Part shown: piece after piece, positions 1-64,000 of the stretch
Layout of the letters: every line of letters begins with the position of its first letter
Numbering within the stretch: the stretch's first letter is position 1
NCBI RefSeq assembly: GCF_900638555.1
Contig: NZ_LR134525.1
Location: 1,674,001-1,738,000 of the forward strand
Reading direction: 5' to 3'
Length of the DNA stretch: 64,000 nucleotides
Source of the DNA: Neisseria meningitidis
GTDB lineage: Bacteria > Pseudomonadota > Gammaproteobacteria > Burkholderiales > Neisseriaceae
Program-made: the position numbers and the translations under genes
Notes under the pieces: generated by a model
What the model was told of the DNA's origin: nothing
The model's input: the letters and a program-made list of their open reading frames with translations, nothing else
The model's database searches: none

Positions 1-447
1 GGCAAAATCACTTATCAGGTTTGGGGCATCCGCGTCAAAGACGGGCAATTTGTTACCTCCTCTTATACGCCGCCCAAAGGCAGCTCTTTTACCGGCTACA
101 CCAACACCCCCGTCCTTTCCTTTATCACCGCCAATTTCAACAGCAACAAACTGGCAGGCGAAATCCGCGGCAACAGCGATTACGGACCGAGTGTGAAAAT
201 TGAAAACGCAACGATCAGCGGTCCGAGCTTTTCCGGCAATGCCACCTCCGGCGGCAAAACCGGCAACTTGGAAGGCAAGTTTTTTGGAAAATTCAACGGC
301 AGCTACGGCAACACTGAAACCAGCATAGGCGGCAAAATCACTTTTAAAGACGACCGCTCCCTCGATACCGTATTCGGCGGTGTGAGTTATGTAAAAAAAC
401 TTGATGAAACCGCCAATCGAGATACCGAACACCTTACTAAACAATAA
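1..447 (+). CDS. hpuA: HpuA, haemoglobin-haptoglobin utilisation lipoprotein (3' part)
   Basis: The frame is open from base 1, so this is the last 148 codons of a gene that begins before the window. The visible part is rich in Gly, Ser, Asn and Lys and contains beta-type stretches such as [12 protein letters not shown] near its end, as in the C-terminal barrel of HpuA. HpuA is a surface lipoprotein that works with the TonB-dependent receptor HpuB to bind haemoglobin and haemoglobin-haptoglobin. hpuB follows 27 bp downstream in the usual hpuAB order, which is the main support for the name. The phase-variable poly-G tract known in hpuA lies in the missing 5' part. Confidence 0.9.
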
Positions 448-474
448 ACCATCTCATCCCTACAAAGGTTTCTT

Positions 475-2901
475 ATGTCCATCCCCTTCAAACCCGTATT
501 GGCTGCCGCCGCCATCGCCCAAGCGTTTCCCGCCTTTGCGGCAGACCCCGCGCCGCAGTCCGCCCAAACGCTGAACGAAATCACCGTTACCGGCACGCAC
601 AAAACCCAAAAACTCGGCGAAGAAAAAATCCGCCGCAAAACCTTAGACAAGCTCTTGGTCAACGACGAACACGACCTGGTGCGCTACGACCCCGGCATTT
701 CCGTCGTCGAAGGCGGCAGGGCGGGTTCTAACGGCTTTACCATACGCGGCGTGGACAAAGACCGCGTCGCCATCAACGTTGACGGGCTGGCGCAGGCGGA
801 AAGCCGCTCTTCCGAAGCCTTCCAAGAATTGTTCGGCGCGTACGGCAACTTCAACGCCAACCGCAACACTTCCGAGCCGGAAAACTTTTCCGAAGTAACC
901 ATCACCAAAGGCGCGGACTCGCTCAAATCCGGCAGCGGCGCATTGGGCGGCGCAGTCAATTACCAAACCAAATCCGCAAGCGATTATGTTTCCGAAGACA
1001 AGCCCTACCATTTGGGGATAAAGGGCGGCAGCGTCGGCAAAAACAGCCAAAAGTTCAGCAGCATCACCGCCGCCGGCAGGCTCTTTGGTTTGGATGCCTT
1101 ATTGGTTTATACCCGCCGCTTCGGCAAAGAAACCAAAAACCGCTCGACCGAGGGCGATGTCAAAATTGAAAACAAGGGATATGTTTTCAGCCCAACCCAA
1201 TCATTCAGCAAGTACCAGACCTACGTAGCCACAGGGGTTGCGCGCTCCCAACCCGACCCGCAAGAATGGGTAAACAAAAGCACCTTGTTCAAGCTGGGCT
1301 ACAATTTCAACGACCGCAACCGCATCGGCTGGATTTTTGAAGACTCCCGCACCGACCGTTTTACCAACGAGCTGTCTAATTTGTGGACAGGTACAATTTA
1401 CTCTCCCGCAACGGGCGACTACCGCCACCGCCAAGACGTGAGCTACCGCCGCCGCTCCGGCGTCGAATACAAAAACGAATTGGAACACGGCCCGTGGGAC
1501 AGCCTCAAGCTGCGCTACGACAAGCAGCGCATCGATATGAACACTTGGACTTGGGACATCCCGAAAAATTACGATTTGCGCGGCATCAACGGCGAGGTTT
1601 ACCATTCGTTCCGGCATATCCGCCAAAACACCGCGCAATGGACTGCCGATTTTGAAAAACAACTCGACTTTTCCAAAGCCGTTTGGGCGGCGCAATACGG
1701 CTTGGGCGGCGGCAGAGGGGACAATGCCAACTCGGATTACAGCTATTTCGCAAAACTGTACGCCCCCAAAATCCTCGCTTCCAACCAAGCCAAAATCACA
1801 ATGCTGATCGAAAACCGGTCGAAATATAAATTTGCCTATTGGAACAATGCGTTTCACTTGGGCGGCAACGACCGCTTCCGCCTGAATGCGGGCATACGCT
1901 ACGACAAAAACAGCAGCAGCGCGAAAGACGATCCGAAATACACCACCGCCATCCGGGGGCAGATTCCCCATTTGGGTTCGGAACGCGCGCACGCGGGCTT
2001 CAGCTACGGCACGGGGTTCGACTGGCGGTTTACCAAGCATCTGCACTTGTTGGCAAAATACAGCACCGGCTTCCGCGCACCGACTTCGGACGAAACTTGG
2101 CTACTGTTCCCACACCCCGATTTCTACCTGAAAGCCAACCCAAACCTGAAAGCCGAAAAAGCCAAAAACTGGGAATTGGGTCTGGCGGGCAGCGGCAAAG
2201 CGGGCAACTTCAAGCTCTCGGGCTTCAAAACCAAATACCGCGACTTTATCGAATTGACGTATATGGGCGTTTCGTCAGACAACCCTAACAAGCCCACCTA
2301 CGCCCCGCTTTCAGACGGTACGGCATTGGTCAGCTCGCCCGTTTGGCAAAACCAAAACCGCACCGCCGCCTGGGTGAAAGGCATAGAGTTTAACGGCACT
2401 TGGAACCTCGACAGCATCGGGCTGCCCAAAGGGCTGCACACCGGCCTCAACGTCAGCTACATCAAGGGCAAGGCAACGCAAAACAACGGCAAAGAAACGC
2501 CCATCAACGCGCTTTCGCCGTGGACGGCGGTTTACAGCCTGGGCTATGACGCGCCTTCCAAACGCTGGGGCATCAACGCCTACGCCACGCGCACCGCCGC
2601 CAAAAAGCCGTCCGACACCGTCCACAGCAACGACGATTTGAACAACCCGTGGCCTTATGCCAAACACAGCAAGGCCTATACGCTGTTCGACCTTTCCGCC
2701 TACCTCAACATCGGCAAACAGGTTACGCTCCGCGCCGCCGCGTACAACATTACCAACAAGCAGTACTACACTTGGGAATCTTTACGCAGCATCCGCGAAT
2801 TCGGCACAGTCAACCGCGTTGACAACAAAACCCACGCCGGCATCCAACGCTTTACCTCGCCGGGCAGGAGCTACAATTTCACCATCGAAGCGAAGTTCTA
2901 A
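475..2901 (+). CDS. hpuB: HpuB, TonB-dependent haemoglobin-haptoglobin receptor
   Basis: Outer-membrane receptor of 808 aa that takes haem iron from haemoglobin and haemoglobin-haptoglobin with HpuA. A signal peptide ending near AFA (residues 20-22) precedes a TonB box (NEITVTG, about residues 35-41), a plug domain (FTIRGVDKDRVAINVDGL around residues 88-105) and a long beta-barrel ending in aromatic Phe (TIEAKF). The start at 475 has an AAAGG ribosome site 10 bp upstream. Energy comes from TonB-ExbB-ExbD. Fur control is known for the locus but the operator would lie upstream of hpuA, outside the window. The gene appears intact. Confidence 0.96.
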   Translation: MSIPFKPVLAAAAIAQAFPAFAADPAPQSAQTLNEITVTGTHKTQKLGEEKIRRKTLDKLLVNDEHDLVRYDPGISVVEGGRAGSNGFTIRGVDKDRVAINVDGLAQAESRSSEAFQELFGAYGNFNANRNTSEPENFSEVTITKGADSLKSGSGALGGAVNYQTKSASDYVSEDKPYHLGIKGGSVGKNSQKFSSITAAGRLFGLDALLVYTRRFGKETKNRSTEGDVKIENKGYVFSPTQSFSKYQTYVATGVARSQPDPQEWVNKSTLFKLGYNFNDRNRIGWIFEDSRTDRFTNELSNLWTGTIYSPATGDYRHRQDVSYRRRSGVEYKNELEHGPWDSLKLRYDKQRIDMNTWTWDIPKNYDLRGINGEVYHSFRHIRQNTAQWTADFEKQLDFSKAVWAAQYGLGGGRGDNANSDYSYFAKLYAPKILASNQAKITMLIENRSKYKFAYWNNAFHLGGNDRFRLNAGIRYDKNSSSAKDDPKYTTAIRGQIPHLGSERAHAGFSYGTGFDWRFTKHLHLLAKYSTGFRAPTSDETWLLFPHPDFYLKANPNLKAEKAKNWELGLAGSGKAGNFKLSGFKTKYRDFIELTYMGVSSDNPNKPTYAPLSDGTALVSSPVWQNQNRTAAWVKGIEFNGTWNLDSIGLPKGLHTGLNVSYIKGKATQNNGKETPINALSPWTAVYSLGYDAPSKRWGINAYATRTAAKKPSDTVHSNDDLNNPWPYAKHSKAYTLFDLSAYLNIGKQVTLRAAAYNITNKQYYTWESLRSIREFGTVNRVDNKTHAGIQRFTSPGRSYNFTIEAKF

Positions 2902-2916
2902 GCTCCTGATGTGCCA

Positions 2917-2956
2917 ATGCCGTCTGAAACCCGATGATTTGGGTTTCAGACGGCAT
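2917..2956. terminator. Inverted DUS pair, terminator after hpuB
   Basis: ATGCCGTCTGAA and its reverse complement are separated by a short spacer that also pairs (AACCC/GGGTT). A run of T follows, so this can act as the rho-independent terminator of hpuAB and as an uptake site. Confidence 0.85.
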
Positions 2957-3004
2957 TTTTTACGGTCGCACCGCCGCCCCCTTTCAGGCTTGTACCAAGC
3001 CCAA

Positions 3005-3305
3005 TCCCGCAACTCTCCGTCATTCCCGCAACTCTCCGTCATTCCCGCGACTCTCCGTCATTCCCACGGAAGTGGGAATCTAGAAACGCAAAGCTGCAAG
3101 AATTTATCGGAAATGACTGAAACTCAACGAACCTGGATTCCCGCCTGCGCGGGAATGACGAAGCTATCCGCACAGAAACCTGCACCACGTCATTCCCACG
3201 AAAGTGGGAATCCAGAACGTAAAATCTGAAGAAACCGTTTTATCCGATACGTTTCCGCACCGACAGACCTAGATTCCCGCTTTCGCGGGAATGACGGCGG
3301 AAAGG
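3005..3305. repeat. NIMES block with dRS3 repeats
   Basis: Several copies of the 20-bp dRS3 motif (ATTCCC, 8 variable bases, GGGAAT) alternate with RS-type spacer sequences such as AATTTATCGGAAA. This is the typical Neisseria intergenic mosaic. It fills the space between hpuB and groEL; nothing recognisable lies in 3306-3445. Confidence 0.85.
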
Positions 3306-3445
3306 TTGCTGTTTTTCCGATAAATTCCTGCCGCTCTTCGTTTTTGGGATGGCGGGAAATAAAACAAAAGCGCGCGTATCAAAAAATAACAATGCAAAGA
3401 ACGGTGTTGGCAATTTTAAGGTTTGCGCCTTAGCCGCACTTATTC

Positions 3446-3478
3446 GCAAAAAAACCGCACGGCGTTGACCGTGCGGCT
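3446..3478 (-). terminator. Rho-independent terminator of groEL
   Basis: Read on the minus strand, an 8-bp GC-rich stem (CCGCACGG/CCGTGCGG) with a 6-base loop is followed by a run of T. It lies about 30 bp past the groEL stop. A half-degenerate DUS pair (3480-3504) sits between the stop and this hairpin. Confidence 0.9.
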
Positions 3479-3507
3479 TGTTGTCTGAAGGCTTCAGACG
3501 GCATTGC

Positions 3508-5142
<1,635 letters not shown>

Positions 5143-5186
5143 TTCAATTCTCCAAAAATCATTAAAACTGTCTGATAAAACCGTTT

Positions 5187-5223
5187 ATGCCGTCTGAAGG
5201 CGGTTTGCCGTTTCAGACGGCAT
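5187..5223. terminator. Inverted DUS pair between groES and groEL
   Basis: Two DUS arms in inverted orientation form a strong stem in the 92-bp groES-groEL gap. There is no long T run on the minus strand, so it may be an RNA-processing or partial-termination hairpin rather than a full stop. Confidence 0.7.
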
Positions 5224-5234
5224 CGTGTCCGTAT

Positions 5235-5525
5235 TTATTTTTCAACGATGCCGAAAATATCTTCTTCGCGCATTACCAACAGCTCTTCGCCGTCGGCTTT
5301 TACGGTTTGGCCGCTGTATTTGCCGAAGATGATTTTGTCGCCGACTTTGACATCCAGCGGACGGCGCGCGCCGTCTTTACCGATTTTGCCCGCACCCACG
5401 GCGATCACTTCGCCCATATCGGGTTTTTCGGCGGCCGCACCCGGCAAAACGATGCCCGATGCGGTTTTCTCTTCAGCTTCCAAGCGTTTGACGACGACGC
5501 GGTCGTGTAAAGGACGGATGGTCAT
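5235..5525 (-). CDS. groES: GroES, 10 kDa co-chaperonin
   Basis: 96-aa heptameric lid for Gro[21 protein letters not shown], the mobile-loop region [11 protein letters not shown] and the C-terminal part [19 protein letters not shown] fit the family closely. The start at 5525 is chosen because it gives the canonical N-terminus and has a GGAG ribosome site (GGAGCATAA) just upstream; a longer open frame to 5660 has no family similarity. It is first in the groES-groEL unit and about 110 bp downstream of a heat-shock type promoter. Confidence 0.97.
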
Positions 5526-5632
5526 ATTTATGCTCCGATAAATGTTTTGAAAACAATCATCTGCCCGAACGGTTCGGACAGATTGAAGTGGAAACCGGAC
5601 AGCCGTCAGGCGGCTGCCCGTATAAGTCGGCA

Positions 5633-5661
5633 AAATTAGGGTGTGTGCGGGCAAATTCAAG
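5633..5661 (-). promoter_or_regulatory. Candidate sigma-32 (RpoH) heat-shock promoter of groESL
   Basis: On the minus strand CTTGAA is followed after 14 bases by CCCTAATTT, close to the RpoH consensus CTTGAA-N11-15-CCCCATNT. It lies about 110 bp before the groES start. The assignment rests on motif match and on the known heat-shock control of groESL. Confidence 0.65.
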
Positions 5662-5693
5662 TGAGGCGGAAAAAATTTATTTCCGCCGTTTTT

Positions 5694-5712
5694 TATAGTG
5701 GACTAAATTTAA
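5694..5712. repeat. Correia element terminus remnant next to IS1016
   Basis: TATAGTGGACTAAATTTAA matches one end of a Correia element with one mismatch and abuts the IS1016 terminal repeat directly. No matching second end is seen on the other side of the IS, so the element is a truncated remnant. Confidence 0.7.
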
Positions 5713-6425
5713 GGGGCTGTACTAGATTAGCAGATATGTTACCCTCGAAATATGAAGATAACGCACTGCAAATTAAAGAAAAAAGTACAGAAAGAACTGA
5801 TCCGTTTTTTTGTACTCGAAGTTACCGCCCGTTCTGCCGCCGATATTTTGGGTATCCATCCCAATTCGGCAGTACTGTTCTACCGTAAAATCCGCACGGT
5901 TATCAACCATCATTTGGCCTTGGCTGCCGATGAGGTTTTTGAGGGCCCTGTCGAGCCGGACGAAAGCGATTTCGGCGGACGGCGTAAAGGCAGACGTGGT
6001 CGCGGTGCGGCAGGAAAAGTGGTTGTCTTCGGCATTCTGAAACGCAACGGACGGGTCTATACCGTTGTCGTAAACAATGCCAAGTCTGAAACGTTACTCC
6101 CTGTCATCAAGAAGAAAATCATGCCGGACAGCATTGTTTATACCGATAGTCTGAGCAGCGGCGACAAGTTGGACGTGAGCGGTTTTATCCATTACCGCAT
6201 CAACCATTCCAAGGAGTTTGCAGACCGTCAGAACCACATTAACGGCATTGAGAATTTTTGGAATCAGGCAAAACGCGTCTTGCGAAAATACAACGGAATC
6301 GATCGTAAATTTTTCCCGCTGTTCTTGAAAGAATGCGAATTTCGATTTAACTTCGGCACACCGTCTCAACAGCTTAAAATCCTGCGGGATTGGTGTGGAA
6401 TTTAGGGCTAATCTAGTACAGCCCC
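5713..6425 (+). mobile_element. IS1016 (IS1595 family), complete copy
   Basis: Perfect 19-bp terminal inverted repeats (GGGGCTGTACTAGATTAGC at 5713-5731 and its complement at 6407-6425) enclose one transposase gene; total 713 bp. The 8 bases on either side (AAATTTAA and TAAAATTT) are not identical, so a clean target duplication is not visible. The left end is fused to a Correia remnant. Confidence 0.9.
5752..6405 (+). CDS. IS1016 transposase
   Basis: 217-aa transposase of the ISXO2-like IS1595 family. The N-terminus has a helix-turn-helix-like segment (ARSAADILGIHPNSAVLFYR, about residues 26-45). The catalytic core shows the first acidic cluster VEPDESDFGG, the second Asp in IVYTDSL, and the C-terminal block HINGIENFWNQAKRVL that carries the third catalytic position. 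The frame is intact from start to stop and both terminal repeats are perfect, so the element could be active. Confidence 0.92.
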   Translation: MKITHCKLKKKVQKELIRFFVLEVTARSAADILGIHPNSAVLFYRKIRTVINHHLALAADEVFEGPVEPDESDFGGRRKGRRGRGAAGKVVVFGILKRNGRVYTVVVNNAKSETLLPVIKKKIMPDSIVYTDSLSSGDKLDVSGFIHYRINHSKEFADRQNHINGIENFWNQAKRVLRKYNGIDRKFFPLFLKECEFRFNFGTPSQQLKILRDWCGI

Positions 6426-6618
6426 TAAAATTTTTCGTTTTCAAACCTTCACCGCTTGCCATCAGCGTTAAATTTTTTTACGATAAGCACATAGATTGTA
6501 AACAATCGGTCACAAGCCGGTTTGTTTTTTCAGAAGACATTATCCCTGTCAGACGCTGTTTCTATATATGTTTGCCTACAACGGCTTGTTTTTAATAAAT
6601 AACTCAAGAGGTATCAAC

Positions 6619-8154
6619 GTGTCTGATTCCAAAACGAAAGAACGCGCCACATTCGGCACGCGCCGCGCGTTTATGATTGCCGCCATCGGATCCGCCGTCG
6701 GCTTGGGCAATATTTGGCGTTTCCCCTATATTGCTTTTGAAAACGGCGGCGGCGCGTTCATCCTGCCCTATCTGGTCGCGCTTCTGACGGCGGGCATTCC
6801 GCTGCTGCTGCTCGATTATGCCATCGGCCACCGTTACCGGGGTTCTGCGCCCTTGGCTTTCCGCCGCCTCGGACGCTGGTTTGAGCCGGTCGGCTGGTGG
6901 AACGTGATGACCAATATCGTCATCTGCATCTATTACGCAGTGATTATCGGTTGGGCGGCAAGCTATACCTATTATTCGGTCAACGCTGCCTGGGGTGCGG
7001 ATCCGCAGGGTTTTTTCTTTAAGGACTTCCTGCAAATGGCGGGCCCGGAAGCCTTGGGTTTGGATTTTGTCGGCAAAGTCGCCGGTCCTTTGGCGGGCGT
7101 GTGGGTTTTTACCGCCGCCATTATGGCTTTGGGCGTGCAAAAGGGCGTGGCGCGCGCCTCGTCGTTCTTTATGCCGCTGCTTTTGGTGATGTTTTTGATT
7201 ATGGTCGGCATTTCGCTGACGCTGCCGGGCGCGGCAAAGGGCTTGGACGCATTGTTTACGCCCGACTGGTCGAAACTCGCCGATTCCAAGGTCTGGGTGG
7301 CGGCATACGGGCAGATTTTCTTTTCGCTTTCCATCTGCTTCGGCATTATGGTTACCTATTCTTCTTACTTGAAGAAGAAAACGGATTTGGGCGGCACGGG
7401 CTTGGTGGTCGGTTTTGCCAACAGCAGCTTTGAACTGCTCGCGGGTATCGGCGTGTTTGCCGCATTGGGCTTTATGGCGCAGGCGGGCGGTAAGGCGGTC
7501 AACGAGGTTGCCTCCGGCGGCATCGGTTTGGCGTTTATCGCCTTTCCGACCATTATCAACCAGGCACCGATGGGCTGGCTGATCGGCATATTGTTTTTCG
7601 GTTCGCTGGTGTTCGCCGGCGTTACGTCGATGATTTCCATCCTTGAAGTGATTGTGGCGGCGATTCAGGACAAGCTGAACATCGGGCGCGTCAACGCCAC
7701 GCTGCTGGTCTGCATTCCGATGGGCATTGTTTCCACGCTGCTGTTCGGTACGGCGACGGGGCTGCCGGTTTTGGACGTGATGGACAAATTCGTCAACACC
7801 TACGGCATTGTTGCCGCCGGCTTTGTTTATGTTGCCGCCATCATCATCAGCGGCAGGCTGCCGGAATTACGCAGGCACCTGAATGCCTTGTCCTCCATCC
7901 GCATCGGCGGCTTGTGGACGGTCTGCGTCGTGGTTACCGTCGTAATGCTCGGCTATATGCTGTTTAAAGATACCAGCGGCCTGATGGAGAAAAATTACGA
8001 AGGTTATCCGGATGGTTTCCTCAGTATTTTCGGCTGGGGGATGTCGGCGGCGTTGGTCGTGTTCGGGCTGCTGCTGTCGTTGCTGCCTTGGAAACACGGT
8101 CAGGATTTCAACGTCAAAGACGAACACGAACATGAACAAGGAGACGAAAAATGA
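6619..8154 (+). CDS. Sodium-dependent NSS-family transporter
   Basis: 511-aa inner-membrane transporter of the neurotransmitter:sodium symporter family, probably importing a small or hydrophobic amino acid with Na+. The signature [20 protein letters not shown] near the N-terminus forms the sodium/substrate site, and 11-12 hydrophobic segments follow. I chose the GTG at 6619 (VSDSKTKER) because AGAGG lies 8 bp upstream; the ATG at 6568 has no ribosome site. The C-terminus is a charged tail rich in Glu, Asp and His. Its stop overlaps the start of the next small gene (ATGA), suggesting coupled translation of a MetP/MetS-like pair. Confidence 0.93.
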
Positions 8155-8243
8155 GTACTTCCGCCATTGTGATGATGATTGTCTCAATCGTGATAATCTG
8201 GGGAGGGCTGCTGCTTTCCCTGTTAAGGCTGCCGAACGAGTAA
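8151..8243 (+). CDS. MetS-like small subunit of NSS transporter
   Basis: 30-aa protein: a short N-terminus, one hydrophobic helix ([20 protein letters not shown]) and a tail ending RLPNE. This matches the small subunit of methionine/alanine NSS importers (MetS type; Pfam MaAIMP_sms) in size, topology and position. Its ATG overlaps the transporter stop by ATGA and a GGAG ribosome site lies within the transporter's 3' end. The family match is from pattern recognition, not a search, but length and context agree well. Confidence 0.8.
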
Positions 8244-8261
8244 GCCTTTAGAGCGTTAAAA

Positions 8262-8289
8262 ATGCCGTCTGAACTGCTTCAGACGGCAT
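8262..8289. terminator. Inverted DUS pair between convergent transporter and lysA
   Basis: Two DUS arms with a 4-base loop, followed by T in both directions, serve both converging genes. The lysA stop codon (8279-8281) lies inside the right arm. Confidence 0.85.
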
Positions 8290-9523
8290 TTTGATGTTCG
8301 GCTTGCAGGCAGGCGAGTTCGTTTGCCATTTGCTGTTCTAAGGTTTCGCGTCGGCGGATGAGTCGGTATTCGTTGCCGTCAACCAATACTTCCGCCGCAC
8401 GGTTGCGCGTGTTGTAGTTGCTCGCCATGCTTGAGCCATACGCACCGGCGCTGCGGATAAGCAGCAAATCCCCTTCTTCGCAGGCGATGGTGCGGTCTTT
8501 GCCGAGGAAGTCGCCGGTTTCACAAATCGGGCCGACGATGTTGGCGGTCAGCGGCGCGATGTTTTTGGTTTCAACCGCTTCGATGTGGTGGTAGGCATCG
8601 TATAGGGCCGGGCGCATTAAATCGTTCATCGCCGCATCGACCATGACGAAGTTTTTCTCTTCGCCGTGTTTGACAAACTCGACGCGCGTCAGCAACGCGC
8701 CTGCGTTGCCGACCAAGCTGCGGCCGGGCTCAAGAATGAGTTTCAGACGGCGTGTCCCCATCAGTTTTTGAACCGCCCGGGCATACGCGCCCAAGTCGGG
8801 CACATTTTCGTCTTGGTAAACAATGCCGACGCCGCCGCCTAAGTCCAAATGTTCCAAAACAATGCCTTCGGCGGCAAGTGCGTCAACCAGAATTAAAATG
8901 CGTTCGCAGGCTTCGATAAGCGGGCTTAAGTCGGTCAGTTGAGAACCGATATGGCAGTCGATGCCGATGATTTTCAAATTGGGCTGTTGTGCGGCGTGGC
9001 GGTAGGCTTCGAGCGCGTCGGCGTAGGCGATGCCGAATTTGTTGGCTTTCAGACCTGTGGAGATGTAGGGATGGGTTTTGGCATCGACATCGGGGTTGAC
9101 GCGCAGGGAGACGGGCGCGGTTTTACCCAAACGCGCGGCAACTTTTTGAATACGGTCGATTTCGGGAATGCTTTCCATATTGAAGCATTTCACGCCCGCA
9201 TTCAGGGCAAACTCGATTTCCGCCTCGCTTTTGCCTACGCCGGAAAAAATCGTTTTCGCCGCATCACCGCCAGCCGCCAAAACGCGTGCCAATTCGCCGC
9301 CGGACACAATGTCAAAACCGCTCCCCAAAGAAGCAAAGTGTTTGATGATGCTTAGGTTGCCATTGGCTTTAACCGCATAGCAGACGAGCGGGGAGAGCTC
9401 GGCAAAGGCAGTTTGATAGTTTTCAAATGCTTCGGTCAGCGCGGATTGGCTGTACACATAAAGCGGCGTGCCGAATGCTTCGGCAAGGCGGGGGTAGGGG
9501 ACTTGTTCGCAAAATAGGGTCAT
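8279..9523 (-). CDS. lysA: Diaminopimelate decarboxylase
   Basis: PLP enzyme of 414 aa that converts meso-diaminopimelate to L-lysine, the last step of lysine synthesis. Visible sites are the PLP lysine in YAVKANGN (about residue 52), the glycine-rich HLDLGGGVGI, EPGRSLVGNAG, and the catalytic Cys in ICETGDFLGKDR. It follows lptM by 10 bp and is probably co-transcribed with it. Its last three codons and stop are read through a DUS arm. Confidence 0.97.
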   Translation of the reverse strand: MTLFCEQVPYPRLAEAFGTPLYVYSQSALTEAFENYQTAFAELSPLVCYAVKANGNLSIIKHFASLGSGFDIVSGGELARVLAAGGDAAKTIFSGVGKSEAEIEFALNAGVKCFNMESIPEIDRIQKVAARLGKTAPVSLRVNPDVDAKTHPYISTGLKANKFGIAYADALEAYRHAAQQPNLKIIGIDCHIGSQLTDLSPLIEACERILILVDALAAEGIVLEHLDLGGGVGIVYQDENVPDLGAYARAVQKLMGTRRLKLILEPGRSLVGNAGALLTRVEFVKHGEEKNFVMVDAAMNDLMRPALYDAYHHIEAVETKNIAPLTANIVGPICETGDFLGKDRTIACEEGDLLLIRSAGAYGSSMASNYNTRNRAAEVLVDGNEYRLIRRRETLEQQMANELACLQAEHQNAV

Positions 9524-9533
9524 GTTTTCGTTT

Positions 9534-9704
9534 TCATTTTTGGGTTTGTGAAGCGGATTGCGGTTTGCTTTGAAGTTGCAAACCGGTTTGGATTACGCCG
9601 AAACGCGCCTTGTCGCCTTCTTTGGGCAGGTAGAGATCGCCTTTGTAACCGCAGGCCGAGAGCAGGAGGGCGGTTGCCGCCGCAAAAAATACGCCGTATT
9701 TCAT
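9534..9704 (-). CDS. lptM: LptM-like small lipoprotein (YifL)
   Basis: 56-aa lipoprotein with a hydrophobic signal and lipobox LSAC (residues 15-18), followed by GYKGDLYLPKE, the conserved LptM/YifL start after the lipidated Cys. In E. coli LptM helps mature the LptDE lipopolysaccharide translocon. The cyaY-lptM neighbourhood is the same as in enteric bacteria, with lysA taking the next place. ATG at 9704 is the only start that gives a signal peptide. Confidence 0.88.
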   Translation of the reverse strand: MKYGVFFAAATALLLSACGYKGDLYLPKEGDKARFGVIQTGLQLQSKPQSASQTQK

Positions 9705-9774
9705 CGGTAAACTTCCTTCATAAGCGCGAATGTGGCAAGATTCGGTATCTTAAACAAAAAACACGCAAAAAGCC

Positions 9775-10098
9775 ATGATGACCGAAAGCGAATTCATCCG
9801 CATGAGCGAAGAATTGTTCGAACACATCGAAGACCAAATCGACGAAAACGGCTGGGATTTCGACTGCCAGTTTGCCGGAAACGTCCTGACCATCGAAGCC
9901 GGAGACGGCACGCAAATCATCGTCAACCGCCACACGCCCAATCAGGAATTGTGGATTGCCGCAAAAAGCGGCGGCTACCATTTCGCCGAGCAAAACGGCA
10001 AATGGCTGGCAACGCGAGACGGACGAGATTTTTATGACGTTTTAAACGAAGCCCTGAGCGCGGCTTCGGGCGAAGCGGTAAAGATTGCCGAATTGTAA
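9775..10098 (+). CDS. cyaY: CyaY, bacterial frataxin
   Basis: 107 aa (106 if the second Met at 9778 is used). Iron-binding regulator of iron-sulfur cluster assembly. An acidic first helix ([20 protein letters not shown]) and the sheet motifs [27 protein letters not shown] and FYDVLNEAL match frataxins. It diverges from lptM-lysA; the 70-bp gap must hold promoters for both. The next gene starts 27 bp downstream but has a very different base composition, so they need not share a history. Confidence 0.95.
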
Positions 10099-10124
10099 TT
10101 TGAGTGTTATCACGGAGAGAAAAA

Positions 10125-11141
10125 ATGAACACACGTCCCTTTTATTTCGGACTTATATTTATCGCGATTATCGCTATACTTGCTAACTATTTAGGAAACA
10201 CTGATTTTTCCCATCATTATCATATCAGTGCTTTAATTATTGCTATCTTGCTGGGAATGGCAATCGGCAATACCATTTATCCGCAATTTTCAACACAAGT
10301 GGAAAAAGGCGTTTTGTTTGCCAAAGGCGCGCTTCTTCGCACTGGCATTGTGCTGTATGGTTTCCGCCTCACTTTTGGCGATATTGCCGATGTAGGATTA
10401 AATGCTGTCGTTACCGATGCAATCATGCTAATTTCAACCTTCTTTTTTACCGCACTTTTAGGCATTCGTTATCTAAAAATGGATAAACAATTGGTTTATC
10501 TCACTGGGGCAGGTTGCAGCATTTGCGGTGCGGCAGCAGTGATGGCGGCAGAGCCTGTTACCAAAGCAGAATCCCATAAAGTTTCAGTGGCGATTGCCGT
10601 AGTGGTCATTTTCGGGACGCTTGCTATTTTTACTTACCCCTTGTTCTACACGTGGTCACAACATTTAATTAACGCCCATCAATTCGGTATTTATGTTGGT
10701 TCTAGTGTACACGAAGTGGCTCAAGTTTATGCGATTGGGGAAAATATTGATCCTATCGTGGCGAATACTGCCGTCATTTCCAAAATGATCCGAGTGATGA
10801 TGCTCGCCCCCTTTTTATTAATGCTTTCTTGGTTATTAACACGTAGTAATGGAGTATCAGAAAATACATCACACAAAATTACAATTCCTTGGTTTGCTGT
10901 ACTTTTTATTGGTGTTGCCATTTTTAATTCTTTTGATTTATTACCAAAAGAACTCGTGAAATTATTCGTTGAAATCGATTCTTTCTTATTAATTTCATCA
11001 ATGGCTGCGCTTGGCTTAACGACGCAAGCAAGCGCAATCAAAAAGGCAGGATTAAAACCGTTTGTTTTAGGAATACTAACTTATTTATGGCTAGTGGTTG
11101 GTGGATTTTTAGTGAACTATGGAATATCAAAATTAATATAA
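10125..11141 (+). CDS. YeiH/UPF0324 family putative sulfate exporter, Haemophilus-like
   Basis: 338-aa inner-membrane protein with about 9-10 hydrophobic segments; conserved blocks [18 protein letters not shown] (here [18 protein letters not shown]), [18 protein letters not shown] and [13 protein letters not shown] are those of the YeiH family, annotated as putative sulfate exporters. Function is not proven. The start at 10125 has GGAGAG 8 bp upstream; it yields MNTRPFYFG. The gene is clearly more AT-rich than its neighbours, uses TTA and ATT codons freely, and contains a 9-bp Haemophilus uptake signal (10449-10457). Transfer from a Haemophilus-type donor is likely. Confidence 0.88.
10449..10457 (-). 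other. Haemophilus uptake signal sequence (USS)
   Basis: ACCGCACTT on the plus strand is the complement of the USS core AAGTGCGGT. Read on the minus strand it is preceded by AA and followed by AAAAAAGAAGG and then GAAATT, matching the flanking A/T rules of the extended Haemophilus USS. Such a site has no role in Neisseria uptake. Confidence 0.8.
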
Positions 11142-11166
11142 AATTCACTAAAGAGAGCGTTACCCA

Positions 11167-11584
11167 ATGGCACAATTACCGCTATATCTGACTTCTGAAA
11201 TCAAAGACTTTACTGTCGGCACGCCTAAAGTTTTGGAATCATTTTCCAAACATATCCTTATGGTGTTGTCTTTGAAGACGACGGCGACACGGGCTACTTC
11301 TATGCCGCTTCGCAAGACGGGATTATAGATGCCTTGCACATCTATAATGTCGAAGATGTATCCGACAAACATATCCCAATCATGTTTTGATTTTATGGGA
11401 TGATGCCTGCACCATAGCCGCATTGCGTATCAACGACTACATTCATGCCGTCTATGATTTTGTCGCGCAGGCAGGATATTGCCGCAACGGCTTCCCTGAA
11501 GCAGGCGGCGAATGGGTGAAAGTCGAAAACCGCATCTTGGACGATGAATTGCTGGACAAAATCCTATCCCGAAAATCTACATAA
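11167..11584 (+). pseudogene. Frameshifted hypothetical gene (DUF2251-like)
   Basis: Three frames join into one protein-like sequence: MAQLPLYLTSEIKDFTVGTP..., then PYGVVFEDDGDTGYFYAAS... from 11256, then HVLILWDDACTIAALRI... to the stop at 11582. Each change equals loss of one base, near 11250 and near 11383. The parts read continuously and resemble small uncharacterised DUF2251 proteins of about 135-140 aa; that family name is tentative. It starts 25 bp after the YeiH gene, but its composition is ordinary Neisseria. As it stands no full product can be made. Confidence 0.7.
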
Positions 11585-11605
11585 CCTACTCAAAAGGATA
11601 ACACG

Positions 11606-12112
11606 ATGCCCCTGTTAGACAGTTTCAAAGTCGACCACACCCGTATGCACGCCCCCGCCGTACGCGTGGCGAAAACCATGACCACGCCCAAAGGCGACAC
11701 CATTACCGTGTTCGACCTGCGCTTTTGCATTCCCAACAAAGAAATCCTGCCCGAAAAAGGCATACACACGCTGGAGCATTTGTTCGCAGGTTTTATGCGC
11801 GACCACTTGAACGGCAACGGCGTCGAAATCATCGACATTTCCCCGATGGGCTGCCGCACCGGTTTCTACATGAGCCTTATCGGTACGCCTTCCGAACAGC
11901 AGGTCGCCGATGCGTGGCTGGCTTCGATGCAGGATGTGGTCAATGTCAAAGACCAAAGCAAAATCCCTGAGTTGAACGAATACCAATGCGGCACTTATCT
12001 GATGCACTCGCTTGCCGAAGCGCAACAAATCGCGCAAAACGTGTTGGCGCGCAAAGTGGCGGTGAATAAAAACGAAGAACTGACGCTGGATGAAGGGCTG
12101 CTGAACGCCTAA
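11606..12112 (+). CDS. luxS: LuxS, S-ribosylhomocysteine lyase
   Basis: 168-aa metalloenzyme that cleaves S-ribosylhomocysteine to homocysteine and the AI-2 precursor DPD, part of the activated methyl cycle. The metal ligands His54 and His58 are in HTLEH, and the third ligand region with Cys is [12 protein letters not shown]. Full family length. An AAAGGA ribosome site precedes ATG 11606. An inverted DUS pair ends the unit. Confidence 0.98.
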
Positions 12113-12122
12113 TCCGCCAAAA

Positions 12123-12153
12123 ATGCCGTCTGAACAAGGGTTTCAGACGGCAT
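12123..12153. terminator. Inverted DUS pair after luxS
   Basis: Two perfect DUS arms with a 7-base loop followed by TTTG. A TATAAT box at 12167-12172, probably the -10 of polA, follows immediately. Confidence 0.85.
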
Positions 12154-12257
12154 TTGCCTTTTCCGTTATAATCCGGGGTTGTGCGGGGGCGGGTTTTAAG
12201 CCGGCATCGTCCTTCCCTATTTTTTTCTGTCCCTTATCGGTTTTAAGCGGGTTTTTT

Positions 12258-15074
12258 ATGTCCAATAGACCTACACTCCTCCTCGTTGACGGCTCGTCCT
12301 ACCTCTACCGTGCGTATCACGCGATGGGGCAAAACCTGACCGCCCCCGACGGCGCGCCGACGGGTGCGCTGTATGGCGTATTGAATATGTTGCGCCGTTT
12401 GCGGTCGGAATATCCGCACGATTATTGCGCGGTGGTTTTTGATGCGAAAGGCAAAAATTTCCGCCATCAAATGTTTGAAGAATACAAGGCGACGCGCCCG
12501 CCGATGCCCGACGATTTGCGCCCGCAGGCGGAAGCACTGCCGGATTTAGTGCGCCTGACGGGCTGGCCGGTATTGGTGATTGGGCAAGTGGAGGCGGACG
12601 ATGTGATCGGCACGCTGGCGAAACAGGGGGCGGAACATGGTTTGCGAGTCATTGTTTCGACCGGCGATAAGGACATGGCGCAGTTGGTGGATGAGCGCGT
12701 TACGCTGGTGAACACGATGAGCGGAGAAACGCTGGATATTGAAGGCGTGAAGGCAAAATTCGGCGTGCGCCCCGACCAAATCCGCGATTATCTCGCGCTG
12801 ATGGGCGATAAGGTGGACAACGTGCCGGGCGTGGAAAAATGCGGCCCGAAAACGGCGGTGAAGTGGCTGGAAGCCTACGGCTCGTTGCAAGGCGTGATAG
12901 AACACGCTTCGGAAATCAAGGGCAAAGTGGGCGAAAACCTGCAAGCCGCGCTGCCCCAACTGCCGCTGTCGTATGATTTGGTCACGATTAAAACCGATGT
13001 GGACTTGCACGCCGAGCTTTCAGACGGCATCGAAAGCCTGCGCCGTACCGCGCCGAAATGGGCGCAACTGGTTGTCGATTTCAAACGCTGGGGCTTCCGC
13101 ACCTGGCTGAAAGAAGCGGAATCAAACATGAATACCGGCTCGACCGATGATTTGTTCGGCAGCGACAGCATCAGCGAGCAGGCGGCTTTGAATGCGGAAA
13201 TGCCGTTTGAAAAACAAGCCGAAAAAGCCACCGCCCCCGAAAAACTGGATTATCAAGCCGTTACCACCGAAGCGCAGTTTGCCGCTTTGTTGGACAAACT
13301 GTCGCGGGCGGACACAATCGGCATCGATACGGAAACCACGTCATTAGACGCGATGAACGCCTCGCTGGTCGGCATCAGCATCGCTTTCCAAGCAGGCGAA
13401 GCGGTTTACATCCCCGTAGGACACAGCCTGACCGCCGCACCCGAACAGCTTGATTTGCAAGACGTGTTAGGCCGTCTGAAACCGCATTTGGAAAACCCCG
13501 CCCTGAAAAAAATCGGGCAAAACCTCAAATATGACCAACACGTTTTCGCCAATTACGGCATCGCCCTGAACGGCATCGCCGGCGACGCCATGCTCGCTTC
13601 CTACATCATTGAGAGCCATCTCGGACACGGCTTGGACGAATTGTCCGAACGCTGGCTGGGCTTGGAAACCATTACCTACGAATCGTTGTGCGGTAAAGGC
13701 GCGAAGCAAATCGGTTTTGCCGATGTCGCCATCGGGCAGGCGACCGAATACGCCGCCCAAGACGCCGATTTCGCCCTGCGCCTCGAAGCGCACCTGCGCG
13801 CACAAATGGACGAAAAACAGCTTGAAATGTATGAGAAAATGGAGCTGCCCGTCGCGCAGGTATTGTTTGAAATGGAACGCAACGGCGTGCAAATCGACCG
13901 CGCCGAACTCGCCCGCCAAAGCGCAGAACTCGGCGCCGAGCTGATGAAGCTTGAACAAGAAGCCTATGCCGCCGCAGGACAGCCGTTCAACCTCAACTCG
14001 CCCAAACAGCTTCAAGAAATCCTGTTCGACAAAATGGGCATCCCCACCAAAGGCCTGAAAAAAACCGCCAAAGGCGGCATTTCCACCAACGAAGCCGTGC
14101 TCGAACAGCTCGCGCCCGACTACCCCCTGCCCAAAATCATCCTGCAAAACCGCAGCCTGGCAAAACTCAAATCCACCTACACCGACAAACTGCCCGAAAT
14201 GATTTCCCCCAAAGACGGCCGCGTGCATACCACCTACGCCCAAGCCGTCGCCATTACAGGACGCTTGGCAAGCAACAACCCCAACCTGCAAAACATCCCC
14301 ATCCGCACCGCCGAAGGCCGACGCGTGCGCCGCGCCTTCACCGCACCGCAAGGCAGCGTCATCGTTTCCGCCGACTATTCCCAAATCGAGCTGCGCATCA
14401 TGGCGCACCTCTCCGGCGACAAAACCCTCATTGCCGCGTTCCAAAACGGCGAAGACGTACACCGCCGCACCGCCGCCGAAGTGTTCGGCATCGTCCCCGA
14501 AAACGTCTCGTCCGAACAACGCCGCTACGCCAAAACCATCAACTTCGGCCTGATTTACGGCATGGGCCAATACGGCCTTGCCAAATCATTGGGCATCGAC
14601 AACATCTCCGCTAAAAACTTTATCGACCGCTACTTCGCCCGCTACCCCGGCGTCGCCGAATACATGCAGCGCACCAAAGAACAAGCCGCCGCCCAAGGCT
14701 TTGTCGAAACCCTGTTCGGCAGAAGGCTCTATTTGCCCGACATCCGCAACAAAAACACCAACGCCCGCGCCGGAGCCGAACGCGCAGCCATCAACGCTCC
14801 CATGCAGGGCACCGCGTCCGACCTCATCAAACGCGCCATGATAGACGTGTCCCGCTGGCTTTCAGAGTGCGAAGCCTCCCCGTGGGACGAACTCTTACAA
14901 AGCAAACTGATTATGCAGGTGCATGACGAACTGGTGCTGGAAGTCGTTGAAACCGAACTGGATTTTGTCAAAGAAAAACTGCCGCAGATTATGGCGAAAG
15001 TGGACGGCGGATTATTGGATGTACCGCTGGTGGCTGAGGTTGGCGTAGGGGAGAATTGGGAAGAGGCACATTGA
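12258..15074 (+). CDS. polA: DNA polymerase I
   Basis: 938 aa; fills gaps and removes RNA primers in replication and repair. The N-terminal 5'-3' exonuclease (about 1-300) has LLLVDGSSYLYRAYHA and VSTGDKDMAQLV; the 3'-5' proofreading domain has IGIDTETTSLDA with the metal-binding Asp and Glu, so proofreading looks intact; the polymerase domain has SADYSQIELRIMAHLSGD, the O-helix RRYAKTINFGLIYGMG and the catalytic VHDELVLE. I chose ATG 12258 (MSNRPTLLLVDGSS) over the open frame from 12123, which begins in a DUS. Candidate -10 TATAAT at 12167-12172. Confidence 0.97.
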   Translation: MSNRPTLLLVDGSSYLYRAYHAMGQNLTAPDGAPTGALYGVLNMLRRLRSEYPHDYCAVVFDAKGKNFRHQMFEEYKATRPPMPDDLRPQAEALPDLVRLTGWPVLVIGQVEADDVIGTLAKQGAEHGLRVIVSTGDKDMAQLVDERVTLVNTMSGETLDIEGVKAKFGVRPDQIRDYLALMGDKVDNVPGVEKCGPKTAVKWLEAYGSLQGVIEHASEIKGKVGENLQAALPQLPLSYDLVTIKTDVDLHAELSDGIESLRRTAPKWAQLVVDFKRWGFRTWLKEAESNMNTGSTDDLFGSDSISEQAALNAEMPFEKQAEKATAPEKLDYQAVTTEAQFAALLDKLSRADTIGIDTETTSLDAMNASLVGISIAFQAGEAVYIPVGHSLTAAPEQLDLQDVLGRLKPHLENPALKKIGQNLKYDQHVFANYGIALNGIAGDAMLASYIIESHLGHGLDELSERWLGLETITYESLCGKGAKQIGFADVAIGQATEYAAQDADFALRLEAHLRAQMDEKQLEMYEKMELPVAQVLFEMERNGVQIDRAELARQSAELGAELMKLEQEAYAAAGQPFNLNSPKQLQEILFDKMGIPTKGLKKTAKGGISTNEAVLEQLAPDYPLPKIILQNRSLAKLKSTYTDKLPEMISPKDGRVHTTYAQAVAITGRLASNNPNLQNIPIRTAEGRRVRRAFTAPQGSVIVSADYSQIELRIMAHLSGDKTLIAAFQNGEDVHRRTAAEVFGIVPENVSSEQRRYAKTINFGLIYGMGQYGLAKSLGIDNISAKNFIDRYFARYPGVAEYMQRTKEQAAAQGFVETLFGRRLYLPDIRNKNTNARAGAERAAINAPMQGTASDLIKRAMIDVSRWLSECEASPWDELLQSKLIMQVHDELVLEVVETELDFVKEKLPQIMAKVDGGLLDVPLVAEVGVGENWEEAH

Positions 15075-15149
15075 TTGAAAGGTGTTATATGCTATCTTTA
15101 TTTAAATAAAATTTAATTTTTGGTATATTTTTTCTAAATGTTCCTATAG

Positions 15150-15304
15150 TATAGTGGATTAACAAAAATCAGGACAAGGCGACGAAGCCGCAGACAGTAC
15201 AAATAGTACGGAACCGATTCACTTGGTGCTTCAGCACCTTAGAGAATCGTTCTCTTTGAGCTAAGGCGAGACAACGCTGTACTGGTTTTTGTTAATCCGC
15301 TATA
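15150..15304. repeat. Correia element (CREE), 155 bp
   Basis: Begins TATAGTGGATTAAC and ends GTTAATCCGCTATA, so the right terminus carries a T-to-C variant also seen at 30455. Full-length type with the internal segment (AACCGATTCACTTGGTGCTT...) that holds the IHF-site region. Confidence 0.92.
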
Positions 15305-15354
15305 TTCCGCCATCTCTAAGATTTACAGCGATACACGGGTGATTTAAGGAATGC

Positions 15355-15653
15355 CCGAACCGTCATTCCCGCAACTTTTCGTCATTCCCACGAAAGTGGG
15401 AATCTAGAAATAAAAAGCAGCAGGAATTTATCGGAAATAACTGAAACCGAACAGACTAGATTCCCGCCTGCGTGGGAATGACAATTCATAAGTTTCCCGA
15501 AATTCCAACATAACCGAAACCTGACAATAACCGTAGCAACTGAACCGTCATTCCCGCGAACGCGGGAATCTAGACCTTAGAACAACAGCAATATTCAAAG
15601 ATTATCTGAAAGTCCGAGATTCTAGATTCCCGCTTTCGCGGGAATGACGAAAA
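15355..15653. repeat. NIMES block with dRS3 repeats
   Basis: At least five dRS3 motifs with RS spacers between the Correia element and IS1106. The unit at 15570-15650 (TAGACCTTAGAACAACAGCA onward) recurs at about 26731 and 30261. The IS begins directly after the last dRS3. Confidence 0.85.
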
Positions 15654-15799
15654 GAGACCTTTGCAAAATTCCTTTCCCCCCAACAACCGAAACCCCAACA
15701 CAGGTTTTCGGCTGTTTTCGCCCCAAATACCTCCTAATTCTACCCAAATCCCCCTTAATCCTGCCCGGATACCCGATAATCAGGCATCCGGGCCGCCTT

Positions 15800-16960
15800 T
15801 TAGGCGCAAACAGGCGCACTTAGCCTGTTGGCCGCTTTCAACAGGTTCAAACACATCGCCTTCAGATGGCTTTGCGCACTCACTTTAATCAGTCCGAAAT
15901 AGGCTGCCCGCGCATAGCGGAATTTACGGTGCAGCGTACCGAAGCTTTGTTCAACCACATAACGGGTCTTCGACAAATATCGGTTGCGTTTGGTTTGCGC
16001 CTCCGACAGCGGACGGTTGCGGCAGGTTTTGCGCATAATGCCGTCCAACAACTGACGCTCTTCCAGATGTTGCCGGTTTTCCGCACTGTCGTAGCCTTTG
16101 TCGGCATAGACGGTCGTACCTTTGGGCAGTCCTTCCAACAAAGGCGACAGGTGTTTGCACTCATGGGCATTGGCGGGGGTAATGTGCAGTTTCTCGATAT
16201 AGCCTTCTGCATCGGTACGGGTATGTTGTTTGTAACCGAGTTTGTAGAGGCCGTTTTTCTTGATCCAACGGGCATCTTTGTCTTTGCTCGGTGTGGTTTG
16301 GCCGCTGACTTGTCCTTCCTCATCGACTTCTATGGCCTGGCGCTGTTTGCTGCCGGCGGTCTGAATAATGGTGGCATCAACGACGGCGGCGGATGCTTTC
16401 TCTACTTTTAAGCCTTTTTCGGTCAGTTGTCGGTTGATCAGTTCCAGCAATTCGGACAGGGTGTCGTCTTGCGCCAGCCGGTTGCGGTAGCGGCATAAAG
16501 TATAGTGGATTAACAAAAATCAGGACAAGGCGACGAAGCCGCAGACAGTACAAATAGTACGGAACCGATTCACTTGGTGCTTCAGCACCTTAGAGAATCG
16601 TTCTCTTTGAGCTAAGGCGAGGCAACGCCGTACTGGTTTTTGTTAATCCACTATACTGTAATCAGGGATGCTCAGTTCGTCGAAACGGCAAAACAGGTTG
16701 AAGTCGATGCGGGTGATGGAGCTGTGTTCGAGTTCGGGATCGGAGAGACTGTGCCATTGTCCGAGCAGGACGGCTTTGAACATGGACAACAGCGGGTAGG
16801 CGGGACGGCCGCGGTGGTCTCGGAGGTAACGGTTTTTTTGACGGTTCAGGTACTGCTCGATCGGCTGCCAATCAATCACCCGGTCCAACTTCAATAGTGG
16901 GAAACGGTCGATGTGTTTGGCAATCATGGCTTGGGCGGTTTGCCGGAAGAAGGTGCTCAT
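15800..16960 (-). pseudogene. IS1106 transposase, disrupted by Correia insertion
   Basis: The reading frame starts at 16960 (MSTFFRQTAQAMIAKHIDRF) and runs to IPDYS, where a Correia element brings an in-frame stop (16643). Beyond the element the frame resumes at TLCRYRNRLAQDD and continues to the C-terminus at 15800, including the IS5-type DDE parts VDATIIQTAGS, YADKGYDSAENR and VEQSFGTLHRKF. Removing the element and one TA copy restores a full transposase, so the insertion alone killed this copy. Confidence 0.92.
16501..16655. repeat. Correia element inside IS1106 transposase
   Basis: 155-bp element TATAGTGG...CCACTATA. Comparison with IS1106 copy 2 shows insertion at a TA that was duplicated, the known Correia target. 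It also shows that the Correia element moved after the IS had arrived. Confidence 0.93.
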
Positions 16961-17023
16961 GAGAAATCTCCTAAATGTCTTGGTGGGAATTTAGGGGATT
17001 TTGGGGAATTTTGCAAAGGTCTC

Positions 17024-17244
17024 AGGCGGATGAAATCAACCGATATTCAAACACAGTCATTTTTAGCGCATTTTCAGCGTATCGTTAATGCGGAAAATTT
17101 CGTGAACAGGTTTTTTGCACAGGCCTCCGCCTCGTTTCGCGGGATGGGAAACCGTATTAGAAAACGGACGCACGCAACATAAACCTCGAAAGTGATGATA
17201 AGATGATGATTTAACGTACTGCTTTAATTATTTAAGGAATTATC
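17024..17244. other. Region between IS1106 copy 1 and the Fic gene
   Basis: An open stretch from the IS edge to a TAA at 17180-17182 would encode about 50 residues beginning MKSTDIQTQSFLAHF; I do not recognise it, and it may be the 3' end of a gene cut by the IS or mere chance. The last 60 bases are AT-rich and probably contain the fic promoter; AAGGAATT precedes ATG 17245. Confidence 0.35.
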
Positions 17245-17916
17245 ATGTTTCCCGACAAATACAAGTTGAGTTTGAAAGAAAATATTTTTTTGGCAAAGAA
17301 AGTATTGGTTGCCCAAATTCACAACCTCAGCCGTTTTGAGAATTGTCAGACGACCTTATTGCAGACTGAGCAAATTATCCATGGCAAAAATGTAGCCTCC
17401 GCGTCACTGGAAGACATCCAAACCATCTTGAACCTGAAACGTGCCTATCAATATGTGATTTCGCATATTTCAAACGGCGAACCGGTCGATATTTCACTCC
17501 TTAAAAAAATCAACAACATTGTTGCCAAGGACGATTCTTTGGCACCCGGTGATTTCCGTACCGGTTCGGTCGGCGTAACGCTATTGGACGGTTCCCGTCA
17601 TGCCCCGAATCCAGTGAAGGAAATTGAAGTGGCCCGCGTGTTACAAAATATCGGACTGCAAAGCGGTTCGACGACGGAGGCAGCCGTCCGTTTTATGCTT
17701 TATTGTATGCGGCAGCAGGTTTTTTGGGACGGCAACAAACGAACGGCAACCTTATTTGCCAACGGTCTGATGATGGCGGGGGGCTGCGGCATCTTGGAAA
17801 TCTCCGAAATGCAGATGCCGCAATTCAATGAAAAACTGTCCGCATTCTATCGCTCCGGCGACGATACCGATATTTCCAAGTTTGTGTATCAAAATTGTAT
17901 ATCGGGCATAGACTGA
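17245..17916 (+). CDS. Fic/Doc family protein lacking the catalytic His, 3' end cut by IS1106
   Basis: 223 aa as it stands. Fic proteins normally transfer AMP or another nucleotide part to target proteins using the motif HxFx(D/E)GNxR. Here the core reads RQQVFWDGNKRTATLFAN (about residues 153-170), so Gln replaces the catalytic His while Asp, Gly, Asn, Lys and Arg remain. An upstream GDFRTGSVGVTLLDGSRHAP loop is typical of Fic. The stop lies in the first two bases of IS1106 copy 2. Joining across the IS adds YFGTDEDIDFPDPPNMG and a natural stop (19239-19295), so only about 17 residues are lost. Activity is doubtful on two counts; it is not the well-studied NmFic. Confidence 0.82.
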   Translation: MFPDKYKLSLKENIFLAKKVLVAQIHNLSRFENCQTTLLQTEQIIHGKNVASASLEDIQTILNLKRAYQYVISHISNGEPVDISLLKKINNIVAKDDSLAPGDFRTGSVGVTLLDGSRHAPNPVKEIEVARVLQNIGLQSGSTTEAAVRFMLYCMRQQVFWDGNKRTATLFANGLMMAGGCGILEISEMQMPQFNEKLSAFYRSGDDTDISKFVYQNCISGID

Positions 17917-17977
17917 GACCTTTGCAAAATTCCCCAAAATCCCCTAAATTCCCACCAAGACATTTAGGGGATTTCTC

Positions 17978-19089
17978 ATGAGCACCTTCTTTCAACAAAC
18001 CGCCCAAGCCATGATTGCCAAACACATCGACCGTTTCCCGCTATTGAAGTTGGACCGGGTGATTGATTGGCAGCCGATCGAACAGTACCTGAATCGTCAA
18101 AGAACCCGTTACCTTAGAGACCACCGCGGCCGTCCCGCCTATCCCCTGCTGTCCATGTTCAAAGCCGTCCTGCTCGGACAATGGCACAGTCTCTCCGATC
18201 CCGAACTCGAACACAGCCTCATTACCCGCATCGATTTCAACCTGTTTTGCCGTTTTGACGAACTAAGCATCCCCGATTACAGCACCTTATGCCGCTACCG
18301 CAACTGGCTGGCGCAAGACGACACCCTGTCCGAACTGTTGGAACTGATTAACTGCCAACTGACCGAAAAAGGCTTAAAAGTAGAGAAAGCATCCGCCGCC
18401 GTCATTGACGCCACCATTATTCAGACCGCTGGCAGCAAACAGCGTCAGGCCATAGAAGTTGACGAAGAAGGACAAATCAGCGGCCAAACCACACCGAGTA
18501 AGGACAGCGATGCCCGTTGATCAAGAAAAACGGCCTCTACAAACTCGGTTACAAACAACATACCCGTACCGATGCAGAAGGCTATATCGAGAAACTGCAC
18601 ATCACCCCCGCCAATGCCCATGAGTGCAAACACCTGTCGCCGTTGTTGGAAGGGATAGCTGAAGGTACGACCGTCTATGCCGACAAAGGCTACGACAGTG
18701 CGGAAAACCGGCAACATCTGAAAGAACATCGGTTGCAGAACGGCATTATGCGCAAAGCCTGCCGCAACCGTCCGCTGACGGAAACGCAAACCAAACGTAA
18801 CCGATATTTATCGAAGACCCGTTATAGTGGATTAAATTTAAATCAGGACAAGGCGACGAAGCCGCAGACAGTACAAATAGTACGGCAAGGCGAGGCAACA
18901 CCGTACTGGTTTAAATTTAATCCACTATATGTGGTCGAACAGAGCTTCGGTACGCTGCACCGTAAATTCCGCTATGCGCGGGCAGCCTATTTCGGGCTGA
19001 GCAAAGTGAGTGCACAAAGCCATCTGAAGGCGATGTGTTTGAACCTTTTGAAAGCGGCCAACAGGCTAAGTGCGCCCGCTGCCGCCTAA
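17978..19089 (+). pseudogene. IS1106 transposase, frameshifted and with in-frame Correia insertion
   Basis: Frame 1 runs from MSTFFQQTAQAMIAKH to TTPSKDSDAR and stops at 18518-18520, where loss of one G (compare ARWIKKNG in copy 1) shifts the frame. The second part continues from IKKNGLYKLGYK to the end. Within it a Correia element adds exactly 35 codons between KTRY and VVEQSFG and leaves the frame open. The frameshift alone makes this copy inactive. Confidence 0.92.
18823..18929. repeat. Short Correia element (107 bp) inside IS1106 transposase
   Basis: Ends TATAGTGGATTAAATTT and its complement. It lacks the internal 50-bp segment of the long type. Insertion at a duplicated TA gives a net gain of 105 bp, a multiple of three. 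Confidence 0.92.
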
Positions 19090-19238
19090 AAAGCAGCCCG
19101 GATGCCTGATTATCGGGTGTCCGTGGAGGATTAAGGGGGTATTTGGGTAGAATTAGGAGGTATTTGGGGCGAAAATAGACGAAAACCTGTGTTTGGGTTT
19201 CGGCTGTCGGGAGGGAAAGGAATTTTGCAAAGGTCTCA

Positions 19239-19295
19239 GACTATTTCGGCACGGACGAAGATATAGATTTCCCCGACCCACCAAACATGGGCTAA
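19239..19295 (+). pseudogene. Severed 3' end of the Fic gene
   Basis: Continues the Fic frame past the IS: YFGTDEDIDFPDPPNMG and TAA. Between here and app (19296-19404) I see nothing recognisable. Confidence 0.75.
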
Positions 19296-19404
19296 AAATC
19301 AATTTGACGGTTATCAGACAATGGAGCAGGCACAAGGCGGCGGCAGAAAAAGGGTTTGACAGCGCACGGTGGCATCGTCAGACCCCTTTCGGCATATCCG
19401 GCGG

Positions 19405-22400
19405 TTACCAGCGGTAGCCTAATTTGATGCCCGCGCTGTGTTGCGCTTCCAGTTGCGGGCCTTTGGCGGCGGCAGCGTGGAGGGACAGCGTGAAACCTTT
19501 GATTTCGGCGTTTACGCCCCATTCCGCACTGCGGGTTTTGCCGAAATCCTGAGCCAATACGGCGGTATTGACGCGTGTTCGGACTTTGCCCGAAGCGGCA
19601 TCGGTATAGGACAGGCTCAAATAAGGCGTGATGGAAATGTGTTGCGCCGGTTTGAATGAATAATCTGCCTTAATGCCCGCGCGGTAGCGGTTGAACGCAA
19701 GACCGGGGGTGGCGATATTGACGTTTTCGTAGCGGTAATCCGCTTTTTGGACGAAATAGCGCGTTGCGCCGATGTACGGTTCGATGCCGAATCCGCCGAA
19801 ACCGGCGCGGTATCGTGCCTGAATGCCGTAATGCAGCACGCGGCGGCGGATTTTGCCTCCGATGCCGTCTGAAAGACTGCCGCTGCTAAAACCCGCGCCC
19901 GTGCTGATGCCGATGTCGAACCTGCCGATGCCGTATTGCCCGAAAACGGCGCCGTGGGCAAGCCGTGCCGAGTTGCCGATGCCGTCGTCGAAGGTGTTTT
20001 CGGTCCGGTTGTGCGAAAACAGGATGCCGACGCGCCCGCTGCCGAGGTTTTTCTGCATACCGATTTGGCGCAGGTCGGTTTGTTGGCGGTAGGCGCGGAA
20101 ATCTTGCGAACGGTAGTGTTTGGTGTCCCGGATGCCGCTTGTCCAAACGGCGTTGCGGCGGTCTTCGGCAAACACGCGGTCCAATTCGTCCTGTACGGCG
20201 AAAACGCTGTTGAGCGTGGCGGAAAATTCACTCAAACCGCTATTGGCATAACGGCTGATCAGGTCGCGCTGCGGTTGGGGCTGCGGTTGCGGTTGGGGCT
20301 GCGGTTGCGGCAAATCCCGGCGGGCGCGGCGGGCGCGGGGGAAGGCGGTGGTAGCCGGCCGGGTTTCCGCTTCGCGCTGTTTCGCCAAGGCGCTGTCTTT
20401 ATCCGCCTGCACCCGTTTTTTCTCTTCCTCCGCCTGCATAATGCCGACATTTTCCCCGCCTGCCTGCCGGGCCGGTTCGGCAACGCTTTCTGTCTTTTCG
20501 GCGGCATCGCGCCCGGCCGCAATCAGCGCGTCAAGGCTTTGCGCGTTGTCTTTTTCCGCCTGTTTTTTGGCTTCTGCCTTGCCGAGTTTGTCGGAAAGCT
20601 CTTGTTCTTTGACCGGATTATGCAGGCGGAACTCGCCGTCTTTGCGGATGAGTTGGTAACGCCACGCGCCGGCATCGACGTGTTCGTTTTGCAGGGTGAA
20701 ATTAAGGTTTTCGGACAGCGGTTTGTTGTCTTTCCCTTCCACTACCGTCAATTGATCGAGGCTTACGGGTTCGTTGCCGGTATTGTTGACCGCCAAGGTG
20801 TAAGTGCCTTCGGAACTTTCCGCCAGCTTCAATTTGTCGCTTCGGTAGCCGAAGAGTTCCGACATAAAGCGGAATGTTCCTTGACCGTTCAATTTGCCGT
20901 TTACCGTCAGCGTGTTGAAACGGGATTCTACCGAAGTTGGCGGTGTAACGGATAATAGGGAACGGCGCGAACGGCGGCGCGGCGTGTCTGACACACTGCC
21001 GGTTTGCGCGCCTGCAGCATCGTGGCGATAGGCGGAATTGAGTGTAATGGTGGCGTTGTCAAGGTTTAAATTGCCTAATTCCGTGCCTGACGGCAGCGTC
21101 CATTCGCTGTCTTTTAAGTGTAATGCTGTATCCTTGCTGCCGCTGAGTTGTCCGGTAAAGCGGCTGTTTTCAAAATGGAATACTGCCTTATCGGCTAGGG
21201 AGACATTGCCGTTGAGTGCGGAATGGCTTACGTTTGCCTTAGCGTTGTCGGAAAGCGTCAGACTGCCGTTTTGTGCGGCGTTGTTGCTTAGATTAAATGA
21301 AGCATTGCCCGAAGCCGATGTGTTGCCGTTTAATGTGGCTTGATTAAATGTTGCTTGGGCATTGCCCACGAGGCTAAGGTTGCCGTTTTGGGTGGCGTTG
21401 TGGCTGACTGTATAACGTGTATCGCCATTTGCACTAAGATTGCCGTTGAGTGTGGCAAGCCCTGTGAGATTTAAATGAGCGTGATCGGCAAGGCTGACAT
21501 TGCCGCTGATGTCGGTCTTAGTCAATGAAGCAATCACTTTATCGTCGGTAATGGTTTTTTCGACACAATTTGTCAGACCCGTCCAGTCCGAACGTGTACA
21601 GATTGTATGGCTTTGATGCGGTGCGACACCAAAAACTGCTTGGGCGTGATTGCTCAAATGCCAATCGCCTTCCACTTTGGCAACATTGCGGGAAATCACC
21701 GCCTGCCCGCCCTGAATATGGAAATTTTCCGCTTTAAACGTGCGGTTGATCCAGTCGTTGTCCCACACGATTTCTCCTTGTGGGATACCTTCCATTTTTG
21801 ACCACCCGCTTCCTAAATGATTGTAGGCGTGCGGTGTCGGTCTGCCGCTGAAAAACAGTTTGCCGTTTGTTTGCGTGATGTTGCCGTTTAAATTTGTTCC
21901 GCCGGAAAGCAGCAGGGTGCGGTCTTCTGCGGCGGGCTGGTAAACAAGGTTGAGCCGCCCGTTCGTTTTGGTCGTATCTTTCTCGCCAAACCAACCGTTG
22001 TAGGCAATTTCTTTGCTGTAATTAAGTCTATTGATATTCTTACCACTCGGTTGTGTAATACTTTCATTCCCTGTAATGGTAACGGTGGATGTTGTTGTGG
22101 CATTATGATTGACAATCATCGCCCCTTCATCGGTATTTTGAATACGGTGGAACGAAAGCGAATGCCCGTTTAAATCCAAACGTCCGCCGCGAAAGCCGAA
22201 ATAGAGTTTGTCGGGGTTGAACTGATTATCGGCATTCAGTTGCACCGTACCCCTGCCGCTGACCAAGCCGATTTCACTAAAGGCTTGTTTTTTGCCTTTA
22301 TCGTCTGCCTGCTGATCCAAAATGACTGTACCGTCGCCCACGCTGATCGAGCCTTGGTTTTCCCCTTTGGCTTGAACGTGCAGCGTGCCTTTGCCGATTT

Positions 22401-23754
22401 TGGACAGGCGGTCGTTTGCCACGCCGTTTACTTTCCAAGTAACGGTACTGTCTTCACTGATATGAACGCCCGCGCCTTGCCACGTTTCGTTGTTTTCAGG
22501 CGAGACCGTAAAATCACCTTCAAAATACAAACCGCCCGCGCCTTGGTTGATGTTGTTTGATAAGATGAGTTTGCCGTTGCCGTAATCGATAAAAGAAAGG
22601 TTTTCACCGTTGTTTAACCTTGGACGGTACTGATTAACACCCCCTGCCGCGTAAACTGGTTCTTTATCAGTTTCATTCAAAGATTCGTCAAACAGTCGGA
22701 CTGTCTGTACTTTAAGCTTTGGATTGGAAACCTTTTCGTTGGTTTCTGTTACCGTACCCGTACCGTTGTTGTTGGATGTAAAGGAAAAATGTCCGTTACT
22801 GCGCGGTTCAAAAAAGACGGTATGTGTATCGCCTCTGTAAATGTCATCGTAGAACCAATCTTTGCGTATCAGCTGGAAACCGTTTTCCCTGCCGGAATAA
22901 GGGTAGCCGGTTTGTAAAACTCCGTTGAGCAGCCATTTATTGTTTGTTTTGTCATAAATAAACATTGGCGAACCGCTGTCGCCTGCCGCACCTGCAATCG
23001 GCATAGGGCCATAGTCGTTGGCATGGCGCACATCGCCGCTCAAACTAACTACGCCATTATTTCCCCAACCCTGCATATGTGTATTGCCGCCAATTAACCA
23101 TGCGCCGGAGTAGGATAAATCGCCGTGTTTGTCATCATCATAACGCCAATAGTGGTGTCCTGAGCCGATGCGGACACGCTCGGGATATTTTTCTTTATCG
23201 GAATAGGTATTCCCCCTCATGTCACTCGTCATTTCGACAGGTTCTGCATCTGTGACAAATTTATGCAAACGCGGCATATGGTAATCGCCGTTGTAAGGGT
23301 GTGAATTGTCAGGCTTATAATTATTTCTTTTCACAATTTGGTAAGAAAAACGGTGCTGATCGGGATTTCTTCCTTCCGCACCAAAATCAACGTTGTTATA
23401 GCCGCCGTTATGTGCCACGCTCACAATATATTGATCGCCCACCAATGCCGCCACGCCGTTACGCGACACCACAGAAAAATCAATCATCGGGGCTTTTGTC
23501 ATTGATTTGCCGACCAACTCCCCTTTTTTGTTGTAAACCTCAATATCTTTCGCCCCGACTGCAAACTTGCCTTTATTTTCGGCAAAGTCGCGATAGTATT
23601 GGTAGTTGATGCCGAAATAAGTGTGTCCCGCCCAAGCTTGGGGAAGAATGCCGAACGACAGGCATATGGCTAAGTAAGCAGGCGAGAAGCGGATGCGGCC
23701 GGTTTTCGGGGCTTTGCGGTGTGTTTCGGTTGTCCGTTTGTCGGTTGTTTTCAT
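19405..23754 (-). CDS. app: App, adhesion and penetration protein (serine-protease autotransporter)
   Basis: 1449-aa type Va autotransporter related to Haemophilus Hap and IgA1 protease. An extended signal peptide (about 1-42, ending QAWA) precedes the S6 protease domain with the catalytic His in VSVAHNGGY and Ser in GAAGDSGSPMF. The passenger continues as a beta-helix with many NGN repeats (residues about 740-930), then a Lys/Glu/Ala-rich linker, the basic cleavage region RARRARRD, a PQ dipeptide repeat, and a C-terminal barrel ending GYRW. App mediates adhesion to epithelial cells and is released by self-cleavage or NalP. The frame is complete. The PQ tract (20269-20315) is built on an 18-bp DNA repeat and may vary in length. 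Confidence 0.95.
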   Translation of the reverse strand: MKTTDKRTTETHRKAPKTGRIRFSPAYLAICLSFGILPQAWAGHTYFGINYQYYRDFAENKGKFAVGAKDIEVYNKKGELVGKSMTKAPMIDFSVVSRNGVAALVGDQYIVSVAHNGGYNNVDFGAEGRNPDQHRFSYQIVKRNNYKPDNSHPYNGDYHMPRLHKFVTDAEPVEMTSDMRGNTYSDKEKYPERVRIGSGHHYWRYDDDKHGDLSYSGAWLIGGNTHMQGWGNNGVVSLSGDVRHANDYGPMPIAGAAGDSGSPMFIYDKTNNKWLLNGVLQTGYPYSGRENGFQLIRKDWFYDDIYRGDTHTVFFEPRSNGHFSFTSNNNGTGTVTETNEKVSNPKLKVQTVRLFDESLNETDKEPVYAAGGVNQYRPRLNNGENLSFIDYGNGKLILSNNINQGAGGLYFEGDFTVSPENNETWQGAGVHISEDSTVTWKVNGVANDRLSKIGKGTLHVQAKGENQGSISVGDGTVILDQQADDKGKKQAFSEIGLVSGRGTVQLNADNQFNPDKLYFGFRGGRLDLNGHSLSFHRIQNTDEGAMIVNHNATTTSTVTITGNESITQPSGKNINRLNYSKEIAYNGWFGEKDTTKTNGRLNLVYQPAAEDRTLLLSGGTNLNGNITQTNGKLFFSGRPTPHAYNHLGSGWSKMEGIPQGEIVWDNDWINRTFKAENFHIQGGQAVISRNVAKVEGDWHLSNHAQAVFGVAPHQSHTICTRSDWTGLTNCVEKTITDDKVIASLTKTDISGNVSLADHAHLNLTGLATLNGNLSANGDTRYTVSHNATQNGNLSLVGNAQATFNQATLNGNTSASGNASFNLSNNAAQNGSLTLSDNAKANVSHSALNGNVSLADKAVFHFENSRFTGQLSGSKDTALHLKDSEWTLPSGTELGNLNLDNATITLNSAYRHDAAGAQTGSVSDTPRRRSRRSLLSVTPPTSVESRFNTLTVNGKLNGQGTFRFMSELFGYRSDKLKLAESSEGTYTLAVNNTGNEPVSLDQLTVVEGKDNKPLSENLNFTLQNEHVDAGAWRYQLIRKDGEFRLHNPVKEQELSDKLGKAEAKKQAEKDNAQSLDALIAAGRDAAEKTESVAEPARQAGGENVGIMQAEEEKKRVQADKDSALAKQREAETRPATTAFPRARRARRDLPQPQPQPQPQPQPQRDLISRYANSGLSEFSATLNSVFAVQDELDRVFAEDRRNAVWTSGIRDTKHYRSQDFRAYRQQTDLRQIGMQKNLGSGRVGILFSHNRTENTFDDGIGNSARLAHGAVFGQYGIGRFDIGISTGAGFSSGSLSDGIGGKIRRRVLHYGIQARYRAGFGGFGIEPYIGATRYFVQKADYRYENVNIATPGLAFNRYRAGIKADYSFKPAQHISITPYLSLSYTDAASGKVRTRVNTAVLAQDFGKTRSAEWGVNAEIKGFTLSLHAAAAKGPQLEAQHSAGIKLGYRW

Positions 23755-23887
23755 TATTTTTCCTTATCTGACGGGATTCGGGTTTGTTTGGGAGGGCGCG
23801 GCTTCCGCTTCCAGGCGGCGCGCGGGATGTGCCTATATGTGCGGTTCGGCGTTCGGGCGGATATGAAGCACGCCCTAGGATTTGTCA

Positions 23888-24319
23888 TTAATTTTTGCCT
23901 TGGTCTCGGCTTCTTCCAATCACGAAAGCACACGCCAAGGCAAACACTGTGCCACCGGCAAGGGAGGCGGCGGTTGCGGGGTAGCCGCTCCATACGAGGA
24001 AGACGGCAAAAAGCAGTATCAGGATGACGCTGATGAAGCCGTACAGTTGCCCGCGCCTGTTGAAGGTTTGGTCTTGCCGTATGGTTTCGTGCCGGACGGC
24101 TTGTTCTTTTTCCGCCATTGCCATAATGCGGTCTGCCCCGTTGCTGATAATGTCGTTGTATTGCGCCAAGTCGGACGGCGGCGGCAACGGTCCCGAATGG
24201 AAACGCCGGGCTATCATTATTTGCACGTACTCGTCGGACAGGATTTGCTCGACAAGCTCCGGGGATTTGACGACGGTTTCGACAGCCTGCCGCGCCTTGT
24301 CCTGTGCGTTTTCGGTCAT
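23888..24319 (-). CDS. DUF2335 membrane protein
   Basis: 143 aa: a charged N-terminal half (about 1-85), with FHSGPLPPPSDLAQY typical of DUF2335, and two hydrophobic segments near the C-terminus (GFISVILILLFAVFLVWSGY and AASLAGGTVFALACAFVIG). Function unknown; many DUF2335 genes lie in mobile or phage-like settings. Its ATG overlaps the stop of a 51-aa gene, so the two are likely made together. Transcription continues toward app, 133 bp downstream. Confidence 0.8.
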   Translation of the reverse strand: MTENAQDKARQAVETVVKSPELVEQILSDEYVQIMIARRFHSGPLPPPSDLAQYNDIISNGADRIMAMAEKEQAVRHETIRQDQTFNRRGQLYGFISVILILLFAVFLVWSGYPATAASLAGGTVFALACAFVIGRSRDQGKN

Positions 24320-24471
24320 TTTCGCGCTTTCTCTATGGCGCGTTGAAAATCGCCGCCGATGTTTTTGAGATCGTCGGCGGGATTGGGGCGGATGGCGGTT
24401 TTTGCGGGATGGAACAGACCCAGCAGCGAGCTTATACCGAGCAGGAGGGCGTATGTGTTTCGTTTTTCCAT
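24316..24471 (-). CDS. Small hypothetical protein coupled to the DUF2335 gene
   Basis: 51 aa, beginning MEKRNTYALLLGISSLLG, with one hydrophobic N-terminal segment that could be a membrane anchor or signal, and a charged C-terminus (GGDFQRAIEKARK). It ends in ATGA shared with the next gene's start. No family recognised. Coupling and plausible topology are the support for it being real. Confidence 0.55.
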   Translation of the reverse strand: MEKRNTYALLLGISSLLGLFHPAKTAIRPNPADDLKNIGGDFQRAIEKARK

Positions 24472-24523
24472 ATGGTTATATTAGGTCAGGCGGACGGATT
24501 TATCAAGCATTTTTGCGGTTTTA

Positions 24524-24562
24524 TACCGTCTGAAAGCCAAACCGTCGGACTTCAGACGGCAT
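24524..24562. terminator. Inverted DUS pair upstream of mnmE
   Basis: The left arm is degenerate (TACCGTCTGAA), the right one perfect. A TATAAT at 24567-24572 preceded by TGC follows at once and is the probable extended -10 of mnmE. Confidence 0.7.
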
Positions 24563-24601
24563 TTGCTATAATCGCGGCTGTTTTGAATTTTCGGGGGTTT
24601 T

Positions 24602-25948
<1,347 letters not shown>

Positions 25949-26027
25949 ACGGATCGAAAGCATCGTGGCGGTGTCCGGCTGAACATTCCGTTATCCCATA
26001 AAAACGGGAATCCGATCCGTTTGGTTT

Positions 26028-26182
26028 TATAGTGGATTAACAAAAATCAGGACAAGGCGACGAAGCCGCAGACAGTACAAATAGTACGGAACCGATTCAC
26101 TTGGTGCTTCAGCACCTTAGAGAATCGTTCTCTTTGAGCTAAGGCGAGGCAACGCCGTACTGGTTTTTGTTAATCCACTATA
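26028..26182. repeat. Correia element, 155 bp
   Basis: TATAGTGGATTAACAAAAATCAG to CCACTATA, long type, about 80 bp after mnmE. Confidence 0.93.
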
Positions 26183-26360
26183 GTTTTTTTGAATTTCGGG
26201 CAACGCTTGAATCTTCATTCCGCGCAGGCGGAAATTATCGGTGCGGTACGGCAACTTTTTTCGATATGAAAAGACCGTCATTCCTGTAAAAACAAAAAAT
26301 CAAAAACAGAAAATTGAAATTCGTCATTCCCGCGCAGGCGGGAATCCAGGACGTAAAATC

Positions 26361-26515
26361 TATAGTGGATTAACAAAAACCAGTACAGCGTTGCCTTGAC
26401 TTAGCTCGAAGAGAACGATTCTCTAAGGTGCTGAAGCACCGAGTGAGTCGGTTCCGTACTATCCGTACTGTCTGCGGCTTCGTCGCCTTGTCCTGATTTT
26501 TGTTAATCCACTATA
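26361..26515. repeat. Correia element, 155 bp, inverted relative to 26028
   Basis: Opposite orientation to the preceding element (CAGTACAGCGTTGCC at the left end). Several point differences from the other copies (GTGAGTCGG, ATCCGTACTG). Confidence 0.92.
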
Positions 26516-27445
26516 AAGAAACCGTTTTTCTCGATAAGTTTCCGTGCCGACAGACCTGGATTCCCACTTTCGTGGGAATGACGGTGGAAAAGTTGCCGTG
26601 ATTTCGGATAAATTTTCGTAACGCATAATTTCCGTTTTACCCGATAAATGCCCGCAATCTCAAATCCCGTCATTCCCCAAAAACAAAAAATCAAAAACAG
26701 AAATATCGTCATTCCCGCGCAGGCGGGAATCTAGACCTTAGAACAACAGCAATATTCAAAGATTATCTGAAAGTCCGGGATTCTAGATTCCCACTTTCGT
26801 GGGAATGACGAATTTTAGGTTTCTGTTTTTGGTTTTCTGTCCTTGCGGGAATGATGAAATTTTAAGTTTTAGGAATTTATCGGAAAAAACAGAAACCGCT
26901 CCGCCGTCATTCCCGCGCAGGCGGGAATCTAGGTCTGTCGGTGCGGAAACTTATCGGATAAAACGGTTTCTTCAGATTTTACGTTCTGGATTCCCACTTT
27001 CGTGGGAATGACGAATTTTAGGTTTCTGTTTTTGGTTTTCTGTTTTTGAGGGAATGATGAAATTTTAAGTTTTAGGAATTTATCGGAAAAAACAGAAACC
27101 GCTCCGCCGTCATTCCCGCGCAGGCGGGAATCTGGAATTTCAATGCCTCAAGAATTTATCGGAAAAAACCAAAACCCTTCCGCCGTCATTCCCACGAAAG
27201 TGGGAATCTAGTTTTTTTGAGTTCCAGTTGTTTCTGATAAATTCTTGCAGCTTTGAGTTCCTAGATTCCCGCTTTCGCGGGAATGACGCGGAAAGGTTGC
27301 TTTTCATCATTCCCGCGCAGGCTTCGTCATTCCCGCGCAGGCGGGAATCCAGTCTGTTCGGTTTCGGTTTTTTCCGATAGATTCCTGCCGCGTTAGGGGT
27401 TCTAGATTCCCGCTTTCGCGGGAATGACGCGGAAAAGTTGCTTTT

Positions 27446-27525
27446 CGTCATTCCCGCGCAGGCTTCGTCATTCCCGCGCAGGCTTCGTCATTCCCGCGCA
27501 GGCTTCGTCATTCCCGCGCAGGCGG
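27446..27525 (+). repeat. Tandem 20-bp dRS3 half-repeats
   Basis: Four consecutive 20-bp units CGTCATTCCCGCGCAGGCTT (the last ends GCGG and completes a dRS3). A two-unit version lies at 27307-27346. These look like slippage or unequal-exchange products. Confidence 0.85.
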
Positions 27526-27640
27526 GAATCTAGGTTCGTTCGGTTTCAGTCATTTCCGATAGATTCCTGCCGCGTTAGGGGTTCTAGATTCCCGCTTTCG
27601 CGGGAATGACGTGGAAAAGTTGCTTTTCGTCATTCCCGCA

Positions 27641-27657
27641 TTTGTTAATCCACTATA
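27641..27657. repeat. Correia terminus remnant upstream of fetA
   Basis: TTTGTTAATCCACTATA is one end of a Correia element fused to a truncated dRS3; the rest of the element is missing. Confidence 0.75.
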
Positions 27658-27733
27658 TTTCCGCCGTTTTTTACATTTCCGACAAAACCTGTCAACAAAA
27701 AACAACACTTCGCAAATAAAAACGATAATCAGC

Positions 27734-27762
27734 TTTACACAAATCCCCTCTCTCGTTAATAT
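27734..27762 (+). promoter_or_regulatory. fetA promoter (-35 TTTACA, -10 TAATAT, 17-bp spacer)
   Basis: TTTACA at 27734-27739 and TAATAT at 27757-27762 have the optimal 17-bp spacing. In many strains the fetA spacer contains a variable poly-C tract; here it reads CAAATCCCCTCTCTCGT, with only four C in a row. Confidence 0.7.
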
Positions 27763-27765
27763 AAA

Positions 27766-27786
27766 CAAAAATAATTATTATTTTTC
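27766..27786 (+). promoter_or_regulatory. Candidate Fur box of fetA
   Basis: AAAATAATTATTATTTTTC-like sequence just downstream of the -10, resembling the GATAATGATAATCATTATC Fur operator in A/T pattern and near-palindrome. Iron repression of fetA by Fur is known. A GATAAT half-site also lies at 27724-27729. Confidence 0.55.
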
Positions 27787-27849
27787 TTATCCTGCCAAAC
27801 CTTAACGGTTTGGATTTACTTCCCTTCATACACTCAAAAGGACGAACAA

Positions 27850-29994
27850 ATGAACGCCCCGTTTTTCCGCCTCAGCCTGCTCTCGCTTACCCTGGCGGCA
27901 GGTTTTGCCCATGCGGCAGAAAATAATGCCAATGTCGCATTGGATACCGTTACCGTAAAAGGCGACCGCCAAGGCAGCAAAATCCGTACCAACATCGTTA
28001 CGCTTCAACAAAAAGACGAAAGCACCGCAACCGATATGCGCGAACTCTTAAAAGAAGAGCCCTCCATCGATTTCGGCGGCGGCAACGGCACGTCCCAATT
28101 CCTGACGCTGCGCGGCATGGGTCAGAACTCTGTCGACATCAAGGTGGACAACGCCTATTCCGACAGCCAAATCCTTTACCACCAAGGCAGATTTATTGTC
28201 GATCCCGCTTTGGTTAAAGTCGTTTCCGTACAAAAAGGCGCGGGTTCCGCCTCTGCCGGTATCGGCGCGACCAACGGCGCGATTATCGCCAAAACCGTCG
28301 ATGCCCAAGACCTGCTCAAAGGCTTGGATAAAAACTGGGGCGTGCGCCTCAACAGCGGCTTTGCCAGCAACGAAGGCGTAAGCTACGGCGCAAGCGTATT
28401 CGGAAAAGAGGGCAACTTCGACGGCTTATTCTCTTACAGCCGCAACGATGAAAAAGATTACGAAGCAGGTAAAGGCTTCCGTAATAATTTCAACGGCGGC
28501 AAAACCGTACCGTACAGCGCACTGGACAAACGCAGCTACCTCGCCAAAATCGGAACAAGCTTCGGCGACGGCGACCACCGCATCGTATTGAGCCATATGA
28601 AAGACCAGCACCGGGGCATCCGTACCGTCCGTGAAGAATTTACCGTCGGCGGCGATAAAGAGCGAATAAGTATGGAACGCCAAGCCCCATCCTACCGCGA
28701 AACCACCCAATCCAACACCAATTTGGCGTACACCGGCAAAGATTTGGGCTTTGTCGAAAAACTGGATGCCAACGCCTATGTGTTGGAAAAGAAACGCTAT
28801 TCCGCCGATGACAGCGGCAGCGGTTACGCAGGCAATGTAAAAGGCCCTAACCATACCCAAATCACCACTCGTGGTGCGAACTTCAACTTCGACAGCCGCC
28901 TTGCCGAACAAACCCTGTTGAAATACGGTATCAACTACCGCCATCAGGAAATCAAACCGCAAGCGTTTTTGAATTCACAATTTAAAATTGAAGATAAAGA
29001 AAAAGCAACTGATGAAGAGAAAAATAAGAACCGTGAAAATGAAAAAATTGCCAAAGCCTACCGTCTGACCAACCCGACCAAAACCGATGCCGGAGCGTAT
29101 ATCGAAGCCATTCACGAGATTGACGGCTTTACCCTGACCGGCGGGCTGCGTTACGACCGCTTCAAGGTGAAAACCCACGACGGCAAAACCGTTTCAAGCA
29201 GCAGCCTTAACCCGAGTTTCGGCGTGATTTGGCAGCCGCACGAACACTGGAGCTTCAGCGCGAGCCACAACTACGCCAGCCGCAGCCCGCGCCTGTATGA
29301 CGCGCTGCAAACCCACGGTAAACGCGGCATCATCTCGATTGCCGACGGCACAAAAGCCGAACGCGCGCGCAATACCGAAATCGGCTTCAACTACAACGAC
29401 GGCACGTTTGCCGCAAACGGCAGCTACTTCTGGCAGACCATCAAAGACGCGCTTGCCAATCCGCAAAACCGCCACGACTCTGTCGCCGTCCGTGAAGCCG
29501 TCAATGCCGGTTACATCAAAAACCACGGTTACGAATTGGGCGCGTCCTACCGCACCGGCGGCCTGACTGCCAAAGTCGGCGTAAGCCACAGCAAACCGCG
29601 CTTTTACGATACGCACAAAGACAAGCTGTTGAGCGCGAATCCTGAATTTGGCGCACAAGTCGGCCGCACTTGGACGGCCTCCCTTGCCTACCGCTTCAAA
29701 AACCCGAATCTGGAAATCGGCTGGCGCGGCCGTTATGTTCAAAAAGCCGTGGGTTCGATATTGGTGGCAGGTCAAAAAGACCGCAGCGGCAAATTGGAAA
29801 ACGTTGTACGCCAAGGTTTCGGTGTGAACGATGTCTTCGCCAACTGGAAACCGCTGGGCAAAGACACGCTCAATGTTAATCTTTCGGTTAACAACGTGTT
29901 CAACACGTTCTACTATCCGCACAGCCAACGCTGGACCAATACCCTGCCGGGTGTGGGCCGCGATGTGCGCCTGGGCGTGAACTACAAGTTCTAA
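27850..29994 (+). CDS. fetA: FetA (FrpB), ferric enterobactin TonB-dependent receptor
   Basis: 714-aa outer-membrane receptor for ferric catecholate siderophores, also a typing antigen. A signal peptide ends at AHA (residue 22), followed by TonB box DTVTVKG, the plug (TLRGMGQNSVDIKVDNAY) and a 22-strand-type barrel ending VNYKF. A Lys/Glu/Asn-rich, more AT-rich loop around residues 375-405 (KATDEEKNKNRENEK) is the likely variable region used for typing. AAAGGA lies 10 bp before ATG. The fetB transport genes follow after two Correia elements. Confidence 0.96.
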   Translation: MNAPFFRLSLLSLTLAAGFAHAAENNANVALDTVTVKGDRQGSKIRTNIVTLQQKDESTATDMRELLKEEPSIDFGGGNGTSQFLTLRGMGQNSVDIKVDNAYSDSQILYHQGRFIVDPALVKVVSVQKGAGSASAGIGATNGAIIAKTVDAQDLLKGLDKNWGVRLNSGFASNEGVSYGASVFGKEGNFDGLFSYSRNDEKDYEAGKGFRNNFNGGKTVPYSALDKRSYLAKIGTSFGDGDHRIVLSHMKDQHRGIRTVREEFTVGGDKERISMERQAPSYRETTQSNTNLAYTGKDLGFVEKLDANAYVLEKKRYSADDSGSGYAGNVKGPNHTQITTRGANFNFDSRLAEQTLLKYGINYRHQEIKPQAFLNSQFKIEDKEKATDEEKNKNRENEKIAKAYRLTNPTKTDAGAYIEAIHEIDGFTLTGGLRYDRFKVKTHDGKTVSSSSLNPSFGVIWQPHEHWSFSASHNYASRSPRLYDALQTHGKRGIISIADGTKAERARNTEIGFNYNDGTFAANGSYFWQTIKDALANPQNRHDSVAVREAVNAGYIKNHGYELGASYRTGGLTAKVGVSHSKPRFYDTHKDKLLSANPEFGAQVGRTWTASLAYRFKNPNLEIGWRGRYVQKAVGSILVAGQKDRSGKLENVVRQGFGVNDVFANWKPLGKDTLNVNLSVNNVFNTFYYPHSQRWTNTLPGVGRDVRLGVNYKF

Positions 29995-30012
29995 AACGCA
30001 CATCCCGAAAAA

Positions 30013-30041
30013 ATGCCGTCTGAAAGCCTTTCAGGCGGCAT
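30013..30041. terminator. Inverted DUS pair after fetA
   Basis: A perfect left arm and a right arm with one change (TTCAGGCGGCAT), 5-base loop. It separates fetA from the fetB genes transcriptionally, at least in part. Confidence 0.8.
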
Positions 30042-30060
30042 CTGTCCTGATAATTTGATA

Positions 30061-30215
30061 TATAGTGGATTAACAAAAACCAGTACGGCGTTGCCTCGCC
30101 TTAGCTCAAAGAGAACGATTCTCTAAGGTGCTGAAGCACCAAGTGAATCGGTTCCGTACTATTTGTACTGTCTGCGGCTTCGTCGCCTTGTCCTGATTTT
30201 TGTTAATCCACTATA
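30061..30215. repeat. Correia element, 155 bp
   Basis: Long type, inverted relative to 26028 (CAGTACGGCGTTGCC at the left end), directly after the fetA terminator. Confidence 0.93.
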
Positions 30216-30235
30216 AAGACCGTCGGGCATCTGCA

Positions 30236-30454
30236 GCCGTCATTCCCGCGCAGGCGGGAATCTAGACCTTAGAACAACAGCAATATTCAAAGATTATCTG
30301 AAAGTCCGAGATTCTAGATTCCCGCTTTCGCGGGAATGACGAAAGGTTGCGGGAATGACGAAAAGTGGTGGGAATGACGAAAAGTGATGGGAATGACGGT
30401 TCGGGCATTCCTTAAATTACCCGTGTATCGCTGTAAATCTTAGAGATGGCGGAA
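30236..30454. repeat. NIMES block with dRS3 repeats
   Basis: Contains the TAGACCTTAGAACAACAGCA unit shared with 15570 and 26731, three short GGGAATGACGAAAAGT repeats, and a 65-bp segment (about 30388-30454) that is the reverse complement of the sequence following the Correia element at 15150-15304. Confidence 0.85.
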
Positions 30455-30609
30455 TATAGCGGATTAACAAAAACCAGTACGGCGTTGCCTCGCCTTAGCT
30501 CAAAGAGAACGATTCTCTAAGGTGCTGAAGCACCAAGTGAATCGGTTCCGTACTATTTGTACTGTCTGCGGCTTCGTCGCCTTGTCCTGATTTTTGTTAA
30601 TCCACTATA
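30455..30609. repeat. Correia element, 155 bp, directly upstream of fetB
   Basis: Begins TATAGCGGATTAAC (variant end) and ends GTTAATCCACTATA, 82 bp before the fetB start. Its right end may contribute promoter elements to fetB. Confidence 0.92.
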
Positions 30610-30623
30610 GATTATCATTTATC
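30610..30623 (+). promoter_or_regulatory. Possible Fur half-site upstream of fetB
   Basis: GATTATCATTTATC matches the right half of a Fur operator and starts at the edge of the Correia element. Support is by sequence only. Confidence 0.35.
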
Positions 30624-30691
30624 CTTTCTAAAGCCGTTCCGGTTTGTCCGACCGGCGGCTTTGCCCCAATATCCCCATTTTGGAGACACCT

Positions 30692-31657
30692 ATGTTACGT
30701 TTGACTGCTTTAGCCGTATGCACCGCCCTCGCTTTGGGCGCGTGTTCGCCGCAAAATTCCGACTCTGCCCCACAAGCCAAAGAACAGGCGGTTTCCGCCG
30801 CACAATCCGAAGGCGTGTCCGTTACCGTCAAAACGGCGCGCGGCGATGTTCAAATACCGCAAAACCCCGAACGTATCGCCGTTTACGATTTGGGTATGCT
30901 CGACACCTTGAGCAAACTGGGCGTGAAAACCGGTTTGTCCGTCGATAAAAACCGCCTGCCGTATTTAGAGGAATATTTCAAAACGACAAAACCTGCCGGA
31001 ACTTTGTTCGAGCCGGATTACGAAACGCTCAACGCTTACAAACCGCAGCTCATCATCATCGGCAGCCGCGCAGCCAAAGCGTTTGACAAATTGAACGAAA
31101 TCGCGCCGACCATCGAAATGACCGCCGATACCGCCAACCTCAAAGAAAGTGCCAAAGAGCGTATCGACGCGCTGGCGCAAATCTTCGGCAAAAAGGCGGA
31201 AGCCGACAAGCTGAAGGCGGAAATCGACGCGTCTTTTGAAGCCGCGAAAACTGCCGCGCAAGGCAAAGGCAAGGGTTTGGTGATTTTGGTCAACGGCGGC
31301 AAGATGTCCGCCTTCGGCCCGTCTTCACGACTGGGCGGCTGGCTGCACAAAGACATCGGCGTTCCCGCTGTTGACGAAGCCATCAAAGAAGGCAGCCACG
31401 GTCAGCCTATCAGCTTTGAATACCTGAAAGAGAAAAATCCCGACTGGCTGTTTGTCCTTGACCGCAGCGCGGCCATCGGCGAAGAGGGTCAGGCGGCGAA
31501 AGACGTGTTGAACAATCCGCTGGTTGCCGAAACAACCGCTTGGAAAAAAGGACAAGTCGTTTACCTTGTTCCTGAAACTTATTTGGCAGCCGGTGGCGCG
31601 CAAGAGCTACTGAATGCAAGCAAACAGGTTGCCGACGCTTTTAACGCGGCAAAATAA
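30692..31657 (+). CDS. fetB: FetB, periplasmic ferric-siderophore binding lipoprotein
   Basis: 321 aa. A signal with lipobox LGAC (residues 15-18) anchors it to the inner membrane. The rest is a class III periplasmic binding protein: NPERIAVYDLGMLDTLSKLG at the start of the first lobe, a long connecting helix, and DWLFVLDRSAAIG in the second lobe, as in FatB/CeuE-like catecholate siderophore binders. The start at 30692 has GGAGACACC upstream and gives the lipoprotein signal. It delivers iron chelates imported by FetA to the permeases encoded downstream. Confidence 0.93.
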   Translation: MLRLTALAVCTALALGACSPQNSDSAPQAKEQAVSAAQSEGVSVTVKTARGDVQIPQNPERIAVYDLGMLDTLSKLGVKTGLSVDKNRLPYLEEYFKTTKPAGTLFEPDYETLNAYKPQLIIIGSRAAKAFDKLNEIAPTIEMTADTANLKESAKERIDALAQIFGKKAEADKLKAEIDASFEAAKTAAQGKGKGLVILVNGGKMSAFGPSSRLGGWLHKDIGVPAVDEAIKEGSHGQPISFEYLKEKNPDWLFVLDRSAAIGEEGQAAKDVLNNPLVAETTAWKKGQVVYLVPETYLAAGGAQELLNASKQVADAFNAAK

Positions 31658-31674
31658 TGAAACGGCGGCATTCG

Positions 31675-31724
31675 ATGCCGTCTGAAACACGGATGCAAAC
31701 CGCTTCCCGTGTTTCAGACGGCAT
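31675..31724. terminator. Inverted DUS pair after fetB
   Basis: The perfect DUS arms are extended by ACACGG/CCGTGT, giving an 18-bp stem with a 14-base loop. Strong enough to reduce read-through into the permease genes. Confidence 0.8.
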
Positions 31725-31740
31725 TGCCCGATACGGGCGT

Positions 31741-31811
31741 TATAGTGGATTAACAAAAACCAGTACGGCGTTGCCTCGCCTTGCCGTACTGGTTTTTGTT
31801 AATCCACTATA
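31741..31811. repeat. Minimal Correia element, 71 bp
   Basis: Two Correia ends (TATAGTGGATTAACAAAAAC and its complement) joined with almost no interior; the whole unit is a near-perfect hairpin between fetB and fetC. Confidence 0.9.
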
Positions 31812-31927
31812 TTGGAACTTGCCCTATCCTCTGCCCGATACGGAGGCTTCAAACAAGGCTTTCCGCTCCGACGGTTCGGACTGCCTTGTTTGAATCTTCT
31901 ACGCCTTAACGCTTTTCCCTTCTGTTT

Positions 31928-32896
31928 ATGACTGCCAAACCTTTTTCCCTCAACCTGACTAACCTCCTGCTGCTGGCGGTGTTGTTTGCCGTCAGCCTGT
32001 CGGTGGGCGTTGCCGATTTCCGCTGGTCGGATGTGTTTTCGCTGTCGGACAGCCAGCAGGTTATGTTCATCAGCCGCCTGCCGCGCACGTTTGCGATTGT
32101 GTTGACGGGCGCGTCGATGGCGGTGGCGGGGATGATTATGCAGATTCTGATGCGTAACCGTTTTGTCGAGCCTTCTATGGCGGGCGCGGGTCAGAGTGCG
32201 GCTTTGGGTTTGCTTCTGATGTCCCTGCTGCTGCCTGCCGCGCCGCTGCCGGTCAAAATGTCGGTTGCCGCCGTTGCCGCGTTAATCGGGATGTTGGTGT
32301 TTATGATGCTTATCCGCCGCCTGCCGCCGACGGCGCAACTGATGGTGCCTTTGGTCGGGATTATTTTCGGCGGCGTGGTTGAGGCGGTGGCCACCTTTAT
32401 TGCGTATGAAAACGAAATGCTGCAAATGCTGGGCGTGTGGCAACAGGGCGATTTTTCCGGCGTGTTGCTCGGACGGTATGAACTGTTGTGGGCAACGGGG
32501 ATTTTGGCTTTGTTTGCCTATTTGATTGCCGACCAGCTGACGATTTTGGGTTTGGGCGAAACGGTAAGCGTGAACTTGGGGCTGAACCGGACGGCGATTC
32601 TGTGGTCGGGGCTGATTATTGTGGCTTTGATTACGTCGCTGGTTATCGTTACGGTCGGCAATATTCCGTTTATCGGGCTGGTCGTGCCGAACATCATCAG
32701 CCGCCTGATAGGCGACAGGCTGCGCCAAAGCCTGCCTGCGGTGGCTTTGCTGGGTGCGTCTTTGGTTTTATTGTGCGACATTATCGGACGAGTGATTGTG
32801 TTTCCGTTTGAAATTCCGGTATCGACCGTCTTCGGCGTATTGGGTACGGCGTTGTTTTTATGGCTTTTGTTAAGGAAACCTGCTCATGCCGTCTGA
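31928..32896 (+). CDS. fetC: FetC, iron-siderophore ABC transporter permease
   Basis: 322-aa FecCD-family inner-membrane protein with about nine hydrophobic segments. Typical motifs are RLPRTFAIVLTGASMAVAG near the N-terminus and GNIPFIGLVVPNIISRLIGD, the coupling region to the ATPase. Overlaps the start of the next permease by 11 bp, so the two are translated together. Confidence 0.92.
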   Translation: MTAKPFSLNLTNLLLLAVLFAVSLSVGVADFRWSDVFSLSDSQQVMFISRLPRTFAIVLTGASMAVAGMIMQILMRNRFVEPSMAGAGQSAALGLLLMSLLLPAAPLPVKMSVAAVAALIGMLVFMMLIRRLPPTAQLMVPLVGIIFGGVVEAVATFIAYENEMLQMLGVWQQGDFSGVLLGRYELLWATGILALFAYLIADQLTILGLGETVSVNLGLNRTAILWSGLIIVALITSLVIVTVGNIPFIGLVVPNIISRLIGDRLRQSLPAVALLGASLVLLCDIIGRVIVFPFEIPVSTVFGVLGTALFLWLLLRKPAHAV

Positions 32897-33860
32897 AAAA
32901 AATATCGGTTTTATGGCAGGAAGCAGCCGTCCGTTGTGGGTTGCCTTTGCGCTGTTGCTGGTTTCCTGCATCCTGTTTATGACGCTCAACGTCAAAGGCG
33001 ATTGGGATTTTGTTTTGCACCTGCGCCTGACCAAGCTTGCCGCGCTGCTGATGGTCGCCTATGCGGTCGGCGTTTCGACCCAGCTTTTTCAAACGCTGAC
33101 CAACAATCCGATTCTGACCCCTTCGATTTTGGGTTTCGATTCGCTGTATGTGTTTTTGCAGACCTTGCTGGTGTTTACGTTCGGCGGCGTGGGCTATGCT
33201 TCCCTGCCGTTGACGGGCAAATTCGGCTTTGAACTGGTCGTTATGATGGGCGGCTCGCTGCTGCTGTTTTACACGCTCATCAAACAGGGCGGGCGCGATT
33301 TGCCGCGTATGATTTTAATCGGCGTGATTTTCGGGATTTTGTTCCGCAGCCTGTCGTCGCTGCTTTCGCGCATGATCGACCCCGAAGAATTTACGGCGGC
33401 GCAGGCGAATATGTTTGCCGGATTCAATACCGTCCACAGCGAGCTTTTAGGCATAGGCGCGCTGATTCTGCTCGTCAGCGCGGCGGTCGTTTGGCGCGAA
33501 CGCTACCGCTTGGACGTACACCTTTTGGGGCGCGACCAAGCCATAAATTTGGGCATCAGCTACACGCGCAACACCTTATGGATACTGCTTTGGATTGCCG
33601 CGCTGGTGGCGACGGCGACCGCCGTTGTCGGCCCGGTAAGCTTTTTCGGGCTTCTCGCCGCCTCGCTTGCCAACCACTTTTCCCCGTCGGTCAAACATTC
33701 CGTCCGCCTGCCGATGACGGTTTGTGTCGGCGGCATCCTCTTGGTCGGCGGACAGACCGTATTCGAACACTTCTTGGGCATGAAGGCGGTATTAAGCGTG
33801 GTGGTCGAATTTGCGGGCGGACTCGTTTTCCTCTATCTCGTTTTAAGACACAAAAAATGA
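32886..33860 (+). CDS. fetD: FetD, iron-siderophore ABC transporter permease
   Basis: 324-aa FecCD-family permease partner of FetC. The family pattern is seen in LRLTKLAALLMVAYAVGVST, NNPILTPSILGFDSLYVF and GPVSFFGLLAASLANHF. The start codon and next three codons (MPSE) are an exact DUS, so an uptake sequence doubles as the translation start; a second Met at codon 10 is possible. Ends 44 bp before the FmdE-like gene. Confidence 0.9.
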   Translation: MPSEKNIGFMAGSSRPLWVAFALLLVSCILFMTLNVKGDWDFVLHLRLTKLAALLMVAYAVGVSTQLFQTLTNNPILTPSILGFDSLYVFLQTLLVFTFGGVGYASLPLTGKFGFELVVMMGGSLLLFYTLIKQGGRDLPRMILIGVIFGILFRSLSSLLSRMIDPEEFTAAQANMFAGFNTVHSELLGIGALILLVSAAVVWRERYRLDVHLLGRDQAINLGISYTRNTLWILLWIAALVATATAVVGPVSFFGLLAASLANHFSPSVKHSVRLPMTVCVGGILLVGGQTVFEHFLGMKAVLSVVVEFAGGLVFLYLVLRHKK

Positions 33861-33904
33861 CGGATGCCGTCTGAACGGCAGCCCGCTCCGAAAGGACAAA
33901 CCAT

Positions 33905-34531
33905 ATGACGCAAGAACGTTTCCCATCATTCTTCAACCAAGCCCCGACCATCACCGTCAGAGACCCGCTTGCCGCATTCCTCGGCGCGGCCGAAAACGGC
34001 ATCCTCACTTACCGCTACGCCGATGCCGTGCGCCTGTGCGGACATTCCTGCCCGACCGTCGCGGGCGCGTACCTGATGGTTATCAAAGGTCTGAAAGCCC
34101 TTTACGGCGAAGAGCTGCCCGAACGCGGCGGCATCGAAGCCGCCATGCAGGGAGTGCGCGACGAAGGCACGGTCGGCGTAACCGCGTCCGTCGTCCAACT
34201 CCTCACCGGCGCAGCCCCGGAAACCGGCTTCGGAGGCATCGGAATGCAGGGACGCTTCGCCCGCCGCAACCTCTTATCCTTTGGTGCAGGCGAAATCAAC
34301 GGCACACTGACCCTGCGCCGCAAAGACAACGGCAAAACCGTTGCCGTCAGCCTCAACGCCGCCCTGCAACCCTTTGCACCCGAAACGCGCGAACTTATGC
34401 CCAAAGCCGTCGGCGGCAGCGCAAGCGCAGAAGAACTCGAACGCTTCGGACAACTCTGGCAGGCACGCGTTAAAGCATTTTTGACCGAATCGGCGGACGA
34501 CCCGCAGTTCGTCATCGTCCGCGAAGTGTGA
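33905..34531 (+). CDS. FmdE-like protein in the fet operon
   Basis: 208 aa, soluble, no signal peptide. The segment RLCGHSCPTVAGAYLMVIKG (about residues 41-60) has the His/Cys pattern found in FmdE-type proteins (named from formylmethanofuran dehydrogenase subunit E), suggesting a metal or redox site. No iron-transport function is established. It lies between permease and ATPase genes, with 44 bp and a short gap respectively, so it is made with the transporter; by gene order it may be the gene called fetE in gonococcus. A cytoplasmic role in handling the imported chelate is possible but is inference. Confidence 0.65.
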   Translation: MTQERFPSFFNQAPTITVRDPLAAFLGAAENGILTYRYADAVRLCGHSCPTVAGAYLMVIKGLKALYGEELPERGGIEAAMQGVRDEGTVGVTASVVQLLTGAAPETGFGGIGMQGRFARRNLLSFGAGEINGTLTLRRKDNGKTVAVSLNAALQPFAPETRELMPKAVGGSASAEELERFGQLWQARVKAFLTESADDPQFVIVREV

Positions 34532-34614
34532 ACGTTCAGACGGCATTCCGAATTTCAAATGCCGTCCGAACCCCCGCCAAACAACAACAAACCTACGCCC
34601 GACAAGCATCCGCC

Positions 34615-35373
34615 ATGATTACCATCCGCAACGTCAGCTACCGCATCGGCACGCACCCCATCCTCGACAACATCAGCCTCGACATCCCCGAAGGCGGCAT
34701 TACCGCGCTAATCGGCCCGAACGGCGCAGGCAAATCCACCCTGTTTTCCTTTATGGCGCGGCTGCGCCCGCTTGAAAGCGGCAGCATCGCCTACCGCGGC
34801 AAAAACCTTGCCGGCACCCCCACCGCCGAACTCGCCCGCACGCTCTCCATCCTCACCCAAGAAAACAGCATCATGAGCCGCATCACCGTGCGCGACCTGC
34901 TGATGTTCGGCCGTTACCCCTACCATCAAGGCAGACCGACTGCCGAATGCCGCCGTATCGTTAACGGTGCAATCGAAGAATTCCACCTGCAAGACCTCTC
35001 CGACCGCTATCTGACCGAGCTCTCCGGCGGCCAACGCCAACGCGCCATGATTGCGATGGTGTTCTGCCAAAGCACCGACTACGTCCTTTTGGACGAACCG
35101 CTGAACAACCTCGATATGTATCACGCCCGCTCGCTCATGCAGATTCTGCAAAAGCTCACGCGCGAACACAAACGCACCACCGTCGCCGTATTGCACGACA
35201 TCAACCAGGCCGCCGCCTACGCCGACCACGTCGTCGCCATGAAAAACGGCAAAGCCGTCCTGACCGGCACGCCCGAAGAAGTGTTCACCGTACACAACAT
35301 CAAAGAACTGTTCGACATGGACGTGGACGTACTCGACTACGAAGGCAAAAAACTCATCGTCCACCACATCTGA
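34615..35373 (+). CDS. Iron-siderophore ABC transporter ATPase
   Basis: 252-aa ATPase with Walker A GPNGAGKST, Q-loop LTQENSIMSRI, signature LSGGQRQRAMIA, Walker B DYVLLDEP and H-loop VLHDINQAA. Drives the FetC/FetD permeases. ATG 34615 gives the normal N-terminus MITIRNVSYRIG; the frame is open further upstream to a GTG at 34528 without family similarity. By position it is the last gene of the fet transport unit and may be the gene called fetF. Confidence 0.93.
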   Translation: MITIRNVSYRIGTHPILDNISLDIPEGGITALIGPNGAGKSTLFSFMARLRPLESGSIAYRGKNLAGTPTAELARTLSILTQENSIMSRITVRDLLMFGRYPYHQGRPTAECRRIVNGAIEEFHLQDLSDRYLTELSGGQRQRAMIAMVFCQSTDYVLLDEPLNNLDMYHARSLMQILQKLTREHKRTTVAVLHDINQAAAYADHVVAMKNGKAVLTGTPEEVFTVHNIKELFDMDVDVLDYEGKKLIVHHI

Positions 35374-35384
35374 ACCCGAAAAAA

Positions 35385-35413
35385 ATGCCGTCTGAAAGGC
35401 TTTCAGACGGCAT
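35385..35413. terminator. Inverted DUS pair between convergent fet ATPase gene and glnB
   Basis: Perfect arms, 5-base loop, A run before and T run after: works for both converging genes. Confidence 0.87.
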
Positions 35414-35428
35414 TTCCATTCCAAACGC

Positions 35429-35782
<354 letters not shown>

Positions 35783-35876
35783 TTAACGTAAACACACGAC
35801 AAATATAGCAGAAACCGCCGGCAAACGATAAACGGTACTGTTCGCCCGGCGATGCGGCGATTTGCCGGAAACCGTC

Positions 35877-35896
35877 ATTCCCGCGCAGGCGGGAAT
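35877..35896. repeat. Single dRS3 repeat
   Basis: One 20-bp dRS3 (centre GCGCAGGC) in the glnB-purL gap. Apart from this and the DUS pair at 36094-36138 I see nothing in 35768-36180. Confidence 0.85.
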
Positions 35897-36093
35897 CCCG
35901 ATCTCTGCATTTCAGCAATATTTAAAGGTTTCTGTAAATCCAAACTTCCATATTCCTAACCGTGCGGAAACGACGGCATTTGATCTAAAAACATACGGAA
36001 GCAGTTGCCCGCCCCTCTACTTCCTGCAATTATCCGCATACCCGGCTTTGGGTAAAAATCAGAAAAACAGATAAAACCCTTATTCCTTAATAT

Positions 36094-36138
36094 CTTCAGA
36101 CGGCACCTGTATTTTCCCCAACTGTATGCCGTCTGAAG
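36094..36138. repeat. Inverted DUS pair upstream of purL
   Basis: Arms point outward (CTTCAGACGGCA ... TGCCGTCTGAAG), 12-bp stem, without a T run. The probable -10 of purL, TATAAT, is at 36190-36195. Confidence 0.75.
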
Positions 36139-36230
36139 ATTGTCAACATTTTAAGCCAAAATATCCAAGCAATACAAACCTGTCCGGCGTATAATCCCTC
36201 TTTTTCCCAACCGCATTTGTGAGCCGAATT

Positions 36231-39200
36231 ATGTCTGTCGTTTTGCCCTTGCGCGGCGTTACCGCCCTTTCCGATTTCCGTGTTGAAAAACTCTTGCAAA
36301 AAGCCGCCGCACTCGGTCTGCCCGAAGTCAAATTAAGCAGCGAATTTTGGTATTTCGTCGGCAGCGAGAAAGCACTTGATGCCGCGACTGTCGAAAAACT
36401 GCAAGCCTTGTTGGCGGCGCAAAGCGTTGAACAAACGCCCAAAGCGCGCGAGGGCTTGCATTTATTTTTGGTCACGCCCCGTTTGGGTACGATTTCGCCT
36501 TGGGCTTCCAAGGCAACCAATATCGCGGAAAACTGCGGTTTGGCAGGCATCGAGCGCATCGAGCGCGGCATGGCGGTGTGGCTGGAAGGTGCGCTTACCG
36601 ATGAACAGAAACAGCAATGGGCGGCTTTGCTGCACGACCGCATGACTGAATCCGTGCTGCCCGATTTTCAGACGGCATCCAAATTATTCCACCATCTCGA
36701 ATCCGAAACTTTCTCCGGCGTCGATGTTTTGGGCGGCGGTAAAGAGGCTTTGGTCAAAGCCAATACCGAAATGGGTTTGGCACTCTCCGCCGACGAAATC
36801 GATTATCTGGTTGAAAACTATCAGGCTTTGCAGCGCAATCCGTCCGATGTTGAATTGATGATGTTCGCGCAGGCAAACAGCGAACACTGCCGCCACAAAA
36901 TCTTCAACGCCGATTTCATCCTCAACGGCGAAAAACAACCGAAATCCCTGTTCGGCATGATACGCGACACGCACAACGCGCATCCCGAAGGTACGGTCGT
37001 CGCTTATAAAGACAATTCGTCCGTAATCGAAGGCGCGAAAATCGAGCGTTTCTATCCGGATGCGGCGGAAAACCAAGGCTACCGTTTCCACGAGGAAGAC
37101 ACGCATATCATCATGAAAGTGGAAACGCACAACCACCCGACCGCCATCGCGCCGTTTGCGGGCGCGGCGACGGGCGCGGGCGGCGAAATCCGCGACGAAG
37201 GTGCGACGGGCAAAGGTTCGCGTCCGAAAGCGGGCTTGACCGGCTTTACCGTGTCCAACCTCAACATCCCCGGCCTCAAACAGCCGTGGGAACAAGATTA
37301 CGGCAAGCCGGAACATATTTCCTCGCCGCTGGACATTATGATTGAAGGCCCCATCGGCGGCGCGGCGTTCAACAACGAATTCGGCCGCCCCAACCTCTTG
37401 GGCTACTTCCGCACCTTTGAAGAAAAATTTGACGGTCAGGTTCGCGGCTACCACAAACCGATTATGATTGCCGGCGGTCTGGGCAGCATTCAGGCGCAGC
37501 AGACGCATAAAGACGAAATCCCCGAAGGCGCATTGCTGATTCAACTGGGCGGCCCGGGCATGCTTATCGGCTTGGGCGGCGGCGCGGCTTCTTCGATGGA
37601 TACCGGCACGAACGACGCGTCTTTAGACTTCAATTCCGTACAACGCGGCAACCCCGAAATCGAACGCCGCGCGCAGGAAGTCATCGACCGCTGCTGGCAG
37701 CTCGGCGGCAAAAACCCGATTATCTCCATCCACGACGTGGGCGCGGGCGGTTTGTCCAACGCCTTCCCCGAACTCGTCAACGATGCCGGACGCGGCGCGG
37801 TATTCAAGCTGCGCGAAGTGCCGTTGGAAGAACACGGTTTAACGCCTTTGCAAATCTGGTGTAACGAATCGCAAGAGCGTTATGTGTTGTCGATTTTGGA
37901 AAAAGATTTGGACACCTTCCGCGCCATCTGCGAACGCGAACGCTGCCCGTTTGCCGTGGTCGGCACGGCGACCGACGACGGCCATTTGAAAGTGCGCGAC
38001 GATTTGTTCGCCAACAACCCCGTCGATTTGCCGCTGAACGTCTTGCTCGGCAAACCGCCCAAAACCACGCGTACCGACAAAACGGTTACGCCGTCCAAAA
38101 AACCGTTTCACGCCGACGATATCGACATCACCGAAGCCGCCTACCGCGTTTTGCGCCTGCCTGCCGTAGCCGCCAAAAACTTCCTGATTACCATCGGCGA
38201 CCGCAGCGTCGGCGGCATGACCCACCGCGACCAAATGGTCGGCAAATACCAAACCCCCGTAGCCGACTGCGCCGTTACCATGATGGGCTTCAATACCTAT
38301 CGCGGCGAAGCAATGTCTATGGGCGAAAAACCGACCGTTGCCCTGTTTGACGCGCCCGCCTCGGGCAGAATGTGCGTCGGCGAAGCCATCACCAACATCG
38401 CGGCGGTCAACATCGGCGACATCGGCAATATCAAACTCTCCGCCAACTGGATGGCGGCGTGCGGCAACGAAGGCGAAGACGAAAAACTCTACCGCACCGT
38501 CGAAGCGGTTTCCAAAGCCTGTCAGGCATTGGATTTGAGCATTCCCGTGGGCAAAGACAGCCTGTCGATGAAAACCGTATGGCAGGATGGCGAAGAGAAA
38601 AAATCCGTCGTTTCGCCGTTAAGCCTGATTATCTCCGCGTTCGCGCCGGTTCAAGACGTACGCAAAACCGTTACGCCCGAATTGAAAAACGTCGAGGACA
38701 GCGTATTGCTGTTTGTCGATTTGGGCTTCGGCAAAGCGCGTATGGGCGGCTCTGCATTCGGTCAGGTATACAACAACATGAGCGGCGACGCGCCCGATTT
38801 GGACGACACAGGCCGTCTGAAAGCGTTTTACAACGTGATTCAACAGCTTGTCGCCGAAGACAAACTCTTGGCATACCACGACCGCAGCGACGGCGGCTTG
38901 TTTGCCGTTTTGGTAGAAATGGCGTTTGCAGGGCGGTGCGGCTTGGATATAGATTTAAATTTATTGCTTGCACAAACATTTATTACCAACCATACCGCTC
39001 TGTCTCAATCATTGCGGACTGAAGAGGTAAAAGCGTTGGCTGAATGGCAAGAAACCATTGCCCGCACATTATTTAATGAAGAGTTGGGTGCTGTTATCCA
39101 AGTTAGAAAACAAGATGTTGCCGATATTATCAATTTATTCTATCAACAACAGCTGCATCATAATGTCTTTGAAATCGGTACGTTAACTGATGAGAACACG

Positions 39201-40193
39201 TTAATCATCCGCGACGGGCAAACGCACCTTATTTCTGACAACCTAATCAAACTGCAACAAACCTGGCAAGAAACCAGCCATCAAATCCAACGCCTGCGCG
39301 ACAACCCTGCCTGCGCCGACAGCGAGTTTGCCCTGATTGGCGACAACGGACGCAGCGCATTGTTTGCCAACCTGAAATTCGACGTGAACGAAGACATCGC
39401 CGCGCCGTTTATCAACAGCGGCGCGAAACCCAAAATCGCCATCCTGCGCGAACAGGGCGTAAACGGGCAAATCGAAATGGCCGCCGCCTTCACCCGTGCC
39501 GGTTTCGATGCCTACGACGTGCATATGTCCGACCTGATGGCAGGCCGCGTCCACCTTGCCGACTTCAAAATGCTGGCGGCGTGCGGCGGCTTCAGCTACG
39601 GCGACGTACTCGGCGCGGGCGAAGGCTGGGCGAAATCCATCCTGTTCCACCCCGCCTTACGCGACCAGTTCGCCGCCTTCTTCACCGACCCGAACACGCT
39701 GACATTGGGCGTGTGCAACGGCTGCCAGATGGTCAGCAACCTCGCCGAAATCATCCCCGGCACGGCAGGCTGGCCGAAGTTCAAGCGCAACCTGAGCGAA
39801 CAGTTCGAAGCGCGCCTGAGCATGGTTCACGTCCCCAAATCAGCCTCCCTGATTCTGAACGAAATGCAAGGCTCCAGCCTGCCCGTCGTCGTCAGCCACG
39901 GCGAAGGCCGCGCCGACTTCGCGCTTCACGGCGGCAACATTTCTGCCGATTTGGGCATTGCGTTGCAATATGTGGACGGACAAAACCAAATTACCCAAAC
40001 CTACCCGCTCAACCCCAACGGCTCGCCGCAAGGCATCGCCGGCGTGACCAACGCCGACGGCCGCGTTACCATCATGATGCCGCATCCTGAACGTGTATAC
40101 CGCGCCGCACAAATGAGCTGGAAACCGGAAGACTGGACGGAATTGTCCGGCTGGTACCGCCTCTTCGCCGGCGCACGTAAAGCCTTGGGCTAA
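36231..40193 (+). CDS. purL: Phosphoribosylformylglycinamidine synthase
   Basis: 1320-aa large PurL that makes FGAM from FGAR, ATP and glutamine in purine synthesis. The N-terminal domain starts [17 protein letters not shown]; the two AIRS-type halves include [21 protein letters not shown] and [10 protein letters not shown]; the C-terminal glutaminase has the Cys nucleophile in LGVCNGCQM and the His in [11 protein letters not shown] 36231 is preferred over 36219 by similarity. Bases about 38940-39240 are markedly AT-rich against the rest and encode [20 protein letters not shown] onward, a likely recombinant block. The frame is intact. Confidence 0.97.
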
Positions 40194-40210
40194 CCGCCCT
40201 ACTCAAACCA

Positions 40211-40240
40211 ATGCCGCCTGAAGAATATTTCAGACGGCGT
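40211..40240. terminator. Imperfect inverted DUS pair after purL
   Basis: ATGCCGCCTGAA and TTCAGACGGCGT: each arm has one change and they still pair, with a 6-base AT loop. Confidence 0.7.
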
Positions 40241-40287
40241 TCCGGCATACCATCCTTTAAACGGTATCCGTCCACCTAGGAACACTC

Positions 40288-41040
40288 ATGAAAATCACAC
40301 CCGTCAAAGCCTTGACCGACAACTACATCTGGATGATACAGGAAGGCAACCATGCCGTCTGCGTCGACCCCTCCGACCCCACACCCGTATTGGAATTCCT
40401 CGTCCGCAACCGACTCATGCTTGCCCAAACATGGGTAACTCACCCCCACCCCGACCACGAAGGCGGTGCGGCGGCACTCTGGCGCGGCTACATGGAATCG
40501 CCCGTTTACGGCGAATCCGACATCGAAGCGGCAACCCACACCGTAACCGCCGGCACCCAATTTACCTTCGGCGAAGGGTTAATCACCGTTTGGGCAACAC
40601 CCGGCCACACAGACCGCCACACCAGCTACCTTCTCGAAACTTCAGACGGCATACACGTCTTTTGCGGCGACACCCTGTTTTCCGCCGGCTGCGGACGCGT
40701 GTTTACCGGCACAATCGAACAGCTTTACGACAGCTTCCAACGCTTCAACCGCCTGCCTGAAAACACCCTGTTCTACCCGGCACACGAATACACCGCCGCC
40801 AACCTGCGTTTCGCCGCCCATATCGAGCCGGACAACGCCGACATTCAGACGGCATTGAAAGCGGCAGAACGCACGCCCACCCTGCCCGTTACCCTCGCCC
40901 ACGAACGCCGCGTCAACCCGTTCTTACGGACAGAAATCCCCGCCGTCCGCCAACGTGCCGAAGCCCTGGTCGGCAAAACGCTGAACAGCGGTTTGGAAGT
41001 ATTCGCCGCCCTGCGCGAACTGAAAAACGCCTACTGCTGA
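40288..41040 (+). CDS. gloB: Hydroxyacylglutathione hydrolase (glyoxalase II)
   Basis: 250-aa metallo-beta-lactamase fold enzyme that releases D-lactate and glutathione from S-lactoylglutathione. The metal motif THPHPDHEGG (about residues 51-60), GHTDRHTSYLL and HVFCGDTLFSAGCGRVF supply the ligands; PAHEYTAANLRFA is the C-terminal glutathione-binding start. Normal length. Confidence 0.95.
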   Translation: MKITPVKALTDNYIWMIQEGNHAVCVDPSDPTPVLEFLVRNRLMLAQTWVTHPHPDHEGGAAALWRGYMESPVYGESDIEAATHTVTAGTQFTFGEGLITVWATPGHTDRHTSYLLETSDGIHVFCGDTLFSAGCGRVFTGTIEQLYDSFQRFNRLPENTLFYPAHEYTAANLRFAAHIEPDNADIQTALKAAERTPTLPVTLAHERRVNPFLRTEIPAVRQRAEALVGKTLNSGLEVFAALRELKNAYC

Positions 41041-41055
41041 CCTGCCCTCCGAAAA

Positions 41056-41087
41056 ATGCCGTCTGAAACCCGCGTTTCAGACGGCAT
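41056..41087. terminator. Inverted DUS pair after gloB
   Basis: Perfect arms extended by ACC(C)/GGT-like pairing, followed by TTTG. Confidence 0.85.
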
Positions 41088-41171
41088 TTGCGTTAAAAAT
41101 AGTAAACCGTTTCAAAAGGGAGTAGAATAGTGCCGTTTCCAACCCTGCGCCTGTACCGTCAGGCTTTTATT

Positions 41172-41228
41172 ATGGACCTTCCCAGTTCGTTTTTACTGAA
41201 CACCCCTTCCGATTCCAAACGACAATAA
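41172..41228 (+). promoter_or_regulatory. Possible leader peptide in the mgtE 5' region
   Basis: An 18-codon frame (MDLPSSFLLNTPSDSKRQ) lies 45 bp before mgtE and is followed by an inverted repeat (CCCGCCG at 41233-41239, CGGCGGG at 41259-41265) next to the mgtE ribosome site. No good ribosome site precedes it. Proline-containing leaders control Mg transporters in enterics; any such role here is speculation. Confidence 0.2.
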
Positions 41229-41273
41229 CCATCCCGCCGGAATGCCTCCCCGCGCACGGCGGGCGGAGCATTT

Positions 41274-42728
41274 ATGAGCATCGAACCAACCCCTCCGAAC
41301 CTTGAAAACGACGGTATCGAAAACGATGTAGAACGCGTTTCCGCCGATTTCGACCGTGTCCACTCCCTCTGCGAAATCCTCGAACCTGCTTTTGAACAAA
41401 TCGAAAACGGTACACCGCTCGAAGACGCGCCGCTGCGCGACAAGCTGACCGAGCTGACCGTCCTCTTGAGCGAGCTGCACCCTGCCGACGTGGCGGCGGT
41501 GTTGGAATCGCTGCCGCCGCGCGAACGCAATATCATCTGGATTTTAGTGAAACCCGAAGACGACGGCGAAGTATTGCTGGAAGTATCCGACGCGGTGCGC
41601 GAAACGCTGATCGAGTCGATGGACAAAGACGAATTGTTGGCGGCGGTCGATGATTTGGACGCGGACGAATTGGCGGAGCTGGCAGACGATTTGCCGCACC
41701 AAGTGGTTTATGAAGCCTTACAGACGCGCGATGAGGAAGAACGCGCCCAAGTCAAGGCGGCAATGTCCTACGAAGACAACCAAGTCGGTGCGATTATGGA
41801 CTTCGAGTTGGTCAGCATCCGCGCCGATGTCGCCTGCGAAGTGGTGCTGCGTTACCTGCGCCGCTTCGACAGCCTGCCCGACCATACCGACAAGATTTTT
41901 GTGGTCGATGAAAACGATGTGTTGCAGGGCGTGCTGCCCATCCGCAAACTTTTGGTCGCCGATCCCGAAGATTTGGTGGAAAACGTGATGGCGAAAGATG
42001 TCGTGCGTTTCCGCGCCGAAGACGACGTGGAAGAAACGGCGCAGGCATTCGAACGCTATGACTTGGTTACCGCGCCCGTCGTCGATGAAAACAAAAAGCT
42101 CATCGGCAGGGTGACCGTTGACGAAATGGTGGACGTGATCCGCGAAGAATCCGAAGCGGATATGTTGAATATGGCGGGTTTGCAAGAAGAGGAAGACTTA
42201 TTCGCCCCCGTCTTGGATTCCGTCAAAAACCGCTGGATGTGGCTCGCCGTCAACCTCTGCACCGCCTTCCTCGCCAGCCGTGTTATCGGCGCGTTTGAAG
42301 GCAGCATCGAAAAAATCGTCGCACTCGCCGCGCTGATGCCCATCGTCGCCGGCATAGGCGGTAACTCGGGCAACCAGACGATTACCATGATTGTCCGCGC
42401 GATGGCGATGGGGCAGCTGACGGATATGCAGGCGGGGCGTTTGCTGAAAAAAGAAGTCGGTGTCGCCTTGGTCAACGGCATCATTTGGGGAACGGTCATG
42501 GGCGCAGTATCTTGGCTGCTTTACGGCAGCCTCGGCATCGGGCTGGTTATGATTGCCGCGATGACGCTCAACCTCCTGCTGGCGGCAACCGTCGGCGTAT
42601 TAATTCCCGTGGTAATGGAAAAGTTCGGACGCGATCCCGCACTGGGCAGCTCGGTGCTGATTACCGCCGTTACCGACTCCGGCGGCTTCCTGATTTTCTT
42701 GGGGCTCGCCACCCTATTCCTGCTTTAA
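41274..42728 (+). CDS. mgtE: MgtE-type magnesium transporter
   Basis: 484 aa. An acidic N-terminal MgtE_N superhelix (about 40-160; LHPADVAAVLESLPPRER), a pair of CBS domains (about 170-300; HTDKIFVVDENDVLQGVLPIRKLL and DLVTAPVVDENKKLIGRVTVDE) that sense Mg, then five membrane helices with the pore motif MPIVAGIGGNSGNQT. Forms a dimeric Mg2+ channel in the inner membrane. GCGGAG precedes the ATG. Confidence 0.95.
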   Translation: MSIEPTPPNLENDGIENDVERVSADFDRVHSLCEILEPAFEQIENGTPLEDAPLRDKLTELTVLLSELHPADVAAVLESLPPRERNIIWILVKPEDDGEVLLEVSDAVRETLIESMDKDELLAAVDDLDADELAELADDLPHQVVYEALQTRDEEERAQVKAAMSYEDNQVGAIMDFELVSIRADVACEVVLRYLRRFDSLPDHTDKIFVVDENDVLQGVLPIRKLLVADPEDLVENVMAKDVVRFRAEDDVEETAQAFERYDLVTAPVVDENKKLIGRVTVDEMVDVIREESEADMLNMAGLQEEEDLFAPVLDSVKNRWMWLAVNLCTAFLASRVIGAFEGSIEKIVALAALMPIVAGIGGNSGNQTITMIVRAMAMGQLTDMQAGRLLKKEVGVALVNGIIWGTVMGAVSWLLYGSLGIGLVMIAAMTLNLLLAATVGVLIPVVMEKFGRDPALGSSVLITAVTDSGGFLIFLGLATLFLL

Positions 42729-42751
42729 ATGCCGTCTGAACCCGCGCAAAA

Positions 42752-42786
42752 ATGCCGTCTGAAGCGGAAGCTGCTTCAGACGGCAT
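42752..42786. terminator. Inverted DUS pair between convergent mgtE and hslO
   Basis: Stem extended by GC-rich bases (GCGGAAGCTGC loop region); a third DUS lies singly at 42729-42740 right at the mgtE stop. Confidence 0.85.
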
Positions 42787-42813
42787 TTGACTATTTATCC
42801 TTGTTGCACAAGA

Positions 42814-43722
42814 TTATTGGACGGTATGCCGGGGCAGCCCTTTGGCAACGCCGACCACATCCTCCCCGAACAGCGCGTTGACATCGGTTTCGTCAAACAC
42901 ATATTTGCTGTGGCAGAAATCGCAATCGACTTCGATGCTGCCTTGTTCCACCACCACGCCGCCGACTTCTTCCCCGCCCAGCATCAACAGCATATCGCTG
43001 ACTTTGCCGCGCGAACAGGTGCATGAAAATTCAAACGTTTCCGGCTCGAACACGCGCGGCGGCGTTTCGTGGAACAGGCGGTATAAAACGTGTTGCGCGT
43101 CCAGTCCTGCCAGCTCCTCCGCCGTCAGCGTGCGCGCCAGCGTACTGACGTGTTCCCATGCCTCTTCATCCAATACCTCTTCAGGCAGACGCTGCACCAG
43201 CAGACCGCCCGCCGCTTCGTCGCTTGCAGACAGGACGATGTGCGTATCAAGCTGTTCGGAACGTTTCATATAGTTCACCAACATTTGCGCGATACCGTCG
43301 CCTTCCAAAGGCACTACACCCTGCCAGGGTTCGCCGTCTTTAGGCTGCAGCGTCAGCACGAATACGCCGCCCTCGCCCAAAAGATCGCCGAGGCTTTCGT
43401 CATCGGCTATTTCTGCGGTTTCGTCCCACCGCGCGGTCGCACGGACGGTACGGTCGGAAGTCGCTTCCGCAACCAGCATTTTCAGCCGCCCCTGCCCCTG
43501 AACCTGCACAATCAGCGTGCCTTCGTTTTTGAGGTTGCCCGACAGCAGAACACCGGCAGCCAACAGCTCGCCCAAGGCGCGGCGGATGGCGGCGGGATAG
43601 TTTTTCTGTTTTACAATGTGCTGCCACACGTTTTCCAGACGGACGTGCAGCCCGCGCACGGGCATATCGTCGAAGATAAAGCGGGTACGCACATCGGCGC
43701 GGTTGATGGCGGTTTGATTCAT
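42814..43722 (-). CDS. hslO: Hsp33, redox-regulated chaperone
   Basis: 302-aa chaperone activated by oxidation and unfolding. The zinc/redox switch is CTCSRGK (CxC) and CDFCHSKY (CxxC) in the C-terminal third, with all four Cys present. The N-terminal domain has TRFIFDDMPVRGLHVRL and LLAAGVLLSGNLK. ATG 43722 (MNQTAINRADVRTR) gives the family start; the frame is open to 43815 without similarity. Confidence 0.95.
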   Translation of the reverse strand: MNQTAINRADVRTRFIFDDMPVRGLHVRLENVWQHIVKQKNYPAAIRRALGELLAAGVLLSGNLKNEGTLIVQVQGQGRLKMLVAEATSDRTVRATARWDETAEIADDESLGDLLGEGGVFVLTLQPKDGEPWQGVVPLEGDGIAQMLVNYMKRSEQLDTHIVLSASDEAAGGLLVQRLPEEVLDEEAWEHVSTLARTLTAEELAGLDAQHVLYRLFHETPPRVFEPETFEFSCTCSRGKVSDMLLMLGGEEVGGVVVEQGSIEVDCDFCHSKYVFDETDVNALFGEDVVGVAKGLPRHTVQ

Positions 43723-43966
43723 GATTTTCTCTGACTGATTGTTCGGATGGCGGCTATATGGTTGCGGTCGGCGCGAAAACAAGACGGACGGCGGATGCAC
43801 TTCCCAAATTATCAATAAATTATATAAAAATCAACATATTAACTCAATCTAACAAGCCGTTTTTTGCCAAACAGCCGTTTTTTTATATACAATCAACAAG
43901 ATATTTTCGACTGATACAGCATAACATCGCACGGCGGCACGATGCCTCCTGCGCGGAAACACCGAT

Positions 43967-44722
43967 ATGGATTCTTTTTTCAAACCGGCAGTTTGGGCGG
44001 TTTTGTGGCTGATGTTTGCCGTCCGCCCCGCCCTTGCCGACGAGTTGACCAACCTGCTCAGCAGCCGCGAGCAGATTCTCAGACAGTTTGCCGAAGACGA
44101 ACAGCCCGTTTTACCCATCAACCGAGCCCCCGCCCGGCGGGCGGGCAATGCCGACGAACTCATCGGCAGCGCGATGGGGCTTAACGAACAGCCCGTTTTA
44201 CCCGTCAACCGAGTCCCCGCCCGGCGGGCGGGCAATGCCGACGAACTCATCGGCAACGCGATGGGGCTTAACGAACAGCCCGTTTTACCCGTCAACCGAG
44301 CCCCCGCCCGGCGGGCGGGCAATGCCGACGAACTCATCGGCAACGCGATGGGACTTTTGGGTATTGCCTACCGCTACGGCGGCACATCGATTTCTACCGG
44401 TTTTGACTGCAGCGGCTTCATGCAGCACATCTTCAAACGCGCCATGGGCATCAACCTGCCGCGCACGTCGGCAGAACAGGTGCGGATGGGTACGCCGGTT
44501 GCCCGAAGCGAATTGCAGCCCGGGGATATGGTGTTTTTCCGCACGCTCGGCGGCAGCCGCATTTCCCATGTCGGACTTTATATCGGCAACAACCGCTTCA
44601 TCCACGCGCCGCGCACGGGGAAAAATATCGAAATCACCAGCCTGAGCCACAAATATTGGAGCGGCAAATACGCGTTCGCCCGCCGGGTCAAGAAAAACGA
44701 CCCGTCCCGCTTTCTGAACTGA
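43967..44722 (+). CDS. NlpC/P60 peptidoglycan endopeptidase with three 29-aa repeats
   Basis: 251 aa: signal peptide (about 1-24, ending ALA), a short linker, three in-frame copies of a 29-aa unit (NEQPVLPVNRAPARRAGNAD...), and an NlpC/P60 catalytic domain with Cys in GFDCSGFMQ, His in SHVGLYIGNNRF and a third polar residue in FIHAPRTG. Cleaves peptide stems of peptidoglycan in the periplasm. The linker unit ends exactly where the domain begins (GLLGIAYRYGG). A 244-bp AT-rich region upstream separates it from hslO. Confidence 0.9.
   Translation: MDSFFKPAVWAVLWLMFAVRPALADELTNLLSSREQILRQFAEDEQPVLPINRAPARRAGNADELIGSAMGLNEQPVLPVNRVPARRAGNADELIGNAMGLNEQPVLPVNRAPARRAGNADELIGNAMGLLGIAYRYGGTSISTGFDCSGFMQHIFKRAMGINLPRTSAEQVRMGTPVARSELQPGDMVFFRTLGGSRISHVGLYIGNNRFIHAPRTGKNIEITSLSHKYWSGKYAFARRVKKNDPSRFLN
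44099..44359 (+). repeat. 87-bp tandem repeat, three copies, in frame
   Basis: Units start at 44099, 44186 and 44273. They are nearly identical: unit 2 has Val for Ala in the RAP segment, unit 1 has Ile for Val and Ser for Asn. 87 is a multiple of three, so copy number can change without breaking the gene. Confidence 0.95.
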
Positions 44723-44740
44723 TTTCCCAAGGAATACGCA

Positions 44741-44959
44741 ATGAGTATGCCCGAAATGCCCAAATGGTACGACGATGACGGACAGATCGTGTCCTGTACC
44801 GAAAAGGTCAAAGTGATGTCCGAAAATATGGCCGAGCTGTATCAGACGGCACAAGACGCGTTTGAAGACGCGCTGCTGATGGGTTGCGGCGAACGTCAGT
44901 TGCGCGATTACCTGCTCGCGCTGATTGAAGGTTTGGAAAATCCCTACCGCAAAGTCTGA
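44741..44959 (+). CDS. Small conserved hypothetical protein
   Basis: 72 aa, acidic, soluble, starting MSMPEMPKWYDDDGQIVSCT and ending ENPYRKV; mostly helical with an acidic middle (AELYQTAQDAFEDALLMG). GGAAT precedes the ATG, 18 bp after the NlpC/P60 stop, so it probably shares that transcript. Function unknown. Confidence 0.75.
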   Translation: MSMPEMPKWYDDDGQIVSCTEKVKVMSENMAELYQTAQDAFEDALLMGCGERQLRDYLLALIEGLENPYRKV

Positions 44960-45103
44960 ACACGCCCCGGTTGCTGCGGCACGGTTTATCCGTGCCGTTT
45001 TTGCGTTTGTGCGCGGCTTCGGCTTTTCAGACGGCATATTTGACGTTATGATTAAACAGTTAACAAGATTTATCACAACGCCGTCAAAAGACAGACACAC
45101 AAC

Positions 45104-45448
45104 ATGAACATCATCCGCGCGCTCCTCATCATCCTCGGCTGCCTCGCCACCGGCGAAACCGCCGTTTTCCTAGCAGGCATCAAACTGCCCGGCAGCATCG
45201 TCGGCATGGGCGTACTGTTTGCGCTTTTGCAGGCGGGTTGGGTCAAAACGTCTTGGCTGCAACAGCTTACCGACGCGCTGATGGCGAATCTGACGTTGTT
45301 TCTCGTGCCGCCCTGCGTGGCGGTCATCAGCTATTTGGATTTGATTGCCGACGATTGGTTTTCGATACTGGTTTCCGCCTCCGCCAGCACTTTGTGCGTA
45401 CTGCTGGTTACAGGCAAGGTTCACCGCTGGATACGGAGCATTATCTGA
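45104..45448 (+). CDS. CidA/LrgA family membrane protein
   Basis: 114 aa with four hydrophobic segments. GIKLPGSIVGMGVLFALL and LTLFLVPPCVAVISYLDLI are the LrgA/CidA holin-like signature. Its stop overlaps the next start (TGATG), giving an LrgA-LrgB type pair. These pairs are linked to murein hydrolase control or, in later work, to pyruvate transport; which applies here is not shown. A DUS lies upstream at about 45025. Confidence 0.9.
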   Translation: MNIIRALLIILGCLATGETAVFLAGIKLPGSIVGMGVLFALLQAGWVKTSWLQQLTDALMANLTLFLVPPCVAVISYLDLIADDWFSILVSASASTLCVLLVTGKVHRWIRSII

Positions 45449-46140
45449 TGAACGAAATCCTCAGGCAGCCGAGCATCCTGCTTTTCCTCACGCTTGCCGT
45501 GTACGCGCTTGCGATTATCGTGCGCACGCGCACGGGTAATATCTTCTGCAACCCCGTACTCGTCAGCACTATCGTGCTGATTGCCTACCTGAAAATCCTC
45601 GGTATCGATTATGCGGTGTACCACAACGCCGCGCAGTTTATCGATTTCTGGCTCAAGCCCGCCGTCGTCGTGCTTGCCGTGCCGCTCTACCAAAACCGCC
45701 GTAAAATCTTCAACCAATGGCTGCCCGTCATCGTTTCGCAGCTTGCGGGCAGCGTTACGGGCATTGTTACGGGGATGTATTTTGCCAAATGGCTGGGCGC
45801 GGAACGCGAAGTCGTCCTCTCGCTCGCGTCCAAATCTGTTACCAATCCTATCGCCATCGAAATCACCCGCTCCATCGGCGGCATTCCCGCCATTACCGCC
45901 GCCACCGTCATCATTGCCGGCCTGGTCGGACAGATTGCCGGTTACAAAATGTTGAAAAACACGGTCGTTATGCCCTCATCTGTCGGAATGTCGCTCGGCA
46001 CGGCTTCGCACGCGATGGGCATTGCCGCCTCGCTCGAACGCAGCCGCCGCATGGCGGCATACGCGGGGCTGGGGCTGACGTTCAACGGCGTACTGACCGC
46101 GCTGATTGCGCCGCTGCTTATCCCCGTTTTGGGATTTTGA
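45448..46140 (+). CDS. CidB/LrgB family membrane protein
   Basis: 230 aa with 6-7 hydrophobic segments. LSLASKSVTNPIAIEITRSI and GTASHAMGIAASLERSRR are hallmark LrgB blocks. Start 45448 shares bases with the preceding stop; the frame is open further upstream but that part overlaps the LrgA-like gene. Works as partner of that protein. Confidence 0.92.
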   Translation: MNEILRQPSILLFLTLAVYALAIIVRTRTGNIFCNPVLVSTIVLIAYLKILGIDYAVYHNAAQFIDFWLKPAVVVLAVPLYQNRRKIFNQWLPVIVSQLAGSVTGIVTGMYFAKWLGAEREVVLSLASKSVTNPIAIEITRSIGGIPAITAATVIIAGLVGQIAGYKMLKNTVVMPSSVGMSLGTASHAMGIAASLERSRRMAAYAGLGLTFNGVLTALIAPLLIPVLGF

Positions 46141-46146
46141 ACCCGT

Positions 46147-46178
46147 TTCAGACGGCATTTCAGCCCATGCTGTCTGAA
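46147..46178. repeat. Inverted DUS pair between lrgB-like gene and argJ
   Basis: Outward-facing arms TTCAGACGGCAT and ATGCTGTCTGAA (one mismatch), 8-base spacer; weak terminator at best. Confidence 0.6.
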
Positions 46179-46206
46179 CGCCGACACACTCGCAAGGAGA
46201 ACCGTT

Positions 46207-47427
46207 ATGGCTGTCAACCTGACCGAAAAAACCGCCGAACAACTGCCCGACATCGACGGCATTGCCCTCTACACCGCCCAAGCAGGCGTGAAGAAGCCCG
46301 GGCATACCGACCTGACACTGATTGCCGTAGCCGCCGGCAGCACCGTCGGTGCAGTCTTCACGACCAACCGTTTCTGTGCCGCGCCCGTCCACATCGCCAA
46401 ATCGCACCTTTTCGACGAAGACGGCGTGCGCGCCCTCGTCATCAACACGGGCAACGCCAACGCGGGTACGGGCGCACAGGGCAGAATCGATGCTTTGGCA
46501 GTGTGTGCCGCCGCCGCCCGGCAAATCGGCTGCAAACCGAACCAGGTGCTGCCCTTCTCCACCGGCGTGATTCTCGAACCGCTGCCCGCAGACAAAATCA
46601 TCGCCGCCCTGCCCAAAATGCAGCCTGCCTTCTGGAACGAAGCGGCACGCGCCATCATGACCACCGACACCGTGCCCAAAGCCGCCTCGCGCGAAGGCAA
46701 GGTCGGCGACAAACACACCGTCCGCGCCACGGGCATCGCCAAAGGCTCGGGCATGATTCATCCCAATATGGCGACCATGCTCGGTTTCATCGCCACCGAT
46801 GCCAAAGTTTCCCAACCCGTCCTCCAACTGATGACGCAGGAAATCGCCGACGAAACCTTCAACACCATCACCGTTGACGGCGACACCAGCACCAACGACA
46901 GCTTCGTCATCATCGCCACCGGCAAAAACAGCCAAAGCGAAATCGACAACATCGCCGACCCGCGTTACGCCCAACTCAAAGAATTGTTGTGCAGCCTCGC
47001 GCTCGAACTCGCCCAAGCCATCGTCCGCGACGGCGAAGGTGCGACCAAGTTCATCACCGTCCGCGTCGAAAACGCCAAAACCCGCGACGAAGCCCGCCAA
47101 GCCGCCTACGCCGTGGCACGTTCGCCGCTGGTCAAAACCGCCTTTTTCGCCTCCGACCCCAACCTCGGCAGGCTGCTCGCCGCCATCGGTTATGCCGGCG
47201 TTGCCGACCTCGATACCGACCTCGTGGAAATGTATCTCGACGATATTTTGGTTGCCGAACACGGCGGACGCGCCGCAAGCTACACCGAAGCACAAGGGCA
47301 GGCGGTAATGTCGAAGGCCGAAATCACCGTCCGCATCAAGCTGCATCGCGGACAAGCCGCCGCCACCGTCTATACCTGCGACCTGTCGCACGGATACGTT
47401 TCCATCAACGCCGACTACCGTTCCTGA
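46207..47427 (+). CDS. argJ: ArgJ, ornithine acetyltransferase / N-acetylglutamate synthase
   Basis: 406-aa enzyme of the cyclic arginine pathway that moves the acetyl group from N-acetylornithine to glutamate. It cleaves itself at the Thr in [16 protein letters not shown] (about residue 190), which becomes the nucleophile; that motif is intact. C-terminus SINADYRS is typical. AAGGAG ribosome site 8 bp before ATG. Confidence 0.96.
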
Positions 47428-47453
47428 CCCGACACGGCTTCAGACGGCATACA

Positions 47454-47558
47454 TATAGTGGATTAACAAAAATCAGGACAAGGCGACGAAGCCGCAGACA
47501 GTACAAATAGTACGGCAAGACGAGGCAACGCTGTACTGGTTTTTGTTAATCCACTATA
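47454..47558. repeat. Correia element (105 bp) between two DUS arms
   Basis: Short-type Correia element flanked by TTCAGACGGCAT (47439-47450) and ATGCCGTCTGAA (47561-47572). It lies between argJ and the ClC gene, whose start is 18 bp past the second DUS. Confidence 0.92.
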
Positions 47559-47589
47559 AAATGCCGTCTGAACCGCCGGACAACATACC

Positions 47590-49008
47590 ATGACCTCCAC
47601 ATTCCCCCGCCGCCTCGCCCGCAAAATCCGCCAAACCCGCCGCCTGTCGCGCAAAAGCATCGCCTTTCTGTTCCTTTTGGCAGGTTCGGCACTCGTCGCC
47701 CTGACCGCGCTGTTTTTTGCCCATCTTGCCGATTTTGCGCTGGAACTGAACGCCAAACTGGTTCAACAATACCCGTGGTTCGCGTGGGTCGCGCTTCCTT
47801 TGGGTTTACCGCTTATTGCGTGGCTCACACGCAAATTCGCCCCCTTCACCGCCGGCAGCGGCATCCCGCAGGTCATCGCCTCACTGTCGCTGCCCTACGG
47901 CGCACAGAAAACGCGGCTGATCCGCCTCGGGCAGACGCTGCTGAAGATTCCGCTAACCTTTTTGGGTATGCTGTTCGGCGCGTCCATCGGACGCGAAGGT
48001 CCGTCCGTGCAGGTCGGCGCGGCAGTGATGGGCGCGTGGGGCGCGTGGGGCGCGTGGTGCAAGAAACACGGCTTGGCATTCAAAGGGATGCAGGAAAACG
48101 ATTTGATGGCGGCGGGCGCGGCGGGCGGTTTGGCAGCCGCGTTCAACGCGCCGCTGGCGGGCGTGATTTTCGCCATTGAGGAACTCGGGCGCGGCATCAT
48201 GTTGCGCTGGGAGAGGCAAATTCTTTTGGGCGTGCTCGCCTCCGGTTTCATACAGGTCGCCATTCAGGGCAACAACCCGTATTTTTCCGGCTTCAACGGC
48301 GGCGTATTGGAACATATCTTTCTGTGGGTCGCACTGTCCGGCCTGGTTTGCGGCGCGGCGGGCGGGCTGTTCGGACGTTTGCTCTATCGCGGTGCGGCGG
48401 CGTTTGCACCGCGCAAGATACGCGGCTTCATCCGCAACCGTCCGCTGCTGCTGGCGGCACTGATGGGGCTGCTGCTCGCCCTGCTCGGCACGTTCTACCA
48501 AGGCAAAACCTACGGCACCGGCTACCACGAAGCCGCCCAAGCCCTGCACGGCATCTACGAAGCCCCCTTCGGACTCGCCGCCGCCAAATGGCTCGCCACC
48601 GTATTCAGCTATTGGGCAGGCGTTCCGGGCGGCATTTTCACTCCCTCGCTGACCATAGGCGCGGTTTTGGGCGAGCATATCGCCGCCATCGCCGACATAT
48701 CGCAGGGTGCAAACATCATCGTCCTCATCTGCATGGCGGCATTTCTGGCGGGCGCGACACAATCCCCGATTACTTCCGCCGTCGTCGTCATGGAAATGAC
48801 GGGCGGACAAAGCCTGCTGTTTTGGATGCTGATTGCCTGCATTTTCGCCTCGCAGGTTTCGCGCCAGTTTTCGCCGCGTCCGTTCTACCACGCATCGGGA
48901 ATGCGCTTCCGCCAGCGCGTGCTTCAAGAAACCGCCGCCCAAACCGGCAATGCGCCCGCAAGACCGCAAACAGCAAACAGCAAAACGGGAATGCCGTCTG
49001 AAAATTAA
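47590..49008 (+). CDS. ClC-family chloride channel/transporter
   Basis: 472-aa inner-membrane ClC protein with about 11-12 hydrophobic segments. The ion-path motifs are GSGIPQV, GREGPSVQ (with the gating Glu) and the GGIFTPSL segment. ClC proteins exchange Cl- for H+; no CBS domain follows. The last residues (GMPSEN) are read from a DUS. A 9-bp tandem repeat at 48031-48057 encodes GAWGAWGAW, which may be a polymorphic spot. Confidence 0.92.
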   Translation: MTSTFPRRLARKIRQTRRLSRKSIAFLFLLAGSALVALTALFFAHLADFALELNAKLVQQYPWFAWVALPLGLPLIAWLTRKFAPFTAGSGIPQVIASLSLPYGAQKTRLIRLGQTLLKIPLTFLGMLFGASIGREGPSVQVGAAVMGAWGAWGAWCKKHGLAFKGMQENDLMAAGAAGGLAAAFNAPLAGVIFAIEELGRGIMLRWERQILLGVLASGFIQVAIQGNNPYFSGFNGGVLEHIFLWVALSGLVCGAAGGLFGRLLYRGAAAFAPRKIRGFIRNRPLLLAALMGLLLALLGTFYQGKTYGTGYHEAAQALHGIYEAPFGLAAAKWLATVFSYWAGVPGGIFTPSLTIGAVLGEHIAAIADISQGANIIVLICMAAFLAGATQSPITSAVVVMEMTGGQSLLFWMLIACIFASQVSRQFSPRPFYHASGMRFRQRVLQETAAQTGNAPARPQTANSKTGMPSEN

Positions 49009-49082
49009 AACGCCCCCGATCAAACGCCGGCAGCCGCCTTGATTTGAATACCGTTCCGCCGCCGCTTGAAATTTCAGCAACA

Positions 49083-49121
49083 ATGCCGTCTGAACGACAG
49101 AATGCGGTTTTCAGACGGCAT
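49083..49121. terminator. Inverted DUS pair upstream of hrpA
   Basis: Perfect arms with a 15-base loop, followed by TTTCCCC. TATAAT at 49164-49169, preceded by TGC, is a likely extended -10 for hrpA. Confidence 0.8.
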
Positions 49122-49197
49122 TTCCCCATCCCGATATTGCCCGAACCCAACCAAAGCGTTTGCTATAATTTCATTTTTACCGTACCCGCACACAAAT

Positions 49198-50589
49198 ATG
49201 TCCCCCAATTTCGCCCAAACCCTCTCCAAAGACCGCCACTTCCTGCAATCCGCCTTCAAAAATCCCAACAAATACGGCGGCTTGTCCAAAGTCGAGGAAA
49301 AATACCGAAAATCGCACGAAATCTTTTTGAAACGTTTGGCCGCCTTGCCCAAACCCGAATTCGACAACACCCTGCCCGTTCACGAGAAACTTGACGAAAT
49401 CAAAAAAGCCATTGCCGAGCATCAGGTAACGATTATTTGCGGCGAAACCGGTTCGGGCAAAACCACGCAGCTGCCCAAGATTTGTTTAGAACTCGGGCGT
49501 GGGGCGGCGGGGCTGATCGGGCATACCCAGCCGCGCCGTTTGGCCGCGCGCTCCGTGGCAGAGCGGATTGCCGAAGAGCTGAAATCCGAAATCGGCAGCG
49601 CGGTCGGCTATAAAGTACGCTTCACCGACCACACCTCGCGCGATGCCTGCGTCAAGCTGATGACCGACGGCATCCTGCTGGCGGAAACGCAGACCGACCG
49701 TTATCTCGCCGCCTACGACACGATTATCATTGACGAAGCGCACGAGCGCAGCCTGAACATCGACTTCCTCTTGGGCTATTTGAAACAACTGCTGCCGCGC
49801 CGCCCCGATTTGAAAGTCATCATCACCTCGGCAACCATAGACGCAGAACGCTTCTCCCAACACTTCAACGGCGCGCCCGTGCTGGAAGTGAGCGGACGCA
49901 CCTATCCCGTCGAAATCCTCTACCGACCGCTGACCGGCAAAGACGAAGACGACGCAGAAGTGGAGTTGACCGACGCGATTGTCGATGCGGCGGACGAATT
50001 AGCGCGACACGGCGAAGGCGATATTTTGGTATTCCTGCCGGGCGAGCGCGAAATCCGCGAAACTGCCGAAGCCTTACGCAAATCTACACTGCGCCGCAAC
50101 GACGAAATCCTTCCCCTGTTCGCACGCCTGTCGCACGCCGAGCAGCACAAAATCTTCCACCCTTCAGGCGCGAAACGCCGCATCGTATTGGCAACCAACG
50201 TCGCCGAAACCTCGCTTACCGTGCCGGGCATCAAATACGTCATCGACACCGGCCTCGCGCGCGTCAAACGCTATTCCGCACGGGCAAAGGTGGAGCAGCT
50301 TCATGTCGAAAAAATCTCTCAAGCCGCCGCCCGCCAACGCTCCGGCCGCTGCGGACGCGTCTCCGCAGGCGTGTGTATCAGACTGTTTTCAGAAGAAGAT
50401 TTCAACAGCCGCCCCGAATTTACCGACCCAGAAATCGTCCGCAGCAACCTCGCCGCCGTCATCCTGCGCATGGCATCGCTGAACCTGGGCGATGTGGCGG
50501 CATTCCCATTTTTAGAAATGCCCGATTCGCGGTATATCAATGACGGTTTTCAGGTATTGCTGGAATTGGGGGCGGTAGAGGCCGTCTGA
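49198..50589 (+). pseudogene. hrpA: HrpA DEAH-box helicase, 5' part of split gene
   Basis: 463 residues with both RecA-like domains: Walker [18 protein letters not shown] box [18 protein letters not shown] motif [13 protein letters not shown], and motif [17 protein letters not shown]. The frame ends at GAVEAV with a TGA that falls inside an AGGCCGTCTGAA DUS (50579-50590). The rest of the protein resumes 3.1 kb later (53700). ATG 49198 gives [15 protein letters not shown], the family start. The fragment could still fold as a helicase core, but the RNA-binding C-terminal region is detached. Confidence 0.9.
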
Positions 50590-50689
50590 AAACAAGTAGG
50601 ATATACACTTCTACCTGACAAAGACCAACAAACGATAAAACTACGGCACATCTAGATGCCCAACCTACAACATTGCACACGGTAAAAAC

Positions 50690-51817
50690 ATGAAACACTT
50701 ACTCATCGATTTTGAAAACGTCCAGCCGCAAAACTTAGACAAATTACCAACCGAAAATACCCATATTTGGCTATTTATAGGTGTATTACACAAAATGTTA
50801 CCTATTAGTCTGGTGCAATCCCTACTACGTTTCGGCGAACGTGTCCATCTTGTCCAGTTACAAAAAACGGGGAAAAACGCATTGGATTTTTACCTGTCCT
50901 ATTACCTCGGACAAATTACCGCCACAGACCCCAATGCCCAAATCGGCATACTCTCGCGTGATGGAGGATACGATGTTCTGGTCGAACATATTTTGAAAAA
51001 CCACCAGGCGAAGGGTATCGTGCGCCTAGCCAATATAGATGAAGTACAACATCAGAAAATTACTACCGAACCGCCGTCAGCATTGCTGGAAAACACTCCT
51101 CAGCCTGAAACCACCCTCAAACCACAGCAACCATTAACTTCCTATTTCCAAGCAGCCCTAACTGCACTGCGCCGCCCCGACGCTTTCCGCCCCTGCCGCC
51201 TGCATAACCTGCGACAAAATCTGCGTAAGCATATTTTGAGTGATTTGTTTAAAGAAAAAACCGATGAAGAATGCGAAATAACCACTGCTAACGTTATCAA
51301 TAAACTCAAAGCACAAAACTTCATCAGCATTGATGAACAGGAAACCGTTTCCTACCATCTCAGTGATAATGATTTGTTACAAAGAATCCAACGCCATATT
51401 TTAAGCCAACGTCCCAAAACCTACGCTGATTTTCAAGCCGTCGTGCAAAACCGAGCAGATGCACTTCACTTAACAGTCGGTACCAACGACATTCAATCCT
51501 TTGCGCGACATTTGCGCGACCAAAACCTGATCCGCCAAAACAATGGGGAAATTGAATATGCACCGTTTACTGAACCTAAACCACAGCCAACGCCCAAGCA
51601 GCCTAAAAAAACCGCATGGGAACCTGATGAAATTATTTGGAAAAAAGTGATTGCCGCGTTATCGTTAAAGAACCGTCCTAATAAAACCAAAACTTTACGC
51701 AATACAATCCAGGCACTCACAAAATCCAATGCACAAGAAACTGACAAACTGCTACAACATTTACAAGATACCCAAGTCCTACGTATTGACGGTACTAAAA
51801 TTGTGTATATCAAGTAG
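50690..51817 (+). CDS. NYN-domain (PIN-like) protein, putative RNase
   Basis: 375 aa. The N-terminal NYN/PIN-like domain (about 1-115) begins MKHLLIDFENVQPQNLDKL with the first acidic residue and contains GILSRDGGYDVLVEHI with the second acidic cluster. Two further segments (about 165-290 and 305-375) look like repeated winged-helix modules (YADFQAVVQNRADAL, NTIQALTKSNAQE). Such proteins bind or cut RNA; the target is unknown. It is more AT-rich than hrpA, lies in the insertion that splits hrpA, 180 bp before lpt3, and has no clear operon partner. Confidence 0.75.
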   Translation: MKHLLIDFENVQPQNLDKLPTENTHIWLFIGVLHKMLPISLVQSLLRFGERVHLVQLQKTGKNALDFYLSYYLGQITATDPNAQIGILSRDGGYDVLVEHILKNHQAKGIVRLANIDEVQHQKITTEPPSALLENTPQPETTLKPQQPLTSYFQAALTALRRPDAFRPCRLHNLRQNLRKHILSDLFKEKTDEECEITTANVINKLKAQNFISIDEQETVSYHLSDNDLLQRIQRHILSQRPKTYADFQAVVQNRADALHLTVGTNDIQSFARHLRDQNLIRQNNGEIEYAPFTEPKPQPTPKQPKKTAWEPDEIIWKKVIAALSLKNRPNKTKTLRNTIQALTKSNAQETDKLLQHLQDTQVLRIDGTKIVYIK

Positions 51818-51997
51818 GATGGGCATTTATGCCTGACCTACAAAACCAAAAACAACCTACCACCCTTAATCAACTCCACAAACCCTCTTCAGACAACCTC
51901 GTTTTTTGAAAAACAATCTGTAAACAGATAACTGCTGAAGAATACCGTTGCCGAGCCCCAAAACCCGTACTGCAACTTTTATTGTGAACTTCCCATT

Positions 51998-53572
51998 ATG
52001 AAAAAATCCCTTTTCGTTCTCTTTCTGTATTCGTCCCTACTTACTGCCAGCGAAATTGCTTATCGCTTTGTATTCGGAATTGAAACCTTACCGGCTGCAA
52101 AAATGGCAGAAACGTTTGCGCTGACATTTGTGATTGCTGCGCTGTATCTGTTTGCGCGTTATAAGGCAACGCGTTTGTTGATTGCGGTGTTTTTCGCGTT
52201 CAGCATTATTGCCAACAATGTGCATTACGCGGTTTATCAAAGCTGGATAACGGGCATTAATTATTGGCTGATGCTGAAAGAGATTACCGAAGTTGGCGGC
52301 GCAGGGGCGTCGATGTTGGATAAGTTGTGGCTGCCTGCGTTGTGGGGCGTGTTGGAAGTCATGTTGTTTTGCAGCCTTGCCAAGTTCCGCCGTAAGACGC
52401 ATTTTTCTGCCGATATACTGTTTGCCTTCCTAATGCTGATGATTTTCGTGCGTTCGTTCGACACGAAACAAGAACACGGTATTTCGCCCAAACCGACATA
52501 CAGCCGCATCAAAGCCAATTATTTCAGCTTCGGTTATTTTGTCGGACGCGTGTTGCCGTATCAGTTGTTTGATTTAAGCAAGATTCCTGTGTTCAAACAG
52601 CCTGCTCCAAGCAGAATCGGGCAAGGCAGTATTCAAAATATCGTCCTGATTATGGGCGAAAGCGAAAGCGCGGCGCATTTGAAATTGTTTGGCTACGGGC
52701 GCGAAACTTCGCCGTTTTTGACCCAGCTTTCGCAAGCCGATTTTAAGCCGATTGTGAAACAAAGTTATTCCGCAGGCTTTATGACGGCAGTATCCCTGCC
52801 CAGTTTCTTTAACGTCATACCGCATGCCAACGGCTTGGAACAAATCAGCGGCGGCGATACCAATATGTTCCGCCTCGCCAAAGAGCAGGGCTATGAGACG
52901 TATTTTTACAGTGCTCAGGCTGAAAACCAAATGGCAATTTTGAACTTAATCGGTAAGAAATGGATAGACCATCTGATTCAGCCGACGCAGCTTGGCTACG
53001 GCAACGGCGACAATATGCCCGATGAGAAGCTGCTGCCGCTGTTCGACAAAATCAATTTGCAGCAGGGCAGGCATTTTATCGTGTTGCACCAACGCGGTTC
53101 GCACGCCCCATACGGCGCATTGTTGCAGCCTCAAGATAAAGTATTCGGCGAAGCCGATATTGTGGATAAGTACGACAACACCATCCACAAAACCGACCAA
53201 ATGATTCAAACCGTATTCGAGCAGCTGCAAAAGCAGCCTGACGGCAACTGGCTGTTTGCCTATACCTCCGATCATGGCCAGTATGTTCGCCAAGATATCT
53301 ACAATCAAGGCACGGTGCAGCCCGACAGCTATCTCGTGCCGCTGGTGTTGTACAGCCCGGATAAGGCCGTGCAACAGGCTGCCAACCAGGCTTTTGCGCC
53401 TTGCGAGATTGCCTTCCATCAGCAGCTTTCAACGTTCCTGATTCACACGTTGGGCTACGATATGCCGGTTTCAGGTTGTCGCGAAGGCTCGGTAACGGGC
53501 AACCTGATTACGGGTGATGCAGGCAGCTTGAACATTCGCGACGGCAAGGCGGAATATGTTTATCCGCAATGA
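51998..53572 (+). CDS. lpt3: Lpt3, lipooligosaccharide inner-core phosphoethanolamine transferase
   Basis: 524 aa. About five N-terminal membrane helices (1-165) precede a periplasmic sulfatase-fold domain with MGESESAAHLKLFGYGRETS, the nucleophile Thr region GFMTAVSLPSFFN, RGSHAPYGALL and the metal site YTSDHGQYV. Lpt3 adds phosphoethanolamine to O-3 of heptose II of meningococcal LOS; the location inside hrpA agrees with the known place of lpt3 as I recall it. Paralogues LptA (lipid A) and Lpt6 share the fold, so the substrate assignment rests on context. Confidence 0.85.
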   Translation: MKKSLFVLFLYSSLLTASEIAYRFVFGIETLPAAKMAETFALTFVIAALYLFARYKATRLLIAVFFAFSIIANNVHYAVYQSWITGINYWLMLKEITEVGGAGASMLDKLWLPALWGVLEVMLFCSLAKFRRKTHFSADILFAFLMLMIFVRSFDTKQEHGISPKPTYSRIKANYFSFGYFVGRVLPYQLFDLSKIPVFKQPAPSRIGQGSIQNIVLIMGESESAAHLKLFGYGRETSPFLTQLSQADFKPIVKQSYSAGFMTAVSLPSFFNVIPHANGLEQISGGDTNMFRLAKEQGYETYFYSAQAENQMAILNLIGKKWIDHLIQPTQLGYGNGDNMPDEKLLPLFDKINLQQGRHFIVLHQRGSHAPYGALLQPQDKVFGEADIVDKYDNTIHKTDQMIQTVFEQLQKQPDGNWLFAYTSDHGQYVRQDIYNQGTVQPDSYLVPLVLYSPDKAVQQAANQAFAPCEIAFHQQLSTFLIHTLGYDMPVSGCREGSVTGNLITGDAGSLNIRDGKAEYVYPQ

Positions 53573-53637
53573 GTGGCGTAAAAACCAATAAAGACAAATT
53601 TAGATGATGTCGGGGAAGATGCCCGACCGACAAGACT

Positions 53638-56600
53638 ATGCAAAATATGAAAAACCAAGTACGCGGATCAGGCATGGATGCACGATCCAATCCGGCCAAT
53701 GTTTCAGACGGCCTGCAAAACAGTTCGGGTCATATCGGTACCAACACGCGTTACCGCCTGACCAAACTCGGCGAACAAATGGCGCGCCTGCCCATCGACC
53801 CGAAAATCGCGCGCATTTTGTTGGCGGCGAAGAAGCACGACTGCATGGCGGAAATATTGGTGATCGCGTCCGCGCTGTCGATTCAAGACCCGCGCGAGCG
53901 GCCGCTGGAAGCGCGCGATGCCGCCGCCAAGGCGCACGAGCGTTTTACCGACAAGCAATCTGACTTTCTTGCCTATCTGAACATTTGGGACAGCTTCCAG
54001 CGCGAGCGCGACAAGGGCTTGTCCAACAAGCAGTTGGTGCAGTGGTGCCGTCAATATTTCCTGTCGCACCTGCGGATGCGCGAGTGGCGCGAGCTGCACC
54101 ACCAGCTTGCCCAAACCGCGATTGAAATGGGTTTGACCACCAAGGAAGCGGCTTTCAGACGACTTTCCGAAATCAAGCAGCTTACGTCGTCTGAAAACCA
54201 AGGCGATCAAGACTTATCCGCCAAACGCAAACAAAAACAACTGGATAAGAAACAACACCGCGCCCAAATCCGCGCCGCCAAAGAAGCGGGCTACGAACAA
54301 ATCCACCGCGCCCTGCTCACCGGCCTTATCGCCAACGTCGGCATGAAATCGCCCGACGGCAACGACTATACCGGCGCGCGCGGCAGCCGTTTCCACCTTT
54401 TCCCCGCCTCCGCCCTGTTCAAAGCCAAACCCAAATGGGTGATGGCGGCAGAACTCGTTGAAACGACAAAACTTTATGCGCGCGACGTCGCCGTTATCCA
54501 GCCCGAATGGATTGAGCAGGAAGCCCCGCACCTCGTCCGCTACCACTATTTCGAGCCGCACTGGGAACAAAAACGCGGCGAAGTCGTCGCCAGCGAACGC
54601 GTGACGCTTTACGGCCTGACCGTATTGCCGCGCCGCCCCGTGCCTTACGGCAAAGTTGCGCCCGAAGAAGCACGTGAAATCTTTATCCGCAGCGCGTTGG
54701 TGGCGCAGGAATGCGATTTGAAAGCGGATTTTTTTGTCCACAATAAAAAGCTGATTAAAGAAATTACCGAACTCGAACACAAATCGCGCAAGCAAGACGT
54801 ATTGGTCGACGACGAAGCCCTGTTTGCGTTTTATCACGAACGGCTGCCCGATTTTTATACGGCGGATGCGGTTTCAGACGGTCTGCGTCCTGCAAATCCC
54901 CAGCAAACTGCCCCCTCCTACGCGAGGGAAGAACGGAGAGAGGGCAAAACAGTTGCCGCACAAACCAACTTCTCCGCAACCGCAGCAAACCCTCTCCCTA
55001 ACCCTCTCCCACAGGAGAGGGAGCAGAGTGCCGCAGCTTCAGCGGTTTCAAACGACCTGCATCCTGCAAATCCCCAACAAACCGCCCCCTCCCCCGTGGG
55101 GGAGGGTCGGGGAGAGGGCAAAACAGTTGCCTCTCAAACCAACTTCTCCGCAACCACAGCAAACCCTCTCCCTAACCCTCTCCCACAGGAGGGGGAACAG
55201 AGTGCCGCAGCTTCAGCGGTTTCAAACGACCCCAAACCCAAAAAGCAGCCTGCACCCCCAAAAGGCCGTCTGAAACCCCTCCCCCTCGCCGACATCCGTA
55301 CCTTCCAAGCCTGGCTCAAAACCGCCAAGCGCGACAATCCGCGCCTGCTGTTCCTCAGCCGCGACGATTTGATGCAACACGCTGCCGCGCACATTACCGA
55401 AGAGCAATTCCCCAAATTCTGGCAAACCGCAGACGGTAAGTTCAAACTTTCCTACCGCTTCGAGCCGCACCATCCGCTCGACGGTGTAACCATGACCGTG
55501 CCGCTGACCGTCCTCAACCGCCTGCACGCGCCGTCGCTCGAATGGCTGGTGCCCGGTATGTTGCGCGAAAAAATCCAGCTGCTGATTAAAGCCCTACCGA
55601 AGCAAATCCGCCGCATTTGCGTGCCCGTACCCGATTTCATCACCAAATTTCTCGAAAGCAATCCCGACCGCCAAGCGGTCATTATTCCCCAGTTGGCGCA
55701 CTTTATCGCCAAAAGCGCAGGCGATATGCGGATTTTCGAGCAAATCGACCAAGACGCATGGGCGGCGCAAGAATTGCCCGAACACTGCTATCTGAATCTG
55801 CTCATCATCGACGACGGCGGACAAGAGCTTGCCGGCGGCCGCAAACTGCACGAATTGCAACAACAGCTCGGCCAAGCCGCCGCCGTCACCTTCCGCGACA
55901 ACACCCAAGAATTCGAGCGCGACAACGTTACCACATGGGATATCGGTACCCTGCCCGAATCCATCAAATTCGCCCGCGGCAAACAACAGCTCACCGGCTA
56001 CCTCGGTCTGCAAAAAGAAAAAGACGGCCGCATCGCCCTGCGCCTGTGTGACACCACCGAAGCTGCCGAACAGGCACACCGTCAAGGCGTCATCGAATTG
56101 ATGAAGCTGCAATTAAAAGAGCAGGTAAAAGACCTGAACAAAGGCATCCAAGGCTTTACCCAAGCCGCCATGCTGCTCAAACACATCAACGCCGACACCC
56201 TGCGCGACGACCTCACCCAAGCCGTTTGTGACCGCGCCTTTATCGGCGAAGACGAGCTGCCGCGCAACGAAAAAGCCTTCAAAGAACAAATCAAACGCGC
56301 CCGCAGCCGCCTGCCCGCCGTCAAAGAAGCCCTCAGCCGCTACCTGCAGGAAACCGCCGCCGCCTACGCCGAACTGAACGGCAAACTCGGCAAACACCCA
56401 TTGACCCACCTTCTAAGACTACGCCTGCAAACCCTGCTCGCCGCCGGCTTCGCCACCCGCACCCCGTGGGCACAATGGCCGCGCCTCCCCATCTACCTCA
56501 AAGCCATGACCCTGCGCCTCGAAAAATACAGCAGCAACCCCGCCCGCGACGCAGCCCGCGAAGCCGATATACAGGAATTGGAACAAATGTGGCAGGAAAA

Positions 56601-56763
56601 AAACGACGGTTTGGTGAAACAAGGACTACCCGTTTCAGACGACCTCACCGCGTTTAAATGGATGATCGAAGAATTGAGGGTGTCGCTGTTCGCGCAGGAA
56701 TTGAAGACACCGTATCCGGTGTCGGTGAAGCGGCTGTTGAAAGAGTGGGAGGATCTTAATTAA
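53638..56763 (+). pseudogene. hrpA: HrpA DEAH-box helicase, 3' part of split gene
   Basis: An open frame of 1041 codons; hrpA similarity begins at about 53704 with DGLQNSSGHIGTNTRYRLTKLGEQMARLPIDP, the winged-helix/ratchet part that should follow GAVEAV. The OB-fold and DUF3418 C-terminal region end at KRLLKEWEDLN. The first 22 codons come from the insertion and use ATG 53638, without an obvious ribosome site. A 174-bp duplicated Pro/Gln-rich segment (54871-55218) interrupts the protein. If translated it lacks the ATPase motifs. Confidence 0.88.
54871..55218 (+). repeat. 174-bp direct tandem duplication inside hrpA
   Basis: Two 58-codon copies (54871-55044, 55045-55218), each holding PLPNPLPQEGE-type coding and a palindromic CTCTCCC...GGGAGAG segment. 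They diverge at about 15 percent of positions. The unit resembles dispersed palindromic repeats that insert in frame in many bacteria. Confidence 0.88.
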
Positions 56764-56769
56764 AGGAAG

Positions 56770-56796
56770 ATGCCGTCTAATTTTTTCAGACGGCAT
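56770..56796. terminator. Inverted DUS pair between convergent hrpA and vsr
   Basis: Left arm decayed (ATGCCGTCTAAT), right arm perfect, T-rich loop. The vsr stop codon lies in the right arm. Confidence 0.75.
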
Positions 56797-57208
56797 CTTT
56801 TATTTCCCTGACCAACCGATTTAATCGCTCCCTACAAATAGCTTTATTTTTTAATTCGCACTCCCAAACGACAATCACTTTGAAACCGATCTTTTCCAGC
56901 TCGGTTTCATTTTTAATATCACGTTCGCAATTTTTTGTGATTTTTTCCAACCAAAAATCCGTATTGCTTTTCGGGATATGTCCTTTATTACAAGAATGCC
57001 CGTACCAAAAACAGCCGTGTATAAACACGACTGTTTTATATTTCGACAAAACGATATCCGGTTTGCCTACATAGCGTTTATCGTTTTTCCGATAACGGAA
57101 ACCTTGGAAAAAAAGAAATTTCCTTACCAATACTTCCGGTTTGGTTTCTTTGCTATGGATTTTTAACATCACGAAAGAACGTTTGGATGTAGTGAAAATA
57201 TCGGTCAT
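56786..57208 (-). CDS. vsr: Vsr, very-short-patch mismatch endonuclease
   Basis: 140 aa. Nicks next to T:G mismatches left by deamination of 5-methylcytosine. The catalytic Asp51 is in GKPDIVLSKY; the zinc ligands Cys66, His71, Cys73 and Cys117 are all present (HGCFWYGHSC, VVWECELK); His64 is kept but the position of His69 of E. coli is Tyr. It starts 3 bp after the ATPase gene stop, so it is the third gene of the operon. The presence of a C5 methyltransferase upstream fits its role. The last codons and stop are DUS-derived. Confidence 0.93.
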   Translation of the reverse strand: MTDIFTTSKRSFVMLKIHSKETKPEVLVRKFLFFQGFRYRKNDKRYVGKPDIVLSKYKTVVFIHGCFWYGHSCNKGHIPKSNTDFWLEKITKNCERDIKNETELEKIGFKVIVVWECELKNKAICRERLNRLVREIKDAV

Positions 57209-57211
57209 AAA

Positions 57212-58858
57212 TTACTTGGAAGATACCACCTTCGATCGTTTTTTTGTCTGTTCCACTTTTCTTAACAAATACGAAACCAAGCTTATTAAATCCAAAGCAT
57301 CCTTATCATTAAAAATACTAGGAGATAAATTTGCTCTTAACTCATGTTGTACAGGATTTCTAAATCCAGTCCATGTTCCGCATGCAAGCTGTTCAAGACC
57401 ATCTTCTAAATTTTGTTCCGCCTTCGTTTTGTTATTCGTTAATAGAAGTATAGAATTTTTACTCCCGAAAGCTTGTTCAATCAATTCTCTTCCGTCTATG
57501 CTATGAAGACCTGTTTGCTTCTGAACCTTATCTTCGAAAACTTTAACTGCCTCGATTGCAGCACTTAAATAATCCTTCTTTTCATTGTAAAAATCATTAC
57601 AGGCAGTATGCAAATCCTGATGCAAATGCCGCCAATGATAGTAAGGATATTCTGGAATAATACTATGTAAGGCAGAGATTACTTCCGCTTGCTCTTTATT
57701 TGTAAGCTCCGAATCTTCCAAACGATTCAAAATAACTTCTACTGGTTCCCTTTCCTTTTCTGGCAATTTGTTTTTCCAATCTTCGATATCAACTCCGCTT
57801 TCGCCTTTCACTTCGTCATCTTTCTCTTTTTTTCTTCTTTTTCTCCAATCTTGCCCGATGGCTCGGACGATCTCCCCAAGGAAAACACGTAATTTTGAGG
57901 TTTTTGAATGCTTCCAGTCTAATGATGTCCTGTCGGTAGCAATTAAATCTTCATCGTCATTATCTATAAAGTCCACATTCAGCCATCCAGTCAAATATGA
58001 ATAGAAATGGCTGGATTCGCTATCAGTGAAAAACTCGGGCATATTTACCATTCTGCCGTTGGCAAACAAGGTAATACCTTTCATATTATTCTTTAAAGGT
58101 TTTTCCGTTGTAATGAACTTACCTTGTATTAATCCGCTGTATTCATACTGTTCGAATTTTGAAGATAACGATGAAATATTGGTTGCTAAATCCTGGTATT
58201 CCCATTCGAATTGTGGGGTAACAAGATCATATTTTAGATTTCCATCAATGATTTTAGGTTCAGAGCCGTTCAAGCTTACTTTGATTTTAAAATCCTGAGC
58301 CGGAAAATCAAACAAGCGGGAAAGATGCTCTACATAATTATCTAACGGATATCCTTGCTTTTTCGTCAGTTCGGTTAAAGTTATGGTTGTCCCGCTTTCG
58401 ATATTGGATTCAACAGATTCTTTTCGAAACTCCGGTTGATAAATACCCTTGCTTCTTCGAATCTCTGCATAATCCAAAGTAAAAGTAACCCTTTCGTTTC
58501 CCTGGATAGTAGAAATTTCAATTTTGTTGCCAAGCCCGAATAATGCCAATTTACCAAGGCCTTTTTTACCCGTTGGAATTCTTCCGCACGGGGAGGCTTG
58601 TTTTTCTTCCCTTCTGTTCCGACCGATTCTCAAATAAAAATCATTGATTTCATCGAAGCTCATTCCTATACCATTATCTTTAATAACGATTTTATGCTCC
58701 GGTTTATCGAATAACCTAACTTCCACTTCCGTAGCACATGCATCGTAGGCATTCGCTATCAACTCGGCAATCGCAGGAACAGTGTGCGAATACATCTTTA
58801 CACCCAAATGTTCGATTACGGTTGGCTCGAAACTCATTTTCAATTTTTCTTCAGACAT
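57212..58858 (-). CDS. GHKL ATPase (MORC/MutL-like) with C-terminal TIGR02391/HEPN-like domain
   Basis: 548 aa. The ATPase has N-box ELIANAYDA (Glu32, Asn36, Asp39), DNGIGMSF (Asp61) and the lid GKKGLGKLALFGLG (100-110), as in Hsp90/MutL/MORC proteins. The second domain (about 195-370) is of the transducer type. The last 150 residues read like TIGR02391 (Ymh) proteins, with FRNPVQHE containing an Rx4H pattern (Arg500, His505) found in HEPN ribonucleases. I chose ATG 58858 with AAGGAG 8 bp upstream; it starts 13 bp after the methyltransferase stop. MORC-like ATPases are known in restriction-modification operons. Composition is AT-rich, suggesting transfer. Confidence 0.85.
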   Translation of the reverse strand: MSEEKLKMSFEPTVIEHLGVKMYSHTVPAIAELIANAYDACATEVEVRLFDKPEHKIVIKDNGIGMSFDEINDFYLRIGRNRREEKQASPCGRIPTGKKGLGKLALFGLGNKIEISTIQGNERVTFTLDYAEIRRSKGIYQPEFRKESVESNIESGTTITLTELTKKQGYPLDNYVEHLSRLFDFPAQDFKIKVSLNGSEPKIIDGNLKYDLVTPQFEWEYQDLATNISSLSSKFEQYEYSGLIQGKFITTEKPLKNNMKGITLFANGRMVNMPEFFTDSESSHFYSYLTGWLNVDFIDNDDEDLIATDRTSLDWKHSKTSKLRVFLGEIVRAIGQDWRKRRKKEKDDEVKGESGVDIEDWKNKLPEKEREPVEVILNRLEDSELTNKEQAEVISALHSIIPEYPYYHWRHLHQDLHTACNDFYNEKKDYLSAAIEAVKVFEDKVQKQTGLHSIDGRELIEQAFGSKNSILLLTNNKTKAEQNLEDGLEQLACGTWTGFRNPVQHELRANLSPSIFNDKDALDLISLVSYLLRKVEQTKKRSKVVSSK

Positions 58859-58871
58859 GTTTTCTCCTTTT

Positions 58872-59927
58872 CTAACATTCGATATTATCAACAATTGCCC
58901 TGCCTATTTTTTCCGCATACATCGGAGGAACGGCATTACCAATCAAACGGGCTATCTTGTCCCTGCTGCCCGCTTTAAAGACATAGTTACGAGGGAACGA
59001 TTGCAATGTTGCACCTTCGCGCAGTGATAACGCCCTATCTTCTTCAGGATGGGCAAACCTCCCGTTGGAAATACTAAAGAATTTGGTCGTTATGGTAGGT
59101 GCGGGCTTATCCCACCATAGCCTACCAAACGTGTCTTTAAAACTATTGTCTTTTCCGATAAAACATTCCAGCTGTAATTCGGGAATATGCGCAAAAGCCA
59201 AACGGTTTCCTCCGTTTTTAGGTATCAAAGCCAATCGTTTCAAGTTGATATCAGATAATCCCGCACAGCTATGCATAAAATCCGTTTCGTCTTGGTGTCC
59301 TGCAATAATTTTGGGAAAGCCATTTTCCATTCCCAAAACATCGCGTACCGTAAGCCGTTTGCCCGAATACTTGACTGGTTCCAGCTTTTCTTTGGTTATT
59401 CTGTTTGCAATTAACGTAAATCTTTTACGGCTTTGGGGAATTCCGTAATCAGCCGTATTGTGAATACCGAAATGGACGGTAAATCCTTTTTCTTCCAATA
59501 ACTTTATGAAATTATCAAGCCTGCTTTCTTTCATTCTGCTCAGAATTCCCGGTACGTTCTCTACAACAACATATCCGGGATTGAAATATTCTACAAACCG
59601 CTGAAACTCCAAAAGCAAACTCTTGGATTTTTCCGATTTTCTTTTGTCTGTTTGAATAACACTCCAATATTGACAAGGACTACAACCTATAAGAATCAAA
59701 TCATCATCATTCTTTTTTAACCCGAGTTCTTTTTCCAAGGTTTCAGGCTGCAATTCAAAAACATCAGCCTGTATAAATTTGGCATTTATATTGGCTTCAT
59801 ATGTTTCTTTGCAGCTGGGTTCGTAATCTATCCCGGCTAAAACCTGAATACCGGCGGATTGCATTCCATAGCTCATTCCACCTCCGCCACAGAAAAAATC
59901 AACCGCCTTTAACTTACTGTTTTTCAT
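58872..59927 (-). CDS. C5 cytosine DNA methyltransferase
   Basis: 351 aa with all main motifs in order: I FFCGGGGMSYGM, IV GCSPCQYWSV with catalytic Cys85, VI VVENVPG (Glu123), VIII QSRKRFTLIANR, IX-X LREGATLQSFPRNYVF and LIGNAVPP. The target-recognition part lies at about 185-275; its sequence specificity cannot be read. First gene of the operon methyltransferase, ATPase, vsr; the 130-bp AT-rich region upstream (59928-60060) likely holds its promoter. No separate classical restriction nuclease gene is seen. Confidence 0.94.
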   Translation of the reverse strand: MKNSKLKAVDFFCGGGGMSYGMQSAGIQVLAGIDYEPSCKETYEANINAKFIQADVFELQPETLEKELGLKKNDDDLILIGCSPCQYWSVIQTDKRKSEKSKSLLLEFQRFVEYFNPGYVVVENVPGILSRMKESRLDNFIKLLEEKGFTVHFGIHNTADYGIPQSRKRFTLIANRITKEKLEPVKYSGKRLTVRDVLGMENGFPKIIAGHQDETDFMHSCAGLSDINLKRLALIPKNGGNRLAFAHIPELQLECFIGKDNSFKDTFGRLWWDKPAPTITTKFFSISNGRFAHPEEDRALSLREGATLQSFPRNYVFKAGSRDKIARLIGNAVPPMYAEKIGRAIVDNIEC

Positions 59928-60089
59928 TTCTATTTAAATAATTAGACTAGTGAGAACTAACTTTATATAACATATAATTTATTGCTTATCAAAAATAATT
60001 TGAGATTTTATTAAAATTCATGCATCTAAATAAGCAGAACTTAATTTCCTCCAAACGAGCGGATGTCTTCAAATGCACACTTCACAGAA

Positions 60090-60120
60090 AGGTCGTCTGA
60101 AACCCATTTTCAGACGACCT
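60090..60120. terminator. Inverted pair of AGGTCGTCTGAA (mucDUS dialect)
   Basis: Both arms are the dialect typical of N. mucosa-like commensals rather than ATGCCGTCTGAA; 7-base loop, T run after. It borders the upstream side of the methyltransferase operon. Confidence 0.85.
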
Positions 60121-60216
60121 TTTTCCACTTCCCAAAACAAGAATTCCCACCCCCTCCCCAAACGTCGCCCGAACCAGTAAACTCCCCATATTTCAACAAC
60201 TTCTTGGAAGCCAACC

Positions 60217-60429
60217 ATGCCCCGTATCCACCCTCCTCACCTGTTCCCGCCCCATATCGCCGAACGCGGCCTTTTGTATTTTCAGCAGGGCAAGGTTCGC
60301 GATGTCCGAAAAACTTCCGCCGGGCGTTATCGGGCGGAGGTATGCGGTTTGGAAAACTATTGGGTATGGCTGAAGCTGGATAGTGATTTGTATATTAAAG
60401 ACGAAAGCTGCGATTGCCCTTATGTCTAA
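60217..60429 (+). pseudogene. 5' fragment of a SWIM zinc-finger protein gene
   Basis: 70 codons from MPRIHPPHLFPPHIAERG to ESCDCPYV and a TAA. The sequence resembles the N-terminus of SWIM-domain proteins or SNF2 helicases, where CxC is followed by CxH; after the stop the same frame reads RCKHT, so the nonsense codon lies inside the finger. Nothing of the rest of such a gene follows. Confidence 0.65.
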
Positions 60430-60499
60430 AGGTGCAAACATACCTTAAATTACTATATTACATAGGCAAAATACAAGCCTATAACGAATTGGAAACAAA

Positions 60500-60529
60500 A
60501 TGCCGTCTGAAAACATCTTCAGACGGCAT
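60500..60529. terminator. Inverted DUS pair
   Basis: Perfect standard DUS arms, 6-base loop. It lies between the SWIM fragment and the decayed nucleotidase gene. Confidence 0.8.
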
Positions 60530-60625
60530 TATAAAATCTGTTCACCTTTTCAGATGAGTAATGTACACCCCTATACAATTTTTGCTACTATACCCCATAA
60601 ATCCACGGCTAAAGATATCCTTATT

Positions 60626-60985
60626 ATGTCCTATGATTTATCGAAACGACTTGTAATCGGCTTAGCATCAAGTGCCCTATTCGACTTATCCGAATCGGAT
60701 AATATATTTAGAATGGAAGGGGCAGAAACCTATAGGCAATATCAGAGAGAAAAACAAAACCATCCCCTAAAAAAGGCGTTGTCTTTCCATTTATTAAAAA
60801 ACTTCTGTCAATCAATGAAATAAACCCAAACGACCCAACGATTGGGTTTATTCTTTTATCCAGAAACAATCCAGATACAGATTACGAGTCATAACTATAG
60901 GCTTAATATTACACGATTTTCATTCCATCAAGGCGGAAAACCGCACAAATACTGAAACACTATCGATCGATTTGTAAACAAGCCT
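60626..60985 (+). pseudogene. Decayed cytosolic 5'-nucleotidase gene
   Basis: MSYDLSKRLVIGLASSALFD starts a 5'-nucleotidase-like sequence. Loss of one A in a run of six at about 60769-60774 shifts the frame; beyond it the +1 frame gives GVVFPFIKKLL and GFILLSRNNPDTDYES, then LNITRFSFHQGGKPHKY in another frame (about 60902-60950). These pieces follow the order of that family, so it is an eroded, internally deleted copy. Function is lost. Confidence 0.7.
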
Positions 60986-61433
60986 ACTTAAGTAACTTGC
61001 AGTCCTTATCATTTCCTTTAAAATAATCCAGCCCGTCACTACACGAACTGGCGGACTTCTTGCAAATAAAGGTTACTAGATTTTCATTCATCTTAATAAT
61101 AAAAGGATTTTTATCTTTATCTATGGCTACCGCCTTCAACATGAATTTACTGTCTAAGGCCCCGCGCGCGATTCCATTCAAACGGATACAAAAGCCTTCT
61201 GCCTCTTTAATCGGCAAACTTGGCCATTTGGTAGATGTTTGTTTAAATCTCCCATTCTGCAGATAAAACTTTTCCATAAAATGTGCATTTTCTAACAAGG
61301 CTGCCCGCACTGTATTTATCTTTGCTTTCTCAACATAATTGCGATAGCTCGGATAAACAATTAAAGCAAGTACAGACAATATCAAGACCACTGATATTAA
61401 TTCAACCAGCGTAAACCCCCGATTATCAGTCAT
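60984..61433 (-). CDS. comP: ComP, minor type IV pilin and DUS receptor
   Basis: 149 aa. Short class-III leader cut after Gly6 (NRG|FTLVELISVVLILSVLAL), then a pilin globular domain with four Cys (GFCIRL, FICKKSASSCSDG, DCKLLK). ComP binds DUS at the cell surface and gives Neisseria transformation its sequence bias. The sequence matches meningococcal ComP as I know it and is intact. It is a single gene, convergent with the decayed nucleotidase gene and 88 bp upstream of comE on the same strand. Confidence 0.93.
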   Translation of the reverse strand: MTDNRGFTLVELISVVLILSVLALIVYPSYRNYVEKAKINTVRAALLENAHFMEKFYLQNGRFKQTSTKWPSLPIKEAEGFCIRLNGIARGALDSKFMLKAVAIDKDKNPFIIKMNENLVTFICKKSASSCSDGLDYFKGNDKDCKLLK

Positions 61434-61520
61434 TACTTTACTTCCAATAAGAACAGATTATTCAACATATTTCTTTGAACAGACTTACTATCCCATTCAG
61501 CAGTATGCATATTTCCCACT

Positions 61521-61820
61521 CTATTTTTTATCCGCGGGCAGCACTGGTTTGGCTGGGCCTTTTGGTGCGGGCGCACCGACAGAAGCCTGATCCTTCAGCT
61601 TCGCCAGCACCGCAGGGCCGATGCCCTTTACCTTGGTCAAATCGTCTACAGACTTGAACGCACCGTTTTGCGCACGGTATTCCGCAATGGCCTTCGCCTT
61701 CGCAGGGCCTATGCCCGGCAGCGCCTCCAGCTCCTGCTGCGAAGCCGCATTGATGTTTACCGCCGCAAGGGAGAAGGCGCAGGAGAACAGCATACAGAAC
61801 AGCACGAACATTTTCTTCAT
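61521..61820 (-). CDS. comE: ComE (ComEA-like) periplasmic DNA-binding competence protein
   Basis: 99 aa: signal peptide (1-20, ending SLA), then helix-hairpin-helix DNA-binding motifs VNINAASQQELEALPGIG and LTKVKGIGPAVLAKL, and a Pro/Lys-rich tail. Binds incoming DNA in the periplasm during transformation. In Neisseria comE occurs in several copies, each next to an rRNA operon; here the 5S gene lies 200 bp upstream, as expected. ATG 61820 gives the signal peptide. Confidence 0.93.
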   Translation of the reverse strand: MKKMFVLFCMLFSCAFSLAAVNINAASQQELEALPGIGPAKAKAIAEYRAQNGAFKSVDDLTKVKGIGPAVLAKLKDQASVGAPAPKGPAKPVLPADKK

Positions 61821-61983
61821 GGTTTTTCCTTTAAGGGTTGCAAACAATAAACCGCATCTTGCGACGATAAAACGGGTCATTCTAAAATGAATATCCCAAA
61901 GTTTCAAGCCGTTCCTCCGCAAACCCGACCGGACGCCGTACGGATACTGTCCCGCCATCCCCGACATTTTTTCCGGGCAAAGC

Positions 61984-62011
61984 AAAAACCCCCGAATAAT
62001 CGGGGGTTTTC
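61984..62011 (-). terminator. rRNA operon terminator
   Basis: AAAACCCCCGA/TCGGGGGTTTT stem just past the 3' end of 5S on the minus strand, with a T run: classical rho-independent terminator. Confidence 0.92.
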
Positions 62012-62019
62012 TGAAAGGG

Positions 62020-62135
62020 TGTTTGGCAGTGACCTACTTTCGCATGGAAGAACCACACTATCATCGGCGCTGAGTCGTTTCACGGTCCTGTTCGGGATGG
62101 GAAGGCGTGGGACCAACTCGCTATGGCCGCCAAAC
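62020..62135 (-). rRNA. rrf: 5S ribosomal RNA
   Basis: Read on the minus strand it begins GTTTGGCGGCCATAGCG and ends CACTGCCAAACA, with the conserved CCCATCCCGAACAGG and GAAAGTAGG segments. Ends pair as the 5S terminal helix. Exact ends may be off by a few bases. Confidence 0.95.
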
Positions 62136-62230
62136 TTAAACTGTTACAAATCGGTAAAGCCTTAATCAATATATTCGGTAATAACTGAATCAGTCAGTAA
62201 GCTTTTATCTCTTGAAGTTCTTCAAATGAT

Positions 62231-64000
<1,770 letters not shown>

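Follow-up and report, generated by a model that had tools for sequence, protein, structure and literature searches.

The window analysed here, a stretch of 64,000 nucleotides of Neisseria meningitidis DNA, carries beside hrpA a compact cassette of three minus-strand genes encoding a C5-cytosine DNA methyltransferase (MTase), a GHKL ATPase and a Vsr mismatch endonuclease. The features are as follows:

53638..56763, plus strand: hrpA flank, C-terminal part of HrpA (PDB HrpA, E 3e-160)
56764..60087, no strand assigned: variable cassette site, from the hrpA 3′ end to a conserved block starting at about 60088
56767..56799, minus strand: terminator-like hairpin formed from AT-DUS uptake words and extending into the 3′ end of vsr
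56786..57208, minus strand: Vsr mismatch endonuclease, 140 aa, 423 bp (PF03852, E 1.1e-37)
57212..58858, minus strand: GHKL-S5-HEPN protein (paraMORC-HEPN), 548 aa from ATG, candidate restriction effector
57248..57625, minus strand: HEPN (Ymh) domain, ATPase residues 412-537, presumed RNase effector
57824..58858, minus strand: GHKL ATPase and S5-like half, ATPase residues 1-345, presumed sensor
58872..59927, minus strand: C5-cytosine DNA MTase, 351 aa (PF00145, E 1.9e-52; TIGR00675; motif words)

The genes are separated by gaps of 13 bp (MTase-ATPase, 58859-58871) and 3 bp (ATPase-Vsr, 57209-57211), and the operon has a GC content of 0.384 (38%), compared with 0.532 for the window excluding 56700-60600 and 52% for the window overall; when 122 equally long segments were compared along the stretch by sliding, one was as low in GC, and it overlaps the operon. 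The open reading frames, Pfam matches and composition all agree with the first-pass annotation, which had described a tight, AT-rich MTase-ATPase-Vsr operon devoid of a classical restriction nuclease, and no restriction nuclease gene is present within the three-gene operon. A promoter scan returned 7 sites, against 10.3 in shuffled sequences, and a look at the operon for phase variation revealed one weak 8-9 bp tandem repeat within the ATPase gene.

The MTase contains the C5 MTase motif words and matches M.HaeIII in the PDB (E 1.1e-25). The Vsr protein has the words expected of its family, scores 139.6 bits against TIGR00632 (cut-off 97.85) and matches the E. coli Vsr structure 1cw0 with E 2.3e-29. 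Three further C5 MTase loci are found in the genome, one next to an EcoRII-type and one next to an HNH nuclease, and a separate nuclease acting on the cassette's motif, which the first-pass annotation named as counter-evidence, may exist among them.

The profile search proposed earlier for the ATPase recovered both expected families, PF13589 at residues 27-150 (E 1.5e-21, over the cut-off) and TIGR02391 at residues 412-537 (E 1.7e-47). The ATP-binding residues are intact, as the GHKL positions E32, N36, D61, G63, G65, G97 and K103 are each present in 120 of the 120 relatives listed, and the conserved residues are kept across many phyla. Profile matches to PDB sequences (best 60 of 162) include HtpG, MutL and MORC3 and all fall in the front part of the protein, where an S5 fold is presumed by analogy with the literature. 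The protein is thus a PF13589 GHKL ATPase as had been claimed, but judging by its sequence it is better termed paraMORC-like than MORC-like, an assignment that leaves aside the MORC-specific S5 motif GhXhhpXXRhl (PMC2292703). Residues 7-392 also match the NCBIfam model NF050001, 'BbrUII/HgiDII family restriction enzyme', with 222.8 bits; this is below the curated cut-off of 550 bits, and no full-length match above it was obtained.

The C-terminus holds a second domain, PF09509/TIGR02391 at residues 410-537, which the first-pass annotation had overlooked as an effector. PF09509 matches residues 410-535 with 87.3 bits (cut-off 25), the PADLOC models Aga_HEPN and PD-Lambda-3_B match with E 7.2e-9 and E 1.2e-15, respectively, and the HEPN motif R-x4-H is present as R500-N-P-V-Q-H505, with the arginine found in 117 of 120 relatives (lysine in the other three) and the histidine in all 120. 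Assignment to the HEPN class is based on the Pfam, NCBIfam and PADLOC models, the motif and one paper; a HEPN profile searched against PDB sequences matched no solved structure, its sole hits being designed proteins with E values no better than 0.042, which were taken as no match. The C-terminal HEPN domain is likely the effector, a predicted RNase, and the GHKL part likely a sensor or switch. The earlier proposal that the ATPase could be the effector was incomplete, since the activity would most likely reside in its HEPN C-terminus (PF09509, R-x4-H).

The front half (residues 1-345) is common to relatives with a D...ExK-like (PD-(D/E)XK-like) C-terminus. NF050001 spans such relatives almost entirely (for example, 7-616 of 619 and 4-651 of 652 residues) but in both HEPN forms that were scanned it stops at residues 387-392. 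D...ExK words were recognised by eye in the relatives L174, L194, L195, L197 and L154, and a variant in L196; inspection by eye of the window ATPase, the C-terminus of which is PF09509, found none. Since the HEPN domain is located where the HgiDII/BbrUII-type relatives carry D...ExK, it appears to take the place of that C-terminus. This replacement speaks against ordinary restriction, in which the GHKL-HEPN protein would itself cut DNA at unmethylated CCGG, using either its HEPN domain or a site that escaped recognition, even if the front half, which the protein has in common with the BbrUII/HgiDII 'restriction enzyme' family, is in keeping with such an activity.

A protein search gave 2731 matches at E 1e-3 or better, and both domains are present in 116 of the 120 listed. 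In the genome loci surveyed (best 80 of the 153 found) the ATPase gene has a directly adjacent C5 MTase gene in 70 of 80 cases, which is more than expected by chance, whereas 35 of the 80 have Vsr no more than 1.5 kb away; in 39 of 80, Vsr was not found in the stretch examined, some of these stretches being incomplete. Conservation of the three-gene order, which the first-pass annotation had suggested surveying, therefore holds for the MTase-ATPase pair and not for Vsr, which looks like a dispensable add-on found within 1.5 kb of the ATPase in fewer than half of the loci. The same figures bear on the idea that the ATPase is a dedicated MutL that helps Vsr to repair deaminated 5-methylcytosine by the very-short-patch route. 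Such a role would leave the HEPN domain unexplained and the ATPase far more often paired with the MTase than with Vsr, and a second PF13589 protein, presumably the normal MutL, is encoded elsewhere in the genome. The GHKL part does resemble MutL, and MutL is described in the available part of PMC6116569 as binding and stimulating gonococcal Vsr enzymes, but the explanation seems highly improbable.

A partner nuclease was sought in 102 neighbouring ORFs, and none recurred widely among the 25 families listed out of 104, HpaII appearing twice. These ORFs derive from 298 neighbour ORFs, of which 108 were on the same strand, reached 150 aa and lay no more than 1.6 kb away; six of the 108 were dropped (L020 633-4538, L073 1001-4714, L074 7803-11009, two of L040 matching L039, and L084 4039-4500). 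In four loci (L018, L021, L022 and L064) the ATPase gene has nearby a type II methyltransferase paired with a restriction nuclease of the HpaII-like or BsaWI-like type, and an accessory role fits those loci better. They would be accounted for if the GHKL-HEPN protein is a guard or back-up toxin in the manner of PrrC/RloC, silenced by the MTase or a companion restriction enzyme and firing upon phage block or methylase loss, as suggested for Ymh-paraMORC proteins in the accessible text of PMC3710099. Among the 102 neighbour ORFs scanned, however, most loci showed no recognised adjacent nuclease to guard, and we regard this explanation as unlikely, if quite conceivable.

Comparison among relatives indicates that the two halves of the ATPase have separate histories. 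In the N. animaloris pair, identity is 0.92/0.84 for the sensor and 0.88/0.93 for the MTase, but 0.33 for HEPN, while in N. dentiae, whose sensor is about as distant, identity across residues 421-540 stays at 0.70-0.97. Among 123 pairs with a sensor identity of at least 0.65, HEPN identity is lower by at least 0.2 in 35, and the spread is two-peaked. The HEPN half is thus exchanged as a module among relatives that keep the sensor and the MTase. In 32 of the 123 pairs the MTase identity, too, lags that of the sensor by 0.2 or more; this weakens the notion that only the sensor follows the MTase. Co-variation with the MTase was calculated over 65 rows, obtained from the 80 loci by dropping ten without an adjacent MTase, three with a broken ATPase (L009, L027, L043) and three with an MTase shorter than 280 aa, adding the window, N. 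animaloris and A. pleuropneumoniae, and removing two near-identical rows. The sensor gave rho 0.47 versus 0.27 for HEPN (bootstrap difference 0.21, 95% interval 0.07-0.36), and the linker at residues 346-400 scored 0.51; the coupling between sensor and MTase is only moderate.

The position beside hrpA is itself informative, as the same place carries unrelated inserts in Neisseria relatives, and 7 of the 14 have recognisable genes for restriction-modification (R-M) or defence there; the site is defence-rich. According to the available part of PMC7973814, NmeAI is a Vsr-containing CCGG system flanked by a helicase gene, named only NEIS1987, and the Vsr-containing module of the window is flanked by HrpA. 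Two gonococcal genomes carry a 423-bp Vsr with which that of the module shares 93.6% identity; the module's Vsr is probably the orthologue of V.NgoAXIV, a match that rests on length, with reference to the gonococcal vsr gene lengths given in the accessible part of PMC6116569, and on two vsr genes being present. The hrpA adjacency, the Vsr identity and length match and the NmeAI-helicase report make it very probable that the locus is NmeAI/NgoAXIV, a system that already has a name, with CCGG as the target, and hence not new, which is one point where the first-pass annotation needs changing. From synteny and the published reports the MTase is the probable orthologue of M.NmeAI/M.NgoAXIV, and it would by this orthology probably methylate CCGG.

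In plasmid and phage collections two gonococcal records match at 95% and all others below 60%. Both records have the same gene order with the MTase and ATPase interrupted, each as two ORFs, and Vsr open; the ATPase frame contains two stops in both genomes. The 2026 preprint PMC12871193, in its available text, describes gonococcal ngoAXIV as a complete methylase with a two-ORF R. Joint loss of MTase and ATPase is what would be expected if methylase loss is tolerable only without the effector, as the guard explanation has it, although the split ATPase beside an unbroken MTase in L043 shows that the losses need not follow one order. Alternatively, the decay of both gonococcal copies may point to a decayed or regulatory cassette without a defence function, retained for methylation; given the open window copy with all motifs and the residues kept across many phyla, we find this very improbable. 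The gonococcal data also return to ordinary restriction: the same preprint text reports DNA cleavage at CCGG by the R protein of NgoAXIV, disappearance of CCGG cuts upon double deletion of RM1 (ngoAXIV) and RM2, and growth that is better without RM1R1 or RM2R and slower with ectopic RM1R or RM2R. Nevertheless, the loss of cuts is reported there for the double deletion, RM2 (NgoAXIII) has its own HNH protein in the record examined, and the ATPase frame is stopped twice in the two gonococcal genomes, so that DNA cutting by the GHKL-HEPN protein is in our estimate unlikely.

In place of the usual DNA-cutting enzyme, the cassette appears to use an ATP-driven sensor fused to a predicted RNA-cutting domain. 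That the cassette is an R-M system with an RNase output, in which unmodified DNA licenses a GHKL clamp that turns on the RNase, has in our judgement close to an even chance. The MTase would mark host CCGG, as follows from the NmeAI/NgoAXIV literature through the presumed orthology, and the GHKL-S5 half would form an ATP-gated dimeric clamp engaging DNA without the mark, as suggested by the chassis common to GHKL restriction enzymes. Clamp closure could then unite the C-terminal HEPN domains and switch on RNA cleavage, leading to a translation stop in the infected cell, and Vsr would mend T:G mismatches from deaminated methylated sites outside the effector; we infer the DNA sensing, RNase activity, target RNA and abortive outcome alike. 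In its wider form, with the restriction step moved from DNA to RNA, unmethylated CCGG closing the clamp and firing the HEPN RNase, and GHKL-S5 acting as a methylation-reading chassis with a swappable slot for DNA nucleases (HgiDII, Shedu-like) or RNases, the proposal is plausible yet tentative. If true, restriction at an R-M locus already named in human-associated Neisseria would not involve cutting DNA, a widespread family of 2731 matching proteins would turn an epigenetic self-mark into RNase control, and effectors of either DNase or RNase type could be coupled to a GHKL module that reads missing methylation. The proposal would also provide a domain reading for the NgoAXIV restriction gene, treated as a CCGG DNA cutter in the available text of PMC12871193.

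Among known systems, NmeAI/NgoAXIV shares with the cassette the Vsr-containing CCGG organisation near a helicase gene and, in gonococcus, the gene order, but all three window genes are open. The BbrUII/HgiDII enzymes (NF050001) have the same GHKL-S5 front half, and a C5 MTase partner in five of the six relatives tested (L197 has none), but in those read their C-terminus is D...ExK-like instead of HEPN. The anticodon nuclease PrrC is partnered with a type I R-M system. PrrC and RloC likewise tie an RNase to an R-M system, an analogy drawn in the accessible text of PMC3710099, although their ATPase is described there as Rad50-like ABC and not GHKL. VcSduA (GHKL-Shedu, paraMORC3) also fuses a GHKL ATPase to a nuclease and is an experimental phage defence protein, in which a change of the ATPase glutamate or the nuclease lysine abolished defence, according to the available part of PMC12137116; its nuclease, however, is a PD-(D/E)XK domain, which was not found by eye in the window ATPase. 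Closest are the paraMORC-Ymh HEPN fusions of Anantharaman et al. (2013), placed within R-M neighbourhoods in the accessible portion of PMC3710099, with the same architecture and surroundings, of which the window ATPase appears to be a member. The architecture has thus been known since 2013, with its function predicted from context in that portion of the paper, and what is new here is that the HEPN module has been swapped while sensor and methylase were retained.

The tight, AT-rich operon of methyltransferase, ATPase and Vsr described in the first-pass annotation is borne out, as the three minus-strand genes are separated by gaps of only 13 and 3 bp and have a GC content of 38.4%, against 53.2% for the window computed without 56700-60600.

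Within 56786-59927, minus strand: C5 methyltransferase, 351 aa, Pfam score above the cut-off
Within 56786-59927, minus strand: GHKL protein (the ATPase), 548 aa, Pfam score above the cut-off
Within 56786-59927, minus strand: Vsr, 140 aa, Pfam score above the cut-off

The host genome is a single contig of 2,186,098 bases; judged from the locus, the host is probably N. meningitidis or closely related to it. The DNA uptake words AT-DUS, AG-DUS and mucDUS number 39, 5 and 3 in the window, respectively.

The ATPase had been proposed as the restriction effector of the operon, and an effector candidate is indeed encoded in its gene, but it lies in a C-terminal HEPN domain that had been overlooked. 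This part of the protein matches PF09509 and, in a profile search proposed at first pass, TIGR02391, as well as the PADLOC models Aga_HEPN and PD-Lambda-3_B. Across 120 aligned relatives the R-x4-H motif is nearly invariant, with R in 117 (K in three) and H in all, and seven GHKL positions are identical in all 120; the HEPN profile search found no solved structures. PF09509 (Ymh) was assigned to the HEPN superfamily in a 2013 survey, which also describes proteins, encoded near R-M genes, that join it to a paraMORC ATPase (PMC3710099). The PrrC/RloC-like role proposed there for the paraMORC-Ymh fusions (PMC3710099) speaks for one of the two main rival readings, a PrrC-like guard role for the GHKL-HEPN protein.

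Among the best 80 of 153 genome loci, a C5 methyltransferase lies within 400 bp of the ATPase in 70, a Vsr within 1.5 kb in 35 (41 anywhere in the retrieved stretch), and the full methylase-ATPase-Vsr order on a single strand, as in the window, is found in 13. Among the 10 loci that lack an adjacent methyltransferase, one lies a gene away in L025 and L026 and some 4.6 kb upstream in L015; none was found in L063, nor in L013, which has an HNH gene. Three loci have the order methyltransferase, nuclease, ATPase: the nuclease is HpaII in L021 (E 9.7e-110), has a weak, below-cut-off match to BsaWI in L018 (E 3.9e-4), and in L022 is related to that of L018. HpaII-like ORFs also occur on the opposite strand in L064, together with a methyltransferase-like one, and at the contig edge in L051. 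HpaII cuts CCGG and BsaWI cuts WCCGGW, in keeping with a CCGG theme. No widely recurring nuclease was found among 102 neighbour ORFs, HpaII being seen twice. With HpaII-like or BsaWI-like R-M pairs nearby, L018, L021, L022 and L064 are natural places to look for a possible accessory role of the GHKL-HEPN protein. The ATPase is matched in six of 46 genus genomes, over its whole length in the window's own and gonococcal G015. At phylum level, with a threshold of E 1e-10, 21 of 398 genomes have a match, which is full length in the window's own only. The own genome also holds a C5 methyltransferase matching in two pieces at C1:1938500-1945000.

The cassette appears to have counterparts in the literature. 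Gonococcal genomes G015, whose contig falls inside the L009 record, and NZ_CP119140.1 each carry two vsr genes. The 423-bp copy shares 93.6% identity with the window Vsr and its gene order, whereas identity is 36% for the 414-bp copy. PLSDB files two gonococcal records of ~2.17 Mb (L153 and NZ_CP119140.1) as plasmids; they are evidently chromosomes. In N. gonorrhoeae FA1090, ngoAXIVV and ngoAXIIIV are reported as 423 and 414 bp; T:G mismatches are described as substrates of both Vsr enzymes, and MutL as a stimulator of their activity (PMC6116569). According to a meningococcal methylome study, a putative helicase gene flanks the Vsr-containing NmeAI and the target of M.NmeAI is CCGG; methylation of CCGG was detected there with MspJI and not with SMRT sequencing (PMC7973814). 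Two further meningococcal strains reportedly methylate CCGG as well (PMC4676702), and CCGG is the motif given for NgoAXIV (PMC6789123). The window operon likewise adjoins the helicase gene hrpA. Because the 423-bp vsr, the gene order and the helicase-flanked CCGG system agree, the cassette is most likely NmeAI/NgoAXIV by synteny, length and number of vsr genes, and the system has very probably been named already. According to a preprint, the ngoAXIV operon (RM1) contains R in two ORFs and a complete methylase, and deletion of RM1R1 or of RM2R reduces pilin variation (PMC12871193). In the two gonococcal records the ATPase, like the methyltransferase, is in two pieces, so RM1R1 and RM1R2 may be the halves of the GHKL-HEPN gene; the two methyltransferase ORFs are a misfit with the complete methylase of the preprint. 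The 'full restriction enzyme' of RM2 may be the HNH protein adjoining pheS. The preprint concludes that the RM1 and RM2 enzymes each cleave CCGG, the cuts being gone once both are deleted (PMC12871193); this speaks for the other main rival, plain DNA restriction by the cassette.

The 3′ end of hrpA is found in 44 of 46 genus genomes, and the site was compared in 14 relatives (L133-L146) by scanning twenty chosen ORFs, with L139 and L143 contributing none. In seven of the 14, genes recognisable as R-M or defence lie 3′ of hrpA.

Defence genes at the hrpA site of relatives
L134: C5 methyltransferase and weak REase match
L137: ApaLI R-M
L138: Hachiman
L140: AAA_15 and D12 methyltransferase
L141: GmrSD
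L144: OLD/GajA-like
L146: PD-T4-4-like

As L145 has a malic enzyme and the scanned ORFs of L133, L135, L136 and L142 gave no match, the site is a variable-cassette hotspot across Neisseria, defence-rich but not exclusively defence. The AT-rich cargo of L136 and the L135 ORF, without Pfam or PADLOC match, may be undescribed defence genes. The second flank was also found in eight of the 14 relatives, although in L142 and L143 the match does not start until about 60493-60661; none of the eight shows similarity to the window insert, and full-length likeness among their inserts is confined to L142 and L143. The window hrpA itself looks truncated, as its ORF (53638-56763) covers the later part of HrpA only; the preceding ORF (51998-53572) does not supply the rest of the helicase, its match being to a phosphoethanolamine-transferase family. 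Stretches repeated within hrpA (NPLPNPLPQE..., GEGRGEG; window 54900-55500) look like repeat elements read through in the gene.

The sensor and HEPN parts of the ATPase diverge unevenly, in a pattern of module exchange. N. animaloris is close to the window over the methyltransferase (identity 0.88 for residues 1-185, 0.93 for 186-285, taken as the target domain) and the sensor (0.92 for 1-195, 0.84 for 196-345), and falls to 0.38 over 346-400 and 0.33 over HEPN; in N. dentiae, whose sensor is about as distant, identity stays at 0.70-0.97 for residues 421-540. Among 65 rows, 123 pairs reach a sensor identity of 0.65 or more; in 35 of them HEPN falls at least 0.2 short of the sensor, and the HEPN values cluster around two peaks, 0.3-0.4 and 0.6-0.8. 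Of 128 pairs with HEPN identity of at least 0.6, 10 have HEPN at least 0.12 above the sensor. The sensor has a rank correlation of 0.47 with the methyltransferase, HEPN one of 0.27 (difference 0.21, bootstrap 95% 0.07-0.36). A simple exchange story is counted against by the 346-400 linker, which correlates with the methyltransferase at 0.51, and by 32 of the 123 pairs, in which the methyltransferase trails the sensor by 0.2 or more.

The NCBIfam BbrUII/HgiDII restriction-enzyme model covers the window protein at 7-392 and a Chelonobacter HEPN relative at 7-387 only, yet it spans 7-616 of the 619 residues of L174, a GHKL relative lacking HEPN, and runs nearly end to end in the HEPN-less L194, L195, L196, L197, L096, L100 and L154, a phage PhiR44_1 protein labelled ParaMORC3; of the HEPN-less relatives L197 and L154 alone pass the cut-off, and in L005 the match is confined to 22-190. 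By eye, D...ExK words are present in the C-termini of L174, L194, L195, L197 and L154, in variant form in L196, and absent from L092, and Pfam nuclease matches there are weak (best E 2.3e-4). Since the model stops before HEPN and spans these D...ExK-type relatives, the HEPN domain sits where a GHKL restriction enzyme would have its nuclease. A C5 methyltransferase adjoins the GHKL gene in five of six checked (L174, L194, L195, L196 and L154, not L197). In PhiR44_1 (L154 4001-7049) the ParaMORC3 gene faces a Dcm gene, and the two are flanked by portal and replication genes.

The most likely mechanism, with a roughly even chance of being right, is an R-M system with a swapped-in, predicted RNase effector, in which a HEPN RNase would replace the DNA nuclease as the output of GHKL-based R-M. 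Titles and abstract openings of the open-licence literature on GHKL/MORC, paraMORC and HEPN yielded no tested GHKL-HEPN protein. A useful comparison is VcSduA, a GHKL-Shedu protein in which changing either a glutamate of the ATPase or a lysine of the nuclease reportedly abolished phage defence (PMC12137116): VcSduA joins a GHKL ATPase to a nuclease, whereas the window protein joins a GHKL ATPase to a HEPN domain.
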